From: Terriglobales bacterium
GTDB lineage: Bacteria; Acidobacteriota; Terriglobia; Terriglobales; Acidobacteriaceae
Reading direction: 5' to 3'
Assembly: GCA_035764005.1 (NCBI GenBank)
Contig: DASTZZ010000053.1
Span: 1-59,239 of the forward strand
DNA: 59,239 nucleotides
The notes under the pieces are model-generated. The model worked only from the letters and a program-made list of their open reading frames with translations. It was not told where the DNA came from and made no database searches. Positions 1-59,239 of this stretch are shown here, piece by piece; the stretch's first letter is position 1; each line of letters opens with the position of its first letter. Position numbers and translations under genes: made by a program.

Positions 1-716
1 GTGAGAAACCTTTCTGCTTTTTCATTGTGCTCCTTTTGAGTGGCTGCTTCCGCCCTTTCTTCCTAAGGCCTCTGATCAGCCCGACGCCCTGTTACTCGCA
101 GCTTGCCCGCCCTACGAGCACAACTGAATCAACAGCGCACGTTTTCCTGTGGAAATCTTAATAACGTTATATCAAATCAGCAGTTTATCTGCATACGACT
201 TAGGTGGTAATGTATCGCTTTCATTGGTTTGTATTTACCACAAAGTAAACTAAAACGCCCAATCGACTGACAAAAACTGGCGTTCCTTAGCCATAGAATG
301 TCATCTCCTGGGAAACTTGCACGAGATTCCACGCAGGAGGCAAACGCGGTGAATCCAAATGGCCGGGGAGAGCTTGGCCAATGGCAAATATTGAGCCCCG
401 CGACCGCCGGGTCAGCGCGTTGTTGCTGAGCCAGGGTGCAGCTTGGCCCAATTTGGGAAGGGTTTCCCTGATCCGATCCCTGTTGTTTTGCAGAGGCGGA
501 GGAGAATGCGAGTAAGTCACTTATTTTCCGTCAGTTACGGGAAAATCTGGGATTTCGCTGTTAATTCCCTGCGGCAAACGAAATTTCTCGTTTTTTGGGC
601 AAAAATCTGATGGATTCGCCTGTGAACCCAAACCTTTCGCTGTAATATTCGCTGTTTGTGGAATTTGCTAATTTTGTGGCAGCGTTTGGCGGAATCCTCC
701 GGGGGGGGCGGGGTCG
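1..716. other. Intergenic / window-edge region, no convincing gene
   Basis: I see no recognisable gene. A 77-codon minus-strand frame at 287-520 has no family resemblance, is Pro/Arg/Leu rich and has no clear ribosome site, so I do not call it. A perfect 7-bp inverted repeat (gtggtaa at 204-210, ttaccac at 235-241) surrounds an AT-rich spacer and could be an operator. The part from 535 to 665 is AT-rich and contains related short words (ttcgctgttaattccct, ttcgctgtaatattcgctg), so it may be a decayed repeat. A run of nine G lies near 702-712, just after the stop of the M16 peptidase gene. Confidence 0.4.
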
Positions 717-1994
717 CTAGCAGGCGAGCTGGTCTTGAGTGATTTTCAACCCGTCGAGGTTGCCGAGGACCGTTACCGCGATCTTCTCTGGATGGAACAG
801 CTCTCGAGCCATCTCCTGGAGCTGCTCGGCGGTGACGCTCTCTATTCGCTCGATAATTTCGTCGAGGGAGAAGAAGCGGTCGAAGTACATTTCCTGCCGA
901 GCAAGGTTCGACATGCGCGCCGTCGAAGACTCGAGGCTCAGCATCAGACTGCCTTTTAACTGCGCTTTAGCTCGGCTGACTTCCTCCAGCGGCACGGGCT
1001 CTTCTTTCAGGTTGCGGAACTCGCTTACCACGGACTCCACTACCTTCGCAGCCCATTCCTGCGAAGTCCCGGCGCAGACGGATAGACAGCCTGTGTCGCG
1101 ATACGAGTTCAAGTCGCTGTAAATCGCGTAGCAAAGGCCTTGATTCTCGCGGATGTTCTGGAACAGACGCGAGCTCATCCCGCCGCCTAGCAGCGTGTTC
1201 AACACATATGCGACGTAGCGGCGATCGTCGGATATGTGAACCGCCGGCACGCCCATGCAGATCTGAACCTGCTCGAGCGATTTCTTATTGCGCGTCACAA
1301 TTTTCGCGAATGTCTGTGGAGCGGGTTGCACGAAGCCGTTCTGCTTGGGCTTGAGTGCGGAGAACTTCTGCCGCACCAAATCAGCGAAATTATTGTGGTT
1401 GATGCTTCCGGCAGCGGCGACGATCATGTTGCCGGGATAGAAGAAGCTGCTGTAGTACTCGATCAGCATCTGTTGTTCGAATTTCCGCACGGTCTCTTTG
1501 GTGCCGAGGATCGGCTTGCCCAGTGGATGATCTTTCCAGAAATTCTGGGTGAAGATTTCATGGACGAGATAATCCGGGCTGTCCTCATCCATCTTGATTT
1601 CTTCAAGAATTACGCCGCGCTCGCGCACAATATCTTTCGCAGCGAACACCGGGTTCAGCACCAGGTCGGTGAGAATATCCATCGCGATGGGCAGATGCTC
1701 ATCAAGGATCTTCACGTTGAAGCAGATGCATTCCTTAGCGGTGAATGCGTCCATGTTGCCGCCGATCGAATCGACCTGGCGTGCAATGTCCTGCGCCGAG
1801 CGGCTGGTCGTGCCTTTGAACAGCATGTGCTCGACAAAATGCGAGATGCCGTTGCGCTCGGACTCCTCATTGCGTGAGCCGGTCCGGATCCAGATGCCTA
1901 TGGAGGCAGAGCGAATCTGCTGCATCTCCTCGGTGAGGATGGTGAGGCCGTTGGGCAGCACCTCACGTCGCACATTTCTTAATTCTTGAACCAT
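717..1994 (-). CDS. M16 family zinc metallopeptidase (processing-peptidase-like)
   Basis: This 425-residue protein is a single-chain M16B peptidase of the mitochondrial processing peptidase / PqqL-like type. The inverted zinc motif HxxEH is present at H52-E55-H56 and the third ligand is expected at E132 in the ERGVILEEI segment, the usual spacing. The C-terminal half (about 230-420) is the inactive M16 repeat with the GGGMSSRLFQ and YAIYS signatures that shape the substrate chamber. The length is normal for bacterial members. No signal peptide is seen, so it is probably cytoplasmic, degrading peptides or trimming a precursor. It is divergent from rlmN. The exact substrate cannot be told from sequence. 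Confidence 0.93.
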   Translation of the reverse strand: MVQELRNVRREVLPNGLTILTEEMQQIRSASIGIWIRTGSRNEESERNGISHFVEHMLFKGTTSRSAQDIARQVDSIGGNMDAFTAKECICFNVKILDEHLPIAMDILTDLVLNPVFAAKDIVRERGVILEEIKMDEDSPDYLVHEIFTQNFWKDHPLGKPILGTKETVRKFEQQMLIEYYSSFFYPGNMIVAAAGSINHNNFADLVRQKFSALKPKQNGFVQPAPQTFAKIVTRNKKSLEQVQICMGVPAVHISDDRRYVAYVLNTLLGGGMSSRLFQNIRENQGLCYAIYSDLNSYRDTGCLSVCAGTSQEWAAKVVESVVSEFRNLKEEPVPLEEVSRAKAQLKGSLMLSLESSTARMSNLARQEMYFDRFFSLDEIIERIESVTAEQLQEMARELFHPEKIAVTVLGNLDGLKITQDQLAC

Positions 1995-2216
1995 CTAAGT
2001 CGTAGGATTGCTATTGTAAATCGGCTATCGGCTCTCGGCTGCTGGCTTTCGGCCAGGAAGTAAGCGGATCGCGTTGTCAAAGGCGCAAATAGGGACGTTG
2101 ATCTCCACTCAGCTTACTTGTAAGTACTTGCAACGCTTAGGTTTCAGTGAACTGTGAAGAATAGCGACTGACGAGCGCCGAAAGCCGACGCCCAATACCC
2201 GATTCCAGTGTATTAG

Positions 2217-3473
2217 ATGCCCGCCACCCCTCCACAGACGGAACTATTGAGCCTGTCAAATCAGGAACTTAGCGACCTTGTGCAAAATCTCGGCGAGCCC
2301 CGCTTTCGCGCCAGGCAGCTCGCCGACGCCATCTTCCGCCAGCGACGCGAGTCGCTTGCCGAAGTATCAAATCTGCCATCATCTCTGAAATCCCGATTGG
2401 CAGAAGGAGGGATGCACATTGGATTTCCGAAAATCGAAGCTAAATTCCAATCGGTTGATGGCACTGTCCGATACTTAATGGCATTCGTCGATGGGCAATC
2501 GGTTGAAGCCGTCTGGATGCCTGAAGGAGATTTCGGAGAAGCAGGAGACGGTAGCGAAGCTGGAGTCGAGGAGGAACAAAGCCTCGACGCCCCGAAGCTC
2601 CGAAGCCCTACCCCATCTCACGACTTAAGATCGAAAAGAGTCGCTGCGCAGCAATCGCCAGGACACACGAGAAGGGAACAGTATCGAACGCAAAGCTCAG
2701 CAGCTTCGCAGCTTCGGGGCTTCGAAGCTCCGCGGCGCAGTCGCGCAACTATTTGCGTCTCTTCTCAGGTTGGCTGCGCAGTCAATTGTCAGTTCTGCCT
2801 CACCGCCTTGCTGGGAATAAAGCGCAATCTTTCCCCGGGCGAAATTGTTGGACAGGTGCTTGCAGTTTTGCGCGACCACGCCGTCGATCTCGATCGCGAG
2901 CGCGTGAATATTGTGTTCATGGGAATGGGAGAACCCTTCCTGAATTACGAGAACTTCATGAAAGCGGTCCGCCTGCTGGTGGAGGAAGTTGGATTTCCGG
3001 AATCGCGGATGACAGTCTCCACGTCTGGAATCGTTCCGCGAATCCTCGATTTTGCGCGCGAGCCGGTACGCCCCAAGCTCGCAATCTCGCTGAACGCGCC
3101 GAACGACGAAATTCGCGAACGCGTGATGCCGATTACACGCAAATGGAATATTGAGGCGCTGCTCGATGCGGCACGGCAATTTCCGCTGCGTCCACGCGAA
3201 CGCCTTACATTCGAATACGTGTTGCTTGCGGGAGTAAACGATGCTCCAGAGCACGCGCAGGAAGTGGCGCGTCGGGTGCAAGACATCCGCTGCAAGGTAA
3301 ATCTGATTGCCTTCAATTCTGGCCCGGGCGTGGATTACACGATGCCTCAACACGATCGCGTGCTGGAGTTCCAGTCGATCCTTACCAAATCGGGAATCCC
3401 CGCCTTTATCCGACGTCCGCGAGGACGCGATATCTATGCTGCGTGCGGCCAGTTGAAGAGAACGGTGGAATGA
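2217..3473 (+). CDS. rlmN: 23S rRNA (adenine-2503-C2) / tRNA-A37 methyltransferase RlmN
   Basis: This is a radical-SAM methyltransferase that makes 2-methyladenosine at A2503 of 23S rRNA and A37 of some tRNAs. The CxxxCxxC cluster motif is C187, C191 and C194. The GMGEPFLNY SAM-binding segment, the SLNAPND segment and the C-terminal AACGQL cysteine, which carries the methyl group in the family, are all present. At 418 residues it is longer than most homologues. Residues about 108-174, between the VEAVWMPEGD strand and the conserved RATICVSSQVGC segment, are a low-complexity Ser/Arg/Gln-rich insert not expected in the family. At DNA level the insert is flanked by an imperfect inverted repeat (2589-2606 and 2703-2720) and stays in frame. 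The core motifs are intact, so the enzyme may still be active. Confidence 0.95.
   Translation: MPATPPQTELLSLSNQELSDLVQNLGEPRFRARQLADAIFRQRRESLAEVSNLPSSLKSRLAEGGMHIGFPKIEAKFQSVDGTVRYLMAFVDGQSVEAVWMPEGDFGEAGDGSEAGVEEEQSLDAPKLRSPTPSHDLRSKRVAAQQSPGHTRREQYRTQSSAASQLRGFEAPRRSRATICVSSQVGCAVNCQFCLTALLGIKRNLSPGEIVGQVLAVLRDHAVDLDRERVNIVFMGMGEPFLNYENFMKAVRLLVEEVGFPESRMTVSTSGIVPRILDFAREPVRPKLAISLNAPNDEIRERVMPITRKWNIEALLDAARQFPLRPRERLTFEYVLLAGVNDAPEHAQEVARRVQDIRCKVNLIAFNSGPGVDYTMPQHDRVLEFQSILTKSGIPAFIRRPRGRDIYAACGQLKRTVE
2589..2720. repeat. Inverted-repeat element inserted in frame inside rlmN
   Basis: Bases 2589-2606 and 2703-2720 are inverted copies of an 18-base word matching at 17 of 18 positions, separated by about 96 bases. 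The right copy continues with more gcttcg/gaagc words to about 2732. The block coincides with the extra 65 or so residues in RlmN. Similar gcttcg-rich words occur at 14656-14693 in an intergenic region, so this may be a small mobile palindromic element. Its length keeps the reading frame. Confidence 0.6.
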
Positions 3474-3590
3474 AAGCGGCTGTTGGCACTAATAGCCTCC
3501 TGTGATTAGATGCTGCCATACGTACTTTTTCGGCGGCGGGACTTGTCAGGCGGACTGTCAGCATCGGGGACCTTCGCACGTGTGCCTGCT

Positions 3591-4205
3591 CTACATCACA
3601 TGTCCGTTCGAACCGCTTTTCTTTTTTGCTTGCATCATCTTTTGCAATTTGGGAATGATCGCTTCGTAGTATTCGATTAGCGTTGATAGCCGTTGCGTCT
3701 CGGTAGGCATCGCGAGGATCGTTTGTTTAAAGTCGAGATCGACCGGTAGCTGCGAAATCAGGTAAAAGGAGAGGAATTCGTCTGGAGGATCCAATGTCGG
3801 GATCGCCTGTCCACTTGCTGCCATTAGGAGTAGTGAGTGATGAAGATCGAAAGCCTTTTTTTTCTCTGTCGATGTCGCATCAGGTCCGTCTTTAAGGAAA
3901 GTAACGTCGGCTTGCAAAAACGAGCGATCCTGATTTAGCTCAACGATCTCGAAGCGCCGCAGACCGCGTGTGACGATGTCCATTCTTCCATCGTCATACT
4001 TTTTCACAATGGTAACGACTTCCGCCGAGCAGCCGACTTGGGCAAGGCCGTCTTCGACTGCGCGTACCACACCAAAAGGCGCGTCCTGCTCCAAACACTC
4101 CCCGATCAGCTCTTTGTAGCGCGGCTCGAAGACGTGCAGCGGCAGAGCCATACCTGGGAAGAGCACTACATCGAGCGGAAAGAGAGGAAGGAGTTCGCTC
4201 ACCAC
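3591..4205 (-). CDS. LON substrate-binding (N-terminal) domain protein
   Basis: This 204-residue protein is a stand-alone LON N-terminal domain (PF02190 type). The opening LPLFPLDVVLFPGMALPLHVFEPRY is typical, followed by the VGCSAEVV and DGRMDIVTRGLRRFEI strands and an alpha-helical C-terminal half. It has no AAA or protease domain, so it is not Lon itself. Such proteins are common in bacteria and are thought to bind unfolded or specific proteins, but the role is unproven. It ends in a Lys-rich tail. It is divergent from the SDR gene, with 87 bases between the start codons. Confidence 0.88.
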   Translation of the reverse strand: MVSELLPLFPLDVVLFPGMALPLHVFEPRYKELIGECLEQDAPFGVVRAVEDGLAQVGCSAEVVTIVKKYDDGRMDIVTRGLRRFEIVELNQDRSFLQADVTFLKDGPDATSTEKKKAFDLHHSLLLMAASGQAIPTLDPPDEFLSFYLISQLPVDLDFKQTILAMPTETQRLSTLIEYYEAIIPKLQKMMQAKKKSGSNGHVM

Positions 4206-4292
4206 CCGATTCTAAATGACGCTCACGCGAGCTCAGAACGCGTTTCGCGTCAGCATTTTTCAAGTTCAACAGGTTGGTGAATAATCCACATC

Positions 4293-5072
4293 ATGCGTTG
4301 CCGCGATCAGGTCGTAGTCATTACGGGCGCTTCGATGGGAATTGGCGAGGCGCTGACGCGTGCTTTCGCTGCCGAAGGCGCTCAGGTTGTAATGAGCTCG
4401 CGAAACCTGAAGGGTCTCGAAGAGGCGCGGACCAGATTGGGAATCCCAGAGAGAACCAGAGCGATCGCATGCGACGTTCGCGATCGCCGTCAGATCCAAT
4501 CATTGGTCAGTCAAGCGCGTGACCACTTCGGGCAGATCGATGTGTGGGTAAATAACGCAGGCTACGGTCTGCTGGATTCAATCGCAACTATGTCTATGGA
4601 AGAATGCCGGCGAATCTTCGACACGAACCTGTTTGGCGCGATCGACTGTATGCAAGCCGTGATCCCGGTTTTCAAGAACCAACGATGGGGAACGATCATT
4701 AACATTTCGAGCATCGTAGGGCATCTCCCCGTTCCGCATCTCGGCGCGTACTCTGCTACCAAGCACGCGCTGAATGCGATCAGCGAAGCTGCCCGCCTGG
4801 AGCTGGAGCCTAGCGGCATGCGCGTTATAAGTGTGTGTCCAGGACGAATTCAAACGCAATTTGGAACGAACACGATCAGAGGATGGGAAGGTAAACGTCT
4901 GGGCGAGAGCTTCCAAAAAGGAATTTCCGCCGAGCGCTGTGCTCGCGCCATCTTGCGCGGTTACTTACGCGGTTCGCGGGAGGTATTCGTGCCTTGGCAC
5001 GCAGGAGTCATTGCTCACCTTTACGAATTGTTTCCTGCTGTTGTCGAGTTTGCGATGAGAAGAATGGGTTAG
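4293..5072 (+). CDS. Short-chain dehydrogenase/reductase (SDR)
   Basis: This 259-residue classical SDR has the NAD(P)-binding TGASMGIG at residues 11-18, NNAG at 87-90 and the catalytic triad Ser140, Tyr153 and Lys157 in the YSATK motif. The Arg/Ser pattern after the second strand (SSRN) suggests an NADP preference. After the Rossmann core the C-terminal part resembles DltE/YqjQ-type membrane-associated SDRs, with hydrophobic stretches near the end (HAGVIAHLYELFPAVVEFAM). The substrate cannot be assigned. It stands alone: the neighbours on both sides are on the other strand. Confidence 0.9.
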   Translation: MRCRDQVVVITGASMGIGEALTRAFAAEGAQVVMSSRNLKGLEEARTRLGIPERTRAIACDVRDRRQIQSLVSQARDHFGQIDVWVNNAGYGLLDSIATMSMEECRRIFDTNLFGAIDCMQAVIPVFKNQRWGTIINISSIVGHLPVPHLGAYSATKHALNAISEAARLELEPSGMRVISVCPGRIQTQFGTNTIRGWEGKRLGESFQKGISAERCARAILRGYLRGSREVFVPWHAGVIAHLYELFPAVVEFAMRRMG

Positions 5073-5118
5073 CAAAACGTCCCACACAAGAGACAAAGGA
5101 TGGCTCCGCACACTGCTA

Positions 5119-6429
5119 TCACTCTACGGCGATGACGACAACCGTGGCGTCATCGTGGAAGCGCTCTTCGCAGTGAATACTTACGGCCTTCATGACCGCG
5201 CGCTGAATTTCTTCGGAAGAAGCGGTGCGATTTTGCACGACGATTTCTTTCACGCGCTGCATCCCGAATTCTTCATCGTGACGGCTCTCCACTTCGGTAA
5301 TGCCATCGGTGTAAAGAATCAGCCGATCGCCGCTTTGAAGCTTCAGCTGCGTTTGCTCGTACGTCCACTCAGAAAATAGCCCGAGAACGCCTCCGCCTAC
5401 ACGCAGCTCCTGAGCTGTTCCGTCTGCATGCACGAGAATCGGAGGATTGTGGCCGGCATTGCTGTAGCAGAGAGTGCGCGATTCCGTATCAATGATCCCA
5501 AAAAAGAACGATACAAACTTGCCAATCGGCATGATCTCGCTCAGTGCTTCGTTCAGCGAGCTGCAGAGCTGCTGCGGGTGAACATCATGCGTAACGATGC
5601 TTTTCTCAAGCCCACGCAGGCTCGCTGTGAGCAGAGCGCCCGGAACTCCTTTACCTGCGACATCCGCGATGGAGACAGCAAACTTTGACGAGGTGAGCGG
5701 CGTGAGATGGCAATAGTCGCCGCCGACGTAGCGCATGGAACGCGAGTCTCCGCTCACTGTAATACCGTGCTGCTCGGGCAATCTCAGCGATAACAGCTTG
5801 CGCTGAATTTCTGCCGAGAGTTGCTGCTCTTCTTCGACCTCTGCACTCAAGCGGCGAGCCTGCTCGGCGCGTTCGATAAGATCGCGTGATTTTTGAATCA
5901 GCTGAGAATTCGTCCATGGCTTCTGGATGAAATCGGATGCGCCGCGCTGCAGTGCTTCTACGGCGAGTTCAATAGTTCCCCAGGCGGTTATGACCAAAAC
6001 GGGAACGTTCGCGTTGATCTTGCGGATACTGGAGATCAGGTCCAGACCCTCGGTTCCGGAGGTGGTATCGAGGGTGTAGTTCAAATCGGTGATGAGCAGA
6101 TCGAACTCGCCGGAGTTCAGTGCTTCGATGACAGCCGCAGGATGACTGACCGTCTTCGAATCAAACCCCTCCAGTTTCAACAGAAGAGCAATGGCGTGCA
6201 GAACGTCGGCTTGATCGTCGGCAACGAGTACACGCTTGGGCCGCGCCGCAACGCCAACTCCGGCGCCAAGGGATGAGAGATAAGAGCTATCGGTCACTGC
6301 AATCTCCGATTTGGGCAGGGAAGACAATGGGATGAGTCGAAGGAAACGGCATTTTAAACTGCAAACGGTCCCGCTCTGGTAATGAGCAAGCCCGATACCA
6401 TCGTTCGCGCTTGCGACACGTCCGTTCAT
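5119..6429 (-). CDS. Response regulator with SpoIIE/PP2C serine phosphatase output
   Basis: An N-terminal receiver domain (about 65-185) carries the acidic pocket D71-D72, phosphoacceptor D115 and K170 in FIQKPW. A PP2C-type SpoIIE domain (about 220-436) follows, with metal-binding motifs in GGDYCHL, IADVAGKGVPGAL, LYTDGITEVES and DDATVVVIA. Such RsbU-like proteins dephosphorylate an anti-sigma-antagonist in partner-switching pathways; no RsbV/W-type partner is visible here. The first 45 residues look non-domain-like, and a GTG at 6295-6297 (392 residues) is a plausible alternative start. It lies downstream of, and on the same strand as, the hybrid kinase gene (103-base gap), which suggests a signalling pair. 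Confidence 0.9.
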   Translation of the reverse strand: MNGRVASANDGIGLAHYQSGTVCSLKCRFLRLIPLSSLPKSEIAVTDSSYLSSLGAGVGVAARPKRVLVADDQADVLHAIALLLKLEGFDSKTVSHPAAVIEALNSGEFDLLITDLNYTLDTTSGTEGLDLISSIRKINANVPVLVITAWGTIELAVEALQRGASDFIQKPWTNSQLIQKSRDLIERAEQARRLSAEVEEEQQLSAEIQRKLLSLRLPEQHGITVSGDSRSMRYVGGDYCHLTPLTSSKFAVSIADVAGKGVPGALLTASLRGLEKSIVTHDVHPQQLCSSLNEALSEIMPIGKFVSFFFGIIDTESRTLCYSNAGHNPPILVHADGTAQELRVGGGVLGLFSEWTYEQTQLKLQSGDRLILYTDGITEVESRHDEEFGMQRVKEIVVQNRTASSEEIQRAVMKAVSIHCEERFHDDATVVVIAVE

Positions 6430-6532
6430 CCGGCAATATCTCTCAGTGATTGAAGAGCTTACGAGAACTCATCGAGACGATAGCGTTGGTTAGGTGTTCG
6501 AATCTGAAATGAAAGAAGGCAAAAGCGAACAG

Positions 6533-9400
6533 TCAGTTTTGGGAAGTCGCGAGAGCTGGGCCGTCTAGAACGTACCTGATCTTCCGAGCCAGAGCCTCGG
6601 TCGTGAATGGCTTTTGCAGAAAGGCGACGCCGGCGTTCAGAACGCCATGATGCACGATGGCATCGTCAGCATAGCCAGAGACGTACAACACCTTCATTTC
6701 CGGACGCACTTTAATTAAACGCTCAGCGAGTTCGCGTCCGCTCATCTGCTCCAGCACAACATCGGTAAGCAACAGATCGATTTTTCCGGAATGACGCTCG
6801 CACATCAGCAGTGCCTCGCCGCCGTGCCGCGATTCGAGAACGTTATAGCCGTGCTTATGCAGAACCTGGCGCATGAGAGCGCGGACGCCATCTTCGTCTT
6901 CCACCAGCAGAACGGTTTCGCTGCCGCGCCGAGCCGGCTGTTGCATAGTGCGCGCAGGCAGTTCCGCTGGAGCATCGACAGCGGGAAGATAGACTTTGAA
7001 TGTCGAACCGATTCCCACTTCGGAATACACCCAGATGTAGCCGCCGCTCTGCTTGATGATTCCGTATACGGTCGAAAGTCCCAGGCCGGTGCCCTTGCCG
7101 ATTTCTTTCGTGGTAAAAAACGGCTCAAAGATGCGCGACTTTACTTTGTCCGTCATTCCCGTTCCCGTATCGGTCACAGCAACCATCACGTAGGAGCCGG
7201 ACTTCACAGAAACATGATCGCGGATGTAGTTGTCATCCAGATCGACGTTCCCGGTTTCAATGGTCAGCTTGCCGCCATTTGGCATGGCATCACGTGCATT
7301 CACGGCAAGGTTCATGAGTACCTGCTCGACCTGTCCGGGATCCGCTTTTACGCGCGCCAGCCCTGGCTCGAGCACTGTGAATAGATCGATGTCCTCGCCT
7401 AGCAGACGACGAAGGAGCTTGTCCATGTTCCCGACAACTGCATTGAGGTCGAGAATCTTCGGCGCGAGTACCTGCTGGCGGCTGAAGGCGAGAAGTTGCC
7501 GGGTGAGCGCGGCCGCGCGATCGGCGGCTTTCTTGATTTCGTCGACCTCTGAGCGCAAAGGATCGGCCCCATCGAGCTCGTCGAGCATCAGTTCGCTGTA
7601 GCCCTTCATCACCGTAAGCAGGTTATTGAAATCGTGTGCAATGCCGCCGGCGAGGCGGCCAATGGCTTCCATTTTCTGCGATTGGCGAAGCTGCTCCTCA
7701 AGCGCTCGGCGTTCGCTTACGTCTTCTGCAATCATCTCGAAGCCGAGAGTATCGCCGTGTTCGTTTTTGAAGACGTTTCCGCTTAGCCGGACTGTAATCG
7801 ATCTGCCATCCTTCCGCTTCCAGCGCAGCTCGCAGCTTTCCAGGCATCCAGACTCGCGATAGGCGTGGATCACGGCTGCTCTCTGATCCGAATCCAGATA
7901 GATGTCGCGCGCCATATCGACGGCCATGAGTTCGTCCGCAGACGAATAGCCAAGCATCTTCACCAGCGCAGGATTCACGTCGAGGAACTTGCCATCGAGG
8001 CTGGAGCGATACATTCCATAGACCGCGCTCTCGACCAGCGAACGATGGCGAGCCTCAGAGGCGCGAAGAGCCTCTTCCTGCTGCTTTCGTACAAGCGCGA
8101 CGGCGATGTGCTGCGAAACGTATGTGAGAATCTCGCGGTCATGCTCGCTATGCCGGAGGTTCGTGTCATGGCTCTGCAGAGCGATTACGCCGAATACCTT
8201 GTTGCCTTGACGAAGCGGAACTCCGAGCCAGTCGACGCAATCACGGCGCGTGCCGTCGATTTCGTTCTTGTTCTCAAGGTCACGGATTTTAGCGAAGTCC
8301 GCGAGCAGAGGTTTCCCATTTCGGAGCACATACTCGGTAAGGCCTTTGCCCAATTTGCGGCTCACCGGCGCCGGATCGTTTTCATCGACGAAGTAGGGAA
8401 AATGCAGCCGTTCGCCACTTTCGTCGAGAAGCGCGATGTAAAGATTGTTTGCGTACATCAATTCCCCAACAATCTTGTGGAGCGCCGGATAAAGCTGCTC
8501 CAGATCGACCACCGAATTGACACAGTCGCTGATGGAATGCAACGCACTCTGCAGGCGCTCCGAACGTTTGCGTTCAGTAATGTCAATCAGGGTGCCGACA
8601 ATCGCTTCATCTTCGCTGTTTTCAAGCGTCACGTTTTCGAGCACCCAAACTTCTGACCCATCACGCTTGCGCAGGCGGAACTCAAGGTTGCTCAGGGCGC
8701 GTTCACTCTTCAGTCTCGCTATGTAGTCGGCACGTTGCTGTGGGCTGTAGTACGGATTGAAGTCGCCGGCAGCGATCATGTGCTCGCGCGATTGATAGCC
8801 GAAGATGTGCGCGAAGGAGTCGTTGCAATCGAGAAGGCGGCCGGATCGGCTGCTGAACACTCCTGCGAGATTGCGTTCGAAGAGACGCCGATATCGTTCT
8901 TCTGAACGCCGCAGCTCTAGTTCGGCTTCAAACCGATCGCCGATATAGCGAAAGCTGGCCAAAAGCCCGGCTTTGCGTCCTTGATGAATATAAGGGCTGC
9001 TAACCGCCTCAAATGACTTCCAACAGCCTGATTTGTGGCGTAGCCGGATGGCGATTGCTTCCCCTTCAGCCGGATCTTCGAGGCCTTGGCGGAATCCGGC
9101 GATGGCTGTCTCCAGGTCCTCGGGATGGACAAAATCGAATGACGAAACACCGATCATCTCTTCGGGTTGATATCCGAGATGCTGGACGATCGATTTGCTT
9201 TGGTAAATGATGGTGCCGCGTTCGTCGAGCAGCGACAGCATGTCCGATGATTGTTCGACAAACGCCCGGAAGCGATTTTCGGTGTCGCGGAGCGCCTGCT
9301 GAGTCTCGCGCAAGCTGACCGATTTCGGCGCTTTTCCGCGAGCGGGAAGGCGAGTTTCAGGCGTGCTGGTCACACGCGCAGGCTTGGGCTTAACGCCCAT
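6533..9400 (-). CDS. Hybrid sensor histidine kinase, PAS-PAS-GAF-PAS-HisKA-HATPase-REC
   Basis: This 955-residue protein has two PAS domains (about 35-160 and 165-285), a GAF domain (about 290-440), a third PAS with PAC (about 450-565), a NtrB-type HisKA box containing AHDFNN (about 585), HATPase_c (about 690-800) with DTGTGM and GKGTGLGLSTV, and a C-terminal receiver (about 830-945) with its aspartate in LLLTDVVL. I see no membrane segment, so it is a soluble sensor. The carboxy-terminal REC may act as a sink or relay to the adjacent REC-SpoIIE protein. Its ligand is unknown. The gene is divergent from moaDE across 275 bases. Confidence 0.93.
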   Translation of the reverse strand: MGVKPKPARVTSTPETRLPARGKAPKSVSLRETQQALRDTENRFRAFVEQSSDMLSLLDERGTIIYQSKSIVQHLGYQPEEMIGVSSFDFVHPEDLETAIAGFRQGLEDPAEGEAIAIRLRHKSGCWKSFEAVSSPYIHQGRKAGLLASFRYIGDRFEAELELRRSEERYRRLFERNLAGVFSSRSGRLLDCNDSFAHIFGYQSREHMIAAGDFNPYYSPQQRADYIARLKSERALSNLEFRLRKRDGSEVWVLENVTLENSEDEAIVGTLIDITERKRSERLQSALHSISDCVNSVVDLEQLYPALHKIVGELMYANNLYIALLDESGERLHFPYFVDENDPAPVSRKLGKGLTEYVLRNGKPLLADFAKIRDLENKNEIDGTRRDCVDWLGVPLRQGNKVFGVIALQSHDTNLRHSEHDREILTYVSQHIAVALVRKQQEEALRASEARHRSLVESAVYGMYRSSLDGKFLDVNPALVKMLGYSSADELMAVDMARDIYLDSDQRAAVIHAYRESGCLESCELRWKRKDGRSITVRLSGNVFKNEHGDTLGFEMIAEDVSERRALEEQLRQSQKMEAIGRLAGGIAHDFNNLLTVMKGYSELMLDELDGADPLRSEVDEIKKAADRAAALTRQLLAFSRQQVLAPKILDLNAVVGNMDKLLRRLLGEDIDLFTVLEPGLARVKADPGQVEQVLMNLAVNARDAMPNGGKLTIETGNVDLDDNYIRDHVSVKSGSYVMVAVTDTGTGMTDKVKSRIFEPFFTTKEIGKGTGLGLSTVYGIIKQSGGYIWVYSEVGIGSTFKVYLPAVDAPAELPARTMQQPARRGSETVLLVEDEDGVRALMRQVLHKHGYNVLESRHGGEALLMCERHSGKIDLLLTDVVLEQMSGRELAERLIKVRPEMKVLYVSGYADDAIVHHGVLNAGVAFLQKPFTTEALARKIRYVLDGPALATSQN

Positions 9401-9675
9401 CGTAAGGGGACTCCTGCGTGGTCATTGGAAAGTGGGACTGCTGTTCGGGGGCGCAAATAATGTACCGCAAATTGGGCAGTACTAGAAAGGAAATACGACA
9501 TTACTTTCGTTTACCAGGACGTCAGCTCCGGGAAGGGTTCATCCGGAGCGGGACCCGGCGGCTTTTTCTCAGTGAAACTTGTCGATCGCACTCCGGTTGA
9601 CTTGCAGTGAGTTCCTCGTCTCTCATCGCGCTGCTACGTCTTTTTCGACTACTCTCACGTATTCTTAGACAAGCC

Positions 9676-10407
9676 ATGCATGTGCGCGTGCTGTTGTTCG
9701 GGGTACTCAAAGACATTTTCCGACGCAGTGAAGACTCGCTGGAACTGAGCTCGGGAGACACAGTTTCCGACGTATTGGAGCACTATCGCGAACTTGCTCC
9801 GGACAGGGCTAGCCTATTCCATTCCGTTGCTCTGGCAGTGAATCAAGAGTACGCCGCTCCGGATCGCCGCTTACAAGATGGTGATGAGGTTGCACTACTG
9901 CCACCAGTAAGTGGCGGTCTCGAAACGCCGGTGCGGCCGGGAAGTTACAAATGCGAGATCGTTCGGGAGAGTATTCCTACCGAGCAGATTCTGCAAGGCA
10001 CTAAGCACGCGGAAGATGGTGCCGTAGTCGTCTTTGAGGGCATCGTTCGCAACCGCACACGCAATCGGCAGACGCTTTTTCTCGACTATGAAGCGTACGA
10101 ACCTATGGCTCTCAGCCAGTTGAACGCCTTGGCGGAGAAGGTCCTCGCGAATTACAAGATCCGCGAGATTGTCATAGTCCATCGCCTTGGACGGCTTGAG
10201 ATTGGGGAGACCAGCGTTCTGATTGTAGTTGCATCTGATCATCGTGCGGCCGCCTTTGATGCTTGTCGATTTGCCATTGACACCTTGAAACGAACGGTTC
10301 CCATTTGGAAAAAAGAGCACTTCAGCAATGGTGTGGTTTGGGCGGATGGTGAACCTTTTCCAGAAGAACTTCGAGTCGATCGGGAGTCTCCGAAGGGGCG
10401 CGTGTAA
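9676..10407 (+). CDS. Fused molybdopterin synthase MoaD-MoaE
   Basis: Residues 1-81 are a MoaD/ThiS-type ubiquitin-like domain ending in PPVSGG (G80-G81). Residues about 90-243 are MoaE, with the active-site VPIWKKE segment and the FEGIVRNRTR region. Together they form molybdopterin synthase, which inserts sulfur into precursor Z. MoaD must expose a C-terminal Gly-Gly for thiocarboxylation, so the fusion probably has to be cleaved after GG, as reported for MoaX of Mycobacterium tuberculosis. I chose the ATG at 9676 because the MoaD strand starts there; an in-frame start at 9607 would add 23 non-domain residues. Its stop overlaps the next start (taATGa), suggesting translational coupling to the VWA gene, an odd partner. 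Confidence 0.9.
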   Translation: MHVRVLLFGVLKDIFRRSEDSLELSSGDTVSDVLEHYRELAPDRASLFHSVALAVNQEYAAPDRRLQDGDEVALLPPVSGGLETPVRPGSYKCEIVRESIPTEQILQGTKHAEDGAVVVFEGIVRNRTRNRQTLFLDYEAYEPMALSQLNALAEKVLANYKIREIVIVHRLGRLEIGETSVLIVVASDHRAAAFDACRFAIDTLKRTVPIWKKEHFSNGVVWADGEPFPEELRVDRESPKGRV

Positions 10408-11324
10408 TGAGAGCTGTAGCCACTGTGCTCGCGGTTGCGGCCTTGCTTTTGCCGATTTCAGCTCAGGAGACTTCCGAGCCTACCTTCAAAGTGGATGTGA
10501 AACTGGTGAACGTCTACGTCACCGTCACTGATCAGCAGGGCGCCCCGATTGGAGACCTTACTAAGAACGACTTTAGTTTGGCTGAAGACGGAGTGCCGCA
10601 GAAGATATCGGTCTTCAGCAAAGAGTCGCAGTTACCACTTTCCATTGTGCTGGCCGTTGACACAAGCTCGAGTACGCGCAAAGACATTCGCTTGGAATTG
10701 GAGGCGGCACGAAAATTTATTCACTCAATTATTAGACCGCAGGATGCAATTTCGCTTTATGCATTCGCGACTGACGTAGATGAAATGGTGTCGTTCACCT
10801 CGAAGCTTCACCAGATTGATTCTGCCATCAACCAGGTCCAGGTGGGCGGAGCTACCTCTCTATACGATGCCATTTATCTCGCTTCAAAGGCGTTGATGAA
10901 GCGGCAAGGCCGGAAGGTTCTGGTGCTGATCACTGATGGGGGTGATACGGCGAGCACAGTCGACTACAAGGAGGCCCTGCGTGCGGCGCAGCAGTCAGAA
11001 GCACTGGTCTACAGCTTGATTGATGTTCCGGTCGAAGCCAGCGCCGGACGGAACACTGGGGGCGAACACGCACTCATTCAAATCTCGAACGATACGGGCG
11101 GGAAGTATTACTACGTTTCAAGCGTCTTCGAGTTGGATAAAGCGTTTCAGCAGATCAGCGATGAATTGCGCACGCAGTATTTGCTTGCATACTACCCAGT
11201 GCCGCGCCGCGCTGCATCGGATTTTCGCGAGATCGACGTGATGGCGCATTCTCATGAATCCGATGGAAAGGGTCAGCTTGTCATCCGTGCGCGTCGAGGA
11301 TATTACACCTCAAAACTGGAATGA
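10407..11324 (+). CDS. VWFA-related acidobacterial domain protein, secreted
   Basis: This 305-residue protein has a signal peptide (cleavage likely after PISA near residue 19), the acidobacterial N-terminal strand VKLVNVYVTVTD followed by LTKNDFSLAEDG, and a von Willebrand A domain with an intact MIDAS DxSxS at D85-S87-S89 and a later T-D-G-G-D segment. It matches the family annotated as VWFA-related acidobacterial domain (TIGR03436 type). It is probably periplasmic or cell-surface and binds a protein partner through a metal ion. The function of the family is unknown. The start ATG overlaps the stop of moaDE by one base. Confidence 0.9.
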   Translation: MRAVATVLAVAALLLPISAQETSEPTFKVDVKLVNVYVTVTDQQGAPIGDLTKNDFSLAEDGVPQKISVFSKESQLPLSIVLAVDTSSSTRKDIRLELEAARKFIHSIIRPQDAISLYAFATDVDEMVSFTSKLHQIDSAINQVQVGGATSLYDAIYLASKALMKRQGRKVLVLITDGGDTASTVDYKEALRAAQQSEALVYSLIDVPVEASAGRNTGGEHALIQISNDTGGKYYYVSSVFELDKAFQQISDELRTQYLLAYYPVPRRAASDFREIDVMAHSHESDGKGQLVIRARRGYYTSKLE

Positions 11325-11401
11325 CCCCCGTGTGCTCGCCTTGCCGGCGCACCAGTAGCGTTTTGAGATGGATAGTTTGACGTTCAGCTTCGTGGCTTGT
11401 G

Positions 11402-13279
11402 TTAGTGCTTGAAGCTGATGGTTATGTGCGTGTCGGTTTCGACCGGCTTTCCGCCAAGCAGATACGGCGAATAGCGCCATTGCCTGGCGGCGGAGATGGC
11501 TGCTTCCCGAAGCAGCGGGCTGCCACTGACCACGCGAATGTTCTTCAGCTTTCCATCAATGCCGATCCTAGCGCTCAGGACAACATCCCCGCCTACGCCC
11601 GCGCGTCGCGCCATCTCTGGGTACTGAGGCAATACCTTTCTCGTCAGTTTTCCTTCGACCACGCCGCGCGATTGGGGCAGCGTCAGTCCCGGAGTTGGAG
11701 TGTTGGCGGCAACGATGTCAGCGGCTAGCTTTGCAGAGGATACTGTTGAGAGTTGGCCGAGCGAAGGCGCCTCGGGCGGGGCATCGATGGCAGGCGATGT
11801 TGACGAGTTCTCGCGAACTGTAACCTCCTGCGTTGCCGGTTCAGTATGAGGCTCTGACGAGCTTTTGGTCGCGTGCGTTGGAGCGGCGGCGCTGGGCTTC
11901 TTCGGCTCGCTCTTAGCAGCCTCCACAACGGTGGTTGAGGTTGGCTGCGAGAGCGCGGGCGTCGGACTAGGAACTGTCGTGGCTGTGGCAGTCGGCGCAG
12001 CCTGCGGACTCGGCGCGTTCTTGCGCAGGCGCAAGATAGCGAATGTCGCAAATACAATCAGCAGAATGGCAATTAGACCGACGGCAAGATACAGGCGCCG
12101 CCGCTGATCCAAGGCAGTGGAATTTGAATGGGTTTCTTCGTGAACATCGGGTGCATGGACCGGCAGCGGGCCGCTTGCGAGTTGCGGAGTGGCAGCGGTC
12201 GAAGCCACTGTTGCGACTCGAGCGGGTACTGGCATTGGCGCAGGGATTGAAACCTCGCGTGCGGGTGCCATAGCCGATTGAACTGTCCTCACTACTGGCA
12301 CCGGAGTTGCGACCGGTGCCGCAGGAATTGGGACCTCCATCGCGATGTGCGGAGTTGTTGCATCCGCTTCCAGCAGTGGTTCGAAGCTGGTACGGCGCTC
12401 AACGGGTACAACTTCGCTTGGCTCCGCGGGCACCGCGACGCCAGCAATAAGTTCAGCGATGAAGCTGACGACGAGAATGTCAGCGCCTTCGAAATTTCCG
12501 GGGGTTGGAGAGAGCACCTCGGCGATTCCGGCCGGCATTCCGCCAGAGAGGACCGGAACGATCAGCAGCGAACGGAAGTTCAGTTGCCGGCAGATGGCCG
12601 CGTCAACTCGTGGATCGGTTTCCGAATCGCGCAACAACACCACGTTGGCCGTCCGCATGCACTCGCCGGAGAGTGACGATTCCGAAAGCTGCACACCGAC
12701 ATCAGGCGCATTGCCATGAGATGCGCGGCAGATTGCGTGTTGTCCATCGCGCAGTGCAATAGCAGCTCCTGTCGCGCGCGTCAGCTCGGCGAGGCGGCGC
12801 ACGATTAACGCAAGCGCTCCGTCAGCGTCGAGATCGTCAGAGGAGATCTGTGCCTGGAGATCGGCGATCTCGCGCAGGCAAGCTACCTTAGCCGCAAGGG
12901 CAGCGTCGGCACCCAGGGTTGCGGAGTCATCTCCGTGCTGAGGCGAGCTCTGAAGCCAGTCTTGAAGTGCTGTTAGCGAATCGATGCTGATGTGTGCGAA
13001 ACGAATACCCGTAGCCATTTCGTCGCTCCAGGCGATTACGCCTGAGGCCTCGATCTGCATCTCGGAATCTGGAAGCGTGAATCGCAGTTGCGTCTCGCTG
13101 CCGATATTCAGATCCGCGCTTCCGAATAGGCTAATGCCGCCTTCGCTGATGTCGCGTGCCGCGCCGCTACGGCCGGGCAGGAGCTCAATCCGGCTGTGCA
13201 TCGGCAGCGGCTTTCTCGAGGCGCTGCGACGATCGTTTTCGATATAGGGAAGACGTGCTGCTTCGGCAGATGTGGCCAT
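11402..13279 (-). CDS. PilZ-GAF-transmembrane-TonB C-terminal fusion protein
   Basis: This 625-residue protein combines an N-terminal PilZ domain (about 15-105), a GAF domain (about 135-290), a Pro/Ala/Val-rich linker, one membrane helix (about 390-415, LYLAVGLIAILLIVFATFAI), a second Pro/Thr/Ser-rich linker and a TonB C-terminal domain (about 540-625, QYPEMARRAGVGGDV to YSPYL). The PilZ part keeps the c-di-GMP signature RSASR (RxxxR) and DISEGG (DxSxxG). The topology puts PilZ and GAF in the cytoplasm and TonB in the periplasm. It could adjust energy transfer to TonB-dependent receptors in response to c-di-GMP or a small ligand; this is inference. No ExbB/ExbD genes lie nearby. A small coiled-coil gene ends 17 bases upstream. 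Confidence 0.88.
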   Translation of the reverse strand: MATSAEAARLPYIENDRRSASRKPLPMHSRIELLPGRSGAARDISEGGISLFGSADLNIGSETQLRFTLPDSEMQIEASGVIAWSDEMATGIRFAHISIDSLTALQDWLQSSPQHGDDSATLGADAALAAKVACLREIADLQAQISSDDLDADGALALIVRRLAELTRATGAAIALRDGQHAICRASHGNAPDVGVQLSESSLSGECMRTANVVLLRDSETDPRVDAAICRQLNFRSLLIVPVLSGGMPAGIAEVLSPTPGNFEGADILVVSFIAELIAGVAVPAEPSEVVPVERRTSFEPLLEADATTPHIAMEVPIPAAPVATPVPVVRTVQSAMAPAREVSIPAPMPVPARVATVASTAATPQLASGPLPVHAPDVHEETHSNSTALDQRRRLYLAVGLIAILLIVFATFAILRLRKNAPSPQAAPTATATTVPSPTPALSQPTSTTVVEAAKSEPKKPSAAAPTHATKSSSEPHTEPATQEVTVRENSSTSPAIDAPPEAPSLGQLSTVSSAKLAADIVAANTPTPGLTLPQSRGVVEGKLTRKVLPQYPEMARRAGVGGDVVLSARIGIDGKLKNIRVVSGSPLLREAAISAARQWRYSPYLLGGKPVETDTHITISFKH

Positions 13280-13295
13280 TCAACGTCTCGCGAGT

Positions 13296-13523
13296 CTACG
13301 GAAATTGCTTGGCTGTTGCCCACGCATTAGCAGACGAGGTCGTTGGCGCGGACGTTTGCGGCTTCGTGGCCGCAGCGGTGCTGAACACCTGCACTGGCGC
13401 GGCAGACGTTGGACGTGCTGCATCTTCCAACAGCTTGGCACTCAGTCGGAGAGCCTCAATCTCATGCTGGATGCGCTGCAGTTCAGCCTCTTTTTGACGG
13501 ATTACTTCGTAGATATCTTTCAT
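13296..13523 (-). CDS. Small coiled-coil protein upstream of the TonB fusion
   Basis: This 75-residue protein starts with a charged amphipathic helix (KDIYEVIRQKEAELQRIQHEIEAL), followed by a Thr/Ala/Ser-rich disordered tail. It lies 17 bases upstream of the PilZ-GAF-TonB gene in the same direction, so co-transcription is likely. I recognise no named domain. The helix pattern and tight spacing make it a credible gene rather than a chance frame. A partner role for the downstream protein is inference. Confidence 0.6.
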   Translation of the reverse strand: MKDIYEVIRQKEAELQRIQHEIEALRLSAKLLEDAARPTSAAPVQVFSTAAATKPQTSAPTTSSANAWATAKQFP

Positions 13524-13808
13524 TCGTGCTCTCGTAATCGAGTAGTTAAGATCTGGGCGGGGGTGGGTAAGCGCATCATCACCCAGTCTGACGCGGAAAT
13601 CAACAGGAATTCACGTCAGGTGCGCAGTACAGGTAAATTTGGAAGCGAATTGAGAAGAAAGCTCGGTGTTGGTAATCTGATAGAAATTACTCTGCTTATG
13701 TGGCATTACGTCGTTGGCTCACAGCCGAAACGCTGCATTCACAGGCGGAGCGGCGTTTGGCGATATCCGCTCGCCGATCGGGAAGGCGCAAAGCAGCAGA
13801 AGGGCAGA

Positions 13809-14018
13809 TCAGATGGTTACGCGCTCTTGTTTCGCGATGCGCATTACCGCTTCTGCAAAGCTTTCAGCTTTGGATTTAGTCTTCGCCGGAGCCGCTTTCT
13901 CCACTTGTCGGCGGAGCAGGTACTCGTCGTTTAGACGGGCGAGCCGCTTTCTTGCCGCTTCAGCATTAGCTTTCATCCGATCAATTGTCTCTTGTGAATG
14001 TTTGCTGTGATTCTTCAT
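13809..14018 (-). CDS. Small basic hypothetical protein
   Basis: This 69-residue, Lys/Arg/Glu/Ala-rich frame (opening MKNHSKHSQETIDRMKANAE) is predicted to be mostly helical. It has no named domain and no signal peptide. The opposite-strand frame is also open, but this one has the composition of a real soluble protein. Function unknown; it lies between a coiled-coil protein and a small membrane protein on the same strand. Confidence 0.5.
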   Translation of the reverse strand: MKNHSKHSQETIDRMKANAEAARKRLARLNDEYLLRRQVEKAAPAKTKSKAESFAEAVMRIAKQERVTI

Positions 14019-14171
14019 TGGGCCTCATACGAGAAACTGCCAGTCACGACTGTCACTTCGGGTAAAGCAACTACGAAACCAACTAAGCTTTTTGATTTCG
14101 GCGAAAGCCGGGTAAGAGCCGTCGCAGACATCGAAATGTACGCCTCGACTGAGCCAGCATTTTAGAACTAC

Positions 14172-14360
14172 TTACGCAATGCGTCGCCACGTAGAGTTTG
14201 GACGGGAACGCATCCTCCGCGTGCGGGCATGCAGCCACCAGTCAAAAGCGTAGAGCGCAAATGCAACCGTCAGAATCGCACCCGATACGTCTCTAGGAAG
14301 CGTGAAAGCCGATTCGAGGAACAGCCACAGAATCATGAGGATGATCGAAACGATGACCAC
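14172..14360 (-). CDS. Small membrane protein, two hydrophobic segments
   Basis: This 62-residue frame has two hydrophobic helices (about 2-19 and 27-45, the second ending in FDWWLHA) followed by an Arg-rich tail, consistent with an inner-membrane hairpin with a cytoplasmic basic end. No family is recognised. It could be a small membrane protein typical of these genomes, but the call rests on composition only. Confidence 0.5.
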   Translation of the reverse strand: MVIVSIILMILWLFLESAFTLPRDVSGAILTVAFALYAFDWWLHARTRRMRSRPNSTWRRIA

Positions 14361-14750
14361 TGTTCGGTATCCTTTACGAGGCGTCTAAAATTGCTGAGCG
14401 TCCAAGCTCCTGAAGGGGGAACGATCTCTGATGTCGCCGTCAGCATCTGGGCATGCACCTTGAGTGCTTGCGGCGTTAAATTTAGGATGTCCAGAGCAGC
14501 TGGATGGGTTGCAAGATGGCCGGAGCCCAAATCTGTCCAGGTGTGAAACTAACCTCGAGGCTGGTATTTCTGCAGTCGTAGTTCCGACAATTTCAACAGT
14601 AACCGCAAAACACCTTGAATCACCAGCTGTTGCGGATCCGGCTGTAGTTGACAAAAGCTTCGAGGCTTCGCAGCTCCGTGGCTGCGCAGCTTCTCACGTT
14701 ACCTAAGTGCTTTGCTTCGTGCATAAAGCTATCTCATACTGCGATGCGTC
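14361..14750. other. Intergenic region with a short palindrome-rich repeat
   Basis: About 390 bases without a credible gene: the frames present have no family features. It carries a gcttcg-rich palindromic stretch at 14656-14693 and the probable promoter region of the downstream PilZ gene. I see nothing else. Confidence 0.5.
14656..14693. repeat. Short repeat related to the rlmN insert
   Basis: The stretch is built from gcttcg, gcagc and ctccg words able to form a hairpin, and resembles the arms of the inverted-repeat insert in rlmN near 2703-2732. Resemblance is by eye only. It may be a second, shorter copy of the same small element. Confidence 0.4.
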
Positions 14751-15119
14751 ATGGAGCACGAGGTCACTACACGGCCTACGCGGTGGGGGAAGTCTGCCGA
14801 ACGGCAGTGGCCGCGGTTTAAAGTCGACTTTGGGATCAAGATCATCGCCGGAAATGCGGGCACCAAAAATGTGGTGCAGGGCAGAGCCCATGACCTCTCT
14901 GAAGGTGGACTCGGTTTCTATGGGGTTCTGGAACTCCAGGAAGGACAGCTCGTCCAGGTGGAGTTCACGCCTCCATTTTGCCGCCGTGCCGTGGAACTGA
15001 CAGCGATCGTCAGGGACAAGGACGGCTATCGCTATGGACTCGAGTTCCGCAAAATCAGTCAGCACGCTGCCGAAGACCTCTCCCGCTCCTGTCGCGCATT
15101 GAACCTCGCTTTGGAATAA
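14751..15119 (+). CDS. Single-domain PilZ protein
   Basis: This 122-residue protein is essentially one PilZ domain (about 18-112). The c-di-GMP signature is present as RQWPR (RxxxR) and DLSEGG (DxSxxG), followed by the usual strands (GLGFYGVLEL, LVQVEFTPPF, YRYGLEFRKI). It is expected to be a cytoplasmic c-di-GMP receptor. It lies about 1.5 kb from the PilZ-GAF-TonB gene, on the opposite strand. An internal ATG is possible, but this start keeps the RxxxR motif with a sensible leader. Confidence 0.88.
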   Translation: MEHEVTTRPTRWGKSAERQWPRFKVDFGIKIIAGNAGTKNVVQGRAHDLSEGGLGFYGVLELQEGQLVQVEFTPPFCRRAVELTAIVRDKDGYRYGLEFRKISQHAAEDLSRSCRALNLALE

Positions 15120-15127
15120 GCTCTCGC

Positions 15128-15162
15128 GTCAGTACCGTCCGCGGTAGCGCATGGGTGACTCA
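15128..15162 (+). repeat. Dispersed palindromic repeat (REP-like), single arm
   Basis: One copy of a family whose consensus in this window is close to gtcagtaccgtccgcggtag followed by cggatgggtga. It contains an internal palindrome around ccgcgg. It lies just downstream of the PilZ gene and upstream of the trp leader region. Other copies are at 22177-22297, 23443-23515, 25295-25369 and 26163-26226. Confidence 0.75.
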
Positions 15163-15206
15163 CCTCCGTTGCTGGTCAACTCAGGCCGCTGCCGGTTCCC
15201 TCGCGG

Positions 15207-15236
15207 TTGCGAAATTCCCGATCTCTGCCTGATAAT
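15207..15236 (+). promoter_or_regulatory. Candidate sigma70-like promoter of the trp-aro operon
   Basis: A -35-like TTGCGA (15207-15212) and a -10-like GATAAT (15231-15236) are separated by 18 bases. The predicted start of transcription, near 15243, lies only a few bases before the ATG of the candidate leader peptide at 15246. Assigned by eye; acidobacterial promoters are poorly defined. Confidence 0.35.
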
Positions 15237-15245
15237 GTCCTGCAC

Positions 15246-15326
15246 ATGCCCGCCACGCTCATAGCTGCGCCTCAGTTCTGCACATGGCGCGAGTGCGTCC
15301 CGTATTATCGATACTGGCGATTTTGA
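15246..15326 (+). CDS. Candidate aromatic-rich leader peptide before trpC
   Basis: A 26-codon frame, 72 bases upstream of trpC, whose product is unusually aromatic: Phe11, Trp14, then three Tyr, Trp24 and Phe26 in its last eight residues (VPYYRYWRF). It precedes an operon for Trp synthesis and for shared aromatic steps (chorismate mutase, DAHP synthase). The position and composition suggest a transcription-attenuation leader. I see no strong terminator hairpin between 15327 and 15397 and no clear ribosome site, so translation would be near-leaderless. It could be chance. Confidence 0.3.
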   Translation: MPATLIAAPQFCTWRECVPYYRYWRF

Positions 15327-15397
15327 TTCCGCCCGTCCTGGCTTTTCGGCCGCTCCGCTCGCAGTAAGACCAGTTTTGATTCGCCGCTTTTGCGAAA

Positions 15398-16219
15398 ATG
15401 ACCATCCTTCAGCAAATCGTTTCTGAAACGCGCGCTCGATTGGCCGAAAAAACCGACGCCGTCTATCGAGCAGAGCTGGAGAAGCTGGCCGAGCGACACA
15501 CGCCGCGTGGATTTCGCAACCGGCTGATCGATGCCGCGCGATCCGGGCCCGCAGTGATTGCGGAGCTGAAGAGAGCGTCTCCCTCCAAAGGCGTGATCCG
15601 TTCGGATTTTCATGTGGCCGAACTGGCGCACGCGATGGAGCAGGCGGGTGCGGCGGCTCTGTCGGTTCTAACCGAAGAAAAGCACTTTCAAGGGTCGCTC
15701 GAAAATCTCCGACTGGCTTCTGCGAATGTTTCCATTCCTTGTTTGCGGAAGGACTTCATCGTCGATGAACTGCAGATGCTCGAAGCTCGGGCGTATGGCG
15801 CCGATGCGGCGCTCCTCATTATTGCAGCATTGAGCGATGCCGAATTGAAGCAGCTTGGCCGCGCCGCTCAGAGATTTCTGCTCGATGTTCTCTGTGAGGT
15901 GCATGAGGAACAAGAGCTGCAGCGCGCCGTTGACGCGGGTTTTGACATTATTGGAGTCAACAATCGCGATCTGCGCACTTTTCAAGTCACACTTGAAACG
16001 AGTTTGCGCCTCAATACCATGATTCCCGCGAATGCGCTTCGAGTCGCCGAGAGCGGCATTCACAGCGGAGCCGACATTTCACGACTGCGGTCGGCCGGAT
16101 ATCAGGCATTCCTGATTGGGGAATCGCTGATGAAAGAGCGGGATCCTGGCGCGGCTTTAAACAAGCTTCTGGCCGACGCGACCCGCGAGGAGCGTCGAGC
16201 GGAGGTCGCCAGACGGTGA
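15398..16219 (+). CDS. trpC: Indole-3-glycerol phosphate synthase
   Basis: This 273-residue TIM-barrel enzyme converts CdRP into indole-3-glycerol phosphate, the fourth step of Trp synthesis. Family signatures are IAELKRASPSKG (catalytic Lys), VLTEEKHFQGS, LRKDFIVDELQ, IGVNNRDLRTF and VAESGIHS near the phosphate site. It opens the run trpC-trpF-trpB-trpA-aroQ-aroF. trpE, trpG and trpD are not in the window. Its stop codon TGA overlaps the GTG start of trpF (GTGA). Confidence 0.96.
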   Translation: MTILQQIVSETRARLAEKTDAVYRAELEKLAERHTPRGFRNRLIDAARSGPAVIAELKRASPSKGVIRSDFHVAELAHAMEQAGAAALSVLTEEKHFQGSLENLRLASANVSIPCLRKDFIVDELQMLEARAYGADAALLIIAALSDAELKQLGRAAQRFLLDVLCEVHEEQELQRAVDAGFDIIGVNNRDLRTFQVTLETSLRLNTMIPANALRVAESGIHSGADISRLRSAGYQAFLIGESLMKERDPGAALNKLLADATREERRAEVARR

Positions 16220-16887
16220 CGTGGATCAAGATCTGCGGCACTACCAATGAGCGGGATGCCGATGTGGCGATCCGAGCCGGCGCGAATGCGCTTGGGTTCA
16301 TCATGACCAGAAGCCCGCGGCAGGTGAGCGACAGTAGGGCGTATTCGATTGGGACGATTGTGCCGAAGGGCGTCGAAACTATCGGCGTATTCGTGAATGA
16401 GGACTTCAAAACTCTGGTGGAAACGACGCGCTTCTGCAAGTTCACCGGCGTGCAGTTGCACGGCGACGAAGACGCAGACTACATCGATCGGCTGCGTGCC
16501 GAACAGCCGGGTGTAAAGATTCTGAAAGCCGTTTCTGCCGCGTTGCTGAACGGTTCCACGGCGTCGAATCCGGATATTTGGCTGATTGATAACGCTCACG
16601 GAGCGCTGCGCGGAGGAACAGGTAAGCCGTTTAGCTGGCGCGAGTCGGCTTCCCAAATCCGGAAGTTACGCCGGCCGGTGATTATTGCCGGCGGGCTGAA
16701 TGCGCAGAACGTGCAGGAGGCGCTCGGTATCTTTCATCCGTGGGGAGTCGACGTGGTGAGCGGCGTCGAATCTTATCCGGGGCGCAAGCATCCGGGATTG
16801 GTGGCGCAGTTCATCGATGCTGTCCGCCAGTTCGACTCGCGACAGCGCGACGCGAAGACGCCGGCGCAGAAGGGAATTGGTCGGTGA
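16216..16887 (+). CDS. trpF: Phosphoribosylanthranilate isomerase
   Basis: This 223-residue barrel enzyme carries the TrpF signatures [13 protein letters not shown] (catalytic Cys), VGVFV-like [16 protein letters not shown], and the [11 protein letters not shown] phosphate loop. It isomerises PRA to CdRP just before TrpC. It begins with GTG at 16216 inside the trpC stop region and its own TGA overlaps the GTG start of trpB, so both junctions are four-base overlaps. The C-terminal tail beyond FIDAVRQF is basic and variable. Confidence 0.95.
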
Positions 16888-18089
16888 GGCAGATCGAGAC
16901 ACAACCCATAGTTTCAGCGAAAGCCGGACGCTTTGGGCCATACGGTGGACGCTACGTTCCCGAAACCTTGATGGCCGCGCTCGAGGAGCTTGAGGCGGCC
17001 TACGCGCAGGCCAAGGAAGACGCGGAATTCCAGCGTGAACTCGATGGACTATTGCACCAATATGCCGGCCGTCCGACTCCATTGTTTTATGCCGCACGGC
17101 TTTCGGAGAAGCTTGGTGGAGCACGGATCTACCTGAAGCGCGAAGATTTGCTGCACACCGGCGCACACAAGATCAACAACTGTCTCGGGCAGGGCCTGCT
17201 CGCGCGACGCATGGGCAAACGCCGCATCATCGCCGAAACCGGCGCTGGCCAGCACGGAGTAGCTACAGCAACGGTGTGCGCGCTGCTTGGCTTTGACTGC
17301 GTTGTCTACATGGGCAGCGAGGACATGCGACGGCAGGAGCTGAATGTCTTCCGCATGAAGCTGCTCGGGGCCGAAGTGCGGGCGGTGAATTCAGGCTCAT
17401 GCACGCTGAAAGACGCAATCAATGAAGCCATGCGGGATTGGGTCACAAACGTCCGCACCACGCATTACCTGCTTGGTTCGGTGTTGGGCGCACATCCCTA
17501 TCCCGAAATGGTACGCGATTTTCATCGCTGCATCGGCCGCGAGGCTCGCGAGCAGATTCTCTCGCAAACAGGCAAGCTGCCTAATGCGGTGATCGCCTGC
17601 GTCGGCGGGGGCTCGAACGCGATGGGTGCGTTCTACGAGTTTATTCGCGATAAGCAGGTTGCACTGATCGGAGTCGAAGCAGGCGGACGAAGTTCTAAAT
17701 TGGGCGAACATGCGGCACGGTTTCAAGGCGGGTCGCCAGGAGTTCTGCAAGGCACATATTCGTATGTACTGCAGGATGAAGCCGGACAGATTGCCACAAC
17801 CCATTCGGTTTCCGCCGGTCTCGACTATCCATCAATCGGTCCGGAACACGCTGCGTTGCACGACGCCGGCCGCGCCGAGTATGTATCGGCCTCCGACTCT
17901 GAAGCTCTTGAGGCATGCGTCAGGTTGGCTCGGACTGAAGGGATCGTTCCAGCGCTCGAATCATCGCACGCAGTCGCGGAGTGTATCCGACGTGCTCCCA
18001 AAATGAAACGAGACGAGATCGTCATCGTGAACATCTCGGGCCGTGGCGACAAAGATATGGGAATCCTCACCAAAGAGCTGAAGCTTTGA
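16884..18089 (+). CDS. trpB: Tryptophan synthase beta chain
   Basis: This 401-residue PLP enzyme makes Trp from indole and Ser. It shows [15 protein letters not shown] at the start, the PLP lysine K96 in HTGAHKINN, the GAGQHG substrate loop and the GGGSNA phosphate-binding loop. I start it at the GTG at 16884, overlapping the trpF stop (GTGA). An upstream in-frame ATG at 16740 lies within trpF and would add residues the family lacks. It is the TrpB1 type that pairs with TrpA, encoded next. Confidence 0.96.
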
Positions 18090-18877
18090 TCGCCTTCGAA
18101 CACAACCCCGGGCTGGTTGCTTATCTCACGTGCGGCGATCCGGATATTGCCACTACCCGCGCTACCGCGCTGGCCATGATCGACGCCGGAGCCGACGTGA
18201 TCGAGCTAGGCGTGCCGTTCAGCGATCCCGTCGCCGATGGGCCTGTGATTCAGCGAGCGAGCGAACGAGCTTTGAAATCGGGAACATCACTGAGGCAAGT
18301 CATCGCACTCGGTGCTGAGCTGCGGAAAGCTCGTCCCAAAGCGGGACTGATTGTCTTCACTTATCTCAACCCGGTCCTACGATTGGGGATCGCTGAGTTT
18401 GCGGTGCAGCTTGCGGACACCGGCATCGATGGCGCTCTGATCACCGACTTGACGGCGGAAGAAGCGGGCGAATACATCAGCGCAATGCGTGAGCATAATC
18501 TCGTCACCGTGTTTCTGGCTGCCCCCACTAGCACCGATGCGCGCTTGAAGTCGATTGCAGAACTTTCGCGCGGCTTTGTTTACGCCGTGTCGCGCACGGG
18601 AATAACTGGACAACAGAAGCAGCTTGCCTCCGATGCTGCCGATCTGGTCAGCCGCATTCGGCGGGTAACCAAGCTGCCCATTGCGGTAGGCTTTGGAATT
18701 TCCACTCCGGAGCAGTTTCAGGCAGTCGGAGCATTTGCCGATGCGGCAGCGATCGGCAGCGCGATTGTTTCGATCATCGAAAAGCACGGCACGGCCTCGG
18801 TTGAGCCGGTGGCAAGATTTATTCGCGGGTTGCGTGCAGGAAGACTGGCGGCGCAGGCGGAGAGTTTAGCGAAATGA
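18086..18877 (+). CDS. trpA: Tryptophan synthase alpha chain
   Basis: This 263-residue barrel cleaves indole-3-glycerol phosphate to indole for TrpB. Signatures are [17 protein letters not shown] (catalytic Glu), the LITDL segment containing the catalytic Asp, VSRTGITG and VGFGIS. The start I choose is a TTG at 18086 overlapping the trpB stop (TTGA); the first ATG in frame upstream lies deep in trpB. Its TGA stop overlaps the ATG of the chorismate mutase gene (ATGA). Confidence 0.95.
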
Positions 18878-19197
18878 CGATAGAAGACTGGCGTAAGAAA
18901 ATCGATGAACTGGATCTCAAACTGGTAGAGCTGATCAACCAGCGCGCGGCGGCGGCGAAGGAAATCGGCAAGCTGAAGAACGACACCAATCTTCCCATTT
19001 ATGAACCCGAGCGCGAGAAGCATGTTTTTGAGCGGGTGAAGAAGGCCAATCAAGGTCCGCTGCCCGACAGCGAGATTCAACATGTCTTCGAACGAATCAT
19101 CGATGTCATGCGCAAGCTGCAACAGCAGGAGATTCACCGCGCCAGCGCTGCCAAAGCATCCGGCGAAACCGAATTTGATCTTGAAGTGAACGAGTAA
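18874..19197 (+). CDS. AroQ-type chorismate mutase
   Basis: This 107-residue, all-helical protein has the AroQ-class features: DWRKKIDELDLKLVELINQR, AAAKEIGKLK and YEPEREKHVFERV, followed by a helix with the EIQHVFERIID pattern. It converts chorismate to prephenate for Phe and Tyr. It overlaps the end of trpA by four bases and precedes a DAHP synthase gene by 19 bases, so Trp-specific and Tyr/Phe-directing steps are co-expressed. An acidic tail follows the domain. Confidence 0.92.
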   Translation: MTIEDWRKKIDELDLKLVELINQRAAAAKEIGKLKNDTNLPIYEPEREKHVFERVKKANQGPLPDSEIQHVFERIIDVMRKLQQQEIHRASAAKASGETEFDLEVNE

Positions 19198-19216
19198 GGA
19201 CCAGAGGCTTCCAGAC

Positions 19217-20233
19217 ATGATCATCGCCATGCAGCCGGGCGCGACCGAGAAGCAGATCGATAACGTGATCGAGCGCCTCGTCATGCGCGGATTTGAAGTG
19301 CATCGCTCGACCGGAGAGCAGCAGACCGTCCTCGGCGCTGTGGGCGCGAAGATTGATTTTGACATTCGCGAAATCGAATTGCTTGAAGCCGTGCAGCAGG
19401 TCCATCGGATCAGCGCGCCTTATAAGCTCGTTGGACGAACATTTCGCCCTGAGGGCACGGTTGTGAAGTTCCCAAACGGAGTTAGCGTCGGCGCAACTCA
19501 GGTAATCGTGATGGCCGGACCATGCTCGGTGGAATCAAAAGAGCAGCTCTTCTCAGCGGCGGAGCAGGTGTCGAAAGCAGGCGCAAAATTCTTGCGCGGC
19601 GGAGCTTTCAAGCCGCGCAGCTCGCCGTATTCCTTTCAGGGAATGGGAGTGGAAGGTTTGAAGCTGTTGCGCGAAGCAGGCGACCGCTATGGGCTCCTCA
19701 TCGTGAGCGAAGTGATGGAAATCAGTCAGATCGAAGTCATGCTGCCGTACGTCGATCTTTTCCAGCTTGGCGCGCGCAACATGCAGAACTTCAATCTGCT
19801 GAGGGAATTGGGAAAAGTTCGCAAGCCCGTCTTGGTCAAGCGCGGAATCGCTGCCACCATCGAAGAGCTGCTGCTTTCGGCCGAGTACATTCTGGCCGGC
19901 GGAAACTACGATGTGATCCTCTGCGAACGCGGGATCCGTACATTTGAGACGTACACGCGCAATACAATGGACATCTCGGCAATTCCCATTGTGAAAAAGC
20001 TCTCCCATTTGCCGATGACGGCAGATCCATCTCACGGCACCGGTCGCCGCGACAAAGTAGCGCCTATGGCTCGCGCGGCGCTCGCCGCCGGCTGCGATGC
20101 CCTCTTGATCGAAGTGCATCCCGACCCGGAAAAGGCACTCTCGGATGGCCCGCAGTCGTTATATCCAGATCAGTTCTCAAATCTGATGCAGGAGCTGCGG
20201 ATGATCGCCCCGGCTGTGGGACGAACAATCTAA
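19217..20233 (+). CDS. aroF: 3-deoxy-7-phosphoheptulonate (DAHP) synthase, type I beta
   Basis: This 338-residue enzyme condenses PEP and erythrose-4-phosphate in the first shikimate step. The first 70 or so residues are a ferredoxin-like regulatory domain (opening MIIAMQPGATEKQIDNVIER), typical of the I-beta class and linked to allosteric control. The catalytic barrel has VMAGPCSVES, GGAFKPRSSPYSFQG, PVLVKRG and the DPSHGTGRRD metal/substrate loop. It is the last gene of the operon, followed by a strong convergent hairpin. Confidence 0.95.
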   Translation: MIIAMQPGATEKQIDNVIERLVMRGFEVHRSTGEQQTVLGAVGAKIDFDIREIELLEAVQQVHRISAPYKLVGRTFRPEGTVVKFPNGVSVGATQVIVMAGPCSVESKEQLFSAAEQVSKAGAKFLRGGAFKPRSSPYSFQGMGVEGLKLLREAGDRYGLLIVSEVMEISQIEVMLPYVDLFQLGARNMQNFNLLRELGKVRKPVLVKRGIAATIEELLLSAEYILAGGNYDVILCERGIRTFETYTRNTMDISAIPIVKKLSHLPMTADPSHGTGRRDKVAPMARAALAAGCDALLIEVHPDPEKALSDGPQSLYPDQFSNLMQELRMIAPAVGRTI

Positions 20234-20241
20234 AACCAAGA

Positions 20242-20331
20242 GCGAACACGAAGGTCACAAAGGTCAAAACAAGAGGTCACAGAGAATTTTCCGTGACCTC
20301 TTTTGTCTACCTTCGTGTCCTTCGTGTTCGC
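20242..20331. terminator. Large bidirectional terminator-like palindrome
   Basis: Between the convergent aroF and S10 peptidase genes lies a nested palindrome: outer arms 20242-20254 and 20319-20331 (13 of 13 paired) and inner arms 20271-20280 and 20293-20302 (10 of 10 paired), with a T run after the inner arm. It uses the ttcgtgtccttcgtg word that is common in intergenic repeats, so it may also be a repeat element serving as terminator. Confidence 0.75.
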
Positions 20332-20345
20332 CTCTCCGGCTTTGG

Positions 20346-22043
20346 TTAACGTTTCTGCGTCGTTGCATCGATGAAGTTCACGAAATCCTGCTTCATCTTT
20401 GCGTGCGACTGAGAATCCAAGTAGACCATGTGTCCGGACTCGTACTGCGTGAACGAGATGTTCTTGTGGTACTGCGGAGTCAGATCGAGATGGTCCATGG
20501 TGTAGTCGACGGCGAGGTACGGCGTGGCCAGGTCGTAGTGACCCTCCATGACCAGCACGCGGAGGAAGGGATCTTTTACGATCGCCTGCCGCAGAGCCGT
20601 CGCGGTATCCGGATATCCACCCCCAAAGCCCTCGACTCCAGTCCAACTCCAATGGAAATTCCCCGACTGATTCGCTGATGTCCAGTACGGCATGTCGGTC
20701 TTGTAATTCAGTTCACGACGCGCGTAGTCGTTGAACACGGAAGTGAACGGCGGACCAGTTTGGGAACTGGTTGGATCGTAGAACGGCGTGTCCATGAAGC
20801 CGTTCGGATCGGGCCCGGTGTAGCGTCCGTCGAGGCGCCCGACATGAAGCTTCTGATCGGAGAGCAAGTAGTGCGTGAACGTACGCACGTCGATCCGCAA
20901 GTTCGCCCATTCGATGATCTCTTTGCTGAGGCCCGTATAACGCGAGAGCTTATCCACGACACTCGCGCGCTCCTGCGGCGTGAGCGCGTCGCCCTTGTTC
21001 AGCGCTGCCCAGTATTCCCCCATGGCCCAGTCGCGCGCCTCCTGAGCTGCTTTCGGTACATCAGCCTGCAGATCGGCAGGAAGCTTCTTGTGATAACCGG
21101 CGATCCAGGTGAAGCTGGGAAGAATGAGCGGATAGGGAACATCGTTGGTCTTCGCGAATTCGAGAGTCTCAAAGCTCAAAACGGTTGAGAGCAGAACAAT
21201 CCCATTAAAGGAAATTCCCCGATCAGCTAGATAGCCGGCAATTCCCGCCGAGCGCGTGGTTCCATAGCTTTCGCCGAAAAGATACAGCGGCGATGACCAG
21301 CGCTCGTTGCGTGTGAGGTACATGCGAATGAATTCGCCAAACGACTCAATATCGCCGCGCATGTTCCAGAAGCGACGTGCGGCGGCGGCATCCGCCGGAC
21401 GACTCCAGCCAGTGCCGATGGCATCGACCATGACCAGATCGGTCTTATCGAGCGGAGTGTTGGGATTGTCTTCGAGGCGGTATGGCGCGGCGGGCATCCA
21501 GCCTTGCGGCTGCAGCACGACTTTGCGTGGACCCATTGCGCCCATGTGCAGCCAAATCGAAGCCGCTCCAGGCCCGCCATTGAACGAGAACGTCAGCGGA
21601 CGCGTGCTCGGATCTGCCCCATCGAGCGTGTATGCGACGTAAAACATCTCTGCGTCGATCTTGCCTTCGGCGTCCTTGATCGGCATGCGTCCCGCTGTAG
21701 CGGTGTAACGAATCTCGTGTCCACCAACGCGGATGCTGTGATGCGTCACGACCGGTGGAACTTCGGTCATGTCGTAGTGCATAGGACGAATCTGCTGGCC
21801 TTCGCCTTCAGACTGCTGCTGCTCAGGTCTGCGCGTCTGCGCTGGTTCTGGCGGAGCCTGCTCAGGCTGAGGAGTGCGTGCGGTCCGCGGCTCTTGCGCC
21901 TGTGGAGGTTGTTCGGTCGGCGTTTGTGCCGACGGCGTGGTGGGTGGCGGCGTTTTTTGTACGCGCTGTCGCGGTGGATTCGATTGTTGTGCGAAGAGAC
22001 AAGCAGCGATAAGTACAACAGACATCATTAAGGCTGTTCGCAT
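20346..22043 (-). CDS. Secreted S10 family serine carboxypeptidase
   Basis: This 565-residue protein has a signal peptide (about 1-19) and a long Pro/Gln/Thr-rich low-complexity linker (about 20-85), then an alpha/beta-hydrolase of the S10 type. The oxyanion segment FNGGPGAAS (about 154-162), nucleophile Ser259 in FGESYG, and the Asp and His segments VMEGHYDLATPY and YESGHMVYLD are present. It should release C-terminal residues from peptides outside the cytoplasm. The linker may span or bind the cell wall. It stands alone, convergent with aroF. Confidence 0.92.
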   Translation of the reverse strand: MRTALMMSVVLIAACLFAQQSNPPRQRVQKTPPPTTPSAQTPTEQPPQAQEPRTARTPQPEQAPPEPAQTRRPEQQQSEGEGQQIRPMHYDMTEVPPVVTHHSIRVGGHEIRYTATAGRMPIKDAEGKIDAEMFYVAYTLDGADPSTRPLTFSFNGGPGAASIWLHMGAMGPRKVVLQPQGWMPAAPYRLEDNPNTPLDKTDLVMVDAIGTGWSRPADAAAARRFWNMRGDIESFGEFIRMYLTRNERWSSPLYLFGESYGTTRSAGIAGYLADRGISFNGIVLLSTVLSFETLEFAKTNDVPYPLILPSFTWIAGYHKKLPADLQADVPKAAQEARDWAMGEYWAALNKGDALTPQERASVVDKLSRYTGLSKEIIEWANLRIDVRTFTHYLLSDQKLHVGRLDGRYTGPDPNGFMDTPFYDPTSSQTGPPFTSVFNDYARRELNYKTDMPYWTSANQSGNFHWSWTGVEGFGGGYPDTATALRQAIVKDPFLRVLVMEGHYDLATPYLAVDYTMDHLDLTPQYHKNISFTQYESGHMVYLDSQSHAKMKQDFVNFIDATTQKR

Positions 22044-22176
22044 TCAAGACCTCGCTTAATCGCGTCAGTTCGAAAACTGGGAATTGTAACAGTGAGAATG
22101 GAATGTATGCCGTCTTGTCGGCCGGATCGGAGGGCGTTACCTGCAAGGCTGCAATCACCGATCATGAGATCGCTAA

Positions 22177-22297
22177 GTCAGTACCGTTCCCGGTAGGGAA
22201 CGGGTGTGTGTGATCACGCAGCGATCCATCATGTAGTTCCAGGCGAAGCAGCGGCGAGCCACAGGCTCACCCGTTCGCTACCGCGAACGGTACTGAC
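22177..22297. repeat. Paired inverted REP-like repeats overlapping a gene end
   Basis: Arm 1 (22177-22210, plus orientation) and arm 2 (22267-22297, inverted) are about 55 bases apart, each matching the family consensus with small changes. Arm 2 supplies the last codons and the stop of the membrane-protein gene at 22267. Confidence 0.75.
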
Positions 22298-23391
22298 GCG
22301 CTAGACGACTTCAACAGACCGGCTGCTGCCGCAATGCCGATCATCGCGGCGCCGAGGACAAAGTATCGGTCTTCGATGTGGGGAAAAATGATGACGTGCG
22401 CGACCCACGAAAGTAGCACGATCGTCACCAGACCTTTGAGCCGCTTCGGAGTTCGTGATGAGAAAAGGGCGATCGCTGCGATGAACGGAAATACCGTCAC
22501 GCTGTTCTCACGCGCTTCATCGACCATGTCGTGCACTGCGCCAAGATAATCGCTTACAGAAATAGTTGGAGAAACCTCAGCCGGATTCACAATTGGCGTC
22601 GCAGTGTTCTGCATCAGAACGCTCCAGGGATAGCTGTGTTCAATGTGGTTAATCATCAGCACGACTGCTATGGCAGCCACCGCAGCCATCCCAGCAGTCA
22701 CGCGGGTTACTTTTCTGCTCGCTTGAAATGTCTCGACGCCAAGAAAGATGAAAACGAACAGTAGGTTGTCTGTGCGCAGAGCAAGCGAGAGCAGTAAGAG
22801 TCCGCTCCCCACAAGCACTGCATCGCGTTCGATTGAGAGATAAACGCCTACCAGAACTACCAGTGCCGAGAGAGCATCGGGCGAGCCCGCTCGTGCACTC
22901 GAGAATAAGACCGGAGCAAGCAAAAGCAGGATGGTGCATACCGCAGCCGGAATCTCACCGACGTAACGCCGCATCCAGCTTTGCACCAAAACACCAATGA
23001 AGAAGAACGCTGCCGCAGAGATGATACGCGTAGCCTGCACATATCCTATTCCGGTGCGGTGTAGAGTGGCGACCGTCCATATGTATAGAGGACGAATCGT
23101 ATAAAACTTCAATTGCTGGTGAAAATCCTCAGCATTTTGCGCCACATCGTGCCGAAAGTCAGAGCCATTTGTAATATCGGCATAGTCGTCTTCTGGTAGT
23201 TCCGCACGCAGTGCGGCGTACGCCTGCTGCTGGATCAGCTTTGAGTCATGCTCCTGCAACGCGATCGCCGAACCTACATAGGCTACGAGGTCCCAATCGT
23301 AGTACGGAATGAAGTAAGCGATCAGGGTGATGGCGAGCAGCAGGACGCCGAAGAGTATTTTCGACGCTTTCATCGAGGTCGACAGATCCAA
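22267..23391 (-). CDS. Polytopic membrane protein, glycosyltransferase-like fold possible
   Basis: This 374-residue protein has about eight to nine hydrophobic helices, starting with LLLAITLIAYFIPYYDWD after a short basic leader, and a periplasmic-looking loop (about 45-105) with several acidic residues. The D-W-D in the first loop and the overall pattern recall GT-C type (DUF2029/PMT-like) glycosyltransferases, but I cannot assign it. An alternative start lies at residue 7. The last residues (SVPFAVANG) are encoded by a REP-like repeat, so the original C-terminus was probably altered by repeat insertion. Confidence 0.7.
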   Translation of the reverse strand: MDLSTSMKASKILFGVLLLAITLIAYFIPYYDWDLVAYVGSAIALQEHDSKLIQQQAYAALRAELPEDDYADITNGSDFRHDVAQNAEDFHQQLKFYTIRPLYIWTVATLHRTGIGYVQATRIISAAAFFFIGVLVQSWMRRYVGEIPAAVCTILLLLAPVLFSSARAGSPDALSALVVLVGVYLSIERDAVLVGSGLLLLSLALRTDNLLFVFIFLGVETFQASRKVTRVTAGMAAVAAIAVVLMINHIEHSYPWSVLMQNTATPIVNPAEVSPTISVSDYLGAVHDMVDEARENSVTVFPFIAAIALFSSRTPKRLKGLVTIVLLSWVAHVIIFPHIEDRYFVLGAAMIGIAAAAGLLKSSSASVPFAVANG

Positions 23392-23442
23392 GATTCTCTC
23401 CCTTCAAATTAACTCACAGCGGCTGCGATGTTCATTGAGCAA

Positions 23443-23515
23443 GTCGGTATCGTCGGCGGTAGCGGATGGATCACTCACCGTTACTCACCCATCCGCCACC
23501 GCGGACGGTATTGAC
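23443..23515. repeat. Paired inverted REP-like repeats
   Basis: Arm 1 (23443-23477) and arm 2 (23485-23515, inverted) are almost adjacent and can fold into one long hairpin. The pair lies between the divergent membrane-protein and cytochrome/monooxygenase-like genes, ending about 30 bases before the latter's start. Confidence 0.75.
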
Positions 23516-23544
23516 CCGCGCTCGTCTACAATTGCGTTTTCATA

Positions 23545-24852
23545 ATGCGGCAAAGGACCTGGTTCGCTTTTGTGCTTGTTGTTGCGGCACTCGTCAGCCT
23601 CGGAGTTCAAAAACATTCTTCGCCGAGCGCTCCGACCTTCTATAGAGACATTGATCCCATCCTTCAGCAACATTGCCAGACCTGCCACCGTGCAGGCGAG
23701 ATCGCTCCCATGTCTCTCATGACTTATGCTGACGCGCACAAATATGCCGCAGAGTTGAAGAAAATGACGAGCGCACGCAAGATGCCGCCGTGGTTTGCTG
23801 ATCCCAAGATTGGCAAGTGGGCGAACGATCCTTCGTTGACGGACGCGCAGATCGCAACTATTGCAGCATGGGCCGACGCTGGAGCTCCGGCGGGCAATCC
23901 GCAAGACGCTCCTGCACCACGGCAGTGGACTCAAGGTTGGAACATTCCTCATCCCGATTTGGTACTGCAGATGACGAAGCCAGTCTCGATTCCGGCTAAG
24001 GGCGACGTGCCGTACACCTACGAGATCGTGCCGACTGGATTCACCGAAGATAAATGGGTACAAGCATCCGAGGTTCGGCCGACGAGCCGCGATCATGTGC
24101 ACCATGCCGTTGTGTACATCCGGCCGCCGAATTCGAAATGGCTGCGCAACGCGCCAATCGGGCGGCCATTTTCTGCAGCCGACATGACGTCGGAAGAGGA
24201 TGTTCGCCAGGCGCTGTTCACCGACAGTGACATGCTGCTCGTCTATGCGCCGGGCAGCTCGCCCGATCAGTGGCCGGACGGAATGGCGAAATTCGTTCCT
24301 GCGGGATCCGATCTCGTCTTCCAGATGCACTACACCACGAACGGCCATTCCAGCACCGATCAGACAAGCATCGGAATCATCTTCGCGAAACAGCCGCCGA
24401 AGCAGCGCGTGCTTACCTTGCAGCTTGTGAATCACAGCTTCGTGATTCCACCGGAGACGGACAATTTTCGCGTGGAGGTCTTCGGTACCCTGCCGAATGA
24501 CGCTACACTGCTGAGCTTTTTCCCGCACATGCACCTGCGGGGCAAGCGCTTCGAATATGACATCGTTCATCCGGACGGAAGCGTCGAGCCACTGCTGCGC
24601 GTGAACTATCACTTCCATTGGCAGATGAGTTACCGGCTGGCTGAGCCTCGGTTTCTGAAGGCTGGGACGAAGCTGCAGGCGATCGCGTGGTTCGATAATT
24701 CGCGCAACAATCCCCACAATCCGGATCCGACGCAGACGGTTCGGTGGGGCGGGCAAACCTCAGAAGAAATGATGGTGGGATTTTTCGACCTGGCGGTTCC
24801 GGCGAGCATCGATAAGTGGCAGTACTTCGTTCGAAAAACGCCAGCGCAGTAA
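23545..24852 (+). CDS. Secreted c-type cytochrome / copper monooxygenase-like fusion
   Basis: This 435-residue protein has an N-terminal signal or anchor helix (about 5-21) and a c-type heme motif CQTCH (C44, C47, H48) within a domain typical of planctomycete/acidobacterial cytochromes (FYRDIDPILQQHC to MPPW). A beta-rich domain (about 125-430) resembling copper type II ascorbate-dependent monooxygenases follows, with clustered histidines in HVHHAVVY, QMHYTTN and HMHLRGKRFEYD that would bind copper. It probably works in the periplasm. The substrate is unknown. It is followed by ridA after 36 bases. Confidence 0.8.
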   Translation: MRQRTWFAFVLVVAALVSLGVQKHSSPSAPTFYRDIDPILQQHCQTCHRAGEIAPMSLMTYADAHKYAAELKKMTSARKMPPWFADPKIGKWANDPSLTDAQIATIAAWADAGAPAGNPQDAPAPRQWTQGWNIPHPDLVLQMTKPVSIPAKGDVPYTYEIVPTGFTEDKWVQASEVRPTSRDHVHHAVVYIRPPNSKWLRNAPIGRPFSAADMTSEEDVRQALFTDSDMLLVYAPGSSPDQWPDGMAKFVPAGSDLVFQMHYTTNGHSSTDQTSIGIIFAKQPPKQRVLTLQLVNHSFVIPPETDNFRVEVFGTLPNDATLLSFFPHMHLRGKRFEYDIVHPDGSVEPLLRVNYHFHWQMSYRLAEPRFLKAGTKLQAIAWFDNSRNNPHNPDPTQTVRWGGQTSEEMMVGFFDLAVPASIDKWQYFVRKTPAQ

Positions 24853-24888
24853 CACAAAAGAAGTGAAGCTTCGATTCGAGGAGGAATC

Positions 24889-25281
24889 GTGAGTCCCAAA
24901 ACGCAGCGGCAGTATTTCAACCTTCCTGGAAAACGCCCCGGGCTGCCCTACAGCGACGCCGTTCTAAGCGGCAATACTCTCTACGTCGCCGGACGCATCG
25001 GTTTCAAACCGGGAACGCGCGAGGTGCCTTCCGATCCGCAAGAGGAAGCCCGCCTTATGCTCGACCAGGTTCGCTCGGTGCTCGCGCAGGCCGGCATGGA
25101 AATGAACGATCTCGTCTACGTGCAGATTTTCTGCTCCGATGTGTCGCTGTTCGACAAATTCAACGAAGTTTACCGGCAGTACTTCTCAGGCGATCTGCCG
25201 GCGCGGGCGTTCATTGGATCGGGGCCGCTGCTGTTCGGCGCGCGGTTCGAGATCATTGGCATGGCCGTGAAGGATCGGTGA
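24889..25281 (+). CDS. RidA/YjgF/UK114 family protein
   Basis: This 130-residue protein belongs to the RidA family of enamine/imine deaminases, trimers that clear reactive 2-aminoacrylate. The opening PYSDAVLSGNTLYVAGRIG and the middle LDQVRSVLAQAGMEMNDLVYVQIF are typical. The C-terminal region has ARAFIGSGPLLFGARFEIIGMA, in which the catalytic Arg of true RidA would fall at the PARAF position. The start is a GTG with a strong gaggagg ribosome site 5-6 bases upstream. Confidence 0.9.
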   Translation: MSPKTQRQYFNLPGKRPGLPYSDAVLSGNTLYVAGRIGFKPGTREVPSDPQEEARLMLDQVRSVLAQAGMEMNDLVYVQIFCSDVSLFDKFNEVYRQYFSGDLPARAFIGSGPLLFGARFEIIGMAVKDR

Positions 25282-25294
25282 TCTAAGAACGTAA

Positions 25295-25369
25295 GTCAGT
25301 ACGTCAGCGAGAGAGCGGATGGCTCTCTCACTTGCGTCGGACCCGTCCGCTACCGCGGACGGCACTGAC
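25295..25369. repeat. Paired inverted REP-like repeats, diverged first arm
   Basis: Arm 1 near 25295-25330 is diverged; arm 2 (25341-25369, inverted) matches the family well. It lies between convergent ridA and the DUF72 gene, and the stop codon of the latter (25369-25371) is at its edge. Confidence 0.7.
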
Positions 25370-26115
25370 TAAGCCGCCTCGGCTGATAGCCTCTGCGCGA
25401 CCATTTTCTTCAAGGTGAGCGCATTCAATGCGGCATATCCCGCCTGGTCATTGTCAAAGTAAACATAGACGCTTCGCAACTTCGTGCTCCAGTCCGCAAT
25501 GCGTTCCGCCCATTGCTGCAGGACCTTGTCGCTGTAGCTACCCTGATATTTCCCACCAGGCCCATGCAGACGGACGTACGCCCAATCCGCGGTGATCTCG
25601 ATCGGTGAGTGAAAGCCGGCGAGTTCGTAAATGCAAAATGCCACATTGTGCTGGCGAAGAAGCTCGTATACCGAGTCAGTCAACCAACTCAGCTCGCGGA
25701 ATTCAAATGTATAGCGGTGGTATTTGGGCAGCGCCTCGAGAAATTCTGAGAGACGCTCGAGGTTGATTCCCCATTTGGGAGGAAGCTGAAAGAGAATCGG
25801 ACCGAGCTTCTTGCCCAAGGCTTCCGCTCGTGGCAGGAAGTTATTGAGCGCATTCTCCGGCTCTTTGAGTTTCTTGTTGTGCGTAAGAAACCGGCTGGCT
25901 TTGATGGCAAATTCGAAGTTCCGCGGGGTCGCCTCCCGCCATCCCGAGAGCGTTTCAATCTTCGGCAACATGTAAAAGCTGTTGTTGATCTCGACCGTGT
26001 CGAATTTCTCGTAGTAATAGGCGAGCATCTTCGAAGCGGGAAATTTCTCTGCATAGAATTTGCCGACCCAGTGCTTGTAATGCCAGCCTGATGTTCCAAT
26101 GCGGATGTTCGCCAT
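25369..26115 (-). CDS. DUF72 family protein (YecE-like)
   Basis: This 248-residue protein belongs to the DUF72/YecE family, a TIM-barrel fold of unknown function. It has IRIGTSGWHYKHWVGKFY at the start, the DTVEINNSFY segment, LGPILFQLPPKW and YVRLHGPGGKYQGSYS, with YFDNDQAGYAALNAL near the end. I start it at 26115, where the domain begins. A longer frame to 26286 would translate a REP-like repeat (giving SVPFAVADG) and is unlikely. Its stop codon lies at the edge of another repeat. Confidence 0.9.
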   Translation of the reverse strand: MANIRIGTSGWHYKHWVGKFYAEKFPASKMLAYYYEKFDTVEINNSFYMLPKIETLSGWREATPRNFEFAIKASRFLTHNKKLKEPENALNNFLPRAEALGKKLGPILFQLPPKWGINLERLSEFLEALPKYHRYTFEFRELSWLTDSVYELLRQHNVAFCIYELAGFHSPIEITADWAYVRLHGPGGKYQGSYSDKVLQQWAERIADWSTKLRSVYVYFDNDQAGYAALNALTLKKMVAQRLSAEAA

Positions 26116-26162
26116 TGCGAGTGATAGGACGCGATCACCAAGCGGCAACGATGCCTGCGTGG

Positions 26163-26226
26163 GTACCATCCCTGTAGTGGATGGGAGATCCGTGAGACAC
26201 CCATCCGCTACCGCGAACGGTACCGA
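26163..26226. repeat. Paired inverted REP-like repeats upstream of DUF72
   Basis: Arm 1 (26163-26188) and arm 2 (26193-26226, inverted) lie between the divergent DUF72 and tyrA genes. The pair could form a long hairpin and overlaps the likely promoter area of the DUF72 gene. Confidence 0.7.
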
Positions 26227-26330
26227 CTCTTTCCGCGAAGCGCCTTTCTCGACAGCTCTCTTTCCCTGATAATGTACGATTCCCAATTCTCCGTGCCCTC
26301 CGTGGCTCCGTGGTGAAATGGTTTAACTGA

Positions 26331-27191
26331 ATGATCAAGCAAGTCACAGTTGTTGGCACTGGCCTTATTGGCGGTTCGCTGGCGTTGGCGCTGCGTCACC
26401 GTGGCATTCGAGTGGTTGGCTCCGATAAGAAGCGTGTCCTGACAAAGGCGCAGGAGATAGGAGCCATCGATGCCGGTGTGGAGAACCCAGCCCGCGCCTG
26501 CGTGGGCAGCGATGTCGTGATCCTGGCCGCGAACGTCGGCGGAATCATAGATTCCATTGAGAATCTTGGTCCGATGCTGCCGCGAAATGTACTTCTTACC
26601 GACGTCGGGAGTACGAAGATCGAGATCCTCAAGCGGGCTAGATCGGTGTTCGGATCGAGCGCGGCATCGCGTTTTCTGGGCGGCCATCCCATGTCGGGCA
26701 AGGAGCATTCGGGAGTTGAGAATGCTGATAGTTCATTGTTTTCGGGCGGCGCATGGATATTTACGCCTGAAGGTGACCAGATCAGCGATCTCGCCCACGA
26801 ATATATTGAGCTCATCGCATCTTTAGGAACCCGCATCATTCATCTGTCTGCGGAGCAGCACGACCGTCTGGTTGCATGGACGAGTCACCTGCCGCAGATG
26901 CTCTCCACCGCATTTGCCGCAGTGCTGCAGGACGAAGCCGAACTGGAGAAGAAGGCGCATGTCACGAGAGCGCAGATGCAGGAAGTCGGCGGACGCTCGC
27001 TCAACGAGATGACCCGCATCGCCGCGAGTCCCTATTCAATGTGGCGGGACATCGCTTTGACCAATGCCGCTAACATCGAAGATGCCATTTTGAAACTCGA
27101 GCAGCGGCTCACGCATATCCGGGAAAATCTCCGCACCCCGGAGCTGCGCGCAGAATTCGAACGTGCGGCCAAATTTAAGAAAACTGATTAG
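26331..27191 (+). CDS. tyrA: Prephenate dehydrogenase
   Basis: This 286-residue enzyme oxidises prephenate to 4-hydroxyphenylpyruvate for Tyr synthesis. It has the NAD-binding VVGTGLIGGSLALALR at residues about 6-21, the catalytic region GGHPMSGKEHSG, and the helical C-terminal domain with HDRLVAWTSHLPQ. There is no ACT domain, so it is the short form. It lies 6 kb from the trp-aroQ-aroF operon and is separately transcribed, ending in a strong hairpin at 27233-27307. Confidence 0.95.
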   Translation: MIKQVTVVGTGLIGGSLALALRHRGIRVVGSDKKRVLTKAQEIGAIDAGVENPARACVGSDVVILAANVGGIIDSIENLGPMLPRNVLLTDVGSTKIEILKRARSVFGSSAASRFLGGHPMSGKEHSGVENADSSLFSGGAWIFTPEGDQISDLAHEYIELIASLGTRIIHLSAEQHDRLVAWTSHLPQMLSTAFAAVLQDEAELEKKAHVTRAQMQEVGGRSLNEMTRIAASPYSMWRDIALTNAANIEDAILKLEQRLTHIRENLRTPELRAEFERAAKFKKTD

Positions 27192-27232
27192 CTACGGATA
27201 ATCGAAAGTACGACCTTCTTAGCGGTCGAATT

Positions 27233-27307
27233 CGCCCGCAGAGGTTTGCTTCGCCCGCTCTCAGTCGATGTTCTGACCGAGAGGCGAAGCAAACCTGCGG
27301 GCGTTTT
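27233..27307. terminator. Strong terminator between tyrA and the exporter permease
   Basis: Arms 27233-27255 and 27283-27303 pair over 21 bases apart from a two-base bulge (ga at 27241-27242). The loop region itself can pair (ctctc with gagag), and a T run follows at 27304-27307. It lies between convergent genes and should stop transcription in both directions. Confidence 0.8.
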
Positions 27308-27324
27308 CATGCTGCATCTGATCA

Positions 27325-28542
27325 TTACTCGAATCGCAATGCCTCAATTGGATCAAGACGCGCAGCTTTACGTGCTGGATAGTAGCCGAATGCGACGCCG
27401 ATTGCCGTCGAGAAGATCACTGCGGCTCCTACCGCCAGCATTGAAACTGACACCGTCCAGTGCAGAACGTAGTTGATCAAAATGGAACTGCCGATTCCCA
27501 CGATAATTCCAACCGCTCCGCCAAGCAGACTGAGTACCACGGACTCCAGCAAGAACTGACGCTGTACGTCCTGTTCGGTCGCACCGATCGCGACGCGCAC
27601 GCCGATTTCTTTCGTTCGCTCGGTGACAGATACCAGCATGATGTTCATGATGCCGATTCCGCCCACGATCAGCGAGACGCCTGCAATCGAAGCCAGCAAC
27701 ATGGTCATTACTTGCGCGGACTGATCGGCGAGTTCAGCTATGTCTGCCAGATTGCGGATGCTGAAATCGTCAGGTGCGCCTGCGCGAATGCGGTGACGAT
27801 CACGCAGAATGGCCGTGATCTGGTCCTGCGCCGCATAGCTTTCCCCCTGTGATTTAGCGGAAACCATGATGTTCCGGAGCCAGTTCTGTCCGGTGATCTT
27901 CTTTTGCAGCGTAGTGATGGGGACGTAGATGCCATCATCCTGATCGCCGCCCATGCCCGAAGTTCCCTTGGCCGTGAGCACACCGACTACAGTGAACGGC
28001 AGGTTACCGGCGCGGATCGTCTGGCCCACCGGATTGCTGTTCCCAAAAAGGTTCTGCCGAACCGTCTCGCCGATTACAGCTACATTGGCTGCGCGGCGCA
28101 CATCGTCCTGACTAAAGGTGTCGCCCTGGCTAAACGCCCAGTCGCGGATATCGAAATACTGAGGCTCGGTCCCCGTAACGGTCGTGGCCCAGTTCTGGTT
28201 TCCGAACACGAGCTGCGTGCTTGCAGACGATACCGGCGCGGCATTCGCTACAGCCGGAGCTTCACTGAGAATCGCCGTCACATCCGAAGACACGAGTGTT
28301 TGCGTGGCGCCAGCACCCAGGTGCGTACCGCCCATGTTCACGCTACCGGCTGAGACATACAGCAGATTCGTGCCCATCGCGGCAATGCGGTCCTGCACCT
28401 CCTTCTGCGCGCCATTGCCGATTCCGACCATGGCGATCACGGCGCCGACTCCGATGATGATTCCCAACATGGTCAGCGCGGATCGCAGCTTGTTGCGAGC
28501 CAGAGCCCGTAGTGCGATCTTCATCGTCTCAAGAAGTTCCAT
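27325..28542 (-). CDS. MacB-type ABC transporter permease
   Basis: This 405-residue protein has the FtsX/MacB plan: a membrane helix near residues 20-45 (SALTMLGIIIGVGAVIAM), a large periplasmic domain (MacB_PCD, about 45-265) and three C-terminal helices (about 280-400) ending in PARKAARLDPIEALRFE. It lacks the fused ATPase of E. coli MacB; the ATPase is the adjacent gene upstream (8-base gap). With the adaptor gene upstream it forms a tripartite-type exporter. No outer-membrane factor is encoded here. Confidence 0.93.
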   Translation of the reverse strand: MELLETMKIALRALARNKLRSALTMLGIIIGVGAVIAMVGIGNGAQKEVQDRIAAMGTNLLYVSAGSVNMGGTHLGAGATQTLVSSDVTAILSEAPAVANAAPVSSASTQLVFGNQNWATTVTGTEPQYFDIRDWAFSQGDTFSQDDVRRAANVAVIGETVRQNLFGNSNPVGQTIRAGNLPFTVVGVLTAKGTSGMGGDQDDGIYVPITTLQKKITGQNWLRNIMVSAKSQGESYAAQDQITAILRDRHRIRAGAPDDFSIRNLADIAELADQSAQVMTMLLASIAGVSLIVGGIGIMNIMLVSVTERTKEIGVRVAIGATEQDVQRQFLLESVVLSLLGGAVGIIVGIGSSILINYVLHWTVSVSMLAVGAAVIFSTAIGVAFGYYPARKAARLDPIEALRFE

Positions 28543-28550
28543 AAGCCACC

Positions 28551-29345
28551 TCAGTCCTCTTCGCTTGTGGGCATTTCTGCCAACACCTGGGCTGCGCTTG
28601 GACGCTGCGCAACCAGTTCATCGCGGCGGACTCGGCCGTCGCGGAAGGTAATTACTCGCTTCGCATACTGCGCGATGTCGGGCTCGTGTGTTACCAGCAC
28701 GATCGTCAGTCCTTCATCGTTGAGCTTCTGCAGGATGCTCATGATCTCGACCGACGTGCGGCTGTCGAGATTGCCCGTGGGTTCGTCAGCCAGCAGAATC
28801 GATGGCTGATTCACCAGAGCGCGAGCAATGGCGACGCGCTGCTGCTGTCCTCCGGACAACTGCGAAGGAAAGTGGTCGAGACGCTCGCCGAGTCCGACCA
28901 TCTCCAACGCTCGTCGCGCGCGCTTCTGCCGTTCTTCAACATCGAGTCGGGCATAAAGCGTTGGCAATTCCACGTTCTCCAACGCGGTCGTACGGGACAG
29001 GAGATTGAATCCCTGGAAGACAAACCCGAGTCGCCGGTTTCGAATTGCCGCCAGTTCCTTTTTGGGAAGCTGTGCGACATTCACTCCGTCGAGAACATAA
29101 TTTCCCGAGGTTGGTCGATCGAGGCAGCCGAGGATGTTCATCAGTGTCGATTTCCCGCTGCCGCTCGAACCCATGATGGCCACGAACTCTCCGTGGCCAA
29201 TGTCCAGGTTGATGCCCCGCAGGGCGTGCACGCGGTTCTCGCCGAGCTGGTAGATCCGGTGCACGTCCTGGATGCTGATCACAGCATCTTGCTTTTCGTT
29301 TGCCGTCGTTCGTTGTTCAAGTTCTGCAAGTATGGTTGCCATCAC
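28551..29345 (-). CDS. MacB-type ABC transporter ATP-binding protein
   Basis: This 264-residue LolD/MacB-type ATPase has Walker [10 protein letters not shown], the Q-loop VFQGFNLL, signature [15 protein letters not shown] and Walker [14 protein letters not shown] with the catalytic Glu. A tail of about 30 residues follows the domain. Two adjacent ATG codons are possible starts (29345 and 29342). It lies 7 bases after the adaptor gene and 8 bases before the permease gene, so all three are one operon. Confidence 0.95.
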
Positions 29346-29352
29346 AGACCTC

Positions 29353-30675
29353 CTACCGTCCCATCCTGCCGCCGCCTACGCGAGGCGTTGCCGGCGAACT
29401 GCTGGGGCGTGCTGCAGACGCCGAACTCTTGCCGGCGTCCGCCTTCCCGGTCACAAGTTGATCGCCGGTGTTCAGCGCGCCCGCGATCACCTTCGTCACC
29501 GCAGTATTCACGTGATCGGTCAGGCCGCCGGCGATCTGGACCGGAACCAGATTCTTTCCACCTTCGAGCTTCCACACCACCGCCTGCTGCGACTGGCGCC
29601 CCTTACCGGAGGACTGTATGCCGTTGGCTGCAAGAAGTTGTTGCAGCTTGTCGGCGCTCAGGTCGGGCTTGAAGCGCAGCGCAGCATTCGGGACCTCCAA
29701 CGTGTTCTCCGCCTGTGCAACGGGAATGGTCACGTAGGCAGTCATCCCGGGGAAAAGCTTCTGGTCTGGATTGTCGAAGGCGATCACGGTGTCATAGGTC
29801 ACCACGTTCTGCACCGTCGTCGGATTCATGCGCACCTGCTCCACCGTTCCGCGGAATACCTGATTGGGAAATGCGTCCACGGTGAAGGTTGCGGGCTGTC
29901 CGGCGTGGATCTGTCCCACATCGGACTCGTCGGTCTTGGCATAGACGCGCATCTTCGTCAGATCCTGCGCGATGGTGAACAGCGTCGGGGCCTGCAAGGA
30001 TGCGGCCACGGTCTGGCCCACGTCGATGCTGCGCGCCGTCACCGTGCCATCGATGGGTGAGCGGATGATGGTGTGATCAAGATTCGTCTGCGCGACCTTC
30101 ACCGCAGCAAGCTTCTGCGCCACTTGCGCATTGGCCTGCTTCACCGCTGCTGCCGCTGAAGACACACTCGCCTGATCGGACTCAGAAGTCGCTTTGTCGA
30201 TGTCGAGCTGCTGCGCCGCGATTACGCCGTCTTTAGCGAGAGCGTTGCTACGGTCGAATGCTTTCTGAGCCTGCGTCGCCGTGGCTTGTGCCTTCAGCAA
30301 TTCGGCCTTCGAGGCAGCCGCAGTTGCTTGCGCGTTCTGTAAGTCGGCTTGCGCCTGCAGCAGCGCTCCCTGGAAGAGGGCAGGATCGATCTCGGCGATC
30401 ACCTGTCCTTTCTTCACGCGCGTGTTGAAGTCGGCGTTGAGTTTCGAAACGGTGCCGGAGACTTGCGAACCAACTTGAACCGTGGTGACGGCGTCGATGG
30501 TGCCGGTCGCCTGCACAAGCTGACGGATGTCGCCCTGCTGTACCGCCTGCGTTGTGTACATCGGCTTATCGCCGCCGCGTAGCGTAAACGCCGCCATCAC
30601 GGCGACCGCTATCATTAGTGCGAAAATCCCAATCCACTTCCGCTGAATGTGTTTCATTGCCTTTTCCTCTCCCAC
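29353..30675 (-). CDS. Periplasmic adaptor subunit of the MacAB-type exporter
   Basis: This 440-residue membrane-fusion protein has an N-terminal anchor helix (about 11-32), a lipoyl-like domain (VQVGSQVSGTVSKLNADFNTRVKKGQVIAEID), a long alpha-hairpin rich in Ala/Gln/Lys (about 100-205), and beta-barrel plus membrane-proximal domains (about 215-400). A Ser/Ala/Pro/Gly-rich tail ends in RVGGGRMGR. It links the inner-membrane permease to an outer-membrane channel. It is the first gene of the operon and diverges from the response regulator gene at 30836. Confidence 0.93.
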   Translation of the reverse strand: MGEEKAMKHIQRKWIGIFALMIAVAVMAAFTLRGGDKPMYTTQAVQQGDIRQLVQATGTIDAVTTVQVGSQVSGTVSKLNADFNTRVKKGQVIAEIDPALFQGALLQAQADLQNAQATAAASKAELLKAQATATQAQKAFDRSNALAKDGVIAAQQLDIDKATSESDQASVSSAAAAVKQANAQVAQKLAAVKVAQTNLDHTIIRSPIDGTVTARSIDVGQTVAASLQAPTLFTIAQDLTKMRVYAKTDESDVGQIHAGQPATFTVDAFPNQVFRGTVEQVRMNPTTVQNVVTYDTVIAFDNPDQKLFPGMTAYVTIPVAQAENTLEVPNAALRFKPDLSADKLQQLLAANGIQSSGKGRQSQQAVVWKLEGGKNLVPVQIAGGLTDHVNTAVTKVIAGALNTGDQLVTGKADAGKSSASAARPSSSPATPRVGGGRMGR

Positions 30676-30730
30676 GCCTCTTTAGACCCACAGGGGAGAA
30701 GAACGACCGTTAAGACTACGGAAAGTGTAT

Positions 30731-30745
30731 GTAAAGAACTCTAAA
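30731..30745. promoter_or_regulatory. CpxR-box-like direct repeat between exporter and regulator
   Basis: The motif GTAAA-N5-CTAAA (30731-30735 and 30741-30745) has ten-base phasing, as used by OmpR-family regulators, and resembles the GTAAA-N5-GTAAA box of CpxR. It lies in the 160-base gap between the divergent adaptor and response regulator genes, so it could serve both. Confidence 0.4.
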
Positions 30746-30835
30746 GCCCTGATTCCAAATGGCCTGCACTTGCCTCTAACAGGTGTGACTTGTTTAAACT
30801 CCGAAGCAGACGTTTTGGCCGAATCGGCGATCGCT

Positions 30836-31534
30836 ATGGAACGCATCCTCATCGTTGATGACGACGTAGATCTGTTTCAGCTCGTAAAGCAATTTCTGGA
30901 ACCCGAGGGATTCCAGATAGAAGGAGCGCATGACGGCCCGAAAGGCCTGGAACGCGCGCTCTCGGGCGATTACAGCCTGGTCGTGCTCGACGTGATGCTT
31001 CCCGATATGGGAGGGCTCGATGTCCTCCGGAACCTGCGCCAGAAATCCAGTGTTCCCGTCTTGATCCTTACCGCCCGTGGCGAAGACGTGGACAGAATCA
31101 TCGGGCTGGAAATCGGGGCGGACGACTACCTCCCGAAGCCATTTAATCCACGCGAGCTGCTGGCTCGAGTTCGCGCCATTTTGCGCAGATCGCGCGACAC
31201 TGCTCAGCGCGATGCAAACCAAAAAGTGGAAATTGGAGATGTAGAACTGGATCCCGGCACGCGTCGTGTGCAGTCCGCCGGCAAGAGAGTCGAACTCACC
31301 GCAGTTGAGTTCAACCTGCTGGAGCAGTTGCTGCGCTCAGCCGGCCGCGTCGTCGAGCGCGAAGAACTCGCCCAGGAGGTGCTTGGCCGCAAACTCTCTG
31401 CTCTCGATCGCAGCCTCGACGTGCACGTCAGCAACCTGCGCAAGAAGCTCGGGCCGCGATCTGACGGCGAGGATCGCATTAAGACGATTCGCGGAGTCGG
31501 ATACATCTACCCGCTCGAAGGGAATCAGAGCTAG
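30836..31534 (+). CDS. OmpR/CpxR-type response regulator
   Basis: This 232-residue protein has a receiver domain (DDD at 8-10, phosphoacceptor D52, conserved Thr and Lys in ILTARGED and LPKPFNP) and a winged-helix DNA-binding domain (about 130-230) with VELTAVEFNLLEQLL and LDVHVSNLRKKLG. The start is set at the ATG at 30836, since the receiver begins there; an upstream in-frame start at 30725 adds 37 unrelated residues. It is followed by its kinase gene after 3 bases and likely controls the divergent exporter. Confidence 0.92.
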   Translation: MERILIVDDDVDLFQLVKQFLEPEGFQIEGAHDGPKGLERALSGDYSLVVLDVMLPDMGGLDVLRNLRQKSSVPVLILTARGEDVDRIIGLEIGADDYLPKPFNPRELLARVRAILRRSRDTAQRDANQKVEIGDVELDPGTRRVQSAGKRVELTAVEFNLLEQLLRSAGRVVEREELAQEVLGRKLSALDRSLDVHVSNLRKKLGPRSDGEDRIKTIRGVGYIYPLEGNQS

Positions 31535-31537
31535 GCG

Positions 31538-32923
31538 ATGAGGAGCATCTTTCTCAAAATCTTTCTCTGGTTCTGGCTGACGATGGTGCTGGTCGCGCTG
31601 GGGTTCGTATTTGTCTGGAGTCTTGAAAATGATACTGCTCCCTCCCGGCAGTCGCTCACGGCTGATGCGGTTGGGCTCTATGCGTCTTCCGCCGCTCAAG
31701 CGTATGAAGCCGGCGGCAGAGCTGCGGCCGACCAGTCGCTCCAGCATCTACAGCAGAGTTTTGGGATTCGCGCCGCACTGCTCGGCGAGAGGATGCAGAT
31801 GCTTGCGGGTACCCTCGACAGCATTGATCAACAGCTCGCGGCTAGTGCTAACGCGACTGGGCAAACGCAGATCGATATGCGGAGCAATTTCGCTGAAGTT
31901 GCCGCTAACGTGCAAGCTCTTTCAGGCAAAAAGTACGTTTTAATCGCAGAGCTTCCGCGGCGAACTTCAGGACTATTTCGCGGAAGCGCCAGCCAGCAGT
32001 TGCTGCGCTGGGCGATCGCCATGCTCATCTCTGGCCTCGTCTGCTATACGTTGACTCTCTATCTCATCAGGCCCGTGCTGCGTATACGCTCTGCGGCCAG
32101 CAGCATCGCCGGGGGAGACTTCTCCGCACGTGCGGCTCCCACTCTCGCGCACCGACGCGATGAGCTCGGGGATCTGGTTCGCGACTTCAATCGGATGGCG
32201 GAACGAATCGAGCGGCTGATGGATACGCAGCAGCAACTACTGCGCGACATTTCGCACGAACTCCGCTCTCCATTGGCGCGGCTGACGGTTGCCCTTGAGA
32301 TCGCAAGGAAATGGGCAGGCAAAGAGGCGACAGACGCACTCAATCGCATCGAGACGGAATCCGAGCGGCTGAACGAGATGATCGGCAGGCTGCTCACGCT
32401 GGCACGTATCAATTCCCTGGTTGATCCACCACAGCACAGTGCGATTTCGCTCCGTCCATTGCTGGATCAGATTGCACAGGACGCCAACTTTGAAGCATCA
32501 GCCAAGAATTGCCACGTGGAGGTGACCGGAGCGAAGGACTGTGAGATACAAGGCTCACATGAGCTCTTGCACAGTGCCATTGAGAATGTAGTCCGCAATG
32601 CAGTGCGGCACACGCCTCCGGGAAGCACGGTGCGGGCTGATCTGAATTGTGACGGAAAGCGTTCGCGCATCTTGATCTCCGACGAGGGTCCAGGAGTGCC
32701 TGCCGCCGATCTGGAAAAAATATTCCGTCCTTTTTATCGGGTTAGCGATGCCCGCGAGCATCGTTCGGGAGGTACGGGGATCGGTCTCGCCATTACACAG
32801 CAGGTAGCGCGTCTGCACGGCGGTAACGTCAGTGCGCATAACGCGGCTCCGCATGGCTTGATAGTTGAGTTCAATCTGCCTTGCTCTACAACGGCGAAGC
32901 AGTTCGTCATCTCCCCGAGCTAG
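31538..32923 (+). CDS. CpxA-type sensor histidine kinase
   Basis: This 461-residue kinase has an N-terminal helix (about 5-27), a periplasmic domain (about 28-145), a second helix (about 155-180, LLRWAIAMLISGLVCYTLTLY), HAMP, HisKA with ISHELRSPLARL, and HATPase_c (NAVRHTPPGS, SDEGPGVP, GGTGIGLAI). It forms a two-component pair with the regulator gene 3 bases upstream. The stimulus is likely an envelope or drug signal, given the divergent exporter; that is inference. Confidence 0.92.
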   Translation: MRSIFLKIFLWFWLTMVLVALGFVFVWSLENDTAPSRQSLTADAVGLYASSAAQAYEAGGRAAADQSLQHLQQSFGIRAALLGERMQMLAGTLDSIDQQLAASANATGQTQIDMRSNFAEVAANVQALSGKKYVLIAELPRRTSGLFRGSASQQLLRWAIAMLISGLVCYTLTLYLIRPVLRIRSAASSIAGGDFSARAAPTLAHRRDELGDLVRDFNRMAERIERLMDTQQQLLRDISHELRSPLARLTVALEIARKWAGKEATDALNRIETESERLNEMIGRLLTLARINSLVDPPQHSAISLRPLLDQIAQDANFEASAKNCHVEVTGAKDCEIQGSHELLHSAIENVVRNAVRHTPPGSTVRADLNCDGKRSRILISDEGPGVPAADLEKIFRPFYRVSDAREHRSGGTGIGLAITQQVARLHGGNVSAHNAAPHGLIVEFNLPCSTTAKQFVISPS

Positions 32924-33050
32924 GACTCATCTGAGTCATGGGAATAGAATGCCCGGTCAGAGTTGACTCTATTGTTTGCCAAGGTACCGGCCTACAGGTA
33001 TGCGGCAGCTTTGCGCCGGCATTCACGCGGCGCAGTTCTAGAATTGCGAA

Positions 33051-35348
33051 ATGCTCAAAGTCTGGATTTCGCAAGGCAAATGCGCTCCCCTCATTTGCTT
33101 GATTGGTCTCTGCTGTATTTTGCAGGCGAGCAGTTTGAGAACGCCCAAGGATCCAGAAAATCGAGAGCACGCGCCAACTCATGCGACAGCTCATAGTGCA
33201 TTGCCCTTGGGGCAAGGCGATTTCTTTCCGGTTGCAGTCTGGTACAGCGGCGGCAAAGCTCGTGCTCCAATGCTCGAAGCCATTACGCCGGATTCGCCAC
33301 GATTGTGGAGAGCGGATCTGCTCAAAATCAAGAATCTCGGATTCAACACTGTTCGCACATGGGTGGAGTGGAATGTCGGCGAGCCGCGTGAAGGCGAGTA
33401 TCACCTGGAGAATCTGGATCTTCTGTTGCGCCTCGCGAATGAAGTGGGACTGAAAGTTATCGTGCAGGTCTATGTGGATTCGGCGCCGGAGTGGGTTGGC
33501 GAGAAGTATCCAGACGGTCATTATGCCGCGCAGGATGAGCAACCGATTCCATCGCAAGCCGCGCCTGGATACTGCTTCGATCACGTCGGAGTGCGCAAAG
33601 CAGTGCTCGCATTTTTTCAGGAGGTCGCTCGCCATGCTTCAGCGAGTCCGGCGTTTTATGCGTGGGACCTGTGGAGCGAGCCGGCAGCGCTCAACTGGGC
33701 TCGCATTGGGTACAAAGCCGAGCCGATGTTCTGTTATTGCCCAAGCAGTCTGGCGCGATTTCGCGAGTGGCTGAAAACGAAATATGGTTCTCTCGATCGC
33801 CTCAATCAAGCCTGGCATCGAACCTTCACCGATTGGAAGCAGGTCGAGCCGCCCCGTTTTGGAACGATCCTCACTTATTCCGATTTCATGGATTGGCGCG
33901 TCTACTACGGCGACAAGCTGGCAGAAGACTTGAAGATGCGCAACGAGGCAGTGAAGGCAATCGATCCGCAGCATCTGACGACCAGCCACGCGCCCAACCC
34001 TTCGCCGCTGGTGCGCACGCTGGCTGACCCTTACGATCCCAGCGACGACTATCTCATGAAAAACTCGGTCGATTACTTCGGCACCAGCTTTTATCCAAAG
34101 CTCACGTCAGTCGATCGCAATTGGACGCTACAGCGGCAAGCTCTTGCCATGGACCTGACCAACAGCATCACCGGCGGACGCGGTTTCTACGTCGGCGAGC
34201 TGCAGAGCGGATACGGTGTACACGGGACGATCATCGGTTCGCCAGTCACATCGAGTGACTTCGACATGTGGACCTGGGGGATGGTGGCGCGCGGCGCTCG
34301 CGCCATTAACTTCTATGCCTTTTACCCGATGAATGCCGGATACGAATCCGGCGGCTATGGCCTGATCAACCTCGACGGAACACTTACGGAACGCGGCATT
34401 CATGCCGGCGAGATTGCCAAGCGCATACAAGAAAATTCCGATCTGCTTCTGCGATCGCGTCTGCAGCCGGCAGAAGCGGCCGTCATCTTCAATCCTCTGG
34501 TTCCCCTCTTGGGAGGATATGACGAGCAGGGAAGCCGGACTGCAATCCATCAGGCGGTTGCGGGATACCACCGGATGTTCTTCGAACGCAATCTGCCGCT
34601 CGACATCCTCAGCTCGCGCGAACTAAGCCAGACCGTGTTGCAGAGATACAAGCTCGTCATCGTGCCGTATCCGCTCATGATGACGAAGGACGAAGCGAAC
34701 GTTCTGCTGCAGTACGTCAAAGACGGCGGACATATGTTTGTAGAAGCCCGTCCCGGCTGGGTCGATGACCGCGGTCAGGCCGAGCCGAAGATTCCAGGGT
34801 TCGGGTGGGACGAGATGCTTGGCGTTCGCGAGCAAGAGCTAGTTCCTGGGAAGGAATTCACCCTCACGTGGAGAGATCAGGAATTTAAGGCGATGACATT
34901 TCTTGAACGCTTTGCCGTAGTGAATCACTCAGCAAAGCCGGTCGCATACAGCACAGACGGGACTCCAGTGGCCTTTGAAAACAGTTTCGGAAAGGGAAGC
35001 ACGATCATCATCGGGAGCTTCGTAGGTCAGGAGAACTATCGCGAACCGATCGATATGCATCCTCTTGGTGAGATTCTCGCCCGCTGGGCAAATTTAAACG
35101 CGCCTGCACTTCGCGCACCTGCTCTGCTGGAGTTGCGGGAAATGCAGGCTGATAACGGTGGCTTTGTGTTCTTCTTTAATCACGCGGCAAAGCCTGCGAA
35201 AGTCGAGTTCACCCGAGCATTGCCAAAGCCAGCATCGCGCATTCGCGAACTTACCAGCGGCGCTGTGGAGCAAGCGACAACCTCGACGCTGAACCTCGAG
35301 ACGGAAGTGCCCGCCGAGAGTGTCAGGATTTATCGAATTGATTACTAA
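33051..35348 (+). CDS. GH42-like beta-galactosidase, secreted
   Basis: This 765-residue protein has an N-terminal hydrophobic segment (about 12-28) likely to be a signal peptide, then a GH42-type TIM barrel: the RADLLKIKNLGFNTVRTWVEWN opening, the acid/base Glu in AWDLWSEPAA and the nucleophile Glu in FYVGELQSGYG. The middle part (about 470-680) is the trimerisation/flavodoxin-like domain and the end a small beta domain. It should cleave beta-galactosides outside the cytoplasm. The start may be later, but the hydrophobic leader supports this one. No transporter gene is adjacent. Confidence 0.87.
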   Translation: MLKVWISQGKCAPLICLIGLCCILQASSLRTPKDPENREHAPTHATAHSALPLGQGDFFPVAVWYSGGKARAPMLEAITPDSPRLWRADLLKIKNLGFNTVRTWVEWNVGEPREGEYHLENLDLLLRLANEVGLKVIVQVYVDSAPEWVGEKYPDGHYAAQDEQPIPSQAAPGYCFDHVGVRKAVLAFFQEVARHASASPAFYAWDLWSEPAALNWARIGYKAEPMFCYCPSSLARFREWLKTKYGSLDRLNQAWHRTFTDWKQVEPPRFGTILTYSDFMDWRVYYGDKLAEDLKMRNEAVKAIDPQHLTTSHAPNPSPLVRTLADPYDPSDDYLMKNSVDYFGTSFYPKLTSVDRNWTLQRQALAMDLTNSITGGRGFYVGELQSGYGVHGTIIGSPVTSSDFDMWTWGMVARGARAINFYAFYPMNAGYESGGYGLINLDGTLTERGIHAGEIAKRIQENSDLLLRSRLQPAEAAVIFNPLVPLLGGYDEQGSRTAIHQAVAGYHRMFFERNLPLDILSSRELSQTVLQRYKLVIVPYPLMMTKDEANVLLQYVKDGGHMFVEARPGWVDDRGQAEPKIPGFGWDEMLGVREQELVPGKEFTLTWRDQEFKAMTFLERFAVVNHSAKPVAYSTDGTPVAFENSFGKGSTIIIGSFVGQENYREPIDMHPLGEILARWANLNAPALRAPALLELREMQADNGGFVFFFNHAAKPAKVEFTRALPKPASRIRELTSGAVEQATTSTLNLETEVPAESVRIYRIDY

Positions 35349-35360
35349 TTGGAATATCAG

Positions 35361-37328
35361 CTACTTTCGCTTTGCTTGTCGTTCGAGAGCAAAGCCGAAC
35401 CACAAGGGATTTGATCCGTTGTACTGCAATTTGCGCTTTTGGCTCTCGAATCCCATTCGCGACGCTGTGATTGTGCAGTTGTCGCACGGCTGTTCTGAAG
35501 TAATCTCGTACTTGCCTTCACGTCCCGATGTGGCACTGCCTATCTCTCTTCCCGCAGCATCGGTCAGGACCAATTTAGTCCGAGGCAGTGGCCAGCCGTC
35601 GGTATCGCTGACAAATCCTCGCACGCTACCGCGCGGTGGAAGACCCTCGGGATCGATGCCGCGGGCCTGATATGCCTGTCCACGAAGAGGACGCCCGCCG
35701 AACTGGCCGGTGGTCTTCTCATGCTCGAGCGCCAGAGTGCCGTTAACGAATACGTACTCGATCCCCACGCTGGGCTGATTCGGATTGTCGAACGTCGCTT
35801 TATCAATGACTGTCTTGGGATCGAAGATCGTGATATCGGCGAAGTAGTCCTCGCGCAGCAGACCGCGATGATCCAGGCGTTCACGCTGTGCCGGCAGGGA
35901 CGTGAACTTGCGAATGGCGTCTTCGAGCCGCAGAACGTGTTCTTCTCGAACGTATTTGCCGAGAATACGCGTGAAGCTGCCATATGCCCGCGGATGCGAT
36001 TTCGATTCGCTGAGCGGACCGTCCGGCGCGACTTCGCCGTAATCAGTTCCCACGCTCACCCACGGCTGCTGCATGGCGAGACGGACATCGTTCTCGCTCA
36101 TGCTGAAATAGGCGGCGCCGATTCCGTCCTTGCTCTGGATGAGGAGATCGCAGAGAGTATCAAATGGATCTTTGTTCTGCAGCTGCGCAACGGCCGCCAG
36201 AGTCTTGCCTTCGTAGTGTTTCAATTCGGGAACAATCGTTGAAACGATCAGCACGCCTTCCGGCCCGCCCACTCCGCGCCACATGTTTTCGTAGCCGGCG
36301 CCGTTTTCGAGGTCGGCGCGAATCTGTTGCCTCGTGGTTGGATCTTTGAGACGCGCAGCCAGAGCTTCAGAGCCGCCCTCGTGATACTTGGGAGGAATCA
36401 GCGCGCCTAGCGAAGTTGCCGAAGCGATGTACGGATATTGATCGGCCGTTACATCAAGTCCATTCGCTCGCGCTTCTTCGATCTTGGCAACGACTTGCGG
36501 CATCTTTCCCCAGTTCTGCTTGCCGGAAACTTTCAGGTGAAAGATCTCAACTGGAATGTTTGCTTCGCGTCCGATGCGGAAGGCTTCGTCGAGCGCGTCC
36601 ATTTCCTTGTCGCCCTCATTCCGCATGTGGGTGGCGTAGATGCCGTTGTACTTTGAAGCGATTTTCGCCAGATCGATCAGCTCGTCCGTCTTCGCGTAGT
36701 TTGAAGGCGCGTAGATGAGAGCGGTGGAGATCCCCATGGCGCCATCGAGCATGGCATCGCCGACGTACTCTTCCATGTCGCGCAATTCGTCGGCGGTGGG
36801 CGCGCGATCGGCCAGGCCGATGACTTTCTTGCGTACCTGTCCTGCTCCGACATACGTTCCCAAATTGATTGCCGGAGTTTCCTTGATCAGCCGATTGAAA
36901 TATTGACTGAGGCTCTCCCAATCGAGGGTGAGATGGAAATGCTCCAGGAAGTCTTTGTTCTCAGTGAGGTCAGAGGCGGCAAGAGGCGCGACGGACTCAC
37001 CTTCGCCAGTGATTTCCGTCGTGATCCCCTGGGTGAGCTTGCTCACTGCGCGCTTATCGATGAGCAAGTTGGTCTCGGACTGCCCCAGCATGTCGATGAA
37101 GCCTGGCGCGACAATCAGTCCGGTGGCGTCAATCGTCTGCCTGGCTTTTACGTCTTCTCCGGCGTGTCCGATGAAGGCGATGCGGTCGCCAATGATTCCG
37201 ACATCTGCGTAGAACCATGGATTGCCGCTGCCATCGACAACTCTGCCGTGGCGAATGAGGGTGTCGTACTGCTGAGCAACGGAAAACGTCGTGAGGAGCG
37301 TGAAAAACAGCAGCGCAGTTTTTCTCAT
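35361..37328 (-). CDS. Secreted D-aminoacylase/dihydroorotase-like amidohydrolase with C-terminal regulatory-like domain
   Basis: This 655-residue protein has a signal peptide (RKTALLFFTLLTTFSVAQQ) and an N-acyl-D-amino-acid deacylase type amidohydrolase: DTLIRHGRVVDGSGNP, APGFIDMLGQSE, YATHMRNEGD, TADQYPY, and a late segment with SVGTDYGEVAPDG. Beyond about residue 575 it continues with a beta-sandwich like a carboxypeptidase-regulatory domain (GSVRGFVSDTDGWPLPRTK to GKYEITSE), unusual for this family. I start it at 37328, where the signal peptide begins; 37400 adds 24 unrelated residues. It may hydrolyse D-amino acid or cyclic peptide bonds. Confidence 0.85.
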   Translation of the reverse strand: MRKTALLFFTLLTTFSVAQQYDTLIRHGRVVDGSGNPWFYADVGIIGDRIAFIGHAGEDVKARQTIDATGLIVAPGFIDMLGQSETNLLIDKRAVSKLTQGITTEITGEGESVAPLAASDLTENKDFLEHFHLTLDWESLSQYFNRLIKETPAINLGTYVGAGQVRKKVIGLADRAPTADELRDMEEYVGDAMLDGAMGISTALIYAPSNYAKTDELIDLAKIASKYNGIYATHMRNEGDKEMDALDEAFRIGREANIPVEIFHLKVSGKQNWGKMPQVVAKIEEARANGLDVTADQYPYIASATSLGALIPPKYHEGGSEALAARLKDPTTRQQIRADLENGAGYENMWRGVGGPEGVLIVSTIVPELKHYEGKTLAAVAQLQNKDPFDTLCDLLIQSKDGIGAAYFSMSENDVRLAMQQPWVSVGTDYGEVAPDGPLSESKSHPRAYGSFTRILGKYVREEHVLRLEDAIRKFTSLPAQRERLDHRGLLREDYFADITIFDPKTVIDKATFDNPNQPSVGIEYVFVNGTLALEHEKTTGQFGGRPLRGQAYQARGIDPEGLPPRGSVRGFVSDTDGWPLPRTKLVLTDAAGREIGSATSGREGKYEITSEQPCDNCTITASRMGFESQKRKLQYNGSNPLWFGFALERQAKRK

Positions 37329-37597
37329 GAATTTCGGGACAGCGGCAAAATAGCAGAAACAAGTGAAAAACTGAATTAGCGTCGGTATAGGCTGCGGCAT
37401 TTTTCAGATCTCGCATCCGGTCATTGCCAAATTCAGGTCAGCAAACCGATGCCATCGTGAGATACGGAATATCGCCGTTGTAATTTCCTCCGAATAGCCG
37501 ATGACTCGGCAAGATCGTCATCAAGCCCGGTTGAGCGGAACAGGAAACTTTGTTTACGACGGCAACCTTCCTGTTTCGTCTTACAATCTCCTCTGCC

Positions 37598-39202
37598 ATG
37601 TTTCGAGACTCAGGATGTCGCCGCCGCATTGTTCCGGGGCTGCTGCTGGGACTCTTATCTGTTCCATTTTGGTCCCAGGCGGCGAATACGCAAACACCGT
37701 CGAACCAGGGCGGGTACGTCTTCCACTCCAATACGCGCGAAGTGCTCACCGATGTGACCGTCACGGATAAACACGGCAATCCCATCGACGGGCTCAGCCG
37801 CTCAGCGTTTCACATCTTCGACAACGGACACCAGCAACAACTCGAGTCATTTGAAGCGCACGCCGGCGCTCCGGCGTCAATTGATGCAAGCAGCACCGCG
37901 CCGGATCTGTTCAGCAATGCGTATTTGCGGCATCTGCCTCCATCGATCAATGCAATTCTGATCGATACCACGACGATCGATATTGTCGATCAGATGGTCC
38001 TGAATCAGGAAATGACGAGGTTTGTGAACGCGCTGCCCACGAATCAGTCGGTTGCGATTTACCAGCGCGCAGTCGACGGAACGATCCTTCTGCAGAACTT
38101 CACTTCTGACCACAATCTGCTGTTAACCGCGATTCATCGAGCGATACCGCACCTGCGTCAACCTGGCTCCTGGCGGGCGAGCGACCGCGGGACTCTGCTG
38201 CAGATGGCGGCGTTCTTGAGCCAGATGCCCGGCCGCAAGAACGTGCTCTGGTTCACTGGAGGCTCAAATCTTTTTTTGAATCCCGATCCAAGCAGGATGC
38301 CGTCGTACCAATCTCTACGCGAAATCTACGACGAGCTCGAGACCGAGCGGATCGCGCTGTATCCGATCGATGCGCGCGGGCTTACCGTAGAAATCTTCCC
38401 TGCGAGCGCACGACAGCCCATGCTGAGGACCGGCATGATCGAAGCCCAGCAGCACATGCTGATGGCTGACATGGCAGAAGCCACCGGCGGGCAGGCCTGG
38501 TACAACAACAATGGCCTGGCCCAGATAGCATCGCACACCCTGGGCACCGACTCCCATTTCTACACGCTCACGTATCGCCCAGATAATTTGAAGGCGAACG
38601 ACAAATGGCACAAGGTGAAGATTGCAGTGGATGGAGGTTCGTATCACCTCAGTTATCGACGCGGCTATTTCGACGACGGTACCGGCACATCCCGTCCTCC
38701 GCGTAAGACAAGAATAGTTTTGCGCGCTCACGGTGAAACGGTAGAGGGTCCTGACAGACACACGGAACCGATCATCTTTGAAGCGCGCGTGCAGCCATCG
38801 ACCACGATGCAGCCGTCTACGGCGATCCAGCCTCAAGTTCCAGTGCAATCCACAGAGGTTGCTCGCCCGCCAAAACGAAATGAGACACCGTATGCCGTGC
38901 GTTACACGGTTCCATTCGACGCGGTTACGCGGGAGGTGGTGAACGGGCAGACTCAGATCAGCATCGGGGCCGCCGTTCTCGCGTTTAACCACTTCGGAGG
39001 TTTGACAGCAAGCGTTGCCGAGAAACTCACCTTCTCCCTAAACGAGGAGAATGCAAAAGCGAGTCCCACGGCAAAGTTTAGCTTCGACCAGCAGATCAAT
39101 TTGCCAAAAGGGGAGGACTACCTCTACATCGCACTGTGGGACATCATCAACGGCCGGGTTGGCACCCTCCAGCTTCCACTGGATATAGAGAAGCCGAAGT
39201 GA
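37598..39202 (+). CDS. VWFA-related acidobacterial domain protein, long form
   Basis: This 534-residue secreted protein opens with a basic leader and signal helix (RRIVPGLLLGLLSVPFWSQAA). It has the acidobacterial strand VLTDVTVTDKHGNPIDGLSRSAFHIFDNG, a VWA-like domain (about 110-340) and a beta-rich C-terminal part after a Gln/Pro/Thr linker. The MIDAS position reads LIDTTTID rather than DxSxS, so metal binding may be lost. I start at 37598, where the leader begins. It shares the plan of the VWA protein at 10407. Confidence 0.85.
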   Translation: MFRDSGCRRRIVPGLLLGLLSVPFWSQAANTQTPSNQGGYVFHSNTREVLTDVTVTDKHGNPIDGLSRSAFHIFDNGHQQQLESFEAHAGAPASIDASSTAPDLFSNAYLRHLPPSINAILIDTTTIDIVDQMVLNQEMTRFVNALPTNQSVAIYQRAVDGTILLQNFTSDHNLLLTAIHRAIPHLRQPGSWRASDRGTLLQMAAFLSQMPGRKNVLWFTGGSNLFLNPDPSRMPSYQSLREIYDELETERIALYPIDARGLTVEIFPASARQPMLRTGMIEAQQHMLMADMAEATGGQAWYNNNGLAQIASHTLGTDSHFYTLTYRPDNLKANDKWHKVKIAVDGGSYHLSYRRGYFDDGTGTSRPPRKTRIVLRAHGETVEGPDRHTEPIIFEARVQPSTTMQPSTAIQPQVPVQSTEVARPPKRNETPYAVRYTVPFDAVTREVVNGQTQISIGAAVLAFNHFGGLTASVAEKLTFSLNEENAKASPTAKFSFDQQINLPKGEDYLYIALWDIINGRVGTLQLPLDIEKPK

Positions 39203-39358
39203 AGTGAACTGAGCGGATCCACCGACGAGCGCTGGTTCGTGTCACTCCCCCTTATGCCACAGTGACTGCCGCAGGAACTACGGTTCGTCAGAATGTAGGC
39301 CACAAGGTTGGACAGGGTTGATGGCGATGCGGTAAGTTGAACGTCTTCGCCACACTCG

Positions 39359-39766
39359 ATGCCTAGCGACTACAAGGAAATCATCTACGGCGTTGTGTTC
39401 GGTATTGCGGCGGCGGTTCTGGACACAGCTCTCGACGCTCGCGGCGAGGGACAATCGATCACGGGCGAAGTCGGCGGCCATCCGGTGATGATGATCTACC
39501 GCCTTTTGTTCGTTCTACTCGGGTTCTTCATTGGCTGGCTGCTTTGGCGCAATAATCGGCGTGAGCGCCAGCTCCGCTCTCTGGTGGAGCAGATTCGGCA
39601 TTTCTATCACACCTATGAATCACAGGCGGTGGTACTGCACACCAATCTGCAGTTGCTGCTGACGAAAAATCTAAAGCTCTCGCCTGAAGACGAAGCCCTG
39701 CTGCGCTCAACTTACGAGAAATCGTGCGATCTGCAAGCGTCGGTGAAAGAACGGCCATTCGTTTGA
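39359..39766 (+). CDS. Small two-helix membrane protein
   Basis: This 135-residue protein has two hydrophobic segments (about 6-20 and 48-68, LFVLLGFFIGWLLW), then an Arg-rich helix and an amphipathic coiled region (ERQLRSLVEQIRHFYHTY). I recognise no named family. The composition, start and downstream coiled region make it a real gene; the C-terminal part is likely cytoplasmic. Function unknown. Confidence 0.7.
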   Translation: MPSDYKEIIYGVVFGIAAAVLDTALDARGEGQSITGEVGGHPVMMIYRLLFVLLGFFIGWLLWRNNRRERQLRSLVEQIRHFYHTYESQAVVLHTNLQLLLTKNLKLSPEDEALLRSTYEKSCDLQASVKERPFV

Positions 39767-40086
39767 GGCAACTTCGCGGATAGACCGCCATCTTAGCTCA
39801 ACGAGCGTGAGTGCACTCCGATAGTGAAGGGCAGCTTCGTGCAGTCCTGCCAGGCCAAATTGAGCGGGTCTTCTTCAGGCGCGAGGAGCACGTCGATGGA
39901 ACGATGCATTCAAACGCACGACGTGAGCTGCCCAATTTTTATGCTCATGAATGCCAGCTATCTTCGAAGAAGGCTTTTCAGGGAGCGGAAACTTCTGTGC
40001 TGTCGTGATGAGAGCTTGATACCCACTCTGGGCCATCTTCGTGTGGTGCGGAGGCCCTACACAGATCCATTTCGTTTTTTGTTACG
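39767..40086. other. Intergenic region before the Cys-rich protein gene
   Basis: About 320 bases with only short unlikely frames. It must hold the promoter of the 40087 gene (an AT-rich cgttttttgttacgat stretch precedes its start). I see no hairpin or repeat worth naming. Confidence 0.5.
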
Positions 40087-40458
40087 ATGAACTCGATGGG
40101 CAAGGCGCGATCTGGGTTCGTTGTCGTTATTCTTTTTATGTGGATGACTGCGCCTGCTCTGCGGTGTCTGCTCCCGGGTGAAGTCCTCAGCCCGAAGGAA
40201 CAGGCCTGCTGCAAAGCTATGGCTGGGCAATGCAGCGAGTCCACCGCGTTCGATCATCCCTGCTGCAAGAAAACGACGCAGACAGCACAGCCGGCGTTGG
40301 CCTCTGCAGAGACCACGGCAACCGCAATTTTTCCAATCGCAATTCCAAGTCCCATCCTGGTTAATTGGCACGCCGAGAATAAGGTTGCTGCTGAATGGCT
40401 CCTCGATCCTTCTCCGCCGCCATGCCGTGAACAGCCTAGTCCCGTTCTGAGAATCTGA
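40087..40458 (+). CDS. Secreted Cys-rich protein, possible metal binder
   Basis: This 123-residue protein has a signal peptide (basic start, then FVVVILFMWMTAPA) and a cysteine-rich mature part: C27, C41-C42, C49, C59-C60, in ALRCLLP, ACCKAMAGQC and HPCCKK. The pattern resembles small acidobacterial proteins that begin envelope metal-handling clusters, but I have no confirmed family name. It precedes the outer-membrane-like protein by 94 bases and the HMA protein by 1.05 kb, all on the same strand. A copper or mercury role is inference. Confidence 0.6.
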   Translation: MNSMGKARSGFVVVILFMWMTAPALRCLLPGEVLSPKEQACCKAMAGQCSESTAFDHPCCKKTTQTAQPALASAETTATAIFPIAIPSPILVNWHAENKVAAEWLLDPSPPPCREQPSPVLRI

Positions 40459-40552
40459 TTACTCCGTCCTGGCGCGCTCCTGCGCGTTCGCGTACTCGTG
40501 TTCCATCACCTGTCTCTTCATCACGCGCCTTTTCATCATAAGGACGGATTTG

Positions 40553-41485
40553 ATGCGAAATGCTTTTCCTATTCGAATCGCTCTTGGCCTGCTTACCTTG
40601 CTGTGTGCCTCGACAGCGGTCGCACAGGGAGCTGCGCCGGAGACTGCGCCTACGCTGTTTCCCGGCGGCGGGCTCATATCCTACAGCTCGGTGTTTCTTA
40701 TGCGGAGGGCGACAGGGACTTCGGGCAGCATTCCCGCCACTGCTCGTCCGACGCTATCGCACGAAGCCACATTCAATTTCACCTGGGGCTTCCATCCTGA
40801 CTTCGATGTGACAGTCCTCGTTCCGATCGTGACGCACAGATTCAAGAACGGAGGCGCATCGGCTGGTACCGAAACGGGACTCGGCGATGCGATGCTGCTG
40901 GTGAAATACCGCTTCTATCGCCGGGACTCGCCGCGGGGAACTACACAGGCGTCGTTCACAGTTGGGCCAAAACTGCCGACCGGTAGAACGGATTTCAGCG
41001 CGGCAACCGGAACGCGTTTGCCTGCCGGTCTGCAGGCAGGTTCCGGATCGACCGATCTCTTCGTCGCGGCAGACTGGACGTACACCGGCTTGTTCAATCT
41101 TCGACGGCTCGTGGCTGACGAAGATTTCCATTCACTCGTTCGTTCGGAAGGAACACAGACGACGCGTCTGGGCAGCGGGGTCGAATCGCGTTTTTGGCTT
41201 TCATATCGGCCGTACGAAGCCAAAGACGGGTCGCGCGAGTGGTTCATCGGACCGGTGCTCACCTGGCAACACTTCCAGGATGACCGGATCGCCGGAGTCA
41301 GGCAGGCAGGCAGCGGTGGCGATGTCCTGCTGAGCGGAATCACCACTTATTTCGGCGTGCATCCGGGAATGCATCTGTGGGTTGGCGTCGATTGGGACTT
41401 GGCTCGCTCGACGGGCCCGGCATTCATGCCTGTGAGCCATCACATCAGTTTCGGAATTACGCAGCAATTTCGAGTACATCGCTAG
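40553..41485 (+). CDS. Outer-membrane beta-barrel-like protein (transporter / MetA-type)
   Basis: This 310-residue protein has a signal peptide (ALGLLTLLCASTAVAQG) and a beta-strand-rich mature part with aromatic turns and a C-terminal strand (HISFGITQQFRVHR), typical of small outer-membrane channels of the phenol-degradation MetA type. It contains alternating patterns such as FNFTWGFHPDFDVTVLVPIV. I start at the ATG at 40553; a TTG immediately before it is possible. The gene ends 19 bases before the HMA selenoprotein, so co-transcription is likely. Confidence 0.75.
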   Translation: MRNAFPIRIALGLLTLLCASTAVAQGAAPETAPTLFPGGGLISYSSVFLMRRATGTSGSIPATARPTLSHEATFNFTWGFHPDFDVTVLVPIVTHRFKNGGASAGTETGLGDAMLLVKYRFYRRDSPRGTTQASFTVGPKLPTGRTDFSAATGTRLPAGLQAGSGSTDLFVAADWTYTGLFNLRRLVADEDFHSLVRSEGTQTTRLGSGVESRFWLSYRPYEAKDGSREWFIGPVLTWQHFQDDRIAGVRQAGSGGDVLLSGITTYFGVHPGMHLWVGVDWDLARSTGPAFMPVSHHISFGITQQFRVHR

Positions 41486-41504
41486 CAGAAAGGAAAAGGT
41501 GAAC

Positions 41505-42035
41505 ATGAGTATGCATCGAATCGCGCTCGCTGTGGTTTTGCTTGGCGCGATGGTTGTGGTGCCTGTGGCGAAAGCGCAGGTGAAGCACATCGAAATGCGC
41601 GTTGAAGGCATGACGTGAAACTTTTGAGCATATGGGGTGAAGCAGCACCTCGGGCGCCAGTCTGGCGTTCAAAAAGTGGATGTGAACTTGTTGGATGGCA
41701 AAGTCGATGTCACTCCCAAGGAAGATGGACATATCGATCCCATTCAGCTCCTGAAAGCAACCTACGACAGCGGCGTTAGCACCGCCGAGCTGGATCTGAT
41801 AGCACGCGGGAAGATCGTGAAGGACTCATTAGGAAAACTGGCATTGCAGGTGGAGCCGAATCAGTCGTTCACGCTGGAGCCGAATGAGTTGGCGAAACAA
41901 TTGGAACCGCTCGTGGGCACCGCGACCGAGGTCACGGTTCGCGGACAGTTGTACAAGAAACCTGCAGGCAAAAAGAAGCCGGAGCTTCCAAAAGAGTTGA
42001 AGCTGCTGCTTCTCGAAGTGCAGAAAAAGGAATAG
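41505..42035 (+). CDS. HMA-domain protein with two in-frame TGA codons at the metal-binding CxxC (candidate double selenoprotein, UxxU)
   Basis: Read with TGA as selenocysteine, this is a 176-residue protein: signal peptide (about 1-24, ending VAKA), then a heavy-metal-associated domain whose motif is GMT-U38-N-F-U41-AYG instead of GMTCxxC. The TGA codons are 41616-41618 and 41625-41627. Before them is the HMA first strand (KHIEMRVEG); after them the HMA helix and strand (AYGVKQHLGRQSGVQKVDV, then DGKVDVTP). A beta-rich extension continues to residue 176. The start ATG at 41505 follows an aggaaaagg-type ribosome site. Two hairpins follow the TGAs. Alternatives are a nonsense pair at exactly both Cys positions, or an independent gene from GTG 41637; both seem less likely. 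UGA acts as stop elsewhere in the window. The final stop is TAG. Confidence 0.85.
41634..41651 (+). promoter_or_regulatory. SECIS-like hairpin A
   Basis: Bases 41634-41639 pair with 41646-41651 (six pairs, one G-U) around a six-base loop at 41640-41645 (aagcag). The loop begins 21 bases after the first TGA, within the 16-37 base range I recall for bacterial SECIS elements, but the preferred G in the first two loop bases is absent unless the closing pair opens. Confidence 0.5.
41652..41670 (+). promoter_or_regulatory. SECIS-like hairpin B
   Basis: Bases 41652-41659 pair with 41663-41670 (eight pairs, two G-U) around a GTC loop at 41660-41662. The loop starts with G and the cca-gtc-tgg top resembles the gca-ggtc-tgc top of the E. 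coli fdhF SECIS. It starts 32 bases after the second TGA. It directly abuts hairpin A. Confidence 0.6.
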
Positions 42036-42040
42036 AGAAA

Positions 42041-42559
42041 TTGAAATTCTGGATACTGATTGTCTGCCTGGCCGCATTCGTGGGATGCAATCATTCGGCG
42101 AGTTCGATGAAGCCGAAAGAAACTAAGATCAAGGCAGGCGAGGTTGGCTCTCGTCTGCCGGATTTTTCCGCAACCGATCTTCAAGGTCAAGAAATCTCGA
42201 CTGCCGATCTTCGAGGCAAGGTTGTGCTGATCGACATCTGGGCGACCTGGTGCGGGCCTTGCAAAAAAGAGATGCCGGGCTATGAAAAGCTCGCAGAGGA
42301 GTATGGTCCCAGGGGCTTTGCGGTGGTTGGATTCAAAGCCAACATGATGGCCGACACCGAGGATCCATTGAAGTTCGCGAAGAAGATCGGAGTTCATTAT
42401 CCATTAGTGATAGCGACCGATGATCTCCTTAACAAATTTGGCGGCCTCGAAGGTTTACCTACAACTTTTCTCTACGATCGTAGTGGGATTCTTCGCAAAA
42501 AGGTTATCGGCTTCGAATACACCAACGTCTTCGAATCGGAGCTGAAGGCGTTGCTTTGA
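42041..42559 (+). CDS. TlpA/ResA-like thioredoxin lipoprotein
   Basis: This 172-residue protein begins with a short hydrophobic leader ending in a lipobox-like AAFVGC (Cys16), followed by a TlpA-type thioredoxin fold with the active site WATWCGPC (C71, C74) and the cis-Pro segment GLPTTFLYD. It probably sits on the periplasmic side and reduces disulfides, or selenenylsulfides, in other envelope proteins. The start is TTG at 42041, only 5 bases after the HMA selenoprotein stop. Operon-mate position makes it a candidate reductant for the UxxU pair. Confidence 0.85.
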   Translation: MKFWILIVCLAAFVGCNHSASSMKPKETKIKAGEVGSRLPDFSATDLQGQEISTADLRGKVVLIDIWATWCGPCKKEMPGYEKLAEEYGPRGFAVVGFKANMMADTEDPLKFAKKIGVHYPLVIATDDLLNKFGGLEGLPTTFLYDRSGILRKKVIGFEYTNVFESELKALL

Positions 42560-42750
42560 GTCACAAACGAGAACTCCCGGTTTGGCGGAGGCTCTCGGCA
42601 TCGAAACCGCAGTGCTCACGCTGGGGAGCCACGGCCCTCTCGTTAAGAGTGCATCAGTATTTCACAGGCGATTCTGTTGATGTTAGGACTCGAAACCCGC
42701 GGTCCCTCGAGGACACGGATTCAGAAGAAAATATCGAGCTTAAGAAGAAT

Positions 42751-42766
42751 AATGAAACGATTCATA
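42751..42766. promoter_or_regulatory. LacI-type operator upstream of the sulfatase gene
   Basis: The site aatgaaacgattcata (arms atgaa / ttcat) lies 22 bases before the sulfatase start. It matches the sites at 46422 and 53139. Confidence 0.7.
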
Positions 42767-42788
42767 TTTTCGCGTACAATGCCGCCCC

Positions 42789-45242
42789 ATGAGCTCTTTG
42801 GTCGTGCGGGCTTCGGTACCTCTCTGGCGTGAGGTTCGGTTTTGGCTCTCTTTCTCCGTAGTGCTTGCGCTCGGCGCTCCCGCGAGCGCACAACAGCAGC
42901 CGGCCCAATCTTTCGCGCAGCCGTCATTACAGGTTCCCGGCTTCGCGGGCAAAATCAATCGCGACGAACGGAAATCTACTCCGTCATGGCCCGAGGTGGT
43001 CCATCCGCCAAAGGGGGCTCCCAACGTCGTTCTGATTCTGGTCGATGATGTCGGCTTTAGCACCACATCGACTTTTGGCGGTCCCGTTCCAACACCAAGC
43101 TTCGATAAGCTCGCTGCACGCGGTTTGCGTTACAACACTTTCCATGTGAACTCGATATGTTCGGCGAGCCGTGCGGCACTGCTGTCAGGACGTAATGATC
43201 ATCAAATCGGTTTTGGAACCATCGCGGAGCATGGGCAGGGTTATCCCGGATACAACACTTGGTGGCCGGCAAATTCCGCATCGATCGCGAAAGTTCTCAC
43301 GGAGAACGGGTACAGTACGGGAGCTTGGGGAAAGTGGCATCTGACGCCGGTGTGGGAGATAAATCCCGCCGGCCCGTTTGATCATTGGCCGACAGGACTG
43401 GGCTTTGAGTATTTCTATGGATTTCTCGGAGCCTTTGCCAGCCAGTACACGCCGCTGCTGATGCGCAACACCACATCCATCGAGCCCGGACCTGAAGGCT
43501 ACGATCTCACAGAAGCCATGACCGACGACGCCATTCGCTGGCTGCATCGGCAGAATGCCGTCTTTCCTGACAAGCCGTTCTTCATCTACTTTGCGACGCC
43601 TGGAACCCACACTCCGCACCACGTGCCAAAAAAGTGGGTGGATATGTTCAAGGGTAAGTTCGATGAAGGCTGGGACAAACTGCGCGCGGAAAACTTCGAG
43701 CGCGAGAAGAAGATGGGAATCATCCCAGCAGATGCGAAGGACAATCCACGTCCGCAAGGGCTCGCAGCCTGGGATTCGCTCACTTCGGATGAAAAGCAAC
43801 TGCTCGCACGTCAAGCTGAAGTGTACGCGGGATTCACCGCTCAAACAGATGCCGCGATCGGGCGTTTACTCAATGCGGTCGACGAAGAAGGGAAGAGCGA
43901 CAACACGCTGGTCATCGAGATCTTTGGCGATAACGGCGGGAGCGCTGAGGATGGGCCGACTGGTTACGATGCGCGGCAGATTAGCGGAAAGTTAAAGAGC
44001 ATTCCGCAGCGCGTGCAGATCGAAGATGAACTGGGCAGCGAGATGTTCATGAATGCTTCGGCGGCGCCATGGGCATGGGCTTTGACTGCTCCATTTCGCG
44101 GAACGAAGACGGACGCCTCACACCTCGGCGGCACTCGCGATCCGATGGTGATCTCGTGGCCCGCGCGCATCAAGCGTGTTGGCGGGATACGCAGCCAGTT
44201 TGGACATCTCACTGACATCGCGCCGACGATCTACGAGGCTGCTGGAATCAGGCCGCCGGCTGCAATCGACGGTGTGAAACAAACGGCACTGGAAGGTGTG
44301 GCCCTCGACTACACCTGGGACCAGCCCGATGCGAAGAGTCGTCATCATGTGCAGATCTTCGAGACTAATGGGAACAGAGCGATCTATAAGAATGGATGGT
44401 GGGCCGGCGATCTGCTGCGCAATTCCTGGGACCGCATCGGCAGCCCGGGTTACGAGGCAGACAAGCTCCTCGCCGCGACCACGCATCCATGGGAGTTGTA
44501 CAACCTCAACAACGACTTCAGTCAGGCCGATAATGTCGCCAACCAAGATCCGCAGAAGCTCGCCGAGATGAAGTCACTCTTCGACGAGGAGGCGAGGCGC
44601 ACTCACGTTTATCCAATCCTGCCGCTGCGGCACCTGATCGATCGTCCGGAAGATACGCGCACGAAATTTGTATTTCGCAGTGGTGTTGATCGGCTTGGCG
44701 GCACGATGAACGTTCGCACTGGAGCCGGGACGGGATACACGATCACTGCGGAAATCGAAAATCCAAGTGGCGATGCCGAAGGAGTGCTGCTCGCTGACGG
44801 TGGACGTTACGGCGGTTTTACGTTATACGTGCAGAACGGGCGCGTGCATTTTGAAATTAACTCCTGGGGCAATCCCTCGGGCGAGTTGGTTTCGTCGAGC
44901 GCGCTTCCGCGCGGACACTCGACCATCGTTGTTGAAGTAACTCCGGCTGCAGCACAGCATCAGGACACGACTCCTGCGTCCGGCGCGTCGCCGTTCCCCG
45001 GCAGCGGAACGCTGAGCCTGAACGGCAAACAGGAGGCGTCGACAAACTTCGTGAATATCCCGGCAAATGGTGGATATTGGTCAGCATCGGAGTCGCTCGA
45101 TGTCGGCCGCGACCTCGGCTCCGCAGTGAGCGAACACTACAAAGTGCCGTATGACTTCACCGGGACTATCGGCACCATCACCATCGAAGTGCATCGACCG
45201 GCTCAGAACAACAGCCGCGCGCATAACGACGAACATTCCTAG
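42789..45242 (+). CDS. Secreted type I sulfatase (arylsulfatase-like) with C-terminal extension
   Basis: This 817-residue enzyme has a signal sequence (about 15-34), metal ligands D86-D87 in LILVDDVGF and the sulfatase signature CSASR at Cys124, followed by LLSGR. Cys124 is the residue converted to formylglycine; the family normally has C-x-P-x-R and Ala at that place is a known variant. The catalytic domain continues with GAWGKWHL and EIFGDNGG. Residues about 610-817 are an extra beta-rich domain likely to bind glycan. It should remove sulfate from a polysaccharide or aryl sulfate. The formylglycine-generating enzyme gene follows after 12 bases. Confidence 0.93.
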   Translation: MSSLVVRASVPLWREVRFWLSFSVVLALGAPASAQQQPAQSFAQPSLQVPGFAGKINRDERKSTPSWPEVVHPPKGAPNVVLILVDDVGFSTTSTFGGPVPTPSFDKLAARGLRYNTFHVNSICSASRAALLSGRNDHQIGFGTIAEHGQGYPGYNTWWPANSASIAKVLTENGYSTGAWGKWHLTPVWEINPAGPFDHWPTGLGFEYFYGFLGAFASQYTPLLMRNTTSIEPGPEGYDLTEAMTDDAIRWLHRQNAVFPDKPFFIYFATPGTHTPHHVPKKWVDMFKGKFDEGWDKLRAENFEREKKMGIIPADAKDNPRPQGLAAWDSLTSDEKQLLARQAEVYAGFTAQTDAAIGRLLNAVDEEGKSDNTLVIEIFGDNGGSAEDGPTGYDARQISGKLKSIPQRVQIEDELGSEMFMNASAAPWAWALTAPFRGTKTDASHLGGTRDPMVISWPARIKRVGGIRSQFGHLTDIAPTIYEAAGIRPPAAIDGVKQTALEGVALDYTWDQPDAKSRHHVQIFETNGNRAIYKNGWWAGDLLRNSWDRIGSPGYEADKLLAATTHPWELYNLNNDFSQADNVANQDPQKLAEMKSLFDEEARRTHVYPILPLRHLIDRPEDTRTKFVFRSGVDRLGGTMNVRTGAGTGYTITAEIENPSGDAEGVLLADGGRYGGFTLYVQNGRVHFEINSWGNPSGELVSSSALPRGHSTIVVEVTPAAAQHQDTTPASGASPFPGSGTLSLNGKQEASTNFVNIPANGGYWSASESLDVGRDLGSAVSEHYKVPYDFTGTIGTITIEVHRPAQNNSRAHNDEHS

Positions 45243-45254
45243 TTTGGATCTGAG

Positions 45255-46343
45255 ATGAAGTTGCGGTTTGCATTTGCTTGCCTGCTGATGACGGCGACTC
45301 TCGTCGCCGCTCAGCGCAGCCTATTTCTTCCGACGAAAGCGAACATGAGGAAGCCGCCCGGGCCCGCGCCGCAGGGAATGGTGTGGGTGCCAGGCGGAGA
45401 ATTTTCGATGGGACTCGACGATCCGCGCGCATTGCCGCATGGCGGGCGCGAGGCGATGGACGATGCGCGTCCCATACATCGCGTCTATGTCGATGGGTTT
45501 TGGATGGACAAGACCGATGTCACCAACGCCGAGTTCGCCCGCTTTGTCGCCGTGACACATTATGTGACAGTTGCCGAGCGCAAACCCACTGCAGCCGAGT
45601 TCCCCGACGCACCTCGCGAAAAACTTGTGCCTGGCGCGATCGTCTTTCGTCCGCCCGCGAAGGTCACATCACTCGATGATCCCTATCAATGGTGGAGCTA
45701 CGTTCCGGGCGCGAACTGGCGCCATCCTGTCGGTCCGGGCAGCAGTATTAAGGGAAGGGCGAACTATCCGGTCGTGCAGATCGCGTATGAGGATGCAGTC
45801 GCATACGCAAAGTGGGCAGGGAAGCGCCTGCCTACCGAAGCAGAGTGGGAGTTTGCGGCGCGAGGCGGACTCGCGGGCAAGCACTATGCGTGGGGCGACA
45901 GTTTAATGCCAGCGGGGCGGTGGATGGCCAACACTCATCAAGGTGAGTTTCCCAGCCACGATAGCGCCGAAGATGGATTCAGCGGGATCGCACCAGTCGG
46001 AAGTTTTCCCGCGAATGCATATGGCTTGTACGACATGTCAGGCAACGTGTGGCAGTGGATTTCGGACTGGTACCGTCCCGACTATTACGCGCGAATCGCC
46101 GGAACAGTAGCGCGAAACCCACGAGGCCCGTCATCATCGTTCGATCCCTCAGAGCGCGGCGTACAGAAACGCGTCCAGCGCGGCGGCTCGTTCCTCTGCA
46201 CTGAGCAGTACTGCACGCGGTACCTTGTCGGCTCGCGCGGCAAGGGCGAACCTTCGAGCGCAAGCAACCACATCGGTTTCCGCTGCGTGAAGTCGGTGAG
46301 CGTATCGCGCGTTCAGAGTGCCGCGATGCATGCTTCGCGCTGA
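45255..46343 (+). CDS. Secreted formylglycine-generating enzyme (FGE), catalytic cysteines present
   Basis: This 362-residue protein has a signal peptide (FAFACLLMTATLVAAQ) and an FGE/SUMF1 fold: VPGGEFSMG, DKTDVTNAEFARF, RLPTEAEWEFAARGG and GNVWQW. The end reads RGGSFLCTEQYC, so both catalytic cysteines (C315, C320) are at the positions equivalent to C336/C341 of human FGE, followed by SNHIGFRC. It should mature the sulfatase encoded 12 bases upstream. Its export suggests maturation in the periplasm. A short basic tail follows. Confidence 0.92.
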   Translation: MKLRFAFACLLMTATLVAAQRSLFLPTKANMRKPPGPAPQGMVWVPGGEFSMGLDDPRALPHGGREAMDDARPIHRVYVDGFWMDKTDVTNAEFARFVAVTHYVTVAERKPTAAEFPDAPREKLVPGAIVFRPPAKVTSLDDPYQWWSYVPGANWRHPVGPGSSIKGRANYPVVQIAYEDAVAYAKWAGKRLPTEAEWEFAARGGLAGKHYAWGDSLMPAGRWMANTHQGEFPSHDSAEDGFSGIAPVGSFPANAYGLYDMSGNVWQWISDWYRPDYYARIAGTVARNPRGPSSSFDPSERGVQKRVQRGGSFLCTEQYCTRYLVGSRGKGEPSSASNHIGFRCVKSVSVSRVQSAAMHASR

Positions 46344-46421
46344 GCGGCGTTCTTGCCGCGCACTCATTTTTTCCTGGTTGACAGTGCTCAATGACGAGTT
46401 ATAAGCTTTCTCGCGCATGAA

Positions 46422-46437
46422 AATGAAACGATTCATT
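46422..46437. promoter_or_regulatory. LacI-type operator upstream of the TonB receptor gene
   Basis: The site aatgaaacgattcatt is a near-palindrome with only the centre unpaired. It lies 22 bases before the 46459 start, about 80 bases after the FGE gene, the same distance as for the sulfatase gene. Confidence 0.7.
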
Positions 46438-46458
46438 TGAATCGTTCCACCCGCTCCG

Positions 46459-49400
46459 ATGGATCATCAACAAGTGGTCTTGCAGGTGGCATGCGATCAA
46501 TTTCAACGGTGGACCAACGTCGCGATGCACGCGTCCGCCATGGAGGTCTTCTTGAACCCTGGCAACGTTCTCCGTCGCGCTGCTGTTTCTTGCCTTCTGC
46601 TGAGCGTCACTTTCATTCTTCTCTCCAGCTTTGCAATTGGCCAGGCCACGACCGGATCCATCTATGGCACTGTGACTGATCCATCCGGCGCTGTTCTCGC
46701 GCACGCCACCGTGTCTGCACGCAACCTGCAAACCGGCGTAATCAAGACGGTCGAATCAACCGACTCGGGAGACTACACCTTCACCGTGCTCGATCCCGGA
46801 GACTACGAGGTGTCGATCACGATGACGGGGTTCAAGTCGCAAACGCAGCGCGGCGTCAGGCTGGATGCAAATCAGAGTGTGCACGTGAACTTTGCATTGC
46901 AGCTTGGATCGGCGGAGCAGCAGGTGACGGTTGAGGCCGGCACAACTTTGGTCGATACGCGTGAGTCGCAGATAGGCACGACCGTCGACGAGAAGCGCAT
47001 CCAGGATCTGCCGTTGAATGGGCGAAACGCGTATGACTTGGTCCAGATTGTACCCGGCGTGACTAACTATCAACCAGACGTTGCAACTGGCTCGCGTCAA
47101 GGCGCGCAGTTGAGTGTGAACGCGATTCCAACCAACAACACTGGGTTCTATCTTGACGGTTCGTATGACGCCAATCTCTGGCGATTCGGCGGCAACCTGT
47201 TGCCGAATCCCGACGCGCTCCAGGAATTTCGCATTCTCACCAGCAACTTCGACGCCGAGTTCGGCCGCTCGCCTGGCGGCGTGGTGAACGTGATCACGCG
47301 TTCTGGTACGAATTCATTCCATGGCGTCGCGTATGACTACCTGCGCAACGATGTTCTGAACGCGAAGAACTACTTCGACACAAGCGTAACGCCGCTTCGG
47401 CAGAACCAGTTCGGCGCGACCTTTGGCGGCCCGATCCGTCGTGACAAGGCATTCTTCTTTTTGTCGTATCAGGGCCTTCGCGTGCACACGCCGGTGATCA
47501 TTGGCTCGAGCAGCCTGGTCACTCCGACGCCGGCGGAAGCGCAAGGCGATTTCTCGGCGATGCCCAGCAAGTTCTGGCCGAAGCAGCCGAATGGCACGTT
47601 TTATTCGTGCAATGGCGTGCAAGGCGTGATCTGCCAGAACCTGCTCGATCCCGTCGCGCAGAATCTGCTTAAGTTCGTTCCACTGGCGGACCCGACCACA
47701 GGTCGTCCGCCGGAGCAGTCTTCGAATGCAAACCTAAACTCGGACCAGGGTATGGCCCGAATTGATTGGCAGCTCACTCCGTCTCACAAGCTGTCGGGGA
47801 CGTACTTCGAATCGCGGGGCACGTCGCTAAATCCCACGGCGACTGGCAATCAGATCCTTAGCTACGCCGGCATGCAAAACTACGAAGGCCAATACAACGC
47901 TGTAGTCAACGACACCTGGCTCGTATCTTCGACGAAGGTGAATGATCTAAGGCTGTTCTATTCTCTGAACCACTACATCATTTCGAACATCTACGGAAAC
48001 CAACATTTTCTTCCGGACCTCGGCAGCCAGGCTCCGATGGGCGGCAACTACAACGCCGTTCCGTTTTTCACTATTACCGGCTACTGGGCGATGGGCACGA
48101 ACAATGGCGGCCCGAACAATCTGCCGTCGTCATCGCTCGGAGCGGCCGACACGTTTAACTGGTCACTGGGACGACATGAGCTGAAGTTCGGCGGATCTTA
48201 CATTTGGGACAAGTTCGCGAGCACTGGTGGCGCAGCGTCGAACGGACTTTTTACCTTCGCCGGCACGACGACCGGGAACGCGCTCGGTGATTTCCTGCTC
48301 GGTAAAGCGTCCTCTCTGCGCCAGAACAATGGCGTCTTCTTCCGCAGCCACTCTCAGGATCCATCGCTGTTTGTCCAAGACAACTGGCGCGTGGCGCGCC
48401 GCTTGGCGCTGAACTTCGGCCTGCGCTGGGAATGTTTCCCGATGTATACCGGCCAGAACGATACGGCGACGTTCGTACCAAACATGCAGTCAACGCGCTT
48501 CCCCACAGCTCCTTTAGGACTCGTGTTCTCGGGCGATCCTGGTATTCCCGATGGAATTTTCAAGACGCCGTTTAACACGTTCGCTCCTCGATTCGGGTTC
48601 GCCTATGACGTGTTCGGCAATGGCAAGACGTCGTTGCGTGGCTCGTACGGCATCTTCGACGCGGCGATTGATCAGGTCGCAGTTTCAAACAATCTTGTGC
48701 AGCAACCATATTCGCTCACCATAAACGTCTCGAAGACGCCGAACCTTGTGAATCCGTATGCTCCGGGCGTCAGCCCCTTCCCTTACAATCCCGATCCTTC
48801 GAATGCAAAGTTCACTTCGGGCGCAACGATCTTTGGTCTTGAACCCGGTGCAGACAACATTCCTTATGTGCAGGAGTATTCATTGGGATTGCAACAGCAG
48901 TTGGGTTCGAGCTGGAGTGCTGAACTGTCGTATGTGGGAAACGGAGGACGGCATTTCAACATCACTCACGACGCGAACGCTGCGATTTATGCGCCGGGCG
49001 CTTCCACCACTACGGCCGGCTTGAACGCGCGTCGTCCGTATGAGCCAACACCGACCAAGTACACCTTCGGCCAAATCTCGCAGGTCGTATTCGGTTCCAA
49101 TTTCAATTACAACTCCATGCAGATGACGCTGAAGCACACTTTCAGCAATCGCTTCTCAATGCTCGCAAGCTACGTCTGGTCGAAGGCAATTGCGCAAGGT
49201 CCGGTGGTCAACGACTATGACCTGGCCAGCAGTCGCGGACTCTCGGCGCTCGATATTCGACACAACTTTGTGGTTTCGTATATTTATGCCCTGCCCGACC
49301 TTCACGCGCTCGGTGATTTCGGAACTCAGGTGCTGAGCGGATGGCAGCTCAACGGTGTGACCACTCTTCACACCGGATCGCCTTTCAACATTACTTCCGG

Positions 49401-49791
49401 TGTGGACTCGAGTCTCGATGGCAATACCAACGACCGCCCGGATACCATCGGAGATCCTTACGCCATAGATAATGGAAGCCGCGCGGCCAAGATCGCGCAC
49501 TACTTCAATACCGCGGCATTCGCGAAGGTGCCGGCAGGTGTTCCCTTCGGCAATACGCAGTACAACGCCCTGATCGGTCCGGATTATGTGAATACCGATC
49601 TCTCCGCATTTAAGACGTTCAAACTCTACGGCGAGAGAACCGCATTACAGTTCCGGGCGGAGGTATTCAACTTGTTTAATAACGTGAATCTGGATAATCC
49701 GAACGGTGTGATGAGCAGCCCGAAATTCGGCACGATCGGCGGCGCCAGTGCGCCACGAATCATGCAGTTCGGATTGCGTTTGAGCTACTAG
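46459..49791 (+). CDS. TonB-dependent receptor, Oar-like, with carboxypeptidase-regulatory N-domain
   Basis: This protein of up to 1110 residues has a hydrophobic leader ending near LLSSFAIGQA (about 70), a carboxypeptidase-regulatory-like domain (TTGSIYGTVTDPSGAVLAHATV), a plug domain (RIQDLPLNGRNAYDLVQIVPGV) and a large outer-membrane barrel ending in MQFGLRLSY with a terminal aromatic. It is typical of acidobacterial receptors for oligosaccharides or other large nutrients. The start is uncertain: 46525 and 46540 are in-frame alternatives closer to the signal peptide. Its upstream operator and position suggest uptake of the glycan attacked by the sulfatase. Confidence 0.9.
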   Translation: MDHQQVVLQVACDQFQRWTNVAMHASAMEVFLNPGNVLRRAAVSCLLLSVTFILLSSFAIGQATTGSIYGTVTDPSGAVLAHATVSARNLQTGVIKTVESTDSGDYTFTVLDPGDYEVSITMTGFKSQTQRGVRLDANQSVHVNFALQLGSAEQQVTVEAGTTLVDTRESQIGTTVDEKRIQDLPLNGRNAYDLVQIVPGVTNYQPDVATGSRQGAQLSVNAIPTNNTGFYLDGSYDANLWRFGGNLLPNPDALQEFRILTSNFDAEFGRSPGGVVNVITRSGTNSFHGVAYDYLRNDVLNAKNYFDTSVTPLRQNQFGATFGGPIRRDKAFFFLSYQGLRVHTPVIIGSSSLVTPTPAEAQGDFSAMPSKFWPKQPNGTFYSCNGVQGVICQNLLDPVAQNLLKFVPLADPTTGRPPEQSSNANLNSDQGMARIDWQLTPSHKLSGTYFESRGTSLNPTATGNQILSYAGMQNYEGQYNAVVNDTWLVSSTKVNDLRLFYSLNHYIISNIYGNQHFLPDLGSQAPMGGNYNAVPFFTITGYWAMGTNNGGPNNLPSSSLGAADTFNWSLGRHELKFGGSYIWDKFASTGGAASNGLFTFAGTTTGNALGDFLLGKASSLRQNNGVFFRSHSQDPSLFVQDNWRVARRLALNFGLRWECFPMYTGQNDTATFVPNMQSTRFPTAPLGLVFSGDPGIPDGIFKTPFNTFAPRFGFAYDVFGNGKTSLRGSYGIFDAAIDQVAVSNNLVQQPYSLTINVSKTPNLVNPYAPGVSPFPYNPDPSNAKFTSGATIFGLEPGADNIPYVQEYSLGLQQQLGSSWSAELSYVGNGGRHFNITHDANAAIYAPGASTTTAGLNARRPYEPTPTKYTFGQISQVVFGSNFNYNSMQMTLKHTFSNRFSMLASYVWSKAIAQGPVVNDYDLASSRGLSALDIRHNFVVSYIYALPDLHALGDFGTQVLSGWQLNGVTTLHTGSPFNITSGVDSSLDGNTNDRPDTIGDPYAIDNGSRAAKIAHYFNTAAFAKVPAGVPFGNTQYNALIGPDYVNTDLSAFKTFKLYGERTALQFRAEVFNLFNNVNLDNPNGVMSSPKFGTIGGASAPRIMQFGLRLSY

Positions 49792-49806
49792 GTTCCATGG
49801 AGGCGG

Positions 49807-51996
49807 ATGGTGAACTGCCGCGTTGCTGTTGGCTTCGGGTTGTACTTGTCGATTATTGGCATAACGTTACCGGCGCATGGGCAGGACCCGAACGTGCACG
49901 TGGTCGGCGCGTCGCTGATTGAAGGTCCCTCGAAACCAGAAGAGTTCCCGCGCTGGATCGCCGACATGCACCGCTGGCGGCACGAACAGCTGGTTCGCAT
50001 CGGCTACGACGGATCTGAATATGACCGTCCGGAGCTGAAGTGGACGCAGAGCAGCTTCATGCAGCCGCAGATGATGATCGAGGACCGATACTTCTACGAT
50101 CCGGTCGCAGGCAAGTACACCGTCAACCGCTACCTCGACGATCTGGAGAAACGCTACGGCGGCATCGACGCCGTGCTCATCTGGCCGACTTATCCGAACA
50201 TCGGCATTGATAGCCGCAATCAATTTGACATGTTTCGTGACATGCCGGGCGGGATCGCCGGCATCCGCCAGATGGTTGCGGATTTCCACGCCCGTAAAGT
50301 GCGGGTGCTGTTTCCAATCATGCTCTGGGATCAGGGAACGCGCGATGTCGGCAAGCCGGAAGCTGAAGGGCTTGCGGAAGAATTGGCGGCTGTCGGCGCC
50401 GATGGAGTGAACGGTGACACCATGAACGCTGTTCCGCGCTTGTTCCGTATCGCGTCGGACAAGACTGGACATCCTCTCGCATTCGAACCCGAACACCTCA
50501 CGCAAGACGAAGCGCTCGCCTACAACAACATGGACTGGGCGCAAGCGGTGCCCGCGAATCCCATTCAGCAGTCCGGTCCGATGCGGCAATATCTCGGCGT
50601 TGCCGGACCAGAATATGTCGACAAATACAAGTGGCTCGAGCATCGCCACATGACAAACATCTCCGATCGTTGGCAGCGCGACAAGAACGTTGATCTGCAA
50701 TACGCGTTCTTCAACGGCATCGGGATGGAGACATGGGAGAACATCTGGGGGATCTGGAACGGGCTCACATCGCGAGATGCTGAAACGATCCGACGGATCG
50801 CAAAGATCGAGCGCTACTTCGCGCCACTGCTCGTGAGCGAAGGCTGGGAGCCGCACGCGCCGATGCTTCGCTTCGAGGTCTATGCAAGCAAGTGGCCTGC
50901 GCAAGAGCGCACGCTATGGACGATCATCAACCGCAACGAATACGACGTCGACCGCGAACAGATATCACTGCCAAACACAACCGGGCTACGTTACTTTGAC
51001 GTCTGGCACGGAGTTGAGTTGAAGCCCGAGGTGCACGGCGACCACATCACGCTGAGCTTCCCGATAGAAGCGAAAGGATTCGGCGCGCTGCTGGCGACGA
51101 CAAGCTCGGATGCGGCCCTCGATGCATTCTTGCGCGAGATGAAGCAGCTTAACTCCGTCCGCCTCGACAGCTTCTCGAAGCAGTGGACGGTGTTGCCGCA
51201 GACAATGACCGCGATCCAGTCGACGAAACCGGCCTCGTCCGCCCCCGAAGGCATGGTCAAAATTCCCGCAACGGAATACCAATTTGACGTTGACGGCGTT
51301 GAGATCGAAGGAGGCAATCTCGCCGGCGTCGACTTTCAATATCCGTGGGAGAATGAGGCGCGCCGGCATCACCACCACATCATGCAGGTGGCAAGCTTCT
51401 TTATTGACAAGTACCCGGTCACCAACGACCAGTTTAAGAAATTCATTGATGCTACTCACTACCACCCGAAGGACGATCACAATTTCTTAAAGGACTGGAC
51501 GAATGGGAGCTATCCGGAGGGTTGGACTAATCGGCCAGTCACGTGGGTATCGCTGGAAGACGCGCGTGCCTATGCTGCCTGGGCCGGCAAGCGCCTGCCG
51601 CACGAGTGGGAGTGGCAGCTTGCAGCGCAAGGCACCGATGGGCGCACCTATCCTTGGGGCAACCAGTGGGACGCGAAAATGGTTCCGCCGGTCAACCGCT
51701 CGCGTGAAGCCAGCGGTCCTGCTGATGTAACCGCGCATCCGCAAGCTGCCAGCCCGTTTGGTGTGGAGGATCTAGTCGGTGATGTGTGGCAGTGGACCGA
51801 TGAGTATTCTGACGAGCACACACGCGCGGCTGTATTGCGCGGCGGCAGCTACTACCGCCCGACGGGATCGGTGTGGTATTTCCCACAAGCTTATGAGCTG
51901 CACCAGCACGGCAAATATTTGATGATGGCGCCGGGTCGCGATCGCGCGGCAACCATTGGCTTTCGCTGCGTTGTAGATGCGGCACCAGCAAAGTAG
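49807..51996 (+). CDS. Secreted glycosidase-like protein fused to a SUMF/FGE-fold domain lacking the catalytic cysteines
   Basis: This 729-residue protein has a signal peptide (about 1-25), then a TIM-barrel-like half (about 50-420) with repeated loops such as GIDAVLIWPTYPNIG, VRVLFPIMLWDQGT and ADGVNGDTMNAVP, which I cannot match to one GH family. A linker and an FGE/SUMF-type domain (about 480-725: PEGMVKIPA, DKYPVTNDQFKKFID, RLPHEWEWQLAA, GDVWQW) follow. The catalytic pair of FGE is replaced: RGGSYYRPTGSV has Arg and Val where true FGE has Cys. So this domain cannot be an FGE catalyst and may be a binding module. It follows the TonB receptor by 15 bases. Confidence 0.82.
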   Translation: MVNCRVAVGFGLYLSIIGITLPAHGQDPNVHVVGASLIEGPSKPEEFPRWIADMHRWRHEQLVRIGYDGSEYDRPELKWTQSSFMQPQMMIEDRYFYDPVAGKYTVNRYLDDLEKRYGGIDAVLIWPTYPNIGIDSRNQFDMFRDMPGGIAGIRQMVADFHARKVRVLFPIMLWDQGTRDVGKPEAEGLAEELAAVGADGVNGDTMNAVPRLFRIASDKTGHPLAFEPEHLTQDEALAYNNMDWAQAVPANPIQQSGPMRQYLGVAGPEYVDKYKWLEHRHMTNISDRWQRDKNVDLQYAFFNGIGMETWENIWGIWNGLTSRDAETIRRIAKIERYFAPLLVSEGWEPHAPMLRFEVYASKWPAQERTLWTIINRNEYDVDREQISLPNTTGLRYFDVWHGVELKPEVHGDHITLSFPIEAKGFGALLATTSSDAALDAFLREMKQLNSVRLDSFSKQWTVLPQTMTAIQSTKPASSAPEGMVKIPATEYQFDVDGVEIEGGNLAGVDFQYPWENEARRHHHHIMQVASFFIDKYPVTNDQFKKFIDATHYHPKDDHNFLKDWTNGSYPEGWTNRPVTWVSLEDARAYAAWAGKRLPHEWEWQLAAQGTDGRTYPWGNQWDAKMVPPVNRSREASGPADVTAHPQAASPFGVEDLVGDVWQWTDEYSDEHTRAAVLRGGSYYRPTGSVWYFPQAYELHQHGKYLMMAPGRDRAATIGFRCVVDAAPAK

Positions 51997-52000
51997 CAAT

Positions 52001-53047
52001 TTAATGCCGACTTCGCGCGGAACGGCTCTTCATATTGTTTCCGGGTGGGGGAGCAGTCGAGCCTTTTACACGCAGCTGGGGTGCTAGCACGATGTGGCGA
52101 GCTGGGCCACTCTTCCGTCCTGCACGCTCAATCACAGCCTGCGCAGCCTGGGCTCCGAGCTGATATGCAGACTGATCGACTGTGGTGAGCGTGGGTAATG
52201 TGACATCGCTCTCGGCGAGGTTATCAAATCCGACAACCGAAACTTCGCGGGGACATTCGAGCTTAGCCTCGCGAATCGCCGTCAACACTCCAAGAGCTAT
52301 CAGATCGTTGCCGGCGAAGATCGCCGTAGGTCTGGGCACCGTCTGCAAAAGTAGAGTCGCTTTTGCATGTCCTGATGGCATGTTGAATTCGGCTTCTTGA
52401 ATGTAGTTCGCGGGCACACTCAACCGCGCGGCTTTCATGGCTCGTCGATAGCCATTTAGTCTCGCGATTGCGCTGGTGGCGGTTAGGGGCCCAGTGATGG
52501 TGGCGATGCGGTAGTGGCCAATCTCGATGAGATGGCGGGTTGCCGCGTAGGCTCCCTCTTCGTGCGCGCTAGTGACACAGTCACCGTGCCACTTTGGGGG
52601 AATACGATCGAGGTACACGACGCCCGATCCGGCCTTCACATATGCTTTCGCGCCTTCGAGGCTACGACTTTGCTCGGCGGGCACGATGATCAGACCCGAC
52701 GGGCGGTAAGTCTGCATCTCGCGTATGTAGCTAGCTTCCTTTGAGGAATCATTGTCGGAATTGCAAAGGACGAGCCGGTAACCGTTCTGAAAAGCGATAT
52801 CCTCAGCGCCGCGCACCGCCGCAGGAAAGAATGGGTTCGTAATGTCGGGGACGATCATCACGATCATGTTCGTCTTCTCTTTACGCAGCGCTCGGCCCAA
52901 CATCGAGGGCTGATAGCCGAGGGTGTCGATCGCGTCCAGCACGCGTTTGCGTGAGGCTGCGCGAACCGTGGAAAGTCCATTAATCACGTTCGACGCAGTA
53001 CCGATCGAGACACCTGCGGCTTTCGCAATTTCCTTAATCGTGGCCAT
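52001..53047 (-). CDS. LacI-family transcriptional regulator
   Basis: This 348-residue repressor has an N-terminal helix-turn-helix (TIKEIAKAAGVSIGTASNVINGL), the hinge helix and a periplasmic-binding-protein-like ligand domain (about 60-330) with IVPDITNPFFP and VVGFDNLAE. It is divergent from the sugar permease gene. The perfect palindrome at 53139-53160 lies in the gap. Two related sites upstream of the sulfatase and TonB receptor genes suggest it represses the whole locus until a sugar ligand is bound. The ligand is not known. Confidence 0.92.
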   Translation of the reverse strand: MATIKEIAKAAGVSIGTASNVINGLSTVRAASRKRVLDAIDTLGYQPSMLGRALRKEKTNMIVMIVPDITNPFFPAAVRGAEDIAFQNGYRLVLCNSDNDSSKEASYIREMQTYRPSGLIIVPAEQSRSLEGAKAYVKAGSGVVYLDRIPPKWHGDCVTSAHEEGAYAATRHLIEIGHYRIATITGPLTATSAIARLNGYRRAMKAARLSVPANYIQEAEFNMPSGHAKATLLLQTVPRPTAIFAGNDLIALGVLTAIREAKLECPREVSVVGFDNLAESDVTLPTLTTVDQSAYQLGAQAAQAVIERAGRKSGPARHIVLAPQLRVKGSTAPPPGNNMKSRSARSRH

Positions 53048-53101
53048 TGATTCCCGAGACGCAGTGTAAACGGTTGCTTAGCGCGTTGCGAAGAAACACT
53101 G

Positions 53102-53130
53102 TTGACACTATGGCGGCAGTAAAGGTACCG
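53102..53130 (+). promoter_or_regulatory. Candidate promoter for the permease-ribokinase operon
   Basis: A TTGACA (53102-53107) is followed after 18 bases by a weak -10-like taccgt (53126-53131). The operator at 53139 would then sit over the transcription start. Assigned by eye. Confidence 0.35.
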
Positions 53131-53138
53131 TAGGTGCC

Positions 53139-53160
53139 GCGAATGAAACGTTTCATTCGC
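53139..53160. promoter_or_regulatory. Perfect 22-bp LacI-type operator
   Basis: The 22 bases are a perfect palindrome centred on aaacgttt. It lies 92 bases from the lacI start and 33 bases before the permease start, so it fits autoregulation and permease control. Confidence 0.85.
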
Positions 53161-53192
53161 ATTTTATCTCCACCGCCGTCACGAAAGGTTCC

Positions 53193-54185
53193 ATGTATCT
53201 GCCGCCGACTTATCTAGCCGCGCTGCTGTTCATGATTGGCAGCATGCTGTGCTGGGGTTCATGGGCCAATACCATGAAGCTCTGCCCGGGATACCGATTT
53301 CAGCTCTTTTACTGGGACTACATTATCGGGCTGATCCTCGGCATCATCGCCTTCGGCTTCACCCTCGGATCGATGGGCAGTGTTGGCCCGGTGTTCCTGC
53401 ATGACATCGCCAGCGCCCCCACTTATTCGATCATCATGGCAGCAATTGGTGGAGCGGTATTTAACGTGGCAAACCTGTTGCTTGTTGCGGCGATCGAGAT
53501 TGCCGGACTGGCGGTGGCGTTTCCGATCGGCATCGGTTTGGCACTTATCGTCGGTGCGCTGAGCAGCTACATCATTGCGCCTAAGGGAAACCCACTGCTG
53601 CTGTTCGGAGGCATCGCCCTGGTCGTGATCGCAATTGTGTGCGACGCGCTCGCGTATCGCACTCACGAAAGCGGACAACGTCGCGGCGGCAATGTGCGCG
53701 GAGTCGTTATCAGCCTCTTATCGGGAGTGCTGATGGGCAGCTTCTATCCGCTGGTGAGCAAGTCAATGAGTGTGCCCAACGCGCCGGGTCCTTATGCGAC
53801 CTGCTTATTTTTTGTGATCGGCTGCGCACTCTGCGCGATCCCCGTGAACTATCTCTTCATGCGCAAACCAATCGATGGTGGTGTGCCAGTTAGCATGAGT
53901 GGCTACGCCTCGGCATCAGCGGCATGGCATTGGGCGGGAATTTTTGGCGGCATAGTCTGGGTTGCAGGAGCGACGCTCAATTTCGTAGCCTCTCGCGTCA
54001 ACTTTGTCGGCCCTGCCATCTCCTATTCCATAGGACAAGGCGCCACTATGGTGTCAGCCGGCTGGGGAGTGTTCGTCTGGCGCGAGTTTGCGTCGCCGAC
54101 GACGCGCGTGCGCAATCTCCTGATTGCAATGTTCGCCTGCTTCGTTGCCGGGCTCGCCGCCATCGCCATCGCTCCTCTTTATTAA
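53193..54185 (+). CDS. DMT-superfamily sugar permease (glucose/ribose-porter-like)
   Basis: This 330-residue protein has about ten membrane helices, beginning LAALLFMIGSMLCWGSWANTMKL and with the YRFQLFYWDY segment found in the GRP/ureide-permease-like group of the drug/metabolite transporter superfamily. It would carry a sugar or nucleoside-like compound across the inner membrane. It lies just downstream of the perfect operator and 20 bases before the ribokinase gene. The exact substrate is unknown. Confidence 0.78.
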   Translation: MYLPPTYLAALLFMIGSMLCWGSWANTMKLCPGYRFQLFYWDYIIGLILGIIAFGFTLGSMGSVGPVFLHDIASAPTYSIIMAAIGGAVFNVANLLLVAAIEIAGLAVAFPIGIGLALIVGALSSYIIAPKGNPLLLFGGIALVVIAIVCDALAYRTHESGQRRGGNVRGVVISLLSGVLMGSFYPLVSKSMSVPNAPGPYATCLFFVIGCALCAIPVNYLFMRKPIDGGVPVSMSGYASASAAWHWAGIFGGIVWVAGATLNFVASRVNFVGPAISYSIGQGATMVSAGWGVFVWREFASPTTRVRNLLIAMFACFVAGLAAIAIAPLY

Positions 54186-54205
54186 AGGATTCAGGGACCT
54201 CTTGC

Positions 54206-55132
54206 ATGAAACCAATCGTTGTGGTCGGCAGCATCAACATGGACCTTGTCACGCAGGTAGAGCGAATACCGCGTCCGGGTGAGACGCTTACGGGTTGCGG
54301 CTTCCAAACCCACTCGGGTGGCAAGGGCGCCAACCAGGCGGTCGCCGTGGCGCGGCTCGGCCATCCTTGTGTGCTCCTGGGAGCTGTTGGCGAAGATCTG
54401 TTTGGTCAGGAGTTGTTGGCAACGCTGCGTCGCTATGGTGTCGACACCGCAAGAGTCACTCGTGTTCCAGGCCCGAGCGGTACTGCCAGCATCGCTGTGA
54501 GCGCAACCGGAGAGAATTCCATCATAGTCACTCCAGGCGCGAACGCGCACGTCACTACCGACTACCTCATGCGAAATAAGGAACTGATTCGCGAAGCCGG
54601 GATCGTCTTATCCCAACTCGAAATCCCGATCGAAACTGTACAAGCGCTCGCGCTTCTCTGCTCGGAACACAAGATTCCGCTGATGCTCGATCCGGCGCCG
54701 GCGCGTACATTGAACTCTTCCATTCTGAAGAATGTGCAGTGGTTCACGCCAAATCAAACGGAAGCCGAATTCTATGCCGGCGACGGAAGTCCCGAAGAGA
54801 TTCTCAATCGACTTTTTTCGTATGGCGTTCGAAAAGTCGTACTCAAGCGAGGCGCAGACGGCGCAATGATCGCAGCTGCCGATGGAACGCGGTGCAGGGC
54901 TGAAGCATTTAAGGTTGCTACCCGCGACACGACTGCCGCGGGAGATGCGTATAACGGCGCGTTTGCAGTTGCGCTTATGAGGGATTATGCGATCCATGAG
55001 TGTGCGCGTTTTGCGGCTGCAGCCGCAGCGATATCGGTCACCCGCCATGGTGCTCAACCATCGTTACCTACGCAGGACGAAGTTGAGGCTCTCCTTGAGA
55101 GCGTTTCTGAAGCTTCAGTTTCCGACAACTAG
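54206..55132 (+). CDS. PfkB-family sugar kinase, ribokinase-like
   Basis: This 308-residue kinase has the N-terminal VVVGSINMDLV and GGKGANQAVAVARLG, the substrate-side loop and the catalytic DTTAAGDAYNGA motif with its base Asp (the family more often has DTTGAGD). I start at the ATG at 54206, where the fold begins; the longer open frame from 53924 overlaps the permease gene. It would phosphorylate the sugar brought in by the permease. It is probably a ribokinase, but related PfkB sugars cannot be excluded. Confidence 0.88.
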   Translation: MKPIVVVGSINMDLVTQVERIPRPGETLTGCGFQTHSGGKGANQAVAVARLGHPCVLLGAVGEDLFGQELLATLRRYGVDTARVTRVPGPSGTASIAVSATGENSIIVTPGANAHVTTDYLMRNKELIREAGIVLSQLEIPIETVQALALLCSEHKIPLMLDPAPARTLNSSILKNVQWFTPNQTEAEFYAGDGSPEEILNRLFSYGVRKVVLKRGADGAMIAAADGTRCRAEAFKVATRDTTAAGDAYNGAFAVALMRDYAIHECARFAAAAAAISVTRHGAQPSLPTQDEVEALLESVSEASVSDN

Positions 55133-55877
55133 GAAAGACAGCCTGCTCTGCTTCGAACGAATCGGGGTCATGTGTATAAAGTGAGGCAGTATAAATGCGT
55201 GAGATCGGGAGAATCGCGTGTATGCAAGAGCGAAGAGTGGCTCCTAGACTCTTGGTTGAGCTTACAAAGCCAGCAACTTGGGGCAATGGTGGCCAGGGAC
55301 GGAATCGAACCGCCGCCAGCCTTTTCAGGATTTGGCGAAGAAGTAACTGATTGAAACGAAACGGCACGGATGGCTATTGCAAGAACAAATAGAGCTCCGA
55401 GTAAGCCTTATCGAACCCTTAACGAACCCTCGCGAAATAAAAGATCGCGCTATGAATTGTCGACGCGTACATCCGATTGACAGCCGGTTTGGGGCAGGAC
55501 GCGTACACGTGTTTTTCAATGACTTAGTCGAAGCCAAATGCCTGTGTTGGAGTGCATTCCGCGACAAACGGTTCCAAGAACGGTTCCAGGTTTGGTCGCC
55601 GGGAACTGTTCCATTGTGGAACGAGGAATTCTCTTTTTTATGGCTGGAGAAAGTGTTGGAGGCAAAGCTGCCCTGCAAATACGTCTAGCCATGTTCTCTA
55701 TCGCCATAGGTGCAAAGGCGTGCGCGGGTCCCCCCCGCGCCTGCCCACAGATCGCCAACTGGGTGCAAACCTTGGTGCAAACCTGTCCTTGCTGAAAATT
55801 GGTGCCGAAGCTCCAATTGAATGGGGCAAGGAACGAGGTGAAGGAAACGAAGCCGAAGGTGCGGAAACGTATGCCTT
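55133..55877. other. Intergenic region with a tRNA fragment and decayed sequence
   Basis: About 745 bases separate ribokinase and GH31. Apart from the tRNA-Phe fragment at 55287-55330 I see only short unlikely frames. A tandem word ggtgcaaacc occurs at about 55768 and 55780 and could be from a decayed integrase or other mobile gene, but no motif supports that. The region looks like an old insertion scar. Confidence 0.5.
55287..55330 (-). other. 3' fragment of tRNA-Phe(GAA), putative att site
   Basis: On the minus strand the sequence ends in ..CCTGGCC-A-CCA, preceded by a correct T-arm (GGCGG, loop TTCGATT, CCGTC) and an anticodon loop CTGAAAA with GAA (55324-55326). Beyond 55330 the match stops: no D-arm or 5' acceptor strand ggccagg is present. 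It is therefore not a functional tRNA gene but a 44-base 3' end, as left by site-specific integration into a tRNA gene. Confidence 0.75.
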
Positions 55878-58280
55878 CTATTTGCCTATTACAGTTACTG
55901 CAGACCGATCCGATCCAGTCCACGCCGGAGCACCTTCATGTTTGAGGTTATGTGCAGCGTTGTCCCAAGTCAGTTTCGTGATGAAGCCGCCACTCTTCTC
56001 ATACGTGTATGTTGTCCCGTCATCCTGAAACAGGATGAAACTCCCATCCGCCCCCGAGTACACGCGCACTGAAGTGATCGTCTGCTGCTGATGGGTGCTC
56101 TGCACTTCCGATCCAAGAGGAACGATGCTGCCCGCTTTTACAAACAGCGGAAGAACATCGATGGGAGCGTCTGCCGTGATCGTCTGGCCACCGTGCAAGC
56201 GTTCATTCGTCCAGTAGTTGTACCAGTCGCAGCCCGCGGGTAGATAAACCTTCCTCTGGGTCGCGCCCTGCTCGGTTACAGGAGCGACCAGAAAAGCTGG
56301 GCCATACATGTATTCATCGGGAATATTCAAGGCGTTCGGATCATTGGGAAAATCCATGAAGAGCGCTCGCATGTACGGAGCGCCTGTTTGGTAGCTGCGA
56401 TAAGCAATTGAGTACGTGTATGGCAGCAGCTGATAGCGGAGCTTCAGATACTTCGCAAGAACGGGTTCAGCCTGCTTCCCATATGACCACACTTCATTGT
56501 GTTTTCTCTCTCCATGCGCACGCATGACAGGATGAAATGCGCCCCACTCGAACCAGCGCACAAACAACTCGGGATAGTCTTCATAGTTGTCGATGGTGTC
56601 GCGCGCATCCGACCCATCGATCAAAGGCTTGTGCTCTGCGTGGTAGTCGGCCGGAATGCGTGGGGAGAAGAACCCGGCGATGTCCGTGTCCCAATATGGC
56701 ATTCCACTTGCCGTAAAATTGAGCCCCGCGGGAATCGAGCGCTTCAGCATGTCCCAGGTTGAAACAATGTCGCTCGACCAGAACACCGTGCCGTTCCGCT
56801 GAGCGCCGAGGTAAGCCGCGCGAGCCAGGATCATGACTCTGCGGCTGTCACCAAAGTCCCGGCGAAAACCCTCATACACTGACGCAGTGTGAAATAAAGG
56901 ATATATGTTGTAGAAGCGGGTTCCGGAACCGATAGAGAACACGTCTTTCGCAGGGTCGATGTCCGGCTCCGTTTCATCCAGCCATATGTAATCAAACCCG
57001 TACGGTTTCACGTAGCGGTCGCGAATCTGTTCCCAGAACCACTTTGCTGCTTCAGGGTTCGTGGTATCGAGATTCGGCCCGATAACATCCTTGAAGGCCC
57101 CCAAATCGGGCTTTCCGTCGCGCGTATGCACCAGCCATCCTTTGCTCAGCAGCATGTCGTAAAACTGTGTGCCTTGTGCAAAGTGTGGCCATACGCTCAA
57201 CAGCGTATTCACGCCCATGGCATGCAGCTCGCGATTCATTGCGGCTGGATTGGGCCAACGGTTGGGGTCGAGATCCAATTCGCCTTGCCTGGTCATGTTC
57301 AGGAAATCGACCACCAGCACGTCTAGTGGCAACTTCCTGTCGCGATAATTCTTCGCTACGTCCAGAATCTGTTCTTGCGTCGGATAAATTGCTTTGCTCT
57401 GGATGTATCCATAGGCGGCCTTCGGGAGTAAATGTGCAACGCCCGTCAGCGACCTATAACCTTGATAAATCTCGTCGGTGGCATTGCCTGCGATTACGAA
57501 GTACGAGACGCGGTCTCCCACCTCCGACGACCAGACATTGCGATTGTTGAATCCAAGGTCCACCGTAGTTTTCGACGGGTTGTCCCATATCAGGCCATAG
57601 CCCCGAGTCGATACCATGAACGGTACACAAACGTCCTCGCCTCCAATTGCGCCGTAGTCATGCCAGCAGCGGACCTGGTGATCGCGAAGATCCATCCAGC
57701 CTTTCTGCTGCTGTCCTAGTCCGTAGTAGTGTTCGTCCGAGGGCGAGTCGAATGTAGCTGCTACTCGATAAGTCTTTGCGCCGGCTTCAGCTTCTCCGGG
57801 AGTCATCCTCCAGGTATTCATGCGCAAAAGCATTTTGCCTTGCGGGGTTGTCACCAGAAGCGAGTCCTCGTAAGGGCCGCGGCCATTGCTCCCGCCAAAG
57901 TAAGGTTCGCGTAGCTCACGGTTGAGGGCATCCAACGGCAGCGGCTGCGGCAACTTCTCCTTCGGAAGATCTCCCGAAGTGACGCGAACTATCATGCGGG
58001 CTGATCGGAAGAGGTCGCGGCCCTCCGCGTCGCGTTCATGCACCCATCCTTCTGATGATGGCGTTCCGGCAATGCCATATCCGGGAGCGCTCGTTGCCGA
58101 TGCTCTATCAACGCTCATCGTCACGCGCAGAATGTTGGGCGCATACGGCTCGAGCGAAATCACTCGCCCGTTCCGCTCCAGCACTAGCGGGCTTCCTTGT
58201 TGACCGATTGCTTCGCCTACTAGCAACGTGGCTATCAAAACTACACTTGATGCGTGTGCGAAAACGCGTCTTCTATTCAT
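55878..58280 (-). CDS. Secreted GH31 alpha-glycosidase
   Basis: This 800-residue enzyme has a signal peptide (about 8-26) and the GH31 plan: N-terminal beta-sandwich, TIM barrel with the nucleophile Asp in FDYIWLDETEPD and the acid/base Asp in PYWDTDIAGF, then FVRWFEWGAFHPVMRAHGERK and the C-terminal beta domains. GH31 includes alpha-glucosidases, alpha-xylosidases and others, so specificity is open. It is followed (minus strand order) by nothing else here and preceded by the GH27 gene, whose stop lies 17 bases upstream of this start, so the two form an operon. Confidence 0.92.
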   Translation of the reverse strand: MNRRRVFAHASSVVLIATLLVGEAIGQQGSPLVLERNGRVISLEPYAPNILRVTMSVDRASATSAPGYGIAGTPSSEGWVHERDAEGRDLFRSARMIVRVTSGDLPKEKLPQPLPLDALNRELREPYFGGSNGRGPYEDSLLVTTPQGKMLLRMNTWRMTPGEAEAGAKTYRVAATFDSPSDEHYYGLGQQQKGWMDLRDHQVRCWHDYGAIGGEDVCVPFMVSTRGYGLIWDNPSKTTVDLGFNNRNVWSSEVGDRVSYFVIAGNATDEIYQGYRSLTGVAHLLPKAAYGYIQSKAIYPTQEQILDVAKNYRDRKLPLDVLVVDFLNMTRQGELDLDPNRWPNPAAMNRELHAMGVNTLLSVWPHFAQGTQFYDMLLSKGWLVHTRDGKPDLGAFKDVIGPNLDTTNPEAAKWFWEQIRDRYVKPYGFDYIWLDETEPDIDPAKDVFSIGSGTRFYNIYPLFHTASVYEGFRRDFGDSRRVMILARAAYLGAQRNGTVFWSSDIVSTWDMLKRSIPAGLNFTASGMPYWDTDIAGFFSPRIPADYHAEHKPLIDGSDARDTIDNYEDYPELFVRWFEWGAFHPVMRAHGERKHNEVWSYGKQAEPVLAKYLKLRYQLLPYTYSIAYRSYQTGAPYMRALFMDFPNDPNALNIPDEYMYGPAFLVAPVTEQGATQRKVYLPAGCDWYNYWTNERLHGGQTITADAPIDVLPLFVKAGSIVPLGSEVQSTHQQQTITSVRVYSGADGSFILFQDDGTTYTYEKSGGFITKLTWDNAAHNLKHEGAPAWTGSDRSAVTVIGK

Positions 58281-58297
58281 CGGACTTTTTGTATTCT

Positions 58298-59239
58298 CTA
58301 CTTCTTATCGAGCAGTAGAACGGTGCTGGAGTGTGGTTCAAGCGTGGCAGTCAGGCGTGAGCTGAGGTGCAAGCGCTCTCCGGTCCATACGTTTTTCGCG
58401 TTGTACTGCCTTTCGCGCAGATTAAGGCTTGCCAGCTCGCGATTAACGGAAATGGATTTTTGACCAAGGTTAAACGCGGCGAGAGCATGACGATTTCTGG
58501 GCAAATCTGCCGTCCAGACAACAAGGTCACCATCGCGCAAGACCTGCCTTGACGCAGTAGCGGTCTGGTCAATGCTCAATACATCCCGATTAGTCAACAA
58601 GTGCAAAGTTTGTTCATCGAGAAGAGTTAGATTGGCGCCCACGATCAGAGGACTGCGTGCAATTGCCCACAGGCTTAACTGCGTCTGCTGCTCGGCAGGT
58701 GTGAGCCGAGTGTGTCTCGGTCGAGGTCCTACGTCCGGAAACGGGCTCAGCTCTCCCACGGGCAACATATCTGCATCGGGCCAATTCCCAGGACGGGAAT
58801 ATTGAGCCCAGCGCGCCGCATTCTCAAACTGGTTCTTGATCCCGATTGGATACTCCCGCGTGCCGCTGTCCCAAATGTCCCAGATATCGTTTGAAATGCG
58901 CCACATCTGCGCCAGTTCAGCCACTTCGGCGTGGTGCTCAACCGACGTTGGTCCGGGCGAAAGACTCAGAACGATGTCGCGGCCGGTGTGCTGGATCGCC
59001 AACGCGATCTGCCGGATTTCTACCGGCTTGTACGGGTGGTCGGCGATGCAATCAACCTTCAGGAAGTCGACGCCCCATCCGGCATACTGCCGCAGGAGCG
59101 AGTCATACCAGGCTTGACCAGCCTCGTTGTCTTTGATTCCCCAGCTCGTCGGATCCCAGGGACACGGATCACTCTGGTTCGCTGCATCTTGCGCCTTGAA
59201 ATTGGAACCCTCGATTGGCGCATTGCGCACAACACTTTC
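58298..59239 (-). CDS. GH27 alpha-galactosidase-like protein, partial (5' end outside window)
   Basis: The visible 310 or more residues are the C-terminal part of a GH27 enzyme: GVDFLKVDCIADHP with the nucleophile Asp, WRISNDIWD with the acid/base Asp region, WPDADMLPVG, and the QTQLSLWAIARSPLIVGANL segment, then a C-terminal beta domain. The reading frame runs off the right edge, so the start is not in the window. It should release alpha-galactosyl or related residues. It lies directly upstream of the GH31 gene. Confidence 0.9.
   Translation of the reverse strand, partial: ESVVRNAPIEGSNFKAQDAANQSDPCPWDPTSWGIKDNEAGQAWYDSLLRQYAGWGVDFLKVDCIADHPYKPVEIRQIALAIQHTGRDIVLSLSPGPTSVEHHAEVAELAQMWRISNDIWDIWDSGTREYPIGIKNQFENAARWAQYSRPGNWPDADMLPVGELSPFPDVGPRPRHTRLTPAEQQTQLSLWAIARSPLIVGANLTLLDEQTLHLLTNRDVLSIDQTATASRQVLRDGDLVVWTADLPRNRHALAAFNLGQKSISVNRELASLNLRERQYNAKNVWTGERLHLSSRLTATLEPHSSTVLLLDKK

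Follow-up and report, generated by a model that had tools for sequence, protein, structure and literature searches.

Does a reading frame that is interrupted by two in-frame TGA codons encode a protein with two selenocysteines (Sec), and how would two such neighboring codons be recoded on one message? This question is raised by a gene in the window, i.e., the whole stretch of 59,239 nucleotides analyzed here, which is contig C53 of a genome of 5.10 Mb (131 contigs, 97.5% complete). The frame runs on the forward strand from an ATG at position 41505 to a terminal TAG at 42033–42035, and the only in-frame stops in between are the TGAs at 41616–41618 (UGA1) and 41625–41627 (UGA2). The first-pass annotation had described the frame 41505–42035 as open through both TGAs, and its coordinates were confirmed exactly. 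Read with Sec at both codons, the gene product has 176 aa, residues 38 and 41 being Sec. By eye, the ATG is preceded by a purine-rich stretch, and the N-terminus resembles a signal peptide.

When cysteine was set at both TGAs, residues 31–85 (41595–41759, forward strand) matched the HMA domain PF00403 with 39 bits (E 1.1e-9; cut-off 24.8), placing the two Sec residues in the metal site GMT-Sec-NF-Sec-AYG. The segment 3' of the second TGA alone reached 18.1 bits, and a six-frame search in which TGA is a stop gave 22.4 bits, below the PF00403 cut-off. The HMA domain is followed by a C-terminal domain of approximately 87 aa (41772–42032, forward strand) to which profile and Pfam searches assigned no family. 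A profile of 32 members of this domain found six matches in the PDB, all with E of at least 0.11. Pfam detected DUF4431 in five of the 32 domains (best E 2.5e-5) and DUF5818 in five (best E 0.0014), and gave no match for the domain of the window itself; an OB-like fold would be a guess. The AlphaFold model of the single sequence had a mean pLDDT of 40, and the structure was therefore not used for a fold search. A plasmid search gave no match.

Homologues were found in 45 of 150 relatives with the protein as query. A profile of six rows matched in 199 of 399 genomes of the class and in 182 of 396 genomes of the phylum, many of these matches being weak and to unclassified HMA proteins. All 20 profile hits with E < 1e-60 have exactly two TGAs and no other stop, in line with the earlier remark that decay is an improbable origin of the two nonsense codons. 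The next hit (G137, E 5.7e-54) is without the motif because its match begins at residue 44, at a contig end. Altogether, 42 distinct UxxU sequences were collected from 41 genomes, 23 with the motif GMTUNFUAYG (hereafter UNFU) and 19 others, while relatives with the same layout carry UxxC (GMDUxxC, GITUxxC) or CxxC. These row sets were obtained by applying motif patterns to the fetched loci, which comprise the best-scoring matches and hand-picked ones rather than every match; the sets exclude short HMA proteins of the ordinary type, HMA domains within larger enzymes, and the majority of weak matches. Also dropped were an antisense chance match on the minus strand (L024) and G137, whose motif lies off the contig, and duplicates of a locus were combined. 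The codon shuffles of single rows cover 73 rows (42 UxxU, 14 UxxC, and 17 CxxC) and the tree 82 (42, 22, and 18, respectively).

In this tree, built with both motif positions masked, at least seven changes of state between UxxU, UxxC, and CxxC are required, vs a mean of 34.6 after shuffling; only 36 of its 79 inner branches have good support, and the tree includes several long rows. The homologues thus carry TGA or Cys at exactly the two positions that the first-pass annotation had singled out for alignment. Since both TGAs recur in 41 genomes, a sequencing error, which had been named as a possible refutation, is excluded. A reading in which UGA is a genuine stop, either in a decayed gene or in one for a short peptide, would account for the 37-residue product that the standard code gives for the frame from 41505, but it is at odds with the conservation of both TGAs, with homology on either side of them, with the Sec machinery, and with the constrained hairpins described below, and we regard it as extremely improbable. 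Likewise, the comparison of homologues makes it very unlikely that the two TGAs arose by chance or decay.

Exchange between Sec and Cys can also be seen within a single genome. In G795 (C87, 45000–48000), a UxxC gene (L097, GLAUPFCAHG) and a CxxC gene (L138, GLSCPFCAYG) lie approximately 1 kb apart and form a natural Sec/Cys pair of paralogues. Genome G140 carries no fewer than three Sec-HMA paralogues, of which two are UxxU and one is UxxC (L050, L051, and L028; C8, 50000–82500, and C24). A different kind of short HMA protein, in which an in-frame TGA takes the first motif position, was encountered in G552 (L133, C113, GMTUGACALA) and G663 (L136, C78, GMTUTGCEQE); both were folded and kept out of the tree, and L133 has a hairpin with the loop CGUGC 17 nt from its UGA. 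A scan of contigs of named organisms used Cys-based patterns, and was thus blind to TGA; its single hit, from Aliicoccus persicus with 38% identity, was disregarded.

The genome that harbors the gene contains the complete set of selA, selB, selC, and selD for which a search had been suggested. SelA scored 552 bits and SelB (635 aa) 381 bits, and the tRNA-Sec (selC) was detected with Rfam (65 bits) and with ARAGORN (anticodon tca). The selD gene (L060, C98, 13144–14070) has an in-frame TGA of its own near the N-terminus, seen by eye as AAG-Sec-ASK, so that a second, well-known gene family in this genome uses UGA for Sec; a Sec-containing SelD appears in Table 1 of PMC13188914. Among the relatives, selA was above the cut-off in 114 of 150 genomes, and selB in 35 of the 40 other UxxU genomes. 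The genomes in which selB was missed are G313, G391, G719, and G698 (79, 73, 65, and 72% complete, respectively), the last two having partial matches, and G562, which is 95% complete and carries a UxxU gene. No selA match was obtained in G005 (83% complete). The UxxU gene of G562 (L106, C32) has both hairpins, and its C-terminal part is, by eye, unlike that of the rest of the family. Reassignment of TGA throughout the genome was also considered and not adopted, as TGA terminates ordinary genes, e.g., the TlpA-like gene discussed below.

UxxU selenoproteins of the HMA type are known as such, in line with the suggestion in the first-pass annotation that Sec in HMA or MerP-like proteins may have been reported. 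They are catalogued as NF041115 (UxxU_metal_bind; PMC9312934), listed in Table 1 of PMC13188914 as a metal-binding protein or putative mercuric reductase with UxxU and two Sec. The protein of the window shares with this family an HMA-type domain with Sec in place of both metal-site cysteines, but it differs in its additional C-terminal domain and reaches 34.3 bits (cut-off 95) with the 74-position model, which exceeded its cut-off in none of the 396 genomes of the phylum sample. With NF045683 (MerT_CopZ_Se, a MerT/CopZ fusion-like heavy metal transport selenoprotein) it shares a CopZ-like domain in a selenoprotein, whereas the match is confined to the final portion of the 235-position model, a MerT-like part is missing, and the score is 32.3 bits vs 375. 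MerP (TIGR02052) and CopZ likewise have an HMA domain, but not the C-terminal domain. MerP is periplasmic, and the metal site of both MerP and CopZ consists of Cys. Some of the UxxU relatives lie near merR, a further likeness to MerP. The score of the window protein is below the cut-off for MerP (34.3 vs 92.55 bits) and for the best CopZ model (44.9 vs 85), and we favor the interpretation that it may be MerP-like in its action while not being classed as MerP. Other bacterial UxxU selenoproteins, the Prx-like and FmdB-family proteins (PMC2398784; PMC13188914, Table 1), have the same motif with two Sec but belong to different protein families, the comparison being one of motif and family. For one Acidobacteriota genome, three known and no new selenoprotein genes are given in PMC12013277.

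The earlier interpretation was largely upheld, including the double-Sec reading; what it lacked were the tandem hairpins, the C-terminal domain, and the conserved neighbors. Taken together, the gene very probably encodes a two-domain exported HMA protein with Sec at both metal-site cysteine positions, with a tandem hairpin in its mRNA. What is new relative to the catalogued UxxU proteins is this RNA arrangement, two hairpins behind two recoded UGAs. The family adds to the known selenoproteins a group sampled in 41 genomes, with an extra C-terminal domain and a frame that the standard code cuts early.

A bSECIS prediction had been suggested in the first-pass annotation, and SECIS-type hairpins were found behind the UGAs. 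Hairpin H1 (GGGGUG-AAGCAG-CACCUC; 41634–41651, forward strand) is directly followed by hairpin H2 (41652–41670, forward strand), with a core at 41654–41668 and the loop AGUCU at 41659–41663. With the first base of UGA1 as column 1, H1 occupies columns 19–36 in the UNFU rows and 19–35 in the 19 others, its register thus shifting by one base between clades, and the H2 core occupies columns 39–53. Both hairpins were present in the RNAfold prediction for the window, where a 42-nt piece folded with −20.1 kcal/mol (matched by 1 of 200 shuffles) and a 60-nt piece with −19.9 kcal/mol (matched by 6 of 200). In 40 distinct UxxU rows, 100% of the cells in the five H2 core pairs are paired, G-U being allowed, and a fully paired H2 with a SECIS-type loop was found in all 42 UxxU messages. 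When the UxxU structure was imposed on 17 CxxC homologues, 41% of the cells paired overall and 46% in H2. A script for the best stem keeps only non-overlapping stems, and it did not list H1 in most UNFU rows, nor H2 in L094 and L095, because a longer version of one hairpin overlaps the other by at least one base. A competing hairpin that overlaps both is the best stem in L057, a row with UGA1 only, and one displaces H1 in L099.

A bSECIS has been defined by a stem of 4–16 bp, a loop of 3–9 nt with G in one of the first two places, and an energy of at most −7.5 kcal/mol (PMC13188914, legend of Fig. 2), and most such elements lie 16–37 nt from the UGA according to that source. In the window, the stem, loop, and energy (−9.8 kcal/mol) of H2 fit this rule; its spacing from UGA2 (31–32 nt) is inside the range, and that from UGA1 (40–41 nt) outside. 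The bSECIS of the E. coli fdhF type is a single short stem-loop behind the UGA, with G in its small loop. This type is resembled by the GMDUxxC relatives, which have one hairpin, mostly 17 nt from the UGA, whereas the UxxU messages have two tandem hairpins behind two UGAs that are 9 nt apart. Among 16 GMDUxxC rows, the best single stem was 17 nt from the UGA in 11 and 18 nt in one; three favored another stem, and one had no stem under the threshold of the script. Searches of open-licence texts without their figures (including PMC13188914, PMC8318568, PMC2398784, and PMC8659212) yielded nothing relevant on tandem or two-codon bacterial SECIS elements or on Sec in HMA proteins, nor was any description found in open-licence papers of the recoding of two UGAs, three codons apart, by a bacterial ribosome.

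Because the hairpin region is coding, synonymous codons were shuffled as a control. In shuffles of single rows, H2 was significant (p < 0.05) in 41 of 42 UxxU and 2 of 17 CxxC rows, and H1 in 25 of 42 and none of 17, respectively; for the window sequence alone, the values are modest (p 0.018 for H1 and 0.024 for H2). Joint tests on divergent UxxU representatives gave 35 of 35 paired cells for H2 (seven rows, 24.1 expected) and 43 of 48 for H1 (eight rows, 34.4 expected), with none of 5000 shuffles as high in either case. Three UNFU rows on their own had 16 of 18 H1 cells paired vs 11.3, with 11 of 5000 shuffles as high. The 17 CxxC rows showed no excess for H1 in either register (51 of 102 cells vs 52.0 in register 54, and 38 of 102 vs 40.7 in register 55) and a weak, unexplained excess for H2 (39 of 85 vs 31.9; 57 of 5000). 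Synonymous differences in the H2 codons amounted to 0.11 in the UNFU and 0.17 in the other UxxU rows, vs 0.49 and 0.63, respectively, further downstream, and 0.31 and 0.58 on the upstream side of the UGAs, the upstream value of the UNFU clade thus being lowish as well; in the CxxC rows they were 0.51 in the H2 codons vs 0.65 downstream. The GMDUxxC rows have suppressed synonymous differences at their single hairpin instead (0.11 vs 0.67; nine rows). This hairpin, with the loop CGUGC, CGUGA, or similar, paired in 95 of 96 cells in a fixed-register test of 16 rows (0 of 5000), in which H2 showed no excess (25 of 80 cells vs 25.8 expected).

Three of the five H2 pairs are invariant, so the support for H2 at these pairs derives from the codon control rather than covariation. 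Of the 19 non-UNFU rows, 18 are distinct; 94.9% of the cells pair in this set, vs 34–49% when the partner is slid. For H1, seven cells are altered on both sides vs a shuffled mean of 1.7 (0 of 500), and the covariation score is 0.211 vs 0.123 (0 of 500). Double-sided changes affect three pairs, a count that 72 of 500 shuffles reached, and with all UxxU rows in a single H1 register this count was no better than in shuffles (321 of 500). In L115 and L117, the H1 stem is largely exchanged through compensatory changes. Run against 61 genomes, of which five carry a UNFU locus, a covariance model of the 19 non-UNFU sequences placed these five loci as the top five hits, followed by the UGA1-only locus of G109; at E up to 1, some match occurred in 41 of the 61 genomes, and the two weaker hits inspected (L180 and L181) had no UGA in place. 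Such a search responds to protein conservation as well as to RNA structure, and it was not counted as proof. The codon controls and pairing patterns indicate that the tandem hairpin behind the UGAs is constrained at the RNA level in the UxxU family.

These constraints on H1 bear on a reading in which it is a structure for ribosome stalling or translation control, or else chiefly a by-product of conservation in the protein. Single H1 p values in the UxLU group are often approximately 0.1, and the residues there favor pairing, as a by-product would have it, but the compensatory changes, including those in L115 and L117, and the joint test speak against it; H1 covariation and the joint test exclude the by-product more than they exclude stalling, and we consider this reading as a whole unlikely.

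The arrangement raises the question of whether one signal could recode two neighboring stops. We propose that both UGAs would be read as Sec, with H2 acting for both codons as the bSECIS that binds SelB. When folded, H1 would bring H2 within reach of a ribosome paused at UGA1, and it would be unwound once the ribosome arrives at UGA2. That one H2 decodes two Sec codons 9 nt apart, with a collapsible H1 correcting the distance, is put forward tentatively, and so is the role of H1 as a spacer hairpin, for which a few rows offer a possible but by no means assured indication. H2 itself probably serves UGA1, because four members with UGA1 alone keep it: in the GITUxxC/ALUGSC rows L052, L054, L057, and L130, 20 of 20 H2 cells pair (2 of 5000 shuffles). 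An H2-like stem is also present in L051, a UxxC member within the UxxU clade (7 of 8 cells, 25 of 5000), and H2 was not significant in the UxxC row L097 (p 0.17).

Spacing, on the other hand, would suit one SECIS per codon, with H1 recoding UGA1 and H2 recoding UGA2. Where the stem script lists H1, its loop lies mostly 20–22 nt past UGA1 and the H2 loop 31–32 nt past UGA2, both within 16–37 nt, whereas the cross distances of 11–13 and 40–41 nt fall outside this range. However, the loops differ in character. Those of H2 (AGUCU, AGGCU, UGGAU, UGGAA, and similar) always have G in the second place, while those of H1 are variable (AAGCAG, GAAAA, CAAAA, GUCAA, AGCC), and in several of them neither of the first two places is G. 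Together with the retention of H2 in the four members having UGA1 only, this renders a division of labor between the hairpins rather doubtful. The single-H2 proposal and its alternatives could be approached with reporter tests on natural variants, i.e., UxxU with H1 and H2, UGA1 only with H2, GMDUxxC with one hairpin, and CxxC without the structure.

What such a protein might do is suggested by its neighbors, all on the forward strand. The first gene of the cluster (40087–40458) encodes a small Cys-rich protein with a weak match to LpqS (16 bits, cut-off 35). It is followed by a gene directly upstream of the UxxU gene (40550–41485) for a protein that by eye is predicted to be of the outer-membrane type and that had no Pfam or NCBIfam match. 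Downstream lies a gene (42041–42559) for a TlpA/ResA-like thiol-disulfide oxidoreductase with WCGPC (PF00578, 80 bits vs 26). Conservation was assessed in 18 hand-chosen flank loci, 12 from the 22 other UNFU genomes and six others. The Cys-rich gene has a homologue in three of them, from one genus (L141, L142, and L145), and the outer-membrane-type gene in 16, not being found in L156 and L158. In G548, the homologue beside the UxxU gene matches PF13557 (Phenol_MetA_deg) with 35.7 bits vs a cut-off of 22. The TlpA-like gene has a homologue in 12 loci, downstream of the UxxU gene in 11, all UNFU, and upstream in G719; the UNFU contig of G001 ends before its position.

None of the four cluster proteins exceeded a metal-resistance cut-off in NCBIfam. 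The wider mer-type context, which covers five loci, includes a MerR-type regulator a few genes from the UxxU gene in G140 and G548 (111 and 136 bits with the MerR model); both are below its cut-off of 150.85 and so do not fix the metal. An 18-kb stretch of G140 with another UxxU gene has, several kb from that gene, a merA above the cut-off (555 bits) and a MerC-like gene above the cut-off of PF03203 (59 bits) that does not reach the NCBIfam MerC model; a MerR-type gene lies in this stretch as well. The vicinity of merR, merA, and merC in relatives suggests soft-metal binding, which we consider a somewhat better than even prospect for the UxxU protein. Exported, it would bind a soft metal, either Hg(II) or Cu(I)/Ag(I), via two selenolates and work in a MerP-like way, shuttling or sequestering metal in the periplasm, and the neighboring TlpA-like protein could keep it reduced. 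The gene family thereby points to possible diselenolate binding of soft metals outside the cytoplasm.

The same TlpA-like gene, nearby in 12 of the 18 loci, would also fit a thiol/selenol redox enzyme with the TlpA-like protein as its partner, rather than a metal carrier, and most uncharacterized selenoproteins are considered to have probable redox roles in the review PMC13188914. The recognized domain, however, is HMA, and some relatives are found near mer genes, which makes a redox enzyme an improbable reading. Further downstream of the cluster, the translations suggest by eye a sulfatase-like gene (42789–45242) and a gene with the look of a formylglycine-generating enzyme (45255–46343), and also a third gene with a similar C-terminus (49807–51996).
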